Positions 1 to 38,342 of a stretch of 38,342 bases of DNA are shown here, piece by piece. How positions within the stretch are numbered: the stretch's first letter is position 1; every line of letters starts with the position of its first letter. Under the pieces are notes generated by a model that saw nothing but the letters and a program-made list of their open reading frames with translations, was not told the origin of the DNA and did not search any database. The stretch is taken from the NCBI GenBank assembly GCA_946537195.1, contig CAMNFE010000005.1, positions 1 through 38,342 of the forward strand, written 5' to 3'. This DNA is from an uncultured Candidatus Saccharibacteria bacterium. GTDB lineage: Bacteria > Patescibacteriota > Saccharimonadia > Saccharimonadales > Saccharimonadaceae. Position numbers and translations under genes: made by a program.

Positions 1-100
1 CCATAGCGCCAGGGAAATACCTGTTCCCATTCCGAACACAGAAGTCAAGCCTGGTAGCGGCGATTATACTGCTCTGCGGGAAACTAGCAAGATGCCGAAT
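1..100 (+). rRNA. rrf: 5S ribosomal RNA, 3' part (5' end outside window)
   Basis: Contains the 5S signature 'cctgttcccattccgaacacagaagtcaagc'; followed directly by a terminator hairpin. Exact 3' end estimated. Confidence 0.85.
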
Positions 101-110
101 TATACAAACA

Positions 111-137
111 GGCCACCTCAACGGGTGGCCTTTTGTC
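111..137 (+). terminator. Rho-independent terminator after 5S rRNA
   Basis: ggccacc-tcaac-gggtggcc hairpin followed by ttttgtc. Confidence 0.8.
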
Positions 138-193
138 TTACCTGTTTGTATAACGAACGAATCTATGATTCGTGAGCATTATACTTGATTATC

Positions 194-219
194 CGCCACC
201 TCAACGGGTGGCTTTTTGT
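194..219 (+). terminator. Second, duplicated terminator after 5S rRNA
   Basis: gccacctcaacgggtggc + tttttgtc; the 18-bp hairpin is identical to that at 112-129. Confidence 0.7.
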
Positions 220-233
220 CGTTTCGAAGAAAA

Positions 234-259
234 GAATAAAAGCCACCAAATAGGTGGCT
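234..259 (-). terminator. Terminator of the minus-strand CDS 266-724
   Basis: On the minus strand: agccacc-tattt-ggtggct followed by tttattc. Confidence 0.65.
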
Positions 260-265
260 CCTTTG

Positions 266-724
266 TTAGTCGGCGCGATGATATATGCCATATTTTTTAT
301 GCGACTTATTGCGTCGACCTTCTTCTTCCGCTTTCTGCTCTAGTATCGCAAGTTTGTCTGCGCGACGAAATCTTTTTTCTAACTGATACTTTAATCTTAG
401 CAATATGCCACGGTGTGCCTGAAAGATATCATCTGTCATTTTGCTATCGGTATCAGATGGATTCTTATAGCTATCTTCTAGATCGCGCAACATCTTTTCG
501 ACTCCTCTTAGCGCATCTGCTAAAAGCATTGCGCTATTACGGCAGAAATAGCTATCATAGTGAACGGTTTTTGGCATTATGGCTAATGCGTGCGCAATAT
601 AGCCGATACTTTTGTCGTTGAATAATGCCTCTATCTCACGCACATTAAAATCGCGGCGTCGCGAGAATAGGCTAGTGCTAACGACTTTTAGCGTTTCTGC
701 GTCGAACTGTTGAAACTTCTTCAC
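266..724 (-). CDS. Hypothetical protein
   Basis: ORF extends to 796, but GTG at 724 follows the SD-like GGGGGTC; charged C-terminus; downstream terminator. Confidence 0.55.
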   Translation of the reverse strand: MKKFQQFDAETLKVVSTSLFSRRRDFNVREIEALFNDKSIGYIAHALAIMPKTVHYDSYFCRNSAMLLADALRGVEKMLRDLEDSYKNPSDTDSKMTDDIFQAHRGILLRLKYQLEKRFRRADKLAILEQKAEEEGRRNKSHKKYGIYHRAD

Positions 725-819
725 GAATACGACCCCCAATCGTAGATAAAACAAAAGCGATAAAAAACATACCGAAGTACATATATAATTATACAATATT
801 ATTGTAATTTAGCAAATAA

Positions 820-2592
820 TTATTTTTTCAAATCTTTATTATATAAGCTACGGTAAATACTGCAATCGCGAAGCAGCTGGTGGTGTGTGCCACTGTCGAC
901 TAGTGCTCCCTCTTCGATAACGAAAATCTTATCACTATCGATAATAGTAGATAAACGGTGTGCAATTACAATAAGAGTATAGTCGCCTTTTAGCTCATTT
1001 ACGGCGTCCTGGATATCGGACTGAGTCTGATTATCAAGGGAGGAAGTTGCTTCATCGAGAAGAATGATCTTTGTTTTCATCAGTAAGGCACGGGCTATAG
1101 CGAGGCGCTGTTTCTGGCCGCCAGATAATATTACGCCGCCCTCACCAAGAATAGTATTGTATTTATTAGGAAGCGACATAATATAATCATCGATATGAGC
1201 CAATCTGCACGCTTCACGGATTTCGCTCATTTTTGCATTCGGTTTGGCGAGTAGCAGATTATCTTTTACGGAATAATTAAAAATGTATGGCTGCTGCGTC
1301 ACGACCGATATATTGTTGCGTAGTGAATTGCGACTATATTCACGAATCGGAATTCCATCAATCAATATTTGCCCACTATCATGGTCGTATAGACGCGTAA
1401 TCAAGTTTATGATGGTAGTTTTTCCAGAACCGCTTTTGCCTACAATCGCAACTTTTTCGTTTGCTGCTATATGCATATTAAGATCTTTTAGAACTTGTTT
1501 TTTGCCATATGCAAAACTAACATGCTGAAACTCAATATCGCCATCTAGTTTGTCGGTTTCTATCGTGCCGAAATGTTCTTTTTTATACGTTTTGTTGTCG
1601 AGTATTTCAAAAATACGATTACCGGACAGCTCTATTTTCTTATTGTTTTCAATTAGACGCGCAGCACCATAGAATAAATCTCGAATTTGATTGAGATAGT
1701 TATAAATAATAATAAATACCGGAATAGTTAATACGCTTTGCGTAAATAGAAAACAACCAAAGGCCAAAAAAACAAATTCCGATAAATAGTATGTTGCGGC
1801 TTCAAGTAGTTGGAAACGACGATCGATATCGCGAATTTCTTTTTCTCGGCTGGTCGTTTCTTTGATCTTTCGCCCCACGCTGCGCGCGATTGCTTCGCCG
1901 GCATTTAGGGTTTTAATGTCGCGTATGCCACGTACAATTTCAGTAGCCATGCCAGTACGTTCGTCGAGGTTTACATTTAGTATTCTTTGAACTTCGGTCA
2001 TGCGTTTAATGCGCCAGTTGCTTACGAAAAAGCAGATTATCGCAATAACGATTGACAGTACGAACATCTCGCGGCTCAATATGAACACGGTGACTAAAAT
2101 ACCGACATGCGAAATCAAATAAACTGTCCATATTGCATAATCATAGAAGACCGATGAAACTTTGTCTGTATCGGAGGTTAGACGCTCGATTATTTTTCCC
2201 GTACCAGTTTTGTCAATCTCGGATATTTCCAGTTTTAATGCTTCGCGCACTAATGCCTGTTGCATTCCATACAGCGTTCCATATTGGAGCTTATGAAGAT
2301 AATAAGAGCGCACATAAACCATAACTGTGTCTAAGAGATTTATTATCAATACGGCTAACGCAGTATAGATTACTTGATCGACGATACCGTCGGTAATTCT
2401 GAGAATAATTTGTGAAGTTAAAAGCGGCACGATGACGCCCGTAGCGACACCGATTAAGCAGCCAATGAAACTAGCAAAAAGAATTGAACGATGTTTATCG
2501 CAGAATTTAATAGATTTAAGTAAAATTTGCAGCGCACTGTATTGAACTGTGTGCCCGTGCGCTTTCTTGTTTTTTGCCCACCTCTTTGCCAT
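820..2592 (-). CDS. ABC transporter, permease-ATPase fusion (MsbA/MdlB-like exporter)
   Basis: N-terminal membrane domain plus Walker A GKSGSGKTT, signature LSGGQKQR, Walker B IILLDEATSSLD. Start moved to the MAKRW ATG, 6 nt after TATAAT. Confidence 0.9.
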   Translation of the reverse strand: MAKRWAKNKKAHGHTVQYSALQILLKSIKFCDKHRSILFASFIGCLIGVATGVIVPLLTSQIILRITDGIVDQVIYTALAVLIINLLDTVMVYVRSYYLHKLQYGTLYGMQQALVREALKLEISEIDKTGTGKIIERLTSDTDKVSSVFYDYAIWTVYLISHVGILVTVFILSREMFVLSIVIAIICFFVSNWRIKRMTEVQRILNVNLDERTGMATEIVRGIRDIKTLNAGEAIARSVGRKIKETTSREKEIRDIDRRFQLLEAATYYLSEFVFLAFGCFLFTQSVLTIPVFIIIYNYLNQIRDLFYGAARLIENNKKIELSGNRIFEILDNKTYKKEHFGTIETDKLDGDIEFQHVSFAYGKKQVLKDLNMHIAANEKVAIVGKSGSGKTTIINLITRLYDHDSGQILIDGIPIREYSRNSLRNNISVVTQQPYIFNYSVKDNLLLAKPNAKMSEIREACRLAHIDDYIMSLPNKYNTILGEGGVILSGGQKQRLAIARALLMKTKIILLDEATSSLDNQTQSDIQDAVNELKGDYTLIVIAHRLSTIIDSDKIFVIEEGALVDSGTHHQLLRDCSIYRSLYNKDLKK

Positions 2593-2607
2593 AAGTATAT
2601 TATACAA

Positions 2608-3135
2608 TTATTTTCTACTTATAGCGTCGCGGATCTCGTCTAAAATTTGCTTGTCTTTTAGATGCTCGACACTACGAAAGCGTGCTAGTGGCACTCCTGC
2701 TTCGTAGAACATGCGATTGATTTCTGTATCATGATCCATGTTGGCTTCGTAATCGTGCGAGGTGTCATCGAGTTCAATAACGCAAATAATTTCACCGCTC
2801 TTTTTGCTAATTAGGGCAAAGTCGACCTTTTTACCTTCAATATGCTTTAGTGCTAAACCCCAGTTTTGTCCTTTGACTTTGTGATTAATTATATCGGACA
2901 AGTGAACTTCTGGGATAATATACCAATAGCGTCCCACAAGACCGTTAAGGCGATGGAAGAATTTATTCTTGCGCTCTGTCATTAAGTATCTACGAGAATA
3001 ATAACGAAAATTAGACTTTTTTATTTTCGTAGGATGACTAGCGCGCTGTTTATCACTAAACATTTCTGGAATTTTTGACAGCGCAAAAAGGACCAATGCA
3101 ATACCAAAGGCCATCAAAATAGTCTTCAAATCCAT
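2608..3135 (-). CDS. DUF2726-type protein with N-terminal TM helix
   Basis: 'VDFALISKKSGEIICVIELDDTSHD...AGVPLARFRS' resembles DUF2726; one N-terminal hydrophobic helix. Confidence 0.7.
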   Translation of the reverse strand: MDLKTILMAFGIALVLFALSKIPEMFSDKQRASHPTKIKKSNFRYYSRRYLMTERKNKFFHRLNGLVGRYWYIIPEVHLSDIINHKVKGQNWGLALKHIEGKKVDFALISKKSGEIICVIELDDTSHDYEANMDHDTEINRMFYEAGVPLARFRSVEHLKDKQILDEIRDAISRK

Positions 3136-3152
3136 AGCTATATTATACCTGA

Positions 3153-3473
3153 TTATAAATCTTCTAAGAAGAACATGCTTCTCTTACGGCACTGGGTTTG
3201 TGGTAGTATTTCGTCGGTCGAAGAGTGATTGAAGTTCTTTTCACTGTCGCAACTATGGCCGTAGACGATCCAGTCGATAGCTAGAACCGCTGCAGCTACG
3301 ACTACAATGCAAATTGCTATTCCCATTACTACCCAAACTGCACTTTTTGTGCTTTTTTTGAAATGCTCTTTGCGGCTAGGCTTGGCTGGTTTTTTGATTG
3401 TAGTTTTGCGCGTACTTTTGATTGCGGCCTTTGCTACTCTTTGATTTTCTAAATCACTACGTTTTTTGCTCAT
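3153..3473 (-). CDS. Small single-TM hypothetical protein with basic N-terminus
   Basis: Lys-rich N-terminus then one TM helix; -10-like TATAGT just upstream. Confidence 0.5.
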   Translation of the reverse strand: MSKKRSDLENQRVAKAAIKSTRKTTIKKPAKPSRKEHFKKSTKSAVWVVMGIAICIVVVAAAVLAIDWIVYGHSCDSEKNFNHSSTDEILPQTQCRKRSMFFLEDL

Positions 3474-3482
3474 ATACCCCTA

Positions 3483-5855
3483 CTATATCTTTAGTTTTTC
3501 AGCTACTTTATATTTACTAAATATTTTCCAACCCCACTCGACTAGTTTTGTCATCCAGCGCAAAATTATTACTGAAGCTAACGCGAGCGCGATACAAATT
3601 ACCCAGCTCTGCATTGTCATTCGTGTCATACCGAAGAAGGCAGGGATGAGGATGTACGACAAAGCGAGGCCGGCCACACAAACGCCTATTACAAATGCTT
3701 TATAGCCATCTATCGGCTTCGAAGCGCGGGCGACCATCATCATGCCAACTACCATTAACAAGAAGGTGCAACTTGTCGATACATCGACCTGGCTAATGTC
3801 GAAGATGCTTCCAATAATCACCATCAACATTACAACTATCATGTCCGTCAAGCCACCAGGTGCCGCACGTTTTAGAATATTGCTAACGAAATTGCCTTTA
3901 ATTAAATCGTGGTTTGGCGCCTGCGAAAGCAAGAAGCCCGGAATACCAATTGTAAATGCGCTAATCAAAGAGATTTGCGCCGGGATTAGCGGATAAGCAA
4001 TCGTGAAAATAATTGCAATCATACTCGTGATAAATGAGAAAACGTTTTTGACGAGGAATAGGCTACCGGATCGTTCAAGGTTATTAACGACGCGACGGCC
4101 TTCCGCAACAACTTCTGGCATACGTGAAAAATCTGATTCAAGTAGTACGACTTGTGCGGCTTGTACTGCTGCGTCACTACCGCTCGCCATCGCAACTGAA
4201 CAGTCCGCATCGCGAAGCGCTAAAACGTCGTTCACGCCATCGCCAGTCATCGCGACCGTCTTGCCGTCTTCCTGCATAGCCTTCACGAACTTACATTTTT
4301 GCTCCGGCGTGACGCGACCAAACACTGTATATTTGCGCATCGCATCGGCAATCTTTTCATCCGTGTCTAATGTGGATGCGTCAACATAATGTTCAGCACC
4401 TTTTATGCTTGCTTTCTTTGCAACTTCAGAAACAGTACGCGGGTTATCGCCGGAAATCACCTTAATTTCTACGCCTTGTGCGGCAAAGAATTTAAAGGTT
4501 TCCGTTGCGCTTTCGCGGATTGGGTTAGTGATTAAAACTAAAGCAAGTGGAGTGATTTCTGCGGTTAATTTACGTCCGTCGGCGGAATCCTCATATTTGC
4601 TAAATAGCAATACGCGGTAACCTTTTCCGCCGTAATCTTCAATCATGTCTTTATATTTCTTATAATCATCGCCTAATACAAATTCAGGTGCGCCCAGTAC
4701 GTAACTTTCTTTCTCAAAATTAACGCCACTATATTTAAATTCGCTCGAAAAACCAGACACGCTCGTAACTTTACGATCGGTCGGTTTCGTGAAGTATTCC
4801 TTCATCGCTTTCATTGTGATATTGTCTGCAGCTTGCGCACTGGCAAAATCGCTCAATAGTCCAAACAAATCTTTTTCGCTATGTTTTTTATCTAGCGAAA
4901 CGACACTGTCGACGCTCATTGTATTGTCTGTGATAGTGCCGGTTTTATCGACACAAAGCACATTAACACGCGCTAAGGTTTCAATGCTTTTCATGTCGTG
5001 TAAAAGCACTTTTTTCTGTGCTAACTTCATTGCGCTCACCGCCAAAGCGATACTAGCGAGCAAAAATAGACCTTCTGGGATCATGCCGATCACGGATGCG
5101 ACGGCCGACTGGACACTGCGCTGAATGCCGACGCCGTTCAAGAAATAGTTTTGAATAAACATGATGGCGCCAATTGGAATAATAGCAATACCAGCAATGG
5201 TGACGATTTTGTTTAATGAACGAATGATTTCGGATTGTTCTTTAGTTTTTACTTTCTTTGCCTGTAAGGTGAGTTGAGAAATATATGACTCTGCGCCTAC
5301 TTTGGTTAATTGAGCGTAACACTCGCCAGAAACAATGAAGCTTCCGCTCATCAGCTCATCGCCAGGAGTTTTGTGGATTTCGTCCGCCTCTCCCGTAAGT
5401 AGTGATTCGTTTACGGCCGCCTCGCCGAACAGAACTTCTGCATCAGCTGGAATTTGGTTTCCTGCACGAAATACTACTACATCGTTTTGCACTAAACGTT
5501 CGGCATTAATAGTTTTTTCTTGACCTTCGCGAATTACGTTTGCTGTTGGCGCATTTAACATTGTAAGCTTGTCGAGAACGGTTTTTGCGCGCATTTCCTG
5601 AAAAATACCAATCAACGCGTTTGCGATAATAATTGGCATAAAGGTAATATCGCGATACGATCGCACGGCAATTAACAAAATCGCGATAATCAAAAATACA
5701 AAGTTGAAATAAGTGAATACGTTACTATATACAATTTCTTTTACGGTCTTGCTCGGCGGTTTTACGGCAGTATTTACAAGACCCTCGCGGCGCATCGCGT
5801 GGACTTGCTTCTTTGTCAGACCTTTTTGATAGTTAACTTTTATTTTTTTACTCAC
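3483..5855 (-). CDS. P-type cation-transporting ATPase (CtpE/YfgQ-like, inferred)
   Basis: TGEAD, DKTGTITDN phosphorylation motif, TGDGVND hinge; GTG start 6 nt after TATAAT. Confidence 0.85.
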   Translation of the reverse strand: MSKKIKVNYQKGLTKKQVHAMRREGLVNTAVKPPSKTVKEIVYSNVFTYFNFVFLIIAILLIAVRSYRDITFMPIIIANALIGIFQEMRAKTVLDKLTMLNAPTANVIREGQEKTINAERLVQNDVVVFRAGNQIPADAEVLFGEAAVNESLLTGEADEIHKTPGDELMSGSFIVSGECYAQLTKVGAESYISQLTLQAKKVKTKEQSEIIRSLNKIVTIAGIAIIPIGAIMFIQNYFLNGVGIQRSVQSAVASVIGMIPEGLFLLASIALAVSAMKLAQKKVLLHDMKSIETLARVNVLCVDKTGTITDNTMSVDSVVSLDKKHSEKDLFGLLSDFASAQAADNITMKAMKEYFTKPTDRKVTSVSGFSSEFKYSGVNFEKESYVLGAPEFVLGDDYKKYKDMIEDYGGKGYRVLLFSKYEDSADGRKLTAEITPLALVLITNPIRESATETFKFFAAQGVEIKVISGDNPRTVSEVAKKASIKGAEHYVDASTLDTDEKIADAMRKYTVFGRVTPEQKCKFVKAMQEDGKTVAMTGDGVNDVLALRDADCSVAMASGSDAAVQAAQVVLLESDFSRMPEVVAEGRRVVNNLERSGSLFLVKNVFSFITSMIAIIFTIAYPLIPAQISLISAFTIGIPGFLLSQAPNHDLIKGNFVSNILKRAAPGGLTDMIVVMLMVIIGSIFDISQVDVSTSCTFLLMVVGMMMVARASKPIDGYKAFVIGVCVAGLALSYILIPAFFGMTRMTMQSWVICIALALASVIILRWMTKLVEWGWKIFSKYKVAEKLKI

Positions 5856-5899
5856 TCCTTAATTATATCTCAAAAATTCGTTATATAATAATAAGCACA

Positions 5900-8527
5900 A
5901 TGACTAATTATTACGAGAGCACTATCAAGGAGATAGAGCAAGACTTAAAGACGGGCCCACGCGGCTTAAGCGCTTCCGAAGTCACCTCTCGTCACCAGAA
6001 ATATGGCGCCAATACGCTACCGAAAAAGAAAAAAGACAGTATTGCCAAAATATTTTTGAGCGAATTTGCCGATCCGATTGTTTTATTGCTGCTCGTTGCA
6101 ATCGCGGTCTCATTTTTTGTTGGCGAGATTGTCGATGCGGTTGCAATTATCCTTATCGTACTCGTCGATGCGATTATCGGCACGTATCAAGAGAATAAAG
6201 CTAACAATACCGCCGATGCGTTATCGAAATTAGTCAAAGACGAAGTGCGCGTAATTCGTGACGGCAAAGAAGTTTCGATTAATGTTGAAGATTTAACGAT
6301 TGGTGATCTTGTCGTTCTTGAGTCCGGCGACAAAATTGGTGCCGATATGCGTTTAGTTGAGGTGCATAATTTTACAGTCGATGAATCGATTCTGACTGGC
6401 GAAAGCGTTCAAGTTATTAAATCTACCGAACCTGTTTTAAAAAAGAAAGTTTCAATTTCCGATCAGGAAAATATGATATTCTCTGGCACGGCAGTTGTTT
6501 CTGGGCGCGCTAAGGCTTATGTGGTTGAGATTGGTCTCGATACGGAGTTAGGTAAAATTGCCGATACGCTTGCAACAACTGAAGACGAAAAATCGCCACT
6601 AACTATTAGGGTAGAGAAGTTTAGTAAACAAATTAGTTGTATGGTAATTGCAGTTGCAATTATTATTGCTATTTTACTAATTGCAAAGCATACGCCTGGG
6701 CATGAAATTTTACTTACCGTTATTGCCTTTGCCGTTTCTGCGATGCCAGAAGGTCTACCGCTCGCTCTCACGATGGCGCTTACGATTGCAGCTAATAAAA
6801 TGTCTAAAAAGAACGTGATTGTGCGTAAACTTAATGCGGCAGAATCTCTCGGTAGCTGTACGGTCATCGCATCAGATAAAACCGGGACTTTGACTGTTAA
6901 CCAGCAGACCGCAAAACGCATTTTATTGCCGAATGGTGAAGAATATCAGATTTCTGGAACCGGCTATGAAACAAAAGGCAAAGTGACGGGCAATATCTTA
7001 AAATACGCCGAAGAAATTGGGCTTTATGGCGCGTTAAATAATGAAGCGGACATTTCTGGTAAAACTCCGATTGGTGATTCGATTGATATAGCTTTTCTGG
7101 TTTTAGCCGAAAAGCTTGGCGTAAAAACTAGAGGCATTAAGATACTTGAGCGAATACCGTATGAGTCGGAGAATAAATATTCGGCAGTTTTCTATGAAAA
7201 AGACGACAAAGTTTATTGCACAATTAAAGGTTCGCTCGAAGTAGTTGAAAAATTCTGCAGCAAGGCCAATTTTGCAACTACTAAAAACACTAAGAAGCTG
7301 AAACAGCAAAACGAATCGTTAGCTAAGGATGGCTATCGTGTAATTGCTCTAGCGAATGGGGAAGTGAAACGTGGCGAAAAATACTCGATCGATAAAATAA
7401 ATAATCTAACTTTTATGGGCATGGTTGGATTCATTGACCCGATTCGTAAAGAAGCCATCACTTCTATTCAAGAATGCCACGAAGCGGGCATAAAAGTCTT
7501 AATGATTACTGGCGACCATCCACTTACGGCGTTCTCAATCTCCAAGGACCTTAAACTTGCCGATAATGAAAAGCAAGTCGCAACTGGCGATGACGTTGAA
7601 GATGCATTAAGGGGCACAAAACGTAGTTTTGACGATTTTATAGCTAGTAAAATTGTTTTTGCTCGCGTTACGCCTTTACAAAAGCTCAAGATCGTCGAAT
7701 CGCTCAAGCGTCAGGGTGAATTCGTAGCCGTTACTGGTGATGGCGTAAATGATGCTCCGGCTCTTAAGGTTGCCAATATTGGTATCGCCATGGGCTCCGG
7801 AACCGATATTGCGCGCGAAACGGCCGATATGATTATTATTGACGATAATTTTAAGTCTATCGTAGCTGGCGTAAAAGAAGGTCGCGTTGCTTTTGCGAAT
7901 ATCCGCAAAATCATTTATTTCCTAATATCATGCGGCCTGGCCGAAGCGGCGTTTTTCTGTCTCGCTATAGCCTGCAATATGCCAATGCCACTCGTTGCAG
8001 TGCAGCTGCTCTGGCTGAATGTGGTTACGGACGGTATTCAGGATTTGGCGCTTAGTTTTGAAACGGCTGAGCCTAGCATTCTCAAAGAAAAGCCGCGTAG
8101 TCCCAAAGATTCGATCTTTGATAAACGCTTAGTGCGCGAAATTGCAATCTCTGCTGCTATTATTACGACCGTTGTTTTTGTATTCTATTGGTATCTTATC
8201 AATAAACTTGGCTTTGATGTTACGACTGCGCGTGGGTATATTATGTGTCTCATGGTGTTTATTCAGAATATTCACGTATTCAATTGTCGCAGCGAAAGTC
8301 GTTCGGCATTTTCGGTTCCGCTTAGAAATAACTGGTTTATTGCGGCTGGTATTTTCTGCACCATCCTACTTCAAATAATCGTCATGCAAGTGCCGTTATT
8401 CTCGCGTTTCCTCCAGACTGTCTCGATCCCAGCTTGGGCGATTTGTTGGCTATTCATTACGGCCAGCTCTGTCCTAATCTTGATGGAGCTATACAAAAAC
8501 ATCGCCTCGCGTTTTGAAAAGAAGTAA
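5900..8527 (+). CDS. Calcium-type (P2) cation-translocating P-type ATPase
   Basis: LTGES, PEGLPLALT, DKTGTLTVNQ, TGDGVNDAPALK, C-terminal cation ATPase domain. Confidence 0.9.
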   Translation: MTNYYESTIKEIEQDLKTGPRGLSASEVTSRHQKYGANTLPKKKKDSIAKIFLSEFADPIVLLLLVAIAVSFFVGEIVDAVAIILIVLVDAIIGTYQENKANNTADALSKLVKDEVRVIRDGKEVSINVEDLTIGDLVVLESGDKIGADMRLVEVHNFTVDESILTGESVQVIKSTEPVLKKKVSISDQENMIFSGTAVVSGRAKAYVVEIGLDTELGKIADTLATTEDEKSPLTIRVEKFSKQISCMVIAVAIIIAILLIAKHTPGHEILLTVIAFAVSAMPEGLPLALTMALTIAANKMSKKNVIVRKLNAAESLGSCTVIASDKTGTLTVNQQTAKRILLPNGEEYQISGTGYETKGKVTGNILKYAEEIGLYGALNNEADISGKTPIGDSIDIAFLVLAEKLGVKTRGIKILERIPYESENKYSAVFYEKDDKVYCTIKGSLEVVEKFCSKANFATTKNTKKLKQQNESLAKDGYRVIALANGEVKRGEKYSIDKINNLTFMGMVGFIDPIRKEAITSIQECHEAGIKVLMITGDHPLTAFSISKDLKLADNEKQVATGDDVEDALRGTKRSFDDFIASKIVFARVTPLQKLKIVESLKRQGEFVAVTGDGVNDAPALKVANIGIAMGSGTDIARETADMIIIDDNFKSIVAGVKEGRVAFANIRKIIYFLISCGLAEAAFFCLAIACNMPMPLVAVQLLWLNVVTDGIQDLALSFETAEPSILKEKPRSPKDSIFDKRLVREIAISAAIITTVVFVFYWYLINKLGFDVTTARGYIMCLMVFIQNIHVFNCRSESRSAFSVPLRNNWFIAAGIFCTILLQIIVMQVPLFSRFLQTVSIPAWAICWLFITASSVLILMELYKNIASRFEKK

Positions 8528-8549
8528 AAACGGAGCCAACTGGCTCCGT
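8525..8549 (-). terminator. Terminator for minus-strand CDS 8560-8814
   Basis: acggagcca/tggctccgt inverted repeat, U-tract (tttttac) on the minus strand. Confidence 0.6.
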
Positions 8550-8559
8550 GGTGAAGCCG

Positions 8560-8814
8560 CTATCGGTTTCGTAAAACATAAATCCAATTACCGATGAACG
8601 CGACTAAGCATAAAATGATAAAAATTGGCGTGAAGATCCGGAACGTCCAGATCCCAATGTGATAGAGTGCTCGACACAGTCCATACCAAAAGGCCCATCT
8701 TTGGAATGCGAAAGATAATATATTAAATCCAACGCCGGTTAGCAAGCCCGTAGTAGCGATTAGGACGGTGATCGTAGCCCACCACCACACTCTTTCGAAT
8801 GGGTTATATTTCAT
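8560..8814 (-). CDS. Small membrane protein, 84 aa
   Basis: MKYNPFERVWWW start preceded by SD gaggaggtc; 2-3 TM helices. The longer 134 aa ORF start lies upstream of the promoter and is rejected. Confidence 0.6.
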   Translation of the reverse strand: MKYNPFERVWWWATITVLIATTGLLTGVGFNILSFAFQRWAFWYGLCRALYHIGIWTFRIFTPIFIILCLVAFIGNWIYVLRNR

Positions 8815-8869
8815 GACCTCCTCGCTCTCTATTCGCACAAGGCGACGAAAGGTACAACGAATTATGTAA

Positions 8870-8898
8870 ATTATACCACAGAATACTAGAAAAGTCAA
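8870..8898 (-). promoter_or_regulatory. Sigma70-like promoter for CDS 8560-8814
   Basis: Minus strand TTGACT-17 nt-TATAAT with extended TGG before the -10. Confidence 0.75.
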
Positions 8899-8932
8899 TT
8901 TAGGGTAAAATATAAAGAAAAGCGGAGAAGAA

Positions 8933-10135
8933 ATGGCAGAATTACGATGTCCAAAATGTGGCAAAACTTTTAAAGTCGACGATGATAGTTATGCAGATAT
9001 TCTAAATCAAGTACGCACGCACGAATTTAACGATGAAGTCGAAAAACAGGTTGCGGCCGCACTCGAAAAGGCTGATTCTGCAAACGAACTGGAGCTCGAA
9101 AAGGCCAAAAACGCTCAAACCAAAAAGATTGCCGAGCTAGAGGCTAAAATCAAACAGGCTGAAACCGATAAGGAACTAGCAATTACCAAGGCTTTGGCGC
9201 CAGTCGAAAAAGAGCTTGAAACCGCAAAAGCTGATTTGAAGACTAAGACCTCCGAGGCTAAACTTCGCGAAGAATCGCTTACGGCGCAAGTTAAACTCCG
9301 CGAGGCGGCCCTCAAAACTCAATACGAGGGTGCCTTAAAGCTCAAGGATGAAGAAATTGACCGCCTGAAAGATCTTAAATCCAAACTTAGTACTAAAATG
9401 GTTGGCGAAACGCTTGAGCAACATTGTCAAACCGAATTTAATCGTCTGCGTGCCACCGCTTTTAAAAATGCATATTTTGAAAAGGATAACGATGCGCGTA
9501 CTGGTAGTAAGGGCGATTATATTTATCGCGAAATGGACGAGCAGGGCAATGAAATTATCTCCATTATGTTTGAGATGAAAAACGAAAACGAAACTACCGC
9601 CACCAAGCATAAAAATGAGGACTTCTTTAAAGAACTCGATAAGGATCGCAAGGAAAAGGATTGTGAGTATGCTGTCCTGGTAACTTTGCTCGAGGCTGAT
9701 TCTGAATTGTATAACACGGGCATCGTTGATGTTAGTTATAAGTACGACAAAATGTATGTTATTCGCCCTCAATTCTTCATTCCGATGATTACATTACTGC
9801 GCAATGCTGCACTTAACTCGCTAAAATACAAGCAAGAATTAGCCGTGGTACGCAATCAGAATATCGATATTACGCATTTTGAAGAAAACATGGAAAATTT
9901 CAAGATGGCCTTTGCGCGCAATTATGAATTAGCTAGTAAAAAATTCAGTACTGCCATCGAGGAAATTGACAAGACTATTGCGCATTTGCAAAAGACAAAA
10001 GAAGCGCTACTCAGTTCCGAGAATAATCTACGTCTTGCCAACAATAAAGCTGAAGACCTTACAATTAAACGCCTTACTCGTGGTAATCCGACTATGGCGG
10101 AAAAATTTGCGGAGCTAAAAAAAGAGCGCTCGTAA
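8933..10135 (+). CDS. DUF2130 domain protein (coiled coil, N-terminal CxxC)
   Basis: CPKCGKTF N-terminus, long coiled coil, '[42 protein letters not shown]' typical of DUF2130. Confidence 0.85.
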
Positions 10136-10158
10136 ATATATTGAGCGCTCCTGGTTGA

Positions 10159-10524
10159 CTAGTCACGAATGCTCCTGATCTTACGATCAAGATCTGCTGC
10201 CGCCTTATAAAATGCTCTCTTTATGAGCAGTCCGCGCAGAATGCGGAGCGATACTAAGAAGAAGGCTATAGTGAAAGCCGTTCTTATAACAGGTGTCTCT
10301 GCCCAGTATGCTACTCCGCACAGGAATAATGCGCAAGAGTGCATAGTGATTTCTTTTAGTGATTTATCTTCGAGAAAGTACCCAGAGAGTACTATTATCG
10401 CCACTAAGGCCGCCGCATCATGAAACGACGGTTTCAGTAGTGACATCGCCAGTAAAGCGATTGACAGAACCACTAAAGACATCTGAGCGTATGCGCACGT
10501 TAATGCAATATTTGTTTTCCTCAT
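10159..10524 (-). CDS. Small multi-TM membrane protein (MRKT group, copy 1)
   Basis: MRKTNIALT start, SD aggagg, own promoter and structured leader; several TM segments. Confidence 0.7.
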   Translation of the reverse strand: MRKTNIALTCAYAQMSLVVLSIALLAMSLLKPSFHDAAALVAIIVLSGYFLEDKSLKEITMHSCALFLCGVAYWAETPVIRTAFTIAFFLVSLRILRGLLIKRAFYKAAADLDRKIRSIRD

Positions 10525-10693
10525 AACTTACCTCCTGAGAAAAACGGCCGCCCATACTTGGGCTGGCATCAATGGGTCGAGGCTCATTCAAGCCTAGTTT
10601 TAGTTCCCCTATACTAAAACTAGACTCGAATCTTTCTGAGAAAAACTTAACTAGTCATTTTTGAAGGGTGCTATAAGATAATAAATACCTTAT
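10525..10693 (-). ncRNA. Structured 5' leader L1 of the MRKT gene 10159-10524
   Basis: ATTCGAG/CTTGAAT + CTAGTTTTAGT/ACTAAAACTAG hairpin with ATAGGGGA loop; terminator-like hairpin 10547-10567; U-tract; SD. Shared with L2 and L3. Confidence 0.7.
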
Positions 10694-10699
10694 GCTTTA

Positions 10700-10728
10700 A
10701 TTATACCACAAAACATTAAAAAAGTCAA
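10700..10728 (-). promoter_or_regulatory. Promoter of the L1 transcript
   Basis: Minus strand TTGACT-17 nt-TATAAT, extended TGG. Confidence 0.8.
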
Positions 10729-10784
10729 TATAGATATTAATAAATTGTGCGAAATGAACTAATGTTTGAGCTATGAGACTTCAT

Positions 10785-10807
10785 TAAAAAGCCGGCATTA
10801 TGCCGGC
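10785..10807 (-). terminator. Terminator of CDS 10830-11144
   Basis: gccggcat/atgccggc palindrome with ttttt on the minus strand. Confidence 0.75.
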
Positions 10808-10829
10808 GTAAGATGGTATTTTGGAAAAT

Positions 10830-11144
10830 CTAACTGTCCATAATTCGATACAGCACCCATCCGGTGGCTAGGGGAACGCTTGCTAGAAATGCGACTATCC
10901 AGAAGCCGTGCATATTGAAGGCGTTTTCCCAAATCAGGGCCTGAATTAGGACTACTAGCAATTCGCTCGTAAAACATAAATCTTTTTCGCCATTAGCGTT
11001 AGTCGTCAACATGCAAACGAATAACAATAATGGAAACAATATCACCGTCGTGATAGTTTTGAGCGGTGAAATGTTCGCAAAAAGCGTCACGAGCAATGCT
11101 ATCTGAAAAATCAGCACCAAAATACTCTCGAAAGTTTTTCTCAT
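10830..11144 (-). CDS. Small multi-TM membrane protein (MRKT group, copy 2)
   Basis: MRKTFESIL start, SD ggaggtgg, own promoter and leader. Confidence 0.7.
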   Translation of the reverse strand: MRKTFESILVLIFQIALLVTLFANISPLKTITTVILFPLLLFVCMLTTNANGEKDLCFTSELLVVLIQALIWENAFNMHGFWIVAFLASVPLATGWVLYRIMDS

Positions 11145-11276
11145 AACCCCACCTCCAAGAGAAAAACATTAAGGCGGAAATGCGATTCGAGCTAAAATCT
11201 GACTCCCCTGTGCGGGATTTCGTCTCGAATATTGCGCATCTCCTCTAACTTAAATGAACTAGTAAATCTTTACTCT
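11145..11276 (-). ncRNA. Structured 5' leader L2 of the MRKT gene 10830-11144
   Basis: ATTCGAG/CTCGAAT stem (11224-11230 with 11185-11191), loop ACAGGGGAG, GTTTTTCTC before SD. Confidence 0.6.
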
Positions 11277-11282
11277 GTTTCT

Positions 11283-11311
11283 ATTATGTCACGTTGGGCG
11301 GAATTAGTCAA
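11283..11311 (-). promoter_or_regulatory. Promoter of the L2 transcript
   Basis: Minus strand TTGACT-17 nt-CATAAT. Confidence 0.7.
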
Positions 11312-11322
11312 ATGGCTTACGC

Positions 11323-11352
11323 TTGAAAAATTAACATAAGCAGTGTTAGAAT
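11323..11352 (+). promoter_or_regulatory. Promoter of CDS 11361-11603
   Basis: TTGAAA-18 nt-TAGAAT; predicted TSS at or near the ATG. Confidence 0.5.
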
Positions 11353-11360
11353 TTACCCAG

Positions 11361-11603
11361 ATGTATAACAATGAGAAAACGCCGGGCTTCGTAGGGAAAG
11401 TATTGCATACTTTTTTCATCCTTTTCGTCATTGTTATGATAGGGATTCTGGGCCTTACTATTGTTAAGCATATTGACGGTGACACTTTGACCGTAACTTC
11501 CGGAACGACTGAAAGTGAAGAATGTGGCGATGAACAAGCTCAGGAGGCTGCTCGCAAAGCCGGTCTTAAAGTGCCCGTAAAGTGTCAAAAGAAATCTGAA
11601 TAA
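11361..11603 (+). CDS. Small single-TM hypothetical protein
   Basis: MYNNEKTPGFVGK then TM helix; -10 TAGAAT 8 nt before ATG; terminator after stop. Confidence 0.55.
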   Translation: MYNNEKTPGFVGKVLHTFFILFVIVMIGILGLTIVKHIDGDTLTVTSGTTESEECGDEQAQEAARKAGLKVPVKCQKKSE

Positions 11604-11627
11604 AAGGCACCCATGCGGGTGCCTTAG
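11600..11627. terminator. Hairpin between convergent genes (possibly bidirectional terminator)
   Basis: ggcaccc-atgc-gggtgcc; the T-tract (ttttatt) is on the minus-strand side. Confidence 0.55.
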
Positions 11628-11635
11628 TCGACTAG

Positions 11636-12019
11636 TTACAAGTCGCTACTTTTTTCTTGATTCTCGGTCTTTTGAGAGTACCTCGTATAAAGCGTAAGAG
11701 CTCCCGCAAACGGCCACCAGATTAATACCCAAAAAGCTGCAGCTCTCCAGTCTTTGGAGTGAGTGACCATTATTAGTATTATCAATGATAGTCGAAACAG
11801 TCCTCGCCTTCTGTCGAGCTCAAGCCGGCTGTCTGCGGAGTAGCATCCAAAAAGAGCATATGTGGTCAGCATTAGCAGAGAATGTGTAATTGATACAATC
11901 ATTGCTCTACTATTAAACCTGGAACAATAAGCCTCATACGTTACGCACGCCATTGAGAACCAGGTTATTAGCCAGAGCAATACTGCTGCTATACTACGGT
12001 TGCGTTTTGTTTTTCTCAT
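11636..12019 (-). CDS. Small multi-TM membrane protein (MRKT group, copy 3)
   Basis: MRKTKRNRS start, SD ggaggg, own promoter and leader. Confidence 0.7.
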   Translation of the reverse strand: MRKTKRNRSIAAVLLWLITWFSMACVTYEAYCSRFNSRAMIVSITHSLLMLTTYALFGCYSADSRLELDRRRGLFRLSLIILIMVTHSKDWRAAAFWVLIWWPFAGALTLYTRYSQKTENQEKSSDL

Positions 12020-12167
12020 TTAATCCCTCCATTCTGAGAAAAAACTGCTGCCTAAACTTAGGCTAGCATTGACGCGTAGGGCTCTTTCGAGCCGGGTTTT
12101 CGCTCCCCTCTGCAAAAACCAGGCTCGAATATAACTAATAAAAAAGATCGCCAATTCAAAGATTGGT
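12020..12167 (-). ncRNA. Structured 5' leader L3 of the MRKT gene 11636-12019
   Basis: TTCGAGCC/GGCTCGAA + GGTTTTTGC/GCGAAAACC hairpin with AGAGGGGA loop; bulged terminator-like hairpin 12046-12068 + U6. Confidence 0.7.
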
Positions 12168-12173
12168 CTGCTT

Positions 12174-12202
12174 ATTATAAAATATAAGCTGAAGCAATGC
12201 AA
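12174..12202 (-). promoter_or_regulatory. Promoter of the L3 transcript
   Basis: Minus strand TTGCAT-17 nt-TATAAT. Confidence 0.65.
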
Positions 12203-12204
12203 TA

Positions 12205-12236
12205 AAAAGAACCCCCGTATTGGAGGTTCTTTTTTG
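12205..12236 (-). terminator. nusA terminator
   Basis: aagaacctcc-aatac-gggggttctt + tttatt on the minus strand. Confidence 0.8.
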
Positions 12237-12241
12237 TCGAA

Positions 12242-13393
12242 TTATTCTTCTTCGGAATTTTCTTCTTCTTCGCTTTCTTCCACTGCGGAAAGCAAGGAAT
12301 CTTCGACGTTCTTCTTCTTCTTTTTCTCTGGAGCTTTGGCAATTTCGACATCAATATCGTAGCCAGTAAGCTTGGAAGCGAGGCGAACGTTCTGTCCTAC
12401 GCGACCAATCGCAATTGATTGTTGTTCCTTTGAGACATAAACAGTCGCATGATTAACCATTTCGCCTTTCTTATTTTCGACCTTGTCGGTCTCAACCTTT
12501 TGAATTTCGGCTGGACTCAGAGCTTCGCGAATATATTCGGAAATATTATCGCTCCAGTTGACGATATCGATTTTTTCACGATCGCCGATTTCATTCATGA
12601 CGGCTTGGACGCGAACGCCACGGCCACCTACAAAGGTACCAACTGGGTCGATGCCTGGCATAGTTGCGGCGACAGCAATCTTGGTGCGACGACCAGCTTC
12701 GCGGGCAATCGCTTTGATTTCGACGGAACCGTTTTCAATTTCAGGGACTTCTTGACGGAAGAGATATTCGATAAATTCTGCACAACCACGGCTAAGAATT
12801 AATTGTGCGCCACGTTCATTGCGTTCGATTTCCTTGATATAAACCTTCACACGGGAGCCAACGGCATAATATTCGCCTTCGATTTGTTCACTCTTTGGCA
12901 TGATGCCGGTAGCTTTACCGAGGTCGATGCGAACAAGCTTTGGCTCAACGCGCACGATTGTGCCATTTACGACGCTGCCGATTTTGTCTTCGAACATTGT
13001 TAGAACTGCGTCGCGTTCAGCCTCGCGGAGGCGTTGAATTACAACCTGCTTTGCAGTCTGGGAAGCGACACGACCAAAACTTTCAACTTTGTGCTTTTCT
13101 TCAACGGTGTCGCCGACTTTCTTTTTCTTATCTTTAACTTCGGATATTGGAATTTCAGTAGCTGGGTTATAGGCCACATCGTCTTCGATAATTTCGCGCA
13201 CGATAAAAATGTCTGCTTGACCGGTATTAAGGTCGAGTTCGCAGCGGACGTCCATGTCTTTGTCGCCGTTATCTTTGCGCCAAGCTGCCGCAATTGCCTG
13301 TTGGATCACATCAATTACAGTCTCTTTTGGTAGGTTCTTTTCTTCAGCAATAATGTCGACCATTGCGACCATTTGCTTTAAATCTAGATCCAT
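12242..13393 (-). CDS. nusA: Transcription termination/antitermination factor NusA
   Basis: 'MVDIIAEEKNLPKETVIDVIQQAIAAAWRK' N-domain, S1 and KH regions ('MPGIDPVGTFVGGRGVRVQAVMNEIGDREKIDIV'), acidic C-terminus. Confidence 0.95.
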   Translation of the reverse strand: MDLDLKQMVAMVDIIAEEKNLPKETVIDVIQQAIAAAWRKDNGDKDMDVRCELDLNTGQADIFIVREIIEDDVAYNPATEIPISEVKDKKKKVGDTVEEKHKVESFGRVASQTAKQVVIQRLREAERDAVLTMFEDKIGSVVNGTIVRVEPKLVRIDLGKATGIMPKSEQIEGEYYAVGSRVKVYIKEIERNERGAQLILSRGCAEFIEYLFRQEVPEIENGSVEIKAIAREAGRRTKIAVAATMPGIDPVGTFVGGRGVRVQAVMNEIGDREKIDIVNWSDNISEYIREALSPAEIQKVETDKVENKKGEMVNHATVYVSKEQQSIAIGRVGQNVRLASKLTGYDIDVEIAKAPEKKKKKNVEDSLLSAVEESEEEENSEEE

Positions 13394-13418
13394 ATTTTCC
13401 TTTCTTTCATTAATAAAA

Positions 13419-13436
13419 CCGCCTCTTTCGAGCCGG
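13419..13436 (-). promoter_or_regulatory. Attenuator-like hairpin in the nusA leader
   Basis: Minus strand CCGGCTC-GAAA-GAGGCGG (one G-G mismatch) followed by TTTTATT. Confidence 0.5.
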
Positions 13437-13455
13437 TCTATATCTGTATGAAAAA

Positions 13456-13484
13456 AGTATATCAGATATTGAAATTTCTGTCAA
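13456..13484 (-). promoter_or_regulatory. nusA promoter
   Basis: Minus strand TTGACA-17 nt-TATACT, extended TGA. Confidence 0.75.
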
Positions 13485-13497
13485 AATATGTTATACT
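13469..13497 (+). promoter_or_regulatory. Promoter of CDS 13553
   Basis: TTGAAA-17 nt-TATACT with extended TGT; overlaps the nusA promoter. Confidence 0.65.
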
Positions 13498-13552
13498 AGT
13501 TGATAACCATTGAGTTACATGCACATTACAATATGGAAGGAGCGATAAGAAG

Positions 13553-14110
13553 ATGGGGAAGAAGTATCAATCCAGGAAACATTACTCAGCTAGGACCTCT
13601 CGTATGCTCAAGAATGCCGCCGCCGTGATACTTGCAGTACTTGCGGTAGCGTTCGTAGCACTGATCGTTGCCGTTGTTCACGGCGCACTTGGCGACCTTT
13701 GGAATACTACCGAGATGAACGATGACAAGGCAATGGAGCAACTCGACGAATATTGCCAGAAGGATCTCATTGACCTCAATAGCTATTTGGAAGATCGTGG
13801 CTACATGGCCACTGGCGAAGGCGAGGAGCTGGTCTACAAGAAAGGTGACAGCACACTAGTTATTCACGATATGGGTGATTCGGTCCGTATCGGTAACGGG
13901 AGTGGCGACGTTCGCGAATATGGAGTACCGGCTGACTACTATCATTTCCTTGACAATGATGAGGTGCAATATGACAGTTTTATCTGCCGTGTCGGATCTT
14001 TAGATAAAGACGCCGAAGAGAAATCAATTGCCTCTCGTAAGGTCGAACTCCGCGACATCATCATTCCGCGCGATGCGCTTGCCGAGATTGTCCGCATCAC
14101 TTATCGTTAG
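13553..14110 (+). CDS. Membrane-anchored hypothetical protein
   Basis: Basic N-terminus + one TM helix + soluble domain; SD ggaagg. Confidence 0.65.
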   Translation: MGKKYQSRKHYSARTSRMLKNAAAVILAVLAVAFVALIVAVVHGALGDLWNTTEMNDDKAMEQLDEYCQKDLIDLNSYLEDRGYMATGEGEELVYKKGDSTLVIHDMGDSVRIGNGSGDVREYGVPADYYHFLDNDEVQYDSFICRVGSLDKDAEEKSIASRKVELRDIIIPRDALAEIVRITYR

Positions 14111-14123
14111 CCACCACCCCTAT

Positions 14124-14146
14124 GGACCCCGCAAGGGGTCCTTTTA
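14124..14146 (+). terminator. Terminator
   Basis: ggacccc-gcaa-ggggtcc + tttt. Confidence 0.8.
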
Positions 14147-14151
14147 AATTG

Positions 14152-14181
14152 ACTTTTTGTGAGAAGTGTGATATAATAAAA
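14152..14181 (+). promoter_or_regulatory. Promoter of CDS 14227
   Basis: TTGACT-17 nt-TATAAT (extended TGA). Confidence 0.75.
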
Positions 14182-14226
14182 AACTATAGGGAGTTGTTTG
14201 CACAAAACGGAAAGTGGGGTGATCAT

Positions 14227-14805
14227 GTGGCAAACAAAACTAGCACATCAAAGATGGCACTCAGCGGTGTCGACATCTACTATGGACGCTATCTGGATCT
14301 CTTCGAGGCAATCGGCGACTACAATCAGGCAAACGGCGTTTACCAGAAGCTGGACCAGCTTCGCTACGGAGAATGGACTCCCGGGAACGTTCGTTCTGTT
14401 TTCGAGGACACCTTCAAGAGTGATCCGAAGGCCGTCAAGGAAGCGCGCGAGATGTACAACGGGCGCGTAAGTCGTTTGCTGGATTATGTAGGCGAAGCGC
14501 TCAAGGTCCTGGGCATTCCTCACACTGAGGATGAAATGCGCAGCTTTGAAATGCTGGCGCGTAGCACGACCAAAGAGACGAAGTTTCGTGCGGTTATCGG
14601 TCGCTACATTGTGGCACTGAGAAAAGAAATCGCGAAAGGAATCGAGCTCGAGAAGGCGGGCTTCGAAATTGAGCCTCTCCATGTCGAGACGCCTACGGAT
14701 CTCATCCGTTACTATCAGGCCACCGCCGAAGAGCGCAGAGAGATCAAGAAGACCAGGAAGGTCAAGAAGGTTACGCCCCCCAAGAAGGGAAGGGCTGCCA
14801 AGTAG
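14227..14805 (+). CDS. Hypothetical soluble protein with basic C-terminal tail
   Basis: GTG start after GGGGTGATC; the 14122 ORF start lies upstream of the promoter so is rejected; KKTRKVKKVTPPKKGRAAK tail. Confidence 0.65.
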   Translation: MANKTSTSKMALSGVDIYYGRYLDLFEAIGDYNQANGVYQKLDQLRYGEWTPGNVRSVFEDTFKSDPKAVKEAREMYNGRVSRLLDYVGEALKVLGIPHTEDEMRSFEMLARSTTKETKFRAVIGRYIVALRKEIAKGIELEKAGFEIEPLHVETPTDLIRYYQATAEERREIKKTRKVKKVTPPKKGRAAK

Positions 14806-14823
14806 TAATCTTCGCTCATGAAG

Positions 14824-14851
14824 GGTCGCCCCGCAAGGGCGGCCCTTTTAA
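14824..14851 (+). terminator. Terminator
   Basis: gggtcgccc-cgcaa-gggcggccc + tttt. Confidence 0.75.
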
Positions 14852-14852
14852 T

Positions 14853-14881
14853 TTGACGAACAATCTTTACTTTGATAAAAT
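14853..14881 (+). promoter_or_regulatory. Promoter of the RNase J-like gene
   Basis: TTGACG-17 nt-TAAAAT, extended TGA; predicted TSS about 14888. Confidence 0.6.
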
Positions 14882-14886
14882 ATAAT

Positions 14887-14955
14887 CACTTAAGTTATTA
14901 CTTTTAGCACAATCAGTTTTGGGATTACCTTCGGTGAAGAATTGTGCCTTAAGTG
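14887..14955 (+). promoter_or_regulatory. Structured 5' leader of the RNase J-like mRNA
   Basis: CACTTAAG/CTTAAGTG (14887-14894 with 14948-14955) and GCACAAT/ATTGTGC (14907-14913 with 14941-14947), 15 perfect pairs, plus a small TTACC/GGTGA hairpin. Confidence 0.65.
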
Positions 14956-15004
14956 TGGGAAATCAATATTAGAAATTAATAATAAGAGGACTAATAAAGG
15001 AAAA

Positions 15005-17176
15005 ATGGAGAATAAAAAACAAGCCGAAGCCGCGCGCAGAGCTAAGTTGCTCAAGATGCGCGACGAACGCTTACCAGACATCAAAAAACAATTTGAAGAA
15101 AACCAAAAACGTAACTTTAATGCTAATTTTGCACCTGGTGGCAAAGATGAAAAACTTGTTCGTGGCAAGAAAACTACCGCTAAGAAAGCTGTAAAACCAG
15201 CTAAGGCAACCGCTAAAAAAGCTCCTAAAAAGAGCAACACCAAAAAAACAAAAGCCACTAAAGCCGCTGCAACCGCAACCGATAAGAAACGTGAAGTTAA
15301 TCTCTTGGTTAGTACTCGCAAAGGCGAAATGGTCCATCATCAGCGCATGTTGAGTCAGGACGTTAATGCTCAGGCTACTCAGCATATTATTGGTATTCCA
15401 GTTAATAAATCTCGCTACAACGGTTACGATGGCAAGCAGGTCACGATGGCTCAAATCAAATCTGCCCGTCAACATCGCGACGCAGTTCGCGTTATTCCAA
15501 TCGGCGGCCTTGGTGAAATCGGTATCGGCAAAAATATGACCGCTATTGAATATCAGGGTGAAATTGTCTTGATTGATATGGGTACGCTTTTTGCAAACGA
15601 AGACTATCCAGGCGTTAATTATATGGTGCCGGATGCTAAATGGCTCGAAGATAACCGCGAGAATGTCCGTGCAATCCTCTTTACGCACGCTCACCTTGAT
15701 CACATTGGCGCCTGCAAGCAACTTCTACCATATTTTGGCCCATTAGTTCCAATTTATGGTTCTAGCTTTACGATTGGCATGATTAAGAAACAGATGTCCG
15801 AGTTGTCTGATGTACCTGACATGAATTATCACGAAGTCGATCCGCTTAAGCACGAAAATATTAAGCTTTCCGAACATCTTTCCGCTGAATTTATTCATAC
15901 TTTACACTCTATTCCGGGCAACACTTCAATCGTTGTTCGTACGCCAAACGGTAATATTTTACTTTCCGGTGACTGGCGTTTTGAAACCAATCCAATGGAT
16001 ACTCCAGCTGACTATGATCGCTTACTCGAGATTCGCGATAAAGAAGGCTACGCCTTGCTTTTGAACGAATCTACGAATATCGATACGCCAGGTACGCACC
16101 CACATTCCGAATACGATGTTGGCGAAAACATGGGCCGCGTTATGGATCACTATGCTAATGGTCGCGTGATTATTTCTTGTTTCTCGTCGCAGGTCAAACG
16201 TATTGAGTTAGTCCTTAAAGAAGCCGCTGAGCGTGGTCGTAAGGTTGCTTTCGCTGGTTATTCTATGATTAATAACGTCGAAGTCGCTTTGCGCGCCAAG
16301 GCTATTAAGGTGCCTAAAAATACCATCATGAAGATGGAAGATATTATCAAACTTCCAGACGATAAAGTAACGATTGTTTGTACTGGTTCACAGGGTGAAA
16401 TGAACGCTGTGCTTAATCGCATGATTTCCGGCTCGCACCGTTATATCAAGATTAAGGCTACCGATACAATCGTCTTCAGTTCTAATCCGATCCCAGGTAA
16501 TGAACCAAAAGTTGTCGGTACGGTAGGTGGACTCTTGCGTGAAGGCGCTCAAGTGATTCAAAATGGTAAAACTCACCTTACTAATATCGGCCCGCTGCAT
16601 CTTTCCGGCCACGCCTACTTTGAAGACCATGTGAAGTTCGTGACTGATATGCAACCGAAGAACTACATGCCATACCACGGTGAATTTTATATGCTTCAGC
16701 ACAATGCCGAAATGGCCGAAAATGTCGTCGGAATTCCAAAAGATCGCATCATTGTTGCGGACGACGGTGACATTGTAGAATTAATGCCAGATCAGACTAT
16801 TCACAAAAATGGTCGCATTCATGTCGGCAATAAGCTTTATGATGACGCCGATCGGCAGGTAAACGAAGCTGTCGTTAAGGATCGTATTCATATCTCTCGT
16901 GAAGGCATTTTTGTCGTTATTCTTACCCTTAGCAAGAAAACCGGCCGCCTCATTAAAACGCCAGATATCGTTTCGCGCGCATTTATCTATTTGGATAATT
17001 CAGAAGAATTGATTGGTAAGATTCGTCACTATCTTCGTGCTAAGACCGATCGTAGCATTTCGACTGACGACGATATTAAAACCATGAAAGAAGAAATCAA
17101 GGAAGATGTCACGCATATCCTCTTTGACGCCACCGGACACACGCCAATCGTGATTCCAGTCATTAACAAAGTCTAA
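15005..17176 (+). CDS. Ribonuclease J-type metallo-beta-lactamase/beta-CASP nuclease with Lys/Ala-rich N-terminal extension
   Basis: HAHLDHIG motif, 'RVIPIGGLGEIGIGKNMT', 'LSGDWRFE', 'LHLSGHAYFED', 'YMPYHGEFYML'; ATG preceded by aaagg. Confidence 0.92.
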   Translation: MENKKQAEAARRAKLLKMRDERLPDIKKQFEENQKRNFNANFAPGGKDEKLVRGKKTTAKKAVKPAKATAKKAPKKSNTKKTKATKAAATATDKKREVNLLVSTRKGEMVHHQRMLSQDVNAQATQHIIGIPVNKSRYNGYDGKQVTMAQIKSARQHRDAVRVIPIGGLGEIGIGKNMTAIEYQGEIVLIDMGTLFANEDYPGVNYMVPDAKWLEDNRENVRAILFTHAHLDHIGACKQLLPYFGPLVPIYGSSFTIGMIKKQMSELSDVPDMNYHEVDPLKHENIKLSEHLSAEFIHTLHSIPGNTSIVVRTPNGNILLSGDWRFETNPMDTPADYDRLLEIRDKEGYALLLNESTNIDTPGTHPHSEYDVGENMGRVMDHYANGRVIISCFSSQVKRIELVLKEAAERGRKVAFAGYSMINNVEVALRAKAIKVPKNTIMKMEDIIKLPDDKVTIVCTGSQGEMNAVLNRMISGSHRYIKIKATDTIVFSSNPIPGNEPKVVGTVGGLLREGAQVIQNGKTHLTNIGPLHLSGHAYFEDHVKFVTDMQPKNYMPYHGEFYMLQHNAEMAENVVGIPKDRIIVADDGDIVELMPDQTIHKNGRIHVGNKLYDDADRQVNEAVVKDRIHISREGIFVVILTLSKKTGRLIKTPDIVSRAFIYLDNSEELIGKIRHYLRAKTDRSISTDDDIKTMKEEIKEDVTHILFDATGHTPIVIPVINKV

Positions 17177-17178
17177 AA

Positions 17179-17206
17179 AAATACCGCCACTATGGCGGTA
17201 TTTTTG
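17179..17206 (+). terminator. Terminator
   Basis: ataccgcca-cta-tggcggtat + ttttt. Confidence 0.85.
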
Positions 17207-17250
17207 AGTGTGGTATAATTGACATAAGCAATATAGGAGAATTCTGCGAT

Positions 17251-17796
17251 ATGAACAAAAAATCTAATAAAAAATCTGAACAATGCGGGCAATTTTGTAG
17301 TATTTTGCCAATCTGCATTTTAGTTAGTATTCTTACGGCAGTTCTCGTAACGCTAGTATTTTCGATTGCGTTCGTACAATCATTTAAGTTTGAGCCAAAA
17401 ACCAATTATGATGTCACCGACGCTTTTAAGTCTGCTATTAGCAAGGGCGAAAAAGACGATAGCGGCATTACTGTATTGAACGGGGAAGCAGTCGTAGATT
17501 TCTTTACCAGCAAGAAGACCGGCTTCATCTTTGCGTCCGATAACGAATGCGCCGACTGCGCAGAATTTAGTGCTAATCTTGCTGCCGCAGCTGAAAAGAA
17601 TGAAGTTACCGATGTTTATCACTACGCCTACGATGCTAACGGCACCGCTAAGATAGAAGAGGCTGCCAAGAATGTCACTATTGGCGAAGAGAAAACCCCA
17701 GTCTTGATCTACGTTAAGGAAGGTCGCGTTCATGATCGTCTCGATGATCCAAGAAGCGAAGCGGGTCTCGAAACTTTCCTCGCAAAGTATAAATAA
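17251..17796 (+). CDS. Membrane-anchored thioredoxin-fold-like protein
   Basis: One TM helix, then 'GFIFASDNECADCAEF' (CxxC after a beta strand) and 'EEKTPVLIYVKEGRVHDRL' (cis-Pro-like). Confidence 0.65.
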   Translation: MNKKSNKKSEQCGQFCSILPICILVSILTAVLVTLVFSIAFVQSFKFEPKTNYDVTDAFKSAISKGEKDDSGITVLNGEAVVDFFTSKKTGFIFASDNECADCAEFSANLAAAAEKNEVTDVYHYAYDANGTAKIEEAAKNVTIGEEKTPVLIYVKEGRVHDRLDDPRSEAGLETFLAKYK

Positions 17797-17812
17797 GATT
17801 CTCCAAAAAAAT

Positions 17813-17845
17813 ATGGCCGTTCCCGATAAGGGAGCGGCCTTTTTC
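17813..17845 (+). terminator. Terminator
   Basis: ggccgttccc-gataa-gggagcggcc + ttttt. Confidence 0.8.
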
Positions 17846-18141
17846 TAGATGAGCTGAACGGCGCGGGCTGCGATTTCGTACGCGATAGCAGTTAACCCCA
17901 TGTCCGAATCGGTCAAGGATAGCGCGATACCGTTCGCGGCCAATGCGCTTCGAATATTCAGTTTCTCCTGTTCGCTCAGAGCGTCTGCTCCAAATGTTAC
18001 GAGTTTGCTGAAATCCTCCCTTTTGCCGATATTTTTTACCATACTCTCATAGAATTCGTCGCGGCTCATGTCGGCTACGACATTCTGGTGCATAGCTTCT
18101 ACCACGTGCAACCACCCCCTCTCCGTATTTTTCGGGCACAA
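17845..18141 (-). CDS. Hypothetical protein (start uncertain; a TTG/GTG/ATG start near 18090-18113 is likely)
   Basis: ORF with perfect upstream promoter; SD-like ggagagggggtgg lies inside the longest ORF. Confidence 0.5.
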   Translation of the reverse strand: MCPKNTERGWLHVVEAMHQNVVADMSRDEFYESMVKNIGKREDFSKLVTFGADALSEQEKLNIRSALAANGIALSLTDSDMGLTAIAYEIAARAVQLI

Positions 18142-18162
18142 AAAGCAGCGCTACATATTGCT

Positions 18163-18191
18163 ATTATAGCACGAATATTCTATATTGTCAA
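18163..18191 (-). promoter_or_regulatory. Consensus promoter of CDS 17845-18141
   Basis: Minus strand TTGACA-17 nt-TATAAT, extended TGC. Confidence 0.85.
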
Positions 18192-19102
18192 TATCCGCGC
18201 AATTCGCGTTGTAGTTTACGGTCTCGTATCGCTACTTCCTGACTAAAAGCTATTGCGTAATACTCTTCTACAACGTCTCGGTCATAGCGCATTCGGCGCG
18301 CCACTGCCGCAGTCTGATTGCTCTTGTTGCTGGTCCAAAAATTTCGCGGCGTAAATGGTGTAGTACCATATTTTCTTGCTAAATCGTTAAGCGTATTTAA
18401 TGACAAAATTGCATTATTATGCGCTATCGTGCGTCCGCGATCATAGTCTTCATAGTCTCTGCCGTATCGATAACGTATATCTTCTGGAGTCATATATTTA
18501 TAATCCAAATGATCGTTTACGGCTGAATAGAAACTAGACAGCTTCTTTTCGTCTTCTTCTTTTTGTGGGTCGTCGCTCGCTAGAATTTTTTCGCGTAATT
18601 CTTTTGCGCGTTCGCGGTAATAATTTCCAGCTTGTGCTTCGATAGTTTCATGAAGCGTCGCTTCGTCATAGGTGAAGAACATGGGATATTCTAATTCCGC
18701 TTCTTCCTCTTCGGTCTGTATGTCGCACTTACGCATGTATTTTTGCAATCTTTGCCAAGCTCCAGCGTATTCTGTTTGTTCCCAGGTAAAAAACTCTTTG
18801 TCGGTCATCGTGCGCCCCTCGGCCTTAAGCCGTTTGCGGTAAGTAACGAATTGTTGGTCGGTTGTACCTATGTTATCTACCTCTCTTTCCGCATCCATTC
18901 TGGCCCACTCTATCTCTCTTTTGCGGAATTCAATCGCAAACTGAGCCAGCTCCTGCGGTGTCAGAGGTGTTTCACCTTCATGAGTATCTTCGATTTCGAT
19001 CTGCTCGGCCGTAGCCATCGCTAATTCTTCTGCGCTTGGGCCGTCTGACAATCGTTCCCATTTTTTCTTTTGGTCTTCAGAATGATTTGGCTCTTTTTCC
19101 AT
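18188..19102 (-). CDS. Hypothetical charged, helix-rich protein
   Basis: 304 aa ORF; TATACT 6 nt before ATG. Confidence 0.65.
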   Translation of the reverse strand: MEKEPNHSEDQKKKWERLSDGPSAEELAMATAEQIEIEDTHEGETPLTPQELAQFAIEFRKREIEWARMDAEREVDNIGTTDQQFVTYRKRLKAEGRTMTDKEFFTWEQTEYAGAWQRLQKYMRKCDIQTEEEEAELEYPMFFTYDEATLHETIEAQAGNYYRERAKELREKILASDDPQKEEDEKKLSSFYSAVNDHLDYKYMTPEDIRYRYGRDYEDYDRGRTIAHNNAILSLNTLNDLARKYGTTPFTPRNFWTSNKSNQTAAVARRMRYDRDVVEEYYAIAFSQEVAIRDRKLQRELRGY

Positions 19103-19141
19103 ATTTTAAGTATAACAAATATCGATTGCTATAATATAGCC

Positions 19142-19792
19142 ATGGAACGAATAATTTTTGTCGATAAGCCATCTGGTATGAGTAGCTTTGGCGCCGTAGC
19201 ACGTGTGCGTAGGATTTTGACCGAACAAGAAGGGCATAAAGTAAAAGTTGGACATACCGGCACGCTAGATCCGTTCGCAACTGGACTTTTAATTTTGCTA
19301 GCGGGAAAGGCGACCAAAAAAGCTCCAGAACTCACTAAACTCGACAAAGAATATGAGGCCACGATTCGTCTTGGCGCAACATCTAGCACTGGCGATCCTG
19401 AAGGTGAGATTACAATTACGGACGAAAAACCAGCCATCTCTCGCACCGAAATCGAGGCAGTGCTTCAAAAATTCATCGGCGAAATCGAGCAAACTCCGCC
19501 AGCTTTTTCAGCTATCAAAGTCAACGGCCAACGCGCTTATAAATTAGCACGCGCCGGTAAAGAAGTTGAAATTCCAACTCGCAAAGTTCAGATTTTTTCG
19601 ATCGATATTTTAGAGTACGAAGCTCCATTTTTGAAAATTCGTACACATGTTGGCAGTGGCACATATATTCGTACGCTTGCTGAGGATATTGGTAAAGAAT
19701 TAGGCTGCGGCGCCTATACGGTTGAGTTACGTCGCACTAAAATAGCCGACTATGATATTGCCAAATTACCGCTATTTGAGCTACCAGAATAA
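19142..19792 (+). CDS. truB: tRNA pseudouridine(55) synthase TruB
   Basis: 'VDKPSGMSSFGAV', 'VGHTGTLDPFATGLL', 'QTPPAFSAIKVNGQRAYKLAR', 'GSGTYIRTLAEDIG'. Confidence 0.96.
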   Translation: MERIIFVDKPSGMSSFGAVARVRRILTEQEGHKVKVGHTGTLDPFATGLLILLAGKATKKAPELTKLDKEYEATIRLGATSSTGDPEGEITITDEKPAISRTEIEAVLQKFIGEIEQTPPAFSAIKVNGQRAYKLARAGKEVEIPTRKVQIFSIDILEYEAPFLKIRTHVGSGTYIRTLAEDIGKELGCGAYTVELRRTKIADYDIAKLPLFELPE

Positions 19793-19813
19793 TAACTACG
19801 CTATAATATACCT

Positions 19814-20884
19814 ATGTTTGATCTTCAGAAACGACTTGATACGCTAAAATCTGATTTTGATGCGACTTGGGAAAAACTACATATTGACCAAAAACTCGCC
19901 GACATGAAAACGCTCGAAGAAGAAGTTGCGGTGCCGGAAATTTGGAATAATCCAGACAATGCCCGCGAAAAAACTACGCAACTTTCTAATCTTCATAACG
20001 AACTCGACCCGTGGACTTTACTGAAAACGCAAATTCAGGATATCTCTGAATTAATGGAGCTCGGCGACGACACCCTAACAGACGAATTTACCGGACAACT
20101 CAACGCCATGGAGGAAAATCTCGCAAATTTGCGTCAAGCCTTACGTTTTACTGGAAAATATGACCACAATGATGCGATTTTGCGTATTACTGCTGGTGCT
20201 GGTGGCACTGAGGCTATGGACTGGTCTAGCATGCTTGAGCGTATGTACTTACGTTGGGCGGAACGTAATAATATCAAAGTCCAAATCCTCGACCGCGTCG
20301 CTGGGGAAGAAGCTGGCATTAAAACTTGCGTGATGGAGCTTTCTGGCGCTAACATGTACGGCCGGCTCAAGTCCGAACATGGCACACATCGTCTAGTTCG
20401 TCTTAGTCCATTCAATGCCGACCATCTTCGCCAAACATCATTTTCTTTAGTCGAAGTTTTGCCGGTGATTCGCGACGATTCAGAAGTTCAAATCGATCCA
20501 AAAGATTTACGTATCGACGTGTATCACTCTGGTGGTCATGGTGGCCAATCGGTTAATACGACTAATTCTGCCGTGCGTATCACGCATATTCCGACTAATA
20601 CGGTTGTTGCTATTCAGAATGAGCGTAGCCAACTTCAGAATAAAGAAAAGGCCATGGAAATTTTACGTGGTAAATTGCAACAAATGATGCAAGATCAAAA
20701 CGCCGAATCGGTCGACAAATTACGTGCCGGCGAATCGGCGAGCTGGGGGCAACAAATTCGTAATTATGTACTTCATCCCTATAAACTCGTTAAAGATACG
20801 CGTACGAAATACGAAGAAAACGATGCCGATGCGGTGCTTGATGGAAAAATTGACAATTTCATTGAAGCATTTTTGGACAATTAA
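19814..20884 (+). CDS. prfB: Peptide chain release factor 2
   Basis: GGQ motif in 'HSGGHGGQSVNTTNSAVRITHIPT', SPF anticodon-like motif 'RLSPFNADHLRQTSF', RF2 C-terminus. Confidence 0.95.
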   Translation: MFDLQKRLDTLKSDFDATWEKLHIDQKLADMKTLEEEVAVPEIWNNPDNAREKTTQLSNLHNELDPWTLLKTQIQDISELMELGDDTLTDEFTGQLNAMEENLANLRQALRFTGKYDHNDAILRITAGAGGTEAMDWSSMLERMYLRWAERNNIKVQILDRVAGEEAGIKTCVMELSGANMYGRLKSEHGTHRLVRLSPFNADHLRQTSFSLVEVLPVIRDDSEVQIDPKDLRIDVYHSGGHGGQSVNTTNSAVRITHIPTNTVVAIQNERSQLQNKEKAMEILRGKLQQMMQDQNAESVDKLRAGESASWGQQIRNYVLHPYKLVKDTRTKYEENDADAVLDGKIDNFIEAFLDN

Positions 20885-20908
20885 AACTGCTTATGTTACG
20901 ATAGGGGT

Positions 20909-21751
20909 ATGATATTACTCGATGATGTTGTCAAGTATTATCCAGGCGACAAAGAACCTGCACTTGATCACGTTTCTTTATCTATAAAACCAAAAGAGTT
21001 CGTTTTTTTGGTGGGAAAATCCGGCGCTGGTAAATCAACGCTGATTAAAATGCTCACGCGTGAAGAAAAACCAACTTCCGGCAAGATTATGGTCGGTGGT
21101 ATTGACTATGATTATCTTAAGAAACGTCATATTCCACATCTTCGTCGTCGTCTTGGTGTTGTTTTTCAGGACTATAAACTTTTACCAAACCGCACCGTTT
21201 ACGAAAATGTTGCTTTTGCACTTGAAATTGTGGGTGTTTCTAACGCCGAGATTAAGCGTACCGTTCCAAAAGTTCTTGAACTAGTCGGTCTCGCCGATAA
21301 AGGCAATAAGTTCCCAGCAGAGCTATCCGGTGGTGAGCGTCAGCGCGTGGCGATTGCCCGTTCTATGGCGCGCCAACCAAAGATCCTAATCGCAGATGAG
21401 CCTACCGGTAACCTCGACCCAGAAACGTCTTGGGGTATCGTTCGTCTTCTTGAAGAAATTAATAATTTCGGTACAACTATTTTGATTACTACCCATGACG
21501 AGCAGATTGTTAACCAGCTTCGTAAACGCGTTATTACGATTAAGAACGGTAAGATGATCGGCGACCAGAAGAATGATGGCCATTACGATCTCGACGCCGT
21601 ACGTACGCGCATTGTTAAACGTCCATTAGCGTCCGCACCGCGCACTGCTCCAACTGCCGATGAAATTCGTCGCGCAACCAATTCACGTCCAGTTGCGCCA
21701 ACTCAAGGTCCAATTAGGCCAACAACTGCAAGAAAGAGGGTGATTCAATAA
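20909..21751 (+). CDS. ftsE: Cell division ATP-binding protein FtsE with C-terminal extension
   Basis: GKSGAGKST, LSGGERQRVAIARS, LIADEPTGNLDPETSWGI; followed by ftsX. Confidence 0.93.
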   Translation: MILLDDVVKYYPGDKEPALDHVSLSIKPKEFVFLVGKSGAGKSTLIKMLTREEKPTSGKIMVGGIDYDYLKKRHIPHLRRRLGVVFQDYKLLPNRTVYENVAFALEIVGVSNAEIKRTVPKVLELVGLADKGNKFPAELSGGERQRVAIARSMARQPKILIADEPTGNLDPETSWGIVRLLEEINNFGTTILITTHDEQIVNQLRKRVITIKNGKMIGDQKNDGHYDLDAVRTRIVKRPLASAPRTAPTADEIRRATNSRPVAPTQGPIRPTTARKRVIQ

Positions 21752-22779
21752 TGGCAAAGAAGACTAAAGAAGAAAAGCTCGAAGCAAAAAAGACCGCCGC
21801 TATTAGCAAGGAGCGTCTCGAGCGCATTACTAAAACACGTAAACATCATTTGCGCAATAATCACCGCGTTATTAAATATGGCGCAAAGAGTTTCATACGT
21901 AATACCTGGCTCAGTATTGCTGCTATTGCAATCATGGTTGTCACACTTGTTGTCTTATCCGCAACTCTAATCGCCGCGAAAGCGATGGATTCTGCTATTG
22001 CGCAGATTCGAGATCAGGTCGATATTTCTATTTACCTCAAACAGGGCGCAAATAGAAGTCAGGTCAGCGCTGTCGTGAATAAACTCAAGAGCCTAAAGAA
22101 CGTTTCTGAAGTGAATATTCTTTCACCAGAGGAGGCCAACAAGAAAATTAACGACAAGATCATTAACGAGTTTAATATTACCGATGAAGACCTCATTAAG
22201 ACTATGCGTGAAGCTCCAAACAAGATATCCTGGACGCTCAACGTTAAAATGAATGATCTTAACGGAACCGACGAACTCGAAAACTTCGTCAATGGTGACC
22301 AGGAAATTCAAGAATTGCTTGATGAAACTAAAAAACCAACCTATGCATCCAGCCACCGTCAAACCATTAAGAATATTGCTGACGTAATGAATAAGGTTCA
22401 AATCATTGGCCTTTCTGCTGCCGGTGTATTTGGTGTAATTGCAATTCTAGTCGTCTTCAATACGATTAGAATGGCTATCTTTAACCGTAAGGAAGAAATC
22501 TACATGATGCGTCTAGTTGGTGCAAGCCGTTGGTTCATCGTTGGTCCATTCGTAGTTGAAGCTAGTATCTATGGCATCGTTGCTGCAGCAATTGCGTCTA
22601 TTGCGGTCTTTGCAACGGTCTTTGCGATTCGCGGCCAGTTTGACGGTATGCTCGACTCGACTGTGGAATTAATGAAACTTTACTGGTATGCTATAGTAGC
22701 AGCACTTGTTGTAGTTGGTATGATTATCGGCATCGTTTCTGCTTTGCTTGCAACAAAGAAATATCTCAAGCAAAAGTAA
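21751..22779 (+). CDS. ftsX: Cell division protein FtsX
   Basis: N-terminal TM + extracellular domain + three C-terminal TMs; ATG overlaps the ftsE stop. Confidence 0.92.
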   Translation: MAKKTKEEKLEAKKTAAISKERLERITKTRKHHLRNNHRVIKYGAKSFIRNTWLSIAAIAIMVVTLVVLSATLIAAKAMDSAIAQIRDQVDISIYLKQGANRSQVSAVVNKLKSLKNVSEVNILSPEEANKKINDKIINEFNITDEDLIKTMREAPNKISWTLNVKMNDLNGTDELENFVNGDQEIQELLDETKKPTYASSHRQTIKNIADVMNKVQIIGLSAAGVFGVIAILVVFNTIRMAIFNRKEEIYMMRLVGASRWFIVGPFVVEASIYGIVAAAIASIAVFATVFAIRGQFDGMLDSTVELMKLYWYAIVAALVVVGMIIGIVSALLATKKYLKQK

Positions 22780-22788
22780 TTTAAACTG

Positions 22789-22823
22789 TAGTTCAAAGAC
22801 TTGGCCACTTGCCAAGTCTTTTT
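22789..22823 (+). terminator. Terminator after ftsX
   Basis: caaagacttgg-ccacttg-ccaagtctttttg. Confidence 0.8.
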
Positions 22824-22844
22824 GCTTATGCTATAGTCAAGGTT

Positions 22845-23999
22845 ATGAAAATCTGGCGCAACATTTCCTATTTGGCGGTCGCTGCGGCGATTCTTCTTAC
22901 TAGCTGTACCTCAATTCCGGCTATGGCTACTTTGAGAGAAGATCTCAATAACGTTAACTCAAAGATTAATAAACTCAGCGAGCAGATTGATTCTTACGAA
23001 AAAGAGGCCGAGGAATTATCTAAACAAGCCGATTCTATCTCTAAACAAATCGCAATTTTGCAAAACGAGCAAGCTAAGCTTAAAAAGCAAATCGAGCTTA
23101 AGCAGGCCGAGCACGATCAAATCGTACTCGAAATTGAAGCTGTTCAAAAACGTATTAATGACAACTATGAAATTATTGGTTACGTCATTGCTCAGTACTA
23201 TTACAATGATGGCATTTCTACCATCGAACGTATTGCGTCTGCAGAGAATTTCTCCTCATTCGTAAACGAGGAAGCTCAACTTAGCAGTGTTTCTGACACC
23301 CTAGGCGAAATTGTCGAAGAAAACAAAGCTCTTAAGGAGAGCTTAGTTCAGAAGAAAAAACGCGCCGAACAGATTCTTGCCGACCTTGACGCACAAAAAG
23401 AACAGTTGGCTGCCACAGAGCAAGAACAACAAACATTGTTATCTCAGACCAGATCAAATGAGGCTAAATATAACGATTTGCGCAGCAAAGCTTCCAAGGA
23501 ACGCAAGGAACTCCAGGAACAGCAACAGGCAATTTTGCAAGAACTTGCTCGTCAAAACAACGTATCCGGTATTACAGCCGGAGACCCAAGTAAGGGCGGC
23601 TATCCGTATAGTGGACAATGTCCAGCCGCTAGCTTGAACGGAACGCAGTATGCGGACCAATGGGGTATGTATATTTGCGAATGTGTCAGTTACGCCGCCT
23701 GGAAAGTATTCCAAAATTACGGCTACATGCCATATTGGGGTGGTCGCGGTAACGCCTCACAGTGGCCAGCTAATGCGCGCGCCGCTGGTTATACGGTTAG
23801 TAGTGTTCCGCGCGCTAGGTCGGTTGGCATTTCGCAAAGTGGTCCTTATGGCCATGCTGTTTGGGTAGAAGCCGTCAGCGGTAACCGCGTCTATATTTCG
23901 CAGTACAATGCGGCTAACGAGGCTACGAATTGGGTGATGGGCGAATATTCCGAGCAGTGGGTTGACCAAGGTGCCTATGTCTACATTTACTTCAGATAA
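22845..23999 (+). CDS. Secreted coiled-coil peptidoglycan hydrolase with C-terminal CHAP domain (PcsB-like)
   Basis: Signal peptide, long coiled coil, CHAP 'YICECVSYAAWKVFQNYGYMPYWGGRGNASQWPANARAAGY...GHAVWVEAV'; adjacent to ftsEX. Confidence 0.88.
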   Translation: MKIWRNISYLAVAAAILLTSCTSIPAMATLREDLNNVNSKINKLSEQIDSYEKEAEELSKQADSISKQIAILQNEQAKLKKQIELKQAEHDQIVLEIEAVQKRINDNYEIIGYVIAQYYYNDGISTIERIASAENFSSFVNEEAQLSSVSDTLGEIVEENKALKESLVQKKKRAEQILADLDAQKEQLAATEQEQQTLLSQTRSNEAKYNDLRSKASKERKELQEQQQAILQELARQNNVSGITAGDPSKGGYPYSGQCPAASLNGTQYADQWGMYICECVSYAAWKVFQNYGYMPYWGGRGNASQWPANARAAGYTVSSVPRARSVGISQSGPYGHAVWVEAVSGNRVYISQYNAANEATNWVMGEYSEQWVDQGAYVYIYFR

Positions 24000-24047
24000 T
24001 ATCGACTAACATCATTCTTTAGCCATATGCTATGGTAAAATATCCTT

Positions 24048-25292
24048 ATGGCTAAAACAACTGCGAACAAACAATCACATACTACTACGCGTTCAATCTA
24101 CGATGAACCGTATGCACCAGAAAGAAAAGTAAACCTAACGACTGCGATTATAGTTGCCGCCGTCACGATGGCAATCGGCGTTTTGGTGGGGATTAATTTT
24201 ACGGAAATTAGCAATGGCGTAAAAGGCGCACTCGGCCAAAAAGTAAGCGCAGAAATTGATTTTAGTTCGCTTAATGATGTTTATGAGGATTTACGAGACA
24301 ACTTTAACGGTAGCATCGATAAGAATAAAGTAATCGAAGAAGCCAAGCGTGGCCTAGTTAATGCGGCTGGCGATAAATACACTTACTACATGACTGCAAC
24401 TGAGGCTGAAGAATTCAATAAAGAGCTTGAGGGCGATGTCGGCGCTGGCATTGGTGTTGAAATTGGTGAGCGTGATGGTTTGATCAAAGTTCTTCGTACT
24501 ACTCCAGACAATCCGGCGCGCAAAGCGGGTGTTTTAGCGGGCGATATTATCTATAAAGCTGATGGCGAAGATATAAGCGGCCTTGATGTTGAAGAAATTG
24601 CCAAGAAACTACGCGGCACTCCTGGTACAAAGGTAAAACTTACCGTCATGCGCGATAATAAAGAAATTAGCTTCGATCTCGTTCGCGAAACCATCAATAA
24701 TGTCAGCGTTTATTCTGATTACAAAGACGACACGGCAATTATTACAATCACTCGCTTTGATAGTGATACTGGAAAGCTGGCGCGCGAAAAAGCTAAAGAA
24801 GCTGTTGATAAGAAGGTTAAAAAGGTCATTATTGATCTGCGCGGCAATGGTGGTGGATATGTGTCGGCCGCTCAAGATGTTGCATCTTTGTGGATCGAAC
24901 CAGGTAAACTAATCGTCGAACAACGATCGAATAATAAAGAATATAATGAGAAAATTTACGCCAAAGGCAATGAGCCAATTCTTAAGAACATGAAAACCAT
25001 TGTTCTAATTAACGGTTCTACCGCCTCTGCCTCCGAAATCGTTTCTGGCGCACTCAAAGATTATGGGCTCGCAAAACTCGTTGGCGAAAAGACCTACGGT
25101 AAAGGCAGCGTCCAGGCTTTGTCAAACCTCAAAAAAGGTGAGTTGCTCCGCGTTACGGTAGCAAAATGGTATACACCAAACGGCAAGAATATTGACGGCG
25201 AAGGTATTAAACCAGACAAGAAAGTTGAACGCAGCTTTGAGCAAATTAATAAAGAAATCGACCCGCAGCTCGATGCCGCACTTAAAGAATAA
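24048..25292 (+). CDS. S41 family C-terminal processing peptidase
   Basis: PDZ domain, 'IDLRGNGGGYVSAAQDVASLW', 'INGSTASASEIVSGALKDYGLAKLVGEKTYGKGSVQ'. Confidence 0.93.
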   Translation: MAKTTANKQSHTTTRSIYDEPYAPERKVNLTTAIIVAAVTMAIGVLVGINFTEISNGVKGALGQKVSAEIDFSSLNDVYEDLRDNFNGSIDKNKVIEEAKRGLVNAAGDKYTYYMTATEAEEFNKELEGDVGAGIGVEIGERDGLIKVLRTTPDNPARKAGVLAGDIIYKADGEDISGLDVEEIAKKLRGTPGTKVKLTVMRDNKEISFDLVRETINNVSVYSDYKDDTAIITITRFDSDTGKLAREKAKEAVDKKVKKVIIDLRGNGGGYVSAAQDVASLWIEPGKLIVEQRSNNKEYNEKIYAKGNEPILKNMKTIVLINGSTASASEIVSGALKDYGLAKLVGEKTYGKGSVQALSNLKKGELLRVTVAKWYTPNGKNIDGEGIKPDKKVERSFEQINKEIDPQLDAALKE

Positions 25293-25323
25293 TCTGTTAT
25301 ACTAGGGTAATAAAGGAGGCAAA

Positions 25324-26298
25324 ATGGAGAAATCAGAATTTGACGTATTTCAGTGGGCAAACTCCGTCGATGAAATAAAAAATAACATTTCCGTAGAACT
25401 ATTCTTATTTAACAAAAATTACACCCCATACAAGGTGCGCTATAGTGACGTTTTGATGCAGACAATTCGCTCGATGTTCATGCTTGAAGCAGTTGAATAT
25501 GTCATTAAAGAAGCCGACAAGGGGCTTGAATGTCGTGAATATGAATTATCCGATGGCGAAGATAAGGTTATTTACCGCATTGATCTCGAAAAGGTCGGCC
25601 GTGCCGAAACTCTAATTCACCTCATTGAGAACGAATATAAAGATATTGCATTCTTTACTGACAACGAATATGAGTTTAAGCGCATCAAGGGTATTGTTGC
25701 GAAGTTTACTTATCCTGGCGACGAAGGGCAAAAGACTTTTTATATTGCCAAAGGCTTGGCTGCTAGCTCTGCCCTGAAAGGCAAGCTCAGCTGGGAGCTT
25801 AACGGTGAAAGTTTTGAGCCACTTACCGCCGATATCGCTATCAAAGTTCCAGAAGGAAATGAAACCGCTATCGTTGATGGTAATATCGTCATCTTTAATC
25901 AGTCTAAGTTCGAAAAACTCTTCCAATACGATTACAAGCAACAAGTGATTTCCGAACAAAAAGCTAAAGAGCTTCAAGACGCTTATAGCTTGAGCTTCCC
26001 GGAAGGTCTCACGCTTAATGCTTTACTAGAGGATAAGAAACCGCTCGTCAAGAAACTCCAGGCAGTCGAAATTGGTGAAATGAAACAAGATCAACTCCTT
26101 GATTATGCTGACGAAATGCAACTTGAACTGATGACTGACGATGACGGCAAGATTATTATTATGGACGATAAAGACCTCAATATGTTTGTCAACCTCTTGA
26201 GTGAAGATTACTTTGTTTCACCAGTTAATGGTCGTCGCTATGAAATTAAGAGCAAAAAGCTTCTCGACGATCCTGAAGGAGAGCCTCCGCGCGGCTAA
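25324..26298 (+). CDS. Hypothetical protein, 324 aa
   Basis: Intact ORF with SD aaaggaggc. Confidence 0.7.
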   Translation: MEKSEFDVFQWANSVDEIKNNISVELFLFNKNYTPYKVRYSDVLMQTIRSMFMLEAVEYVIKEADKGLECREYELSDGEDKVIYRIDLEKVGRAETLIHLIENEYKDIAFFTDNEYEFKRIKGIVAKFTYPGDEGQKTFYIAKGLAASSALKGKLSWELNGESFEPLTADIAIKVPEGNETAIVDGNIVIFNQSKFEKLFQYDYKQQVISEQKAKELQDAYSLSFPEGLTLNALLEDKKPLVKKLQAVEIGEMKQDQLLDYADEMQLELMTDDDGKIIIMDDKDLNMFVNLLSEDYFVSPVNGRRYEIKSKKLLDDPEGEPPRG

Positions 26299-26304
26299 AT
26301 CACT

Positions 26305-27057
26305 ATGCTAATTGACACTCATTCCCATATCCATGATAAGGGCTGTTATGAGCTCTCTCCAGAGGAAACTCTTGCACATGCGCATGAGAATGGTGTCGAT
26401 AAATGTATTGTAATCGGTACAGATCCGCTCGACTCTGTAGCGGCGCGTGATTTTGCCCTTAAACATGATGAAGTATGGTGGACTTATGGTTATCATCCTA
26501 ATGATTTTGACGGAAACCGCGAAAAACTAGGGAAGGACCTTCAAAATGCCGCCTCTGACGCTCTAAAAAGCCCAAAATTGGTCGCAATCGGCGAAATTGG
26601 GCTGGATTACCACTTTGACGGTTTTAACCGCGAGTGGCAGGCGTATTTGCTTGAAAGCATGCTTCAGATTGCGCAAGACATGAAATTACCAGTCAGTTTT
26701 CATGTCCGCGACGCTTATGATGATTTTTGGCCAATTTACGATAATTTTCATCTTGTCACCTCTGTTCTGCATTCTTTTTCGGATAGCAGAGAAAACCTCA
26801 ATCAAGGCATGAAAAGAGGACTATATTTCGGCGTAAATGGCCTTGCTACCTTCGCTAATATCCCGCATCCACCTCTAGAGCGTATTATTCTAGAAACTGA
26901 CGCTCCCTTCTTGACACCGAAGCCATTTCGTGGTACAATAAATAAGCCGGGCTATGTAAAAAACATAGCCGACTGGGCTGCAGGATATTATGGAGTTTCT
27001 CCTGGAGAAATTGCCAGAATTACCACTGCTAATGCCGAAAAACTATTTAAAATCTAA
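26305..27057 (+). CDS. TatD family metal-dependent hydrolase
   Basis: 'LIDTHSHIHD', 'AIGEIGLDYHFDGFNREWQ', 'FHVRDAYDDF', 'ILETDAPFLTPKPFRGTINKPGYV'. Confidence 0.9.
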   Translation: MLIDTHSHIHDKGCYELSPEETLAHAHENGVDKCIVIGTDPLDSVAARDFALKHDEVWWTYGYHPNDFDGNREKLGKDLQNAASDALKSPKLVAIGEIGLDYHFDGFNREWQAYLLESMLQIAQDMKLPVSFHVRDAYDDFWPIYDNFHLVTSVLHSFSDSRENLNQGMKRGLYFGVNGLATFANIPHPPLERIILETDAPFLTPKPFRGTINKPGYVKNIADWAAGYYGVSPGEIARITTANAEKLFKI

Positions 27058-27068
27058 GGAGGCTTATC

Positions 27069-27380
27069 ATGTACGAAGATACAGATGTTGACGCAACCTT
27101 TCATCTTCCGGTCTCAAGTGTTGTAAAAGCCGCCGTTGAGGAAGCAGAAAAACGCAAAGTCGCGCCAATTGCTACCACTACGCCAGTTCAGGCTACACCA
27201 ACACCTACTGTTTCTGTTGCTCAGACCACTCCGGTTCAACCCGTAGCGGACACTTCTTTTGTGCCGGTTCATTATTCGACCGAAGCAACATACGACGATA
27301 AAAAGCTCTACTTAGAATTAAGCGCTGTTTCTGATGAGGTACTCGAATGCCGAAGCAAGGTCTTAGAAAACGTTTTCTAA
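27069..27380 (+). CDS. Small hypothetical protein with Pro/Thr/Val-rich linker
   Basis: SD aaggaggc; low-complexity TPVQATPTPTVSVAQTTPVQP. Confidence 0.55.
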   Translation: MYEDTDVDATFHLPVSSVVKAAVEEAEKRKVAPIATTTPVQATPTPTVSVAQTTPVQPVADTSFVPVHYSTEATYDDKKLYLELSAVSDEVLECRSKVLENVF

Positions 27381-27715
27381 ACCCAATCCGTTCAATCGCG
27401 GCTCACTCAAATCGCGATGAACGCCGTAAGGCTGTTGAGCGTGATCTGATTAATGCCGAATCGGCCCTGGGTCGTTCAATTTTTGGCGAAGTTAAAAAAG
27501 GACACACGCGCGAATTTTTCTGCTTAAAGAAGAATGTATGGCTTTGGTATGAAGACGGCCTGATGATTCGCTATGAAGTTCGCGAAAATGGTGTCTACAA
27601 GCAAATTGGTGCCGATGCTAAATACCAAAGAGTAACCGGTGAAGAATTGAATAATTTCCGCAATGCCACCAAAGCGTATTTAAATCTCATCAAAACCCGC
27701 ATTTATAACCACTAA
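27347..27715 (+). CDS. Small basic hypothetical protein
   Basis: 122 aa ORF overlapping the previous CDS by 34 nt in another frame. Confidence 0.5.
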   Translation: MPKQGLRKRFLNPIRSIAAHSNRDERRKAVERDLINAESALGRSIFGEVKKGHTREFFCLKKNVWLWYEDGLMIRYEVRENGVYKQIGADAKYQRVTGEELNNFRNATKAYLNLIKTRIYNH

Positions 27716-27744
27716 AACTACTTCAGCCGTGGTAAAATATGCTT

Positions 27745-28980
27745 ATGCTTCAAAAATTGCGTAAGCTGCGCACTAACGAGAACGTTCTAATTGCTGTCAA
27801 TGTGCTTCTGCACAGTAAGACCGCATTTATGAGCGTATTTTTGATGGCTTTCATGATTCGCACCTCGCTTCAGGATTCTCCGGCGAGTTTCTTAATCTAT
27901 AACATTGTGCGCTACTCTTTAATGGGTATTTTATCGATTGCGCTTCTTAATCTTACGCGTAAGCATACGCTTGCTGCCTGGCGTCTTAGTATGCTTTTCT
28001 CAGTCTTTGAAGTTTTAGGGATAATATTACTCGACAGCTCTTCGCCTAATTTCCCATTCGTAATTGCAGTTTTTTCCGCCTTCGAGTCGGTTTTGTATTG
28101 GCGCCCAAAAATGTTTTTCGATACCACTGAGGTATCCGACGATCGCCGCGTACGCTACAAGAGCTTAAGCCAAATATGGATCGAAGTTGCCAAGGTTGTC
28201 ATGCCGGTCGTTCTTGGTGTCGCGATTAGTACTTCCAGCTATACGCGCACTGCACTGATAATCTTAGTGCTATCTTTATTCCAATTGATGCTTTCACTAT
28301 TATTCCGCCCAAGCAGGGAACACAAGCAAGAGAAAAAAGAGCATACTATTATGGATGTTGCGCGCTTCATGCTGCGCCACGATTCGATGCATAAAATGAT
28401 TTACCTATCAATGCTTCGCGGTTTAGTTGTTTGTTGTTCCGGTTACCTCATGGTGGCGCAAATAAATGTCTATCGTAGTACCGGTTCAGACTTGGACCTT
28501 GGTATCTTCACGGCGGCCGCATCATTGATTGCTATTGTTGTGCTTTGGGTTTATAGTCGTTGTGATCGTAAAAAGATGGCTCAAAAAACCATCATATTCA
28601 CTTTAGTGCCAGCGACTGTTTTATTGCCACTTGCTGCTATTCTGATACCGAACAATCCAGCTATCGCAATTGCATTTTATATCTTTACGCAGGCTATTCT
28701 TGGTAGCTTCTATGACAGTGTTCTTGCCGTGACACGTTTACAAGATATCCTCAGTCGTCATCTCAAAGATGACACTTATCGCGTTGAAATTGAATCTATC
28801 GCGGAAATGTTCATGACTATTGGCCGCGTAGTGACAATTTCAATCGTTCTGACACTTATTAGCCTAGGTCTAAATGATTGGTTAATGCCATTTGCACTTA
28901 TATGTTCACTGGCAATTTTCCCACTCATTTATCTCTCCTTGCCATCTAAAATGTGGCGTCGTGATAAAATAGACTCATGA
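27745..28980 (+). CDS. MFS-like multi-TM transporter
   Basis: About 12 hydrophobic segments; ATG (second of two) 6 nt after TAAAAT. Confidence 0.7.
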   Translation: MLQKLRKLRTNENVLIAVNVLLHSKTAFMSVFLMAFMIRTSLQDSPASFLIYNIVRYSLMGILSIALLNLTRKHTLAAWRLSMLFSVFEVLGIILLDSSSPNFPFVIAVFSAFESVLYWRPKMFFDTTEVSDDRRVRYKSLSQIWIEVAKVVMPVVLGVAISTSSYTRTALIILVLSLFQLMLSLLFRPSREHKQEKKEHTIMDVARFMLRHDSMHKMIYLSMLRGLVVCCSGYLMVAQINVYRSTGSDLDLGIFTAAASLIAIVVLWVYSRCDRKKMAQKTIIFTLVPATVLLPLAAILIPNNPAIAIAFYIFTQAILGSFYDSVLAVTRLQDILSRHLKDDTYRVEIESIAEMFMTIGRVVTISIVLTLISLGLNDWLMPFALICSLAIFPLIYLSLPSKMWRRDKIDS

Positions 28981-30125
28981 TTTATCTAGACTACGCGGCG
29001 GCTACGCCTCTTTCTGACAAAGCATTGAAGGCAATGCTTCCATATTTTAATGAAGAGTTTTTTAATCCTTCTGCTGCTTATCTACCAGCCGTAAATGTTC
29101 GTCGTGCTTACGAAAAAGCTAAAGATGACATCGCTCATGTCATTGGCGCGAAGGGTGCCGATTTGGTTATGACTTCTGGCGCCACCGAGTCAATCAACCT
29201 CGCTTTTTCTTTAGTCCCACAAGGTGCGGAAGTTCTTATTTCTGCCACCGAACATCCTTCTGTGCTTGAAAACGCTAAACGTGCAGGGAACTATAAAATC
29301 ATAAAAGTTGATCAAAATGGTCGTATCGACATTGAAGATTTTAGGGCTAAGCTTTCACCTAATACGCAATTCATTTCAATTTGCTTAGTATCTTCTGAAC
29401 TTGGTACGATTCAGCCAATATCGGATTTAGCGCGCATTGTCGAAGAAGAACGTCAGCGTCGCGCTTTTGCTAACGAGCAAACTCCACTTTATTTTCATAC
29501 CGATGCCTCGCAGGGCTTAGGCTTAATGGAAGTAAAACTAAATCGCCTTGGTGTCGATTTATTAACATTGAACGCTGCAAAAGTATATGGACCAAAGGGC
29601 GTTGGCGCACTCTATGTTGGGCATAATGTAAGACTCAAACCGCTAAATGTTGGTGGCGGTCAAGAAATGGGGCTCCGCAGTGGTACTGAAAACGTACCTG
29701 CCGTTATAGCTTTTGCGACAGCTATCACGGAGGCAGAAAAACATCTCAATGGCGAGCGTAAGCGCCTTCAAGAATTAAAAAGAAAATTCCGTCAAAGCCT
29801 TGAAGATTTATCGAATATTAAATTCTTAGGCAAAGACAAAGTTCAACTTGTCAGTTTTTTGCCTATCGTTTTACCGGGACTTGATGCCGAGCGTCTTATC
29901 TATGCCCTCGAGGATAAGGAAGTATACGTTTCCACTGGTGCTGCTTGTGCGGCAAGTAAAGGCGTTAAATCTCCTACTCTTCAGGCTATAGGATTAAACG
30001 ATACGGAAATTGCCGGATCTTTACGTATTACAATGGGCAAACATACCGACGACCAAGCCGTCATTAATGCTAGTAAAATAATTCACGATGTAATTAACGC
30101 TGAAATAGAACGTTTAGGAAACTAA
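28977..30125 (+). CDS. Cysteine desulfurase (NifS/IscS family)
   Basis: 'YLDYAAATPLSDKAL', 'TSGATESINLAF', 'KVYGPKGVGALYVG', 'GGGQEMGLRSGTENVPAVIAFA', 'STGAACAASKG' catalytic Cys loop. Confidence 0.93.
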   Translation: MIYLDYAAATPLSDKALKAMLPYFNEEFFNPSAAYLPAVNVRRAYEKAKDDIAHVIGAKGADLVMTSGATESINLAFSLVPQGAEVLISATEHPSVLENAKRAGNYKIIKVDQNGRIDIEDFRAKLSPNTQFISICLVSSELGTIQPISDLARIVEEERQRRAFANEQTPLYFHTDASQGLGLMEVKLNRLGVDLLTLNAAKVYGPKGVGALYVGHNVRLKPLNVGGGQEMGLRSGTENVPAVIAFATAITEAEKHLNGERKRLQELKRKFRQSLEDLSNIKFLGKDKVQLVSFLPIVLPGLDAERLIYALEDKEVYVSTGAACAASKGVKSPTLQAIGLNDTEIAGSLRITMGKHTDDQAVINASKIIHDVINAEIERLGN

Positions 30126-30126
30126 A

Positions 30127-30882
30127 CTACCAGCACTTATCACCTTTTTCGTAAGCGCAAGTGTAAGATTTTCCATTTAAGTTTTTCTGAATATAGTCTA
30201 AGCCTTGGGCATTACTTTGCGGCACTTTTTGGTTCTTAATCTCTTTCAATTTGTCGTCACTAAGCTGCTTATCTCCGGTCTTTTCGCCCGTAGTGTCGTC
30301 ATCGGTTGGTATCTCATTAATTCTAGCAACAGCTTCGTTGCGTTTCTTTTTTACGCGATCTCGCGCGAAATCGGACGCATAATTGTTGCCGTCACCGTTA
30401 CCTTTTGCCGCGCAATTATTGGAATAAAGTACCGATTCTGCATTTTGGTATTTTTCTAAAGCTGATTCGTAATTTCCAGCCGCATAGTTATCGTCACCTT
30501 GCTTTTCTATACTAAGTGAAAGGTTAGTGTATATTTTACAAATCACTTCTTTTGTGGGGGACCCCATTAAGCTGTATCTAAAACTCTTTTCTGCGTCGGC
30601 ATATTTACCAGTCTGCATATGCGCGACGCCCTGGTTGTAGTCGGCGATATATGGCTCTAGCACATTCATTAAAAAGCGCGTTTCCGTAACGTTTTGCGCT
30701 ATTGGGAAATTTCTATTGTTATAGCTAATCATGTAAATGAGATTGTATATCCATGCCGAACAGAAAAATATTGAAATTATTAGTAAGATTGCCAAAGGTA
30801 GCGCAAAAACTCTTAATAAATGTTTTCGTTTTTCTTTTCTGACTTTTTCTTGATCAAGTAGCCCTGGATCCAAATTAATCAT
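30127..30882 (-). CDS. TPR-repeat membrane protein (end of MoxR operon)
   Basis: One TM helix, then 'MQTGKYADAEKSFRYSLMG' and 'YAAGNYESALEKYQNAE' TPR-like repeats. Confidence 0.7.
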   Translation of the reverse strand: MINLDPGLLDQEKVRKEKRKHLLRVFALPLAILLIISIFFCSAWIYNLIYMISYNNRNFPIAQNVTETRFLMNVLEPYIADYNQGVAHMQTGKYADAEKSFRYSLMGSPTKEVICKIYTNLSLSIEKQGDDNYAAGNYESALEKYQNAESVLYSNNCAAKGNGDGNNYASDFARDRVKKKRNEAVARINEIPTDDDTTGEKTGDKQLSDDKLKEIKNQKVPQSNAQGLDYIQKNLNGKSYTCAYEKGDKCW

Positions 30883-31892
30883 CGCTTTACCTCATATTCT
30901 TCTAAGAGTTTGTTCAGATCTCGATATAATTCTACTAACAGTAAAACAGTTGCAAAAATCATAAAAATCCAATACGTTTCAAAAATTGCATTTGGATCAT
31001 AGTATACCTCGAAGGATGAAGTCTCTTCTATTTTCTTTTTAAGTTCGTTGGTTGTTTTGACGATGTCATTAGATTTTCCGTAAGTAAAGTTATACTTATT
31101 TGCGATATTGCGTAGATTCCCCTCGTCTATCCTAGATATTACTGGAGTGTTGCCTACCGTTACATACGGATCGTTCTTGTCCTGACGATAATATAGCGTT
31201 GCGCCGTCGTTATTTGAAATGATTTTTGGAACTTTCCCGCCACCTTGAGTGCCGTAGCCAATTACCATGCCTCCAGCTACATTCTTAAAGTTTCCATCGT
31301 CTAATTTTGAAGCCTTTGGATTCTCCATTGCAATCTCGCCATCACTTAAAATAAAGACGACTGCTTTTTGGTTCTGATGATCCTTTAAATAAGAATCAAT
31401 ACCATTACTCGCTGTATTAATTAATAGATTTAAATCGGTTCCATCACTTAATTTTGTAGTTTTTGTCCCCATGTATTTAATTGCCGCGAGAGTTGCGTCT
31501 ACGTCCGAACTCAATGGCTGCATCTGATAAGTTACTACATCTTGCGCAAAGATTGCGTATTTCGCATTAGGAAAAGCATTTACGATAATTTGGGCGTCCT
31601 TCTTTGCGACCTCGATACGCGCTTTATTGTAGACGTCTTTCGATGCCATACTTCCAGTATTATCAATTACGAGGTATACGGCGATATCGCTAGTCTCTTT
31701 CGATACGTCTGCTCCTTCTAGGTGAATAATCGGACGCAAAGCTGCTATACAAACCAAAATAATAACACTGATTTTTATGAAGTTATTAACTCTTCGATAT
31801 CTTGGCATCACAATGCAAATAATTATAAAAATCAACATTAAGCCAATTATGATAATCGGAATATAAAATGGCACAATAGGCTCGAAACTCAT
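30879..31892 (-). CDS. VWA domain membrane protein
   Basis: MIDAS-like 'VYLVIDNTGSMASKD', TM helices at both ends. Confidence 0.85.
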   Translation of the reverse strand: MSFEPIVPFYIPIIIIGLMLIFIIICIVMPRYRRVNNFIKISVIILVCIAALRPIIHLEGADVSKETSDIAVYLVIDNTGSMASKDVYNKARIEVAKKDAQIIVNAFPNAKYAIFAQDVVTYQMQPLSSDVDATLAAIKYMGTKTTKLSDGTDLNLLINTASNGIDSYLKDHQNQKAVVFILSDGEIAMENPKASKLDDGNFKNVAGGMVIGYGTQGGGKVPKIISNNDGATLYYRQDKNDPYVTVGNTPVISRIDEGNLRNIANKYNFTYGKSNDIVKTTNELKKKIEETSSFEVYYDPNAIFETYWIFMIFATVLLLVELYRDLNKLLEEYEVKR

Positions 31893-32884
31893 AGCTTAAT
31901 CCTCCAAATGACTGCGAATAATAGAACAATTAGCACAAAAGAAATCTGAATACCTAGGTTTGGAGAGTCTTCATAAACATATTCAATTTCGCCCTTGTGT
32001 CTTATTTCTTCTTGATCTTTTATAGCTTGCGCCGCCTTTAATGCCTGCTGTTTACTAGTGAAGTAAAGTCCACCAGTTGAAGTTGCAGCGGTCCTGAATT
32101 GTGCATCTTCTGAAGCGTCAGAACTGCCGATATTAACTCCATACATTACGACGTTGTGTGCCTTAGCGTAATTAGCGGCCACTGTGATACTGATATCTTC
32201 CAAGTCTGGAGACTGGTGATTATCAGTTAGTACTATCATCGATTTTGAATAATTATCGTCATTCAGCGTGTGGATATTATCCAAACAACCTACGACGCCA
32301 GAACCGATGTTAGATCCACTACCTACCACAAGGTTGTAATAGCTGTAACGCAAATTCGCGTCTATCGTCGAGGCAGAAGAGGCTAGGTAATAGCTATTTT
32401 TTAAGTCTGACAGTGATTTTTTGATACCCCCATAGTCGTTACTTAATGGCGTTAAGACCGTACTATGTTCGGCGAAGATCGTAATACCAATTCGTTCGCC
32501 TTTAAGTTGATCGACTATTTCATCAAAGTAGCCAATAAACTCTTCGCGATAACTTGAGGTTGAGCCACTAATATCTATACATAACATAATGTCGCGCGTG
32601 TCTGCGTCGGAGCCTTTTTCATTTACTTGAATAGGCCTTGAGGCGGTTAGCGTGCAGGAGAAAATAGAACCAATCGAAAATAGTGCTGCAAATACGAGTA
32701 GGATGCGATAGCGGACTCTTGCTTTTTCGTATTCTGGCAAGTTACGTGCCTTTTTGCTATGAGAAATAATGGCAGCTTTTTTATGCTTCGGCGTGTGCTT
32801 TTTTGTCAGTAAACGATAGACGGCAAGCGCAACAATACAAATTATCGCAAAGAGTGGTGGAATAAATAGCCAGGAATATCTCAT
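31889..32884 (-). CDS. VWA domain membrane protein (BatA-like)
   Basis: 'DIMLCIDISGSTSSY' MIDAS, 'IGITIFAEHSTVLTPLSND', 'MIVLTDNHQSP'. Confidence 0.87.
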   Translation of the reverse strand: MRYSWLFIPPLFAIICIVALAVYRLLTKKHTPKHKKAAIISHSKKARNLPEYEKARVRYRILLVFAALFSIGSIFSCTLTASRPIQVNEKGSDADTRDIMLCIDISGSTSSYREEFIGYFDEIVDQLKGERIGITIFAEHSTVLTPLSNDYGGIKKSLSDLKNSYYLASSASTIDANLRYSYYNLVVGSGSNIGSGVVGCLDNIHTLNDDNYSKSMIVLTDNHQSPDLEDISITVAANYAKAHNVVMYGVNIGSSDASEDAQFRTAATSTGGLYFTSKQQALKAAQAIKDQEEIRHKGEIEYVYEDSPNLGIQISFVLIVLLFAVIWRIKL

Positions 32885-33363
32885 TGTTGCTCCTTTATAA
32901 GTTGACGTGCTTTTTCGGCGGAACCAGATACTGATCCTCTTTGTAGAGCATCAAACTCGTCCGGATAATATTCCTCGATCAGTTTAGTTAGATGTTCATG
33001 GCGCGATTTCTTTAAGTCTGACAGAGTTAAAACATCCGCATGGAAACCTAGCGCCTCATAATAGAATAGGCGGACGATTAAGCTTAATTGCTGATGAGCA
33101 ACAGAAGCTTTATTCTTCCGTGCCTTAAATTGTTTTTCGACCTCATCGATCATCGCTAAATATTTCGCTTTAATTGCTTCGATATCAATTATCTTCGGGG
33201 CCTGAGGCTTCAGGTCGGCTATAGTTTTAATCGGTTTTCTACGAGTAATAAAGATGATCACGAATATGATTGCAATAGCCATCAATAAGAAGGCCAAGCC
33301 AATTATTAGCCAGATGAGATTGTAATAAAACGGACCATACATTCCACTACTTTCGTCTAGCAT
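32881..33363 (-). CDS. Single-TM protein of MoxR operon (DUF4381-like position)
   Basis: N-terminal TM, helical cytoplasmic part; overlaps flanking genes. Confidence 0.6.
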   Translation of the reverse strand: MLDESSGMYGPFYYNLIWLIIGLAFLLMAIAIIFVIIFITRRKPIKTIADLKPQAPKIIDIEAIKAKYLAMIDEVEKQFKARKNKASVAHQQLSLIVRLFYYEALGFHADVLTLSDLKKSRHEHLTKLIEEYYPDEFDALQRGSVSGSAEKARQLIKEQQ

Positions 33364-34237
33364 GCTTTTGCTCCTCTAACATTTTCACGATAGCCGGAAT
33401 GGCATGATCGGTGCTGTCTACGAAAGTACTTGCAATATGGAAATGGCGTAAAGCTTTTCGAATTCTTTCTTTTTGAGCTTCGCGGTAGTCTTTTTCTGCC
33501 TTGGCTAGCTTTTTGTTCTTGCGATAGTACTGTGGTAAACGTACTTTACTTTCGTTATCGAAAACATCTTTATCGAACAATAGTTCGTTCGTCATTGGCG
33601 AATCTTCAATCATGATATACATTTGTTCATGGCGCGCATTTAGTTTGCGGATAATTTCGCTGTCAATCGTCTCGGCGTTGTCCGGATCGGTAATAACAAT
33701 GATAAATAAACGTTCACGATATCCTTTCGCAACGTAGGTCAGCAGGGAATTAATGTCGCTATCCTGGTTATCTACGCTAATTGAATGCGCGTAACTACTC
33801 AAGAAGTTTTCTAGATAGGCTGTATCTTCTTTCATTGCGTAGCGCGAGTTGCCGCCCTTGTTTCCGTAAACCATACCGATTAAATCGCTATGACGCTGAG
33901 CAACATAGGCTAATACGCCAGCGCAGAATGTGGCAACTTCACCTTTCGTTTCGCCACTTGGTGCTAAACTTGCCATCGAGTTTCCATTTTCGGCCACAAT
34001 CAGCAAGTTATGCTTACGAATAGCGATATAGCGACGAATCATCACGCTACGTGAGCGAGCGGTTGCTTTCCAGTCGATATCTTTGATATCGTCGCCGTAG
34101 TTATATTCACGTAGATCATCAAAATCCATACTGCGGCCCTTAAAGACAGAACCGTAGTTACCCGTTAAGACATTGCGTACGCGGCGCATCGAATGGATGT
34201 CCATCTTTTTGCGTACTTTTACGAGATAACTTGCCAT
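33347..34237 (-). CDS. DUF58 domain protein
   Basis: 'NYGSVFKGRSMDFDDLREYNYGDDIKDIDWKATARSRSVMIRRYI' is the DUF58 signature. Confidence 0.92.
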   Translation of the reverse strand: MASYLVKVRKKMDIHSMRRVRNVLTGNYGSVFKGRSMDFDDLREYNYGDDIKDIDWKATARSRSVMIRRYIAIRKHNLLIVAENGNSMASLAPSGETKGEVATFCAGVLAYVAQRHSDLIGMVYGNKGGNSRYAMKEDTAYLENFLSSYAHSISVDNQDSDINSLLTYVAKGYRERLFIIVITDPDNAETIDSEIIRKLNARHEQMYIMIEDSPMTNELLFDKDVFDNESKVRLPQYYRKNKKLAKAEKDYREAQKERIRKALRHFHIASTFVDSTDHAIPAIVKMLEEQKHARRK

Positions 34238-34272
34238 TTTAGATTTCGATTATTCCGTTCTTTCTTTGTTAA

Positions 34273-35301
34273 CTATGGTGTTTGAATTTTTGCGAAGATT
34301 GCATCGATGATAGCTTCTGGATGGACCTCGTCGGCTGCTGCTTCGAAGTTTAGAATGATGCGGTGACGGAGTACGGCATAGCGCAGACGTTTGACGTCAT
34401 CTGGAGTGACATAACCACGACCTTCAATTAATGCGATAGCTTGCGCTACCTTCATGAGCGCAATACCGCCACGAGGGCTAACACCGTATTCGACGTAACG
34501 TGCTAGGCTTGCATCTATTAATTCGCGTGGGTTACGGGTAGCGCTAATAATGTTAATAATGTAGTTTTTAATCGAATCATCTACGACTACACGCTCGGCA
34601 TATTTTTGTAGTCTCTGAATATTGGCAATATCTACCTTCTCACCATCTGTAAGCGGGGCAGTGGTAATGCCGTTCAAAGTTGCATTAAGAATTTGCATCT
34701 CTTCGTCGCGGCTTGGATAGTCAACAATCTCTTTCAATAGAAAACGGTCGAGCTGGGCTTCAGGGAGTTCATAGGTACCTTCCTGCTCAATTGGGTTTTG
34801 TGTTGCGAGAACGATAAATGGTTCTGGCATCTTATACATTACGCCGGCAACGGATACTTGGCGTTCCTGCATCGCCTCAAGCATAGCGGATTGGGTTTTT
34901 GCACTAGAACGGTTAATCTCATCAAGAAGGATAAAGTTCGCATGAACAGGACCAACTTTTGTTTCAAACGAACCAGTATTGTAGTTGTAAATCTGAGTAC
35001 CAATAATATCGCTTGGAAGGAGATCCGGCGTACACTGGATGCGGCTAAATGAGCCGTTCGCAGCTTCCGCAATCGTCTTTGCGGCGAGAGTTTTAGCAAG
35101 ACCCGGTACGGACTCGAGCAATACGTGACCATTAGAAATCAATGCCACTAACATTGCGAGACGAAGTTCGTCCTGGCCTACAACCTTTTTCTGATAGGCA
35201 GTGGTAATTTTTTCTATTGTGCTTTTTGCGTCGATAAGATCGCTATCGGCGAGCAAGTTTTGGTTGTTGTCGTGGTCCATTTGGTCTCCTTTTATGCCCA
35301 A
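34273..35301 (-). CDS. MoxR family AAA+ ATPase
   Basis: 'GHVLLESVPGLAKT', 'FILLDEINRSSAKTQSAMLEAMQERQVS', 'VLATQNPIEQEGTYELPEAQLDRF'. Confidence 0.95.
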   Translation of the reverse strand: MGIKGDQMDHDNNQNLLADSDLIDAKSTIEKITTAYQKKVVGQDELRLAMLVALISNGHVLLESVPGLAKTLAAKTIAEAANGSFSRIQCTPDLLPSDIIGTQIYNYNTGSFETKVGPVHANFILLDEINRSSAKTQSAMLEAMQERQVSVAGVMYKMPEPFIVLATQNPIEQEGTYELPEAQLDRFLLKEIVDYPSRDEEMQILNATLNGITTAPLTDGEKVDIANIQRLQKYAERVVVDDSIKNYIINIISATRNPRELIDASLARYVEYGVSPRGGIALMKVAQAIALIEGRGYVTPDDVKRLRYAVLRHRIILNFEAAADEVHPEAIIDAIFAKIQTP

Positions 35302-35951
35302 TACAGGCTAATATTATTTGCCATTTTAATTTCCTGTTCTTCAGTGAAACTATCCGGTTGGTCGAAGTAGTGACCGTCTTCGAAAAAGGTATTTGGCAGA
35401 ATGTCCATATAAGTCACTCCATCGGTGTCGATGTTAAATTTATCTGAAATCTCTGTTGTAATATTGCCGCAAACCCCCATTATTGATGCCGGCTTGTATG
35501 CTTTTAGGATATTTAAGGCAACCTGAATTTGAAATTGCGTATGTAAAATATCCGCGAACAGTAATACGTTACGATTATTAAAAGCATTCATGTCGAAATT
35601 CGGATTTGGATCTGCCTGAGAGTTTATCGTCGAGAAAGCGTCACGCTTGCGCTCTTCGATCACGCTCATAAAGTCCATAGCAATATATTCATACTCACCG
35701 CGAGATATTTCGGGATTTAAAACAAAATCACCCTTTTGCGTCACGGCACCTAAGGTACGTGTAATATCGAAAGGATCCTGAATTTCTGCGTACTGCAATA
35801 TATAGATATAAGCGTGCAAATGTGCGGCTAGCTCTATGCAAGAGAGCAGAGAACTCTTTTTCAAGCAAAAAATAATCGAATCGGTGTCTTTAAATTGTGT
35901 TAGTTTTTCAGCAAGCTGATCCCCTAAAACTTGCCTGTTCGGATAGAACAC
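35292..35951 (-). CDS. Degenerate phosphoribosyltransferase-fold-like protein at head of MoxR operon
   Basis: 'FYPNRQVLGDQLAEKL' and 'NRNVLLFADILHTQFQIQVALNILKAYKPASIMGVCG' resemble PRTase N-terminal and PRPP-loop regions without catalytic residues; GTG start with SD ggaggtgg; overlaps moxR. Confidence 0.5.
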   Translation of the reverse strand: MFYPNRQVLGDQLAEKLTQFKDTDSIIFCLKKSSLLSCIELAAHLHAYIYILQYAEIQDPFDITRTLGAVTQKGDFVLNPEISRGEYEYIAMDFMSVIEERKRDAFSTINSQADPNPNFDMNAFNNRNVLLFADILHTQFQIQVALNILKAYKPASIMGVCGNITTEISDKFNIDTDGVTYMDILPNTFFEDGHYFDQPDSFTEEQEIKMANNISLYWA

Positions 35952-36068
35952 GCCACCTCCAATTAATAATGCTTCTTCATATATTTTAGCATAACCGCAT
36001 CAATAAAAACAAAGATTTAAAATGCTTATGCTTTCATTTTGATAAGCATTAATGTTATTATTCCAGTT

Positions 36069-37109
36069 ATGGTAAAGAGAGGTAGAATCGGTTATATTGA
36101 TGTGGCTCGTGCCATAGCTATGTTTGCTATTATTCTCGGACACGTCGTTCCTCCTGAAAGATATTCCATTGCGCATATTTGTTTTACTTTCCATGTGCCA
36201 CTTTTCTTTATCGTAAGTGGCCTTTTGTCTCATAAGTATGATTGGGATACCTTAATTAAGAAACGATTTAGGTCTCTCATAATTCCTTATCTCATTACGT
36301 CTCTAATTATTATTCTGATGGTCTTCGTAGTTCGTCATAGTTTTCTTCAGATACCTGGAGCCGCGGACCGATCGGTGGCATCTTGGATAATGAGCGCATG
36401 GTTCGGTAGTGGCTCACTAACGGTTTTTGGCATTAAGCCAATTGGAGCCATCTGGTTCTTACTAGCAATGTTCTTCGGTCTTCTTTTCCTTAATCTGATT
36501 ATCGATAAGAAGGGGCGCTTCATTTATGCTACCGCTGTTATGCTAATCGCCTACGCGGTTGCGCCACATTTTTGGGCCCCTCTCAGTCTTCTATCAGCCG
36601 CCGCTGCAACTTTCTTTATGCTAATAGGGGTAAAGATGAAAGAAATCGGTATCGAGAAAATAATCCGCTGGCCTATCGTTCTGGCCTCATTTATGATTTG
36701 GCTCGCAGTTCTTATCGTAACTATAGATTCGCCAAAAATGTTTTCGATTGTGAAGTTAAGCTTTACGAATTTACCATTAGACATTATTGCTGCAATAGCG
36801 GGCACAATTGTAGTTTTCGGCATTTCCGCTTTTCTAGATAAATATCTAAAAAAGCTCGCTAATTTCATTAAGCCATTCGGCGAATATTCCCTGATTGCTC
36901 TCTGTGCGCATTTGATCGCGCTAGGCTTTATTCCTTGGTATGACCTTTTCCGTTTCGTTGGGTTAGCACCGAAATGGTATTTTGCGCTGATTGGGCACGT
37001 ATTCTGGTGCGTTTGCTGGATATTGATTATTCGATTCTTCAAGTTTCGCAAACAGTACAAAAAAGGGTTAGCCGCTACCCGTACTGCTTGCGAAAAAGCA
37101 AAAAAATGA
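36069..37109 (+). CDS. Acyltransferase 3 family membrane protein
   Basis: 'RIGYIDVARAIAMFAIILGHV...FHVPLFFIVSGLL' signature; about 10 TMs. Confidence 0.88.
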   Translation: MVKRGRIGYIDVARAIAMFAIILGHVVPPERYSIAHICFTFHVPLFFIVSGLLSHKYDWDTLIKKRFRSLIIPYLITSLIIILMVFVVRHSFLQIPGAADRSVASWIMSAWFGSGSLTVFGIKPIGAIWFLLAMFFGLLFLNLIIDKKGRFIYATAVMLIAYAVAPHFWAPLSLLSAAAATFFMLIGVKMKEIGIEKIIRWPIVLASFMIWLAVLIVTIDSPKMFSIVKLSFTNLPLDIIAAIAGTIVVFGISAFLDKYLKKLANFIKPFGEYSLIALCAHLIALGFIPWYDLFRFVGLAPKWYFALIGHVFWCVCWILIIRFFKFRKQYKKGLAATRTACEKAKK

Positions 37110-37122
37110 TATTATATATCTA

Positions 37123-38145
37123 ATGAAAGTATTCTTAGGCATGTCCGGTGGGGTTGATTCCGCAGTGTCGGCCTATCTTTTGCGCGAACAAGGATATGAA
37201 GTTGTTGGCGTCTATATGAAAAACTGGAGCAAGAACCTGCCTGGCATGAAGTGTCCTTGGGCGGAAGATCTTGCTGACGCAAAGCGGGTTGCGGTTAAAC
37301 TTGGTATAGATTTTCGGGTTTTTGATTTTGAGGCCGAATACAAACAAAAAGTGGTTGATTATATGCTCGAGGAGTACAAGAAGGGCAATACTCCTAATCC
37401 TGATATTATGTGCAATCAAGAGATTAAGTTTAAATTGTTTGCCGAAACAGCTTTCGAGCAGGGCGCAGACATGATAGCGACTGGTCATTACGCTCGTACA
37501 GAAGGCTCTACTCTTTTGAAGGCTAAAGATGAAAACAAGGACCAGACTTATTTTCTTTATCGTATCTCTGAAGATGCTATTTCTAAAACTATATTTCCTG
37601 TTGGTGACATGCTAAAACCAGAGGTTAAGGCTCTGGCTGAAAAAATCGGCCTTTCGGTTGCACATAAGGCGGAATCCATGGGTGTATGTTTTGTCGGCGA
37701 AGCTAATATGAAAGATTTTCTCGCTGAATTTATCGAAACTAAACCGGGGAAGATTATTGAGCTAGAAACAGGTAAGGAGTTGGGCGTGCATGACGGTGCA
37801 ATTTTTTACACGCTCGGCCAACGCCATGGGCTCAATATTAAAGAAGGTCTGCCATATTATGTTGTCAAAAAAGATATGAATCAAAATGTTATTTATGCCT
37901 CACGGAATCTTAATTCTCTCAAACTGTGGACTAAAGAAGTCAAACTTAAAGATGTGATTTTGCGCCACGGCGATGACGGGCGTCATATTCAAGCCCGTAT
38001 TCGACATCGTGCGCCTCTTGTTGACGCCGACTACAAAGACGGTAAAATTTTCTTTGCCGAGGAGCAAAAATCGCTTACCCCAGGTCAGTCAGTGGTCTTT
38101 TATCGTGACAATATCTGTCTTGGTGGGGGCATTATTGAGGCATAA
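37123..38145 (+). CDS. mnmA: tRNA 2-thiouridine(34) synthase MnmA
   Basis: 'GMSGGVDSAVSAYLL' PP-loop, 'NPDIMCNQEIKF', 'GHYAR', 'DQTYFLY', 'MGVCFVG', 'YTLGQRHGL'. Confidence 0.95.
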   Translation: MKVFLGMSGGVDSAVSAYLLREQGYEVVGVYMKNWSKNLPGMKCPWAEDLADAKRVAVKLGIDFRVFDFEAEYKQKVVDYMLEEYKKGNTPNPDIMCNQEIKFKLFAETAFEQGADMIATGHYARTEGSTLLKAKDENKDQTYFLYRISEDAISKTIFPVGDMLKPEVKALAEKIGLSVAHKAESMGVCFVGEANMKDFLAEFIETKPGKIIELETGKELGVHDGAIFYTLGQRHGLNIKEGLPYYVVKKDMNQNVIYASRNLNSLKLWTKEVKLKDVILRHGDDGRHIQARIRHRAPLVDADYKDGKIFFAEEQKSLTPGQSVVFYRDNICLGGGIIEA

Positions 38146-38174
38146 TAAAACCACCCGCGAGGGTGGTTTTAAAA
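38146..38174 (+). terminator. Terminator after mnmA (possibly bidirectional)
   Basis: aaaaccaccc-gcga-gggtggtttt. Confidence 0.8.
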
Positions 38175-38183
38175 ATTAAGTTA

Positions 38184-38342
38184 CTAGTTGCTCGGCGTTG
38201 GCTCACCGGTGTAGCTATCATCCACGTCACCGTTTTTGCCTGAAAAATCAGGATTATCGACGGATACATCAACCGGTGGATCAGCGGGTGCATAGCCGTG
38301 CCCTTCCACAGTTGCTTCTCCAGCACTATTCTTGCTTAGCCA
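38184..38342 (-). CDS. C-terminal end of a CDS running off the window (low-complexity Asp/Pro-rich tail, possibly cell-envelope)
   Basis: Minus-strand frame open to the window edge: WLSKNSAGEATVEGHGYAPADPPVDVSVDNPDFSGKNGDVDDSYTGEPTPSN*; not in the ORF track because its start is outside. Confidence 0.55.
   Translation of the reverse strand, partial: WLSKNSAGEATVEGHGYAPADPPVDVSVDNPDFSGKNGDVDDSYTGEPTPSN

Follow-up and report, generated by a model that had tools for sequence, protein, structure and literature searches.

Why do three small genes keep the same first codons when the rest of their sequence has strongly diverged? L1, L2 and L3 lie on the minus strand of the window, the whole 38,342-nucleotide stretch of DNA from a rumen-type Candidatus Saccharibacteria genome analysed here, and all three begin with MRKT. 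An earlier note had proposed that a tract next to the Shine-Dalgarno sequence (SD) of each gene pairs with its start codon and codons 2-4, and that MRKT is conserved because these codons belong to an RNA switch rather than for protein function. Judged by comparison of sequences, the leader of L1-L3 is a previously undescribed structured RNA, and the pairing proposed earlier is the end of this larger RNA.

Pairing at the starts of L1, L2 and L3

The three local pairings exist as they had been described. In L1, GTTTTTCTC (10537-10545, minus strand) pairs with GAGGAAAAC (10514-10522, minus strand) over 9 bp with one G-U pair; in L2, the same tract (11159-11167, minus strand) forms a perfect 9-bp helix with GAGAAAAAC (11134-11142); and in L3, the helix of GTTTTTTCTC (12036-12045, minus strand) and 12009-12017 has one extra U. 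Folding of short fragments, a check that the note had called for, gives z-scores of -3.0 (L1), -2.2 (L2) and -1.5 (L3), and the local hairpins that cover the starts have energies of -7 to -11 kcal/mol. Taken alone, however, the local pairing is weak evidence and not rare for a single gene: an equally stable local helix is found in 7 (L1), 18 (L2) and 23 (L3) of 440 background genes from the window locus and related loci, corresponding to 1.6%, 4.1% and 5.2%. Moreover, the three leaders are paralogous and thus do not represent three independent events.

The motifs themselves are concentrated at these genes. The window has three occurrences of ATGAGRAAAAC (0.10 expected), each of them at the start of L1, L2 or L3. 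For GTTTTTCTC and its complement there are five in all against 0.69 expected (0 of 100 shuffles), every one in the leaders or starts of the three genes. Inside the pairing, the copies differ solely in an AGG versus an AGA codon, which exchanges a G-U for an A-U pair. Nucleotide identity among L1-L3 stops exactly at the limit of the pairing, which fits an RNA constraint on MRKT and is no proof of it; retention of MRKT for the sake of RNA pairing is plausible, without being proven. Searches of the 44 other genomes of the genus for L1-L3 homologues and for MRKT proteins gave spurious matches only.

The earlier note overlooked a further copy of GTTTTTCTC, at 10638-10646 (minus strand), which lies 5' of the P1 hairpin of L1 (Table 1) and corresponds to the anti-start segment found across the leader family. 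L1 therefore has two tracts matching TGAGGAAAAC, whereas L2 and L3 have only the local one, and the SD-adjacent tract is seen only in the three window copies. In the full-length fold of L1, the start region is predicted to pair with the distal tract (AS1) at a probability of 0.72 and with the local tract at 0.14. For L3, the corresponding fold has the start masked by the local tract (0.65), whereas in that of L2 this tract is hardly used (0.01) and the SD pairs with a downstream ACTTTCGAGAG.

Table 1. Features of the three leader-plus-gene cassettes in the window.
Feature	Position	Strand	Remarks
L1 ORF	10159..10524	-	121 aa, begins MRKT, four predicted helices, no known family
L1 promoter TTGACT-17-TATAAT	10700..10728	-	11/12 consensus positions; type as in argS-locus leaders
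L1 P0 hairpin	10673..10693	-	at predicted transcript start
L1 anti-start segment AS1, GTTTTTCTCA	10637..10646	-	5 nt before P1; pairs TGAGGAAAAC at 10514-10523, 10 bp, -13.9 kcal/mol
L1 P1 hairpin, loop ATAGGGGA	10586..10631	-	R2 E 4.8e-12; covariation
L1 P2 hairpin GCCAGCCCAAGTATGGGCGGC	10547..10567	-	terminator-like with next U tract; -12.1 kcal/mol; covaries with L3 P2
L1 local tract GTTTTTCTC (AS2)	10537..10545	-	upstream arm in the earlier note
L1 SD AGGAGG (10531-10536), ATG (10522-10524), codons 2-4 through 10514	10514..10536	-	
L2 ORF	10830..11144	-	104 aa, MRKT, hydrophobic
L2 promoter TTGACT-17-CATAAT	11283..11311	-	
L2 P1 hairpin, loop ACAGGGGA	11185..11230	-	lengthened by flanks GGAGATGC and GCATTTCC; R2 E 8.9e-8
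L2 local tract GTTTTTCTC	11159..11167	-	L2 without AS1 and P2
L3 ORF	11636..12019	-	127 aa, MRKT, four predicted helices
L3 promoter TTGCAT-17-TATAAT	12174..12202	-	weak -35
L3 P1 hairpin, loop AGAGGGGA	12085..12130	-	R2 E 5.7e-12
L3 P2 hairpin GCTAGCCTAAGTTTAGGCAGC	12047..12067	-	-8.8 kcal/mol
L3 local tract GTTTTTTCTC	12036..12045	-	

Structure and setting of the leader RNA

Each of the three genes is preceded by a sigma-70-like promoter of its own. From 5' to 3', the leaders of the family consist of a promoter, the P0 hairpin close to the predicted transcript start (10693 for L1, 11276 for L2 and 12167 for L3), in most of them a boxA-like motif, and then P1; transcript starts and many of the start codons are predicted positions. 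P1 is a strongly conserved 19-bp hairpin with an AGGGGA loop, in which 16 of 19 pairs show changes on both sides; 94.3% of cells are paired compared to 71% in shuffles, and its covariation is reached in 0 of 500. P0 folds with a mean z of -2.96 over 29 leaders, lying below -1 in 25 of them. The whole leaders of L1 and L3 fold far better than their shuffles (z -5.5 and -4.6), and that of L2 does not (z -0.9). In L1 and L3, a GC-rich P2 stands directly 5' of the U tract. At the gathering threshold, Rfam 15 finds only 5S rRNA in the window, and the best permissive matches in 9900-12300 are far below the cut-offs.

Among 45 genomes of the genus, a model built from the three window leaders matches in 18 and a P1 model built from 24 sequences in 27, the surveyed genomes being incomplete, while none of 349 genomes covering 60 further genera of the family matches the P1 model. 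The leader was also not found in viral contigs, plasmids or phages, with strict patterns in the viral search. In relatives, it is usually located shortly downstream of argS and directly before a small, fast-evolving ORF, followed by genes that we take, from sequence and gene order, to be homologues of mscL, orn, dnaG and rpoD; other copies occur elsewhere in the genomes, one of them just upstream of nusA. One leader in this survey (L010/L031, contig 9 of G012) is identical to a leader of G013; the G012 assembly has 5% contamination, and this is probably a contaminating contig.

For the source genome (86% complete), CM searches and one direct look gave four leaders. The fourth copy (L047, contig C2 of G000, approximately 41.0-41.46 kb), downstream of argS, has a different distal P1 and stands before a 132-aa acidic ORF starting MRG. 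Close relatives carry nusA, an 86-aa gene and a DUF2130 gene in this order and lack L1-L3; the simplest reading is therefore that the three cassettes were inserted, on either side of the 86-aa gene. The relatives of this NusA are from Candidatus Saccharibacteria MAGs, many of them from rumen or gut. ACTAGT palindromes lie near the cassette ends (window positions 10158, 10650, 11258, 11631 and 13495) and could possibly be an insertion trace; the window holds 11 of them against 5.2 expected, a number reached in 2 of 100 shuffles.

What do these leaders precede? L1-L3 are small hydrophobic proteins of 104-127 aa that are approximately 20% identical. A single-sequence AF2 model of L1 has four helices (pLDDT 71), as does the structure model of L3, which is of moderate to low confidence and finds no match in the PDB with Foldseek at E<=0.001. 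Neither the window ORFs nor the sampled ORFs of relatives have a significant match in Pfam, NCBIfam, PHROGs or PADLOC. In relatives, the ORFs mostly encode fast-evolving acidic proteins, and BLAST links 19 of these; with hydrophobic proteins in the window, acidic ones in relatives and no known families, the genes behind this one type of leader are thus unrelated orphans.

The anti-start segment across the genus

Directly before P1, on its 5' side, lies a segment with complementarity to the SD, the start codon or the first codons of the leader to which it belongs. We compared contiguous helices formed with the own and with permuted partners, near-duplicates being removed and phylogeny not modelled. 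Over 26 deduplicated leaders, the anti-start segment pairs with its own start region at a z of -7.1 (0 of 20,000 permutations), and over all 36 leaders at -7.3. Among the 26, the signal persists for the first 12 codons alone (z -5.7) and for the SD alone (z -3.2), and no own-specific signal is seen for the anti-start segment against codons 11-20 (z +0.8), the region after P1 (z 0.02) or P0 (z -1.0), nor for the post-P1 region against the start region. As these control segments are null, genome composition does not explain the pairing.

The pairing is kept even though the first codons are completely different among relatives. For instance, TTGTTTTATCTCTGCG pairs with TGTGGAGGTAAAACAA in L062, TTTGCAACATT with AATGTTGCAAA in L048, and ATGATTCTTT with AAAGAATCAT in L167, while L165 and L169 have an identical start region and differing anti-start segments that are both complementary to it. 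The energies of the long-range helices lie between -7 and -22 kcal/mol, and many of these helices are GC-rich; full-length folds place the start region in the anti-start helix with high probability in most leaders. The helix is weak or absent in L028-L030, L043, L173, L3 and L2. In L036, L048 and L154, it is codons 6-10 that pair, and pairing there may inhibit initiation only weakly. At the level of the family, the earlier idea that the start codons are parts of an RNA structure is strongly supported, with the qualification that the SD-adjacent hairpin on which it was built is only part of that structure, the family-type partner lying 5' of P1.

Probable masking of the start and its alternatives

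Cis-acting masking of the translation start by the leader, serving orphan genes, is the best-supported reading and, in our estimation, a fairly probable one. L1-L3 would be three inserted leader-plus-gene cassettes whose leader, a genus-restricted structured RNA, represses translation in cis. Pairing of anti-start segment and start would enclose P1 and P2 in a multibranch structure that keeps ribosomes off until it is opened, for which a protein, a small molecule, an RNA in trans or a transcription complex at the boxA-like motif are candidates. In the window copies, the second, SD-adjacent tract would owe its identical sequence to having this start region as its target too. A two-state form in which the anti-start segment is hidden in a hairpin of its own when the gene is on was considered and rejected (mean z 0.0 over 29 leaders).

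Several other readings account for part of these observations. Simple paralogy, in which leader, U tract and MRKT were recently copied together and the local complementarity of L1-L3 is chance, draws on the three paralogous copies and on the 1.6-5% of genes with an equally stable local helix. We nevertheless consider it improbable, as the ORFs and leaders have otherwise strongly diverged while the tract and ATGAGRAAAAC are kept, the L1 tract is identical at the family-type and the local position, and anti-start segment and start co-evolve across the family. A similarly low probability applies to a transcription attenuator, in which P2 and the U tract (GTTTTTCTC) would form an intrinsic terminator, with the start complementarity incidental or acting in trans from the terminated short RNA. 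P2 is indeed rich in GC, shows covariation between L1 and L3 and precedes a run of 5-6 T, but this combination of hairpin and U run is absent from L2, which has the U tract without P2, and from relatives, which have no U tract at this place and still keep the start complementarity, and the U run is short and C-interrupted; a mutually exclusive antiterminator is not seen, in line with the null result for the anti-start segment against the post-P1 region. The small size, hydrophobicity and masked starts of L1-L3 recall type I toxin mRNAs, in which the SD is sequestered in long leaders, and an antisense RNA would then be the antitoxin. This is very improbable: the proteins are larger, 104-127 aa with four helices, relatives encode acidic soluble proteins, PADLOC gives no match, and no antisense gene or antitoxin RNA was found, the leaders showing only weak promoter-like sites on the plus strand. 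An RNA thermometer, whose weak AU-rich start hairpin would melt with temperature, appears scarcely credible. The local hairpins would suit it in stability, and a weak hairpin holding a U tract close to the SD is also what fourU thermometers have, where the tract is paired to the SD; here, however, the tract pairs with the ATG and codons 2-4 and not with the SD, and belongs to a long-range system whose helices span -7 to -22 kcal/mol and are in many cases GC-rich, and P1 conservation would have no role.

In a Nus-factor leader, which we regard as unlikely, P0 and the boxA-like GNNCNUUN would recruit NusB/S10 as in rRNA operons or suhB, either as the main regulator or as a partner of the anti-start helix. 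Of 29 leaders, 25 have GNNCNUUN after P0, compared with 1.9 in shuffles, although the pattern was drawn from the same leaders; the motif's conserved positions are common to the boxA of the family's rRNA leaders (PWM score 4.07 versus 1.94, sd 0.65, 0 of 100), and the order of hairpin and then boxA is that of E. coli rRNA leaders. On the other hand, only the 5' half of boxA is present and its ACAATTT part is absent, L1 and L3 match the motif poorly, and the covarying anti-start helix is left unexplained. The E. coli suhB leader, through which translation is repressed, carries a boxA like that of rRNA leaders 6 nt from the SD (PMC5725501), whereas the motif described here lies approximately 100 nt or more away, and suhB has neither a conserved P1 nor a covarying anti-start helix. 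The likeness being partial, a suhB-like link to Nus factors is a lead and not a result.

Masking in cis also has known counterparts. Translational riboswitches and ribosomal-protein leaders combine a structured 5'UTR, a conserved hairpin and sequestration of the start site, all of which have a parallel here, with predicted sequestration of the SD or start by the covarying anti-start:start helix. The present leaders differ in preceding variable orphan genes instead of a pathway and in having no Rfam family match, and no defined alternative pairing for an ON state was found in them. On comparative grounds, they form a new family of RNA leaders whose functional kind is already known. More tentatively, and with some doubt on our side, they may represent a genus-specific class of Saccharibacteria RNA in which P1 is a constant receptor hairpin, accompanied by P0 and the boxA-like motif as a signal for the transcription complex, and the anti-start segment evolves freely and is re-matched to each downstream gene, such that one signal serves unrelated, fast-changing orphan proteins in cassettes at argS, nusA and other loci. 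To our knowledge, few regulatory RNAs have been described in Patescibacteria, and a search of an open-access library found no paper joining Saccharibacteria with "structured RNA". The masking segment, re-tuned for each gene, is direct comparative evidence that RNA pairing can constrain a start and its first codons, and the leader would mark the fast-evolving orphan genes of these reduced-genome bacteria as a co-regulated group.

Finally, two further elements were observed near rRNA and nusA genes. The rRNA leaders of the family (L178-L208) carry, upstream of 16S, a highly conserved GNNCNTTRACAATTTRGTTGTGCAA, usually followed by CATCGTCAGT, which is probably the boxA region of Saccharibacteria. 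Just before nusA, at window positions 13410-13435 (minus strand), a CCGGCTCGAAAGAGGCGG hairpin followed by a T run resembles GGCTCGAAAGAGCC of the L3 leader, a resemblance that possibly reflects chance or autoregulation of nusA.

Follow-up and report, generated by a model that had tools for sequence, protein, structure and literature searches.

A covarying 5′ leader RNA, new to Rfam, precedes unrelated small-protein genes in a genus of Candidatus Saccharibacteria

Introduction

The mRNAs of ompA in E. coli and aprE in B. subtilis are stabilized by 5′ stem-loops together with ribosome binding, according to work cited in PMC7509114; neither leader needs a ligand. Standby leaders of the tisB type, found on mRNAs for small membrane toxins, have a structured 5′ part and a single-stranded stretch (PMC7708055). 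In 5′ UTRs regulated by CsrA, a hairpin upstream of the ribosome-binding site (RBS) carries a GGA-containing apical loop, and the riboswitches collected in Rfam are likewise conserved structured leaders. The literature on RNA-based regulation in Patescibacteria seems to be sparse: a review on these bacteria treats riboswitches only as tools (PMC11665869), and the open-access papers searched describe neither a structured RNA for Patescibacteria nor the leader considered here.

The window, that is, the whole analyzed stretch of 38,342 nucleotides from an uncultured Candidatus Saccharibacteria bacterium, had been predicted to contain a new structured, cis-acting leader in front of three small membrane-protein genes whose products all begin with MRKT. 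This core claim holds, since no Rfam family matches the leader, homologues are numerous and covariation is strong; the leader is new to Rfam and broader than the three genes of the window. While its existence is firm, its mechanism is something that we infer.

Architecture of the leader

The central element is a hairpin, P1, of which three copies lie on the minus strand of the window in one common register of 19 stem positions and an 8-nt loop, ANAGGGGA. The stem has no internal loop or junction, and its 19 bp leave just the 8-nt loop. All 19 pairs form in unit 1 (L1; 10586-10631, loop ATAGGGGA) and 17 of the 19 in unit 3 (L3; 12085-12130, loop AGAGGGGA). For the inner stem of unit 2 (L2; 11185-11230, loop ACAGGGGA), only a short AAATC/GATTT pairing had originally been seen; the alignment corrects this, as the common register runs through the entire stem of L2, with 15 of 19 pairs. 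Relative to dinucleotide shuffles, the folding z-scores of the leaders are -5.3 (L1), -2.3 (L2) and -4.2 (L3).

The full leader has a fixed order: promoter, a hairpin at the 5′ end (P0), a GNWCNUU motif, P1 and, usually, a strong Shine-Dalgarno (SD) sequence. Each gene of the window is predicted to form its own, monocistronic transcription unit with a sigma-70-type promoter of 17-nt spacing, all features being on the minus strand. In unit 1, the promoter TTGACT-17-TATAAT, with TG before the -10 box and 11/12 matches in the promoter scan (10700-10728), precedes P0 (10670-10695; GCATAAGGTA with TATCTTATAGC) and the motif-like GCACCCTTCA; a further hairpin, P2 (10547-10567; GCCaGCCC/GGGCGGC, with a T-run after it), covaries with P2 of unit 3, and a terminator consists of the inverted repeat GAGCGCTC and a T-run (10114-10150). 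Unit 2 comprises a promoter from the same scan (11283-11311; TTGACT-17-CATAAT with TG extension), P0 AGTAAAGATTTACT and motif GTTCATTTA (11251-11274), and a terminator of a GCCGGC inverted repeat and T-run (10784-10807); only a weak hairpin is present at the P2 position, the terminator-like P2 being confined to units 1 and 3. In unit 3, the promoter TTGCAT-17-TATAAT (12174-12202) was recognized from the sequence and scores below the cut-off of the promoter scan; it is accompanied by P0 CCAATCTTTGAATTGG and motif GATCTTT (12143-12166), by P2 (12047-12067; GCTaGCCTA/TAGGCAGC, T-run next) and by the terminator AAGGCACCC/GGGTGCCTT with its T-run (11601-11625).

The same layout recurs across the genus. 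Nearly all leaders have a promoter upstream, in which the spacer measures 17 nt and the -10 box is usually of the TGN extended type. P0 is situated within ~10 nt of the predicted transcription start; its mean folding z-score is -2.0 (26 leaders), and the stem reaches p <= 0.05 in 15 of 34 leaders. Directly 3′ of P0, the GNWCNUU motif occurs in 33 of 40 leaders, versus 2.5 in shuffled sequences, and the 3′ end of P1 is separated from the start codon by 34-97 nt. The AGGGGA loop is constant in most P1 copies. Some leaders, however, contain extended variants with a longer helix, several of which carry GGGU or other loops (for example, AGGGU, UGGGU and AGGC); this variability makes a strictly AGGGGA-specific reader less likely.

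Covariation and distribution

Along with the original prediction, a comparison with Rfam, a covariance model built from the three leaders and searched in related genomes, and a test of covariation in a larger alignment had been proposed. One P1 alignment comprises 21 sequences, and a larger model comprises 30, including variants with an extended inner stem. In the alignment of 21, 95.7% of the P1 cells are paired, and 17 of the 19 pairs exhibit changes on both sides. The covariation score is 0.756 as opposed to 0.304 in shuffled alignments, none of 500 shuffles reaches it, and it drops to <=0.17 when the partner is slid by one column; the shuffle control removes shared ancestry only partly, but the effect is far above the stated bias of the tool. 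The alignment of 30 sequences agrees, with both-sided changes again at 17 of 19 pairs. Among the wobble cells, 48 are G·U and 3 are A·C. In a DNA palindrome, these two are equivalent between the strands, and the asymmetry therefore identifies the transcribed RNA as the selected molecule. The P1 leader is thus a real structured cis-acting RNA with compensatory changes on the RNA strand.

Rfam 15 contains no family that matches the leaders of the window above the gathering cut-offs, and a permissive E-value yielded chance-level matches only; 20 related loci were likewise free of family matches at their leaders. Rfam matches near two loci (L022 and L026) are located outside the leader and below the cut-offs. 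The model of the three window copies (R1) matches in 19 of 45 genomes of the genus, among them the window's own, the others with E-values of 1e-9 to 2e-5, which are rough owing to short calibration. With the 30-sequence model, the leader is present in 34 of the 45 genomes, and ~319 genomes from other genera of the family gave no P1 match; nor did the 21-sequence model find one in the family sample outside the genus or in 155 other genera of the order, in all cases under strict filters that may miss weak matches. As far as sampled, the leader therefore appears to be genus-specific. All genomes compared are assemblies, and those with such loci are, by their named records, from sheep gut and other Candidatus Saccharibacteria MAGs. 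One candidate (L004 in G021) was excluded from the counts as a chance match: it pairs around a start codon, and no P1 was seen upstream. A viral or phage origin was considered and rejected, as viral contigs contained no relative of M3 and no P1 pattern and the 2.1-kb region gave no phage match.

Genes behind the leader

The three window genes, all on the minus strand, encode membrane proteins that start with MRKT: M1 (10159-10524; 121 aa, no Pfam match), M2 (10830-11144; 104 aa) and M3 (11636-12019; 127 aa). That they share little beyond these residues had been stated at the outset, and mutual BLASTP bears this out, with no meaningful similarity outside MRKT. Elsewhere in the genus, weak matches of <=17 bits only were obtained for M1-M3 and were not accepted as homologues. 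On the plus strand, facing the interval that separates units 2 and 3, an 86-aa open frame (11343-11603) with one TM-like stretch and no Pfam family is convergent with M3; the window begins within a 5S rRNA gene (1-100, plus strand), cut by the window start.

GUUUUUCUC, present in all three units, can pair with the ATGAGRAAAAC start region; the SD lies in the loop of the predicted helix, P3. In unit 1 (10514-10545), GTTTTTCTC pairs with GAGGAAAAC, placing SD GGAGG in the loop and the start codon at the stem; in units 2 (11134-11167; GTTTTTCTC/GAGAAAAAC) and 3 (12009-12045; GTTTTTTCTC/GAGAAAAAC), the arms likewise enclose SD and start codon. Folding of the longer context predicts P3 in units 1 and 3; the P3 of unit 2 appears only when this segment is folded by itself and is missing from the MFE structure of the longer context. 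Because the arms of P3 have stayed constant while their surroundings and the stretch enclosed by them have diverged, RNA pairing explains MRKT better than protein homology does; pairing with the start region is probably the better reason for the shared residues, which, with three copies compared, may alternatively have been inherited from a duplicated leader. TTTTTCTCA occurs a second time in unit 1 (10636-10645), immediately 5′ of P1; according to the predicted fold of the whole leader, this copy could rival the P3 arm as a partner of the start region.

The leader does precede all three MRKT genes, as had been proposed, but it is not specific to them. In most genomes, it is found in front of X, a fast-evolving, soluble and mostly acidic protein of 98-199 aa without a Pfam match. 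The usual X locus follows argS (named from conserved sequence), and X is convergent with Y, a family of ~200 aa for which Pfam, PADLOC and the PDB gave no match; the window's genome, too, contains an argS-leader-X-Y locus, on a different contig. In six genomes, including that of the window, leaders at unlinked loci precede small membrane proteins, and the MRKT trio is another such set. The further leaders of this kind are in G136, G220, G199, G144 and G171. One two-TM family seems to account for four of the five proteins (L124-L126 by BLASTP, L123 by inspection); two of the genes adjoin groES-groEL. The leader of G171 matches with E = 0.048 only; promoter, P0, P1, SD and membrane gene are nevertheless all in place.

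The X locus varies in its surroundings. In four genomes (G205 at L104, G068 at L106, G109 and G189), the leader-X-Y module is positioned away from argS; the gene upstream of it probably encodes trigger factor and the one downstream a sugar transferase, so that the module has moved as a unit. At L118 (G217:C22:4000-12017), a gene for a 1735-aa surface-protein-like product (1736-6943) is inserted between X and Y, which are neighbours elsewhere. L117 (G159:C12:1-4500) contains a second, paralogous Y gene (1131-1808), which adjoins a P-type ATPase gene related to the one at 3483-5855 of the window and a small gene resembling window 3153-3473.

Possible modes of action

A common, hitherto undescribed RNA signal seems to govern a small group of genes in these bacteria. 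With a probability of roughly 0.5, the leader may be viewed as a genus-specific 5′-UTR RNA that marks separately transcribed mRNAs for common post-transcriptional control and is recognized in trans. Messages would begin with P0, as a protected 5′ end, and the GNWCNUU motif, and P1 would present its G-rich apical loop upstream of the start codon to a common trans-acting factor, which might be a protein that binds RNA or else the 30S subunit, docked at the SD-like AGGGG loop. Together, factor and protected end would set message stability and/or translation; in the three window genes, the extra helix P3 would also pair the start codon. The structure, selection at the RNA level, the promoter-leader-gene layout and reuse before unrelated genes are observed features, to which a trans-acting factor and an effect on stability or translation would have to be added. 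A shared post-transcriptional signal predicts precisely this reuse before X, M1-M3 and the unlinked membrane set, and recognition in trans is favoured because a protected 5′ end, motif and G-rich loop are what otherwise unlike genes have in common. CsrA, considered as the reader, was not found in the 21 genomes searched, where controls were positive. The 30S subunit could dock at the AGGGG loop itself, much as at an SD. Somewhat short of even odds, the leader may represent a new, genus-confined class of regulatory RNA that defines a post-transcriptional regulon of fast-evolving small soluble and membrane proteins with an undescribed RNA-binding reader.

Occlusion of the SD was tried as a general mechanism and rejected: in X leaders, which lack P3, the accessibility of SD and start codon is 0.54/0.62, comparable to that of 26 window genes used as controls (0.48/0.49). 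A docking or stability role is accordingly favoured over a simple on/off switch at the RBS. In its plainest form, a stability role would dispense with a dedicated factor, P0 and P1 passively shielding strongly transcribed messages from decay at the 5′ end. The 5′-end hairpin, the strong promoter, the usually strong SD and the precedent of ompA and aprE are all in keeping with this second-ranked, yet rather improbable, explanation; it needs, however, neither the AGGGGA loop kept by most copies nor the GNWCNUU motif.

A regulator specific to the locus, with protein X or Y binding P1, has a low probability. Leader and Y do co-occur (33 genomes with both, 10 with neither and 2 exceptions; Fisher p = 4e-8, phylogeny ignored), but G171 has a leader and no Y, so that Y is not an essential factor, and in G208 (L116, G208:C24, 2947-3609) Y is directly convergent with argS in the absence of X and leader. 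Most X proteins are strongly acidic (median pI 4.5), those of the Y family are not basic (median pI 6.4), the M genes are far from Y, and the structure model of Y is too poor for use (mean pLDDT 38.5).

Long, nearly perfect helices such as P1 are, in length, typical of RNase III substrates. Cleavage of the 19-bp stem, giving a processed mRNA or a leader-derived small RNA, is slightly less probable still, as RNase III does not require the conserved 8-nt loop.

The original prediction had also raised a ligand sensor, and a conserved structured leader before several small-protein genes may indeed call a small-molecule riboswitch to mind. This part of the prediction fares poorly: P1 offers an 8-nt loop only and, having no internal loop or junction able to hold a ligand, is unlikely to form a small-molecule pocket; the SD is mostly accessible; complementarity between the P1 loop and downstream sequence is not in excess (mean p 0.64), which leaves a loop pseudoknot unsupported; and no terminator or antiterminator is common to the leaders. 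A riboswitch is hence quite unlikely.

Even less credit can be given to an attenuator in the window's genes, in which P2 and UUUUU would form a terminator and an alternative fold would prevent termination. P2 with its T-run is terminator-like in units 1 and 3, and 13 of 27 X leaders contain, downstream, a copy of the P1 5′ arm with which the 3′ arm could pair instead (p <= 0.1). This pairing was rejected as a general switch because the signal is missing in the window's leaders and two others; moreover, the hairpin of unit 2 is weak, and no U-run was seen in X leaders. A DNA-level element (recombination site, cruciform or protein-bound inverted repeat), as the long inverted repeats and the differing chromosomal places of the module between genomes might suggest, is largely refuted by the strand asymmetry of the wobble pairs and by a constant orientation towards the gene, always behind a promoter.

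What distinguishes the leader, whichever its reader, is that it covaries strongly, is simply built and precedes a defined set of genes. Should it be the signal of a regulon, it would provide a direct handle on co-controlled small orphan proteins of host-dependent bacteria.

Comparison with known systems

The leader lacks tested defining features of the riboswitch, CsrA-bound and tisB-type classes. With Rfam riboswitches, it has the conserved structure in common, but not a family match, an aptamer-like junction or a common expression platform; neither SD occlusion nor a terminator is coupled to all members, as judged from the X leaders and units 1-3. Like CsrA-type 5′ UTRs, it has a hairpin with GGA in its apical loop ahead of the RBS; it differs from them in that P1 is clear of the SD and the loops of extended variants deviate, in addition to the apparent lack of CsrA in the 21 genomes. 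The window's units do resemble tisB-type leaders (PMC7708055) in a structured 5′ part, a single-stranded stretch and, ahead of a small membrane protein, a start region that is predicted to be paired, in unit 2 only with P3 folded by itself; in contrast to these, the P1 loop gives no pseudoknot signal, the paired start region is limited to the window's three genes, and toxin activity, for which tisB mRNAs code, is no known feature of the genes here.

By analogy, the leader would work most like the stabilizing leaders of ompA and aprE. As in these, a hairpin is located at or near the 5′ end of the mRNA, the SD is strong and no ligand is needed; P0 provides the 5′-terminal hairpin of such stabilizers at predicted start sites. 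The leaders of ompA and aprE each belong to one gene, whereas the hairpin described here, with its covariation and conserved loop, recurs in front of genes unrelated to one another.
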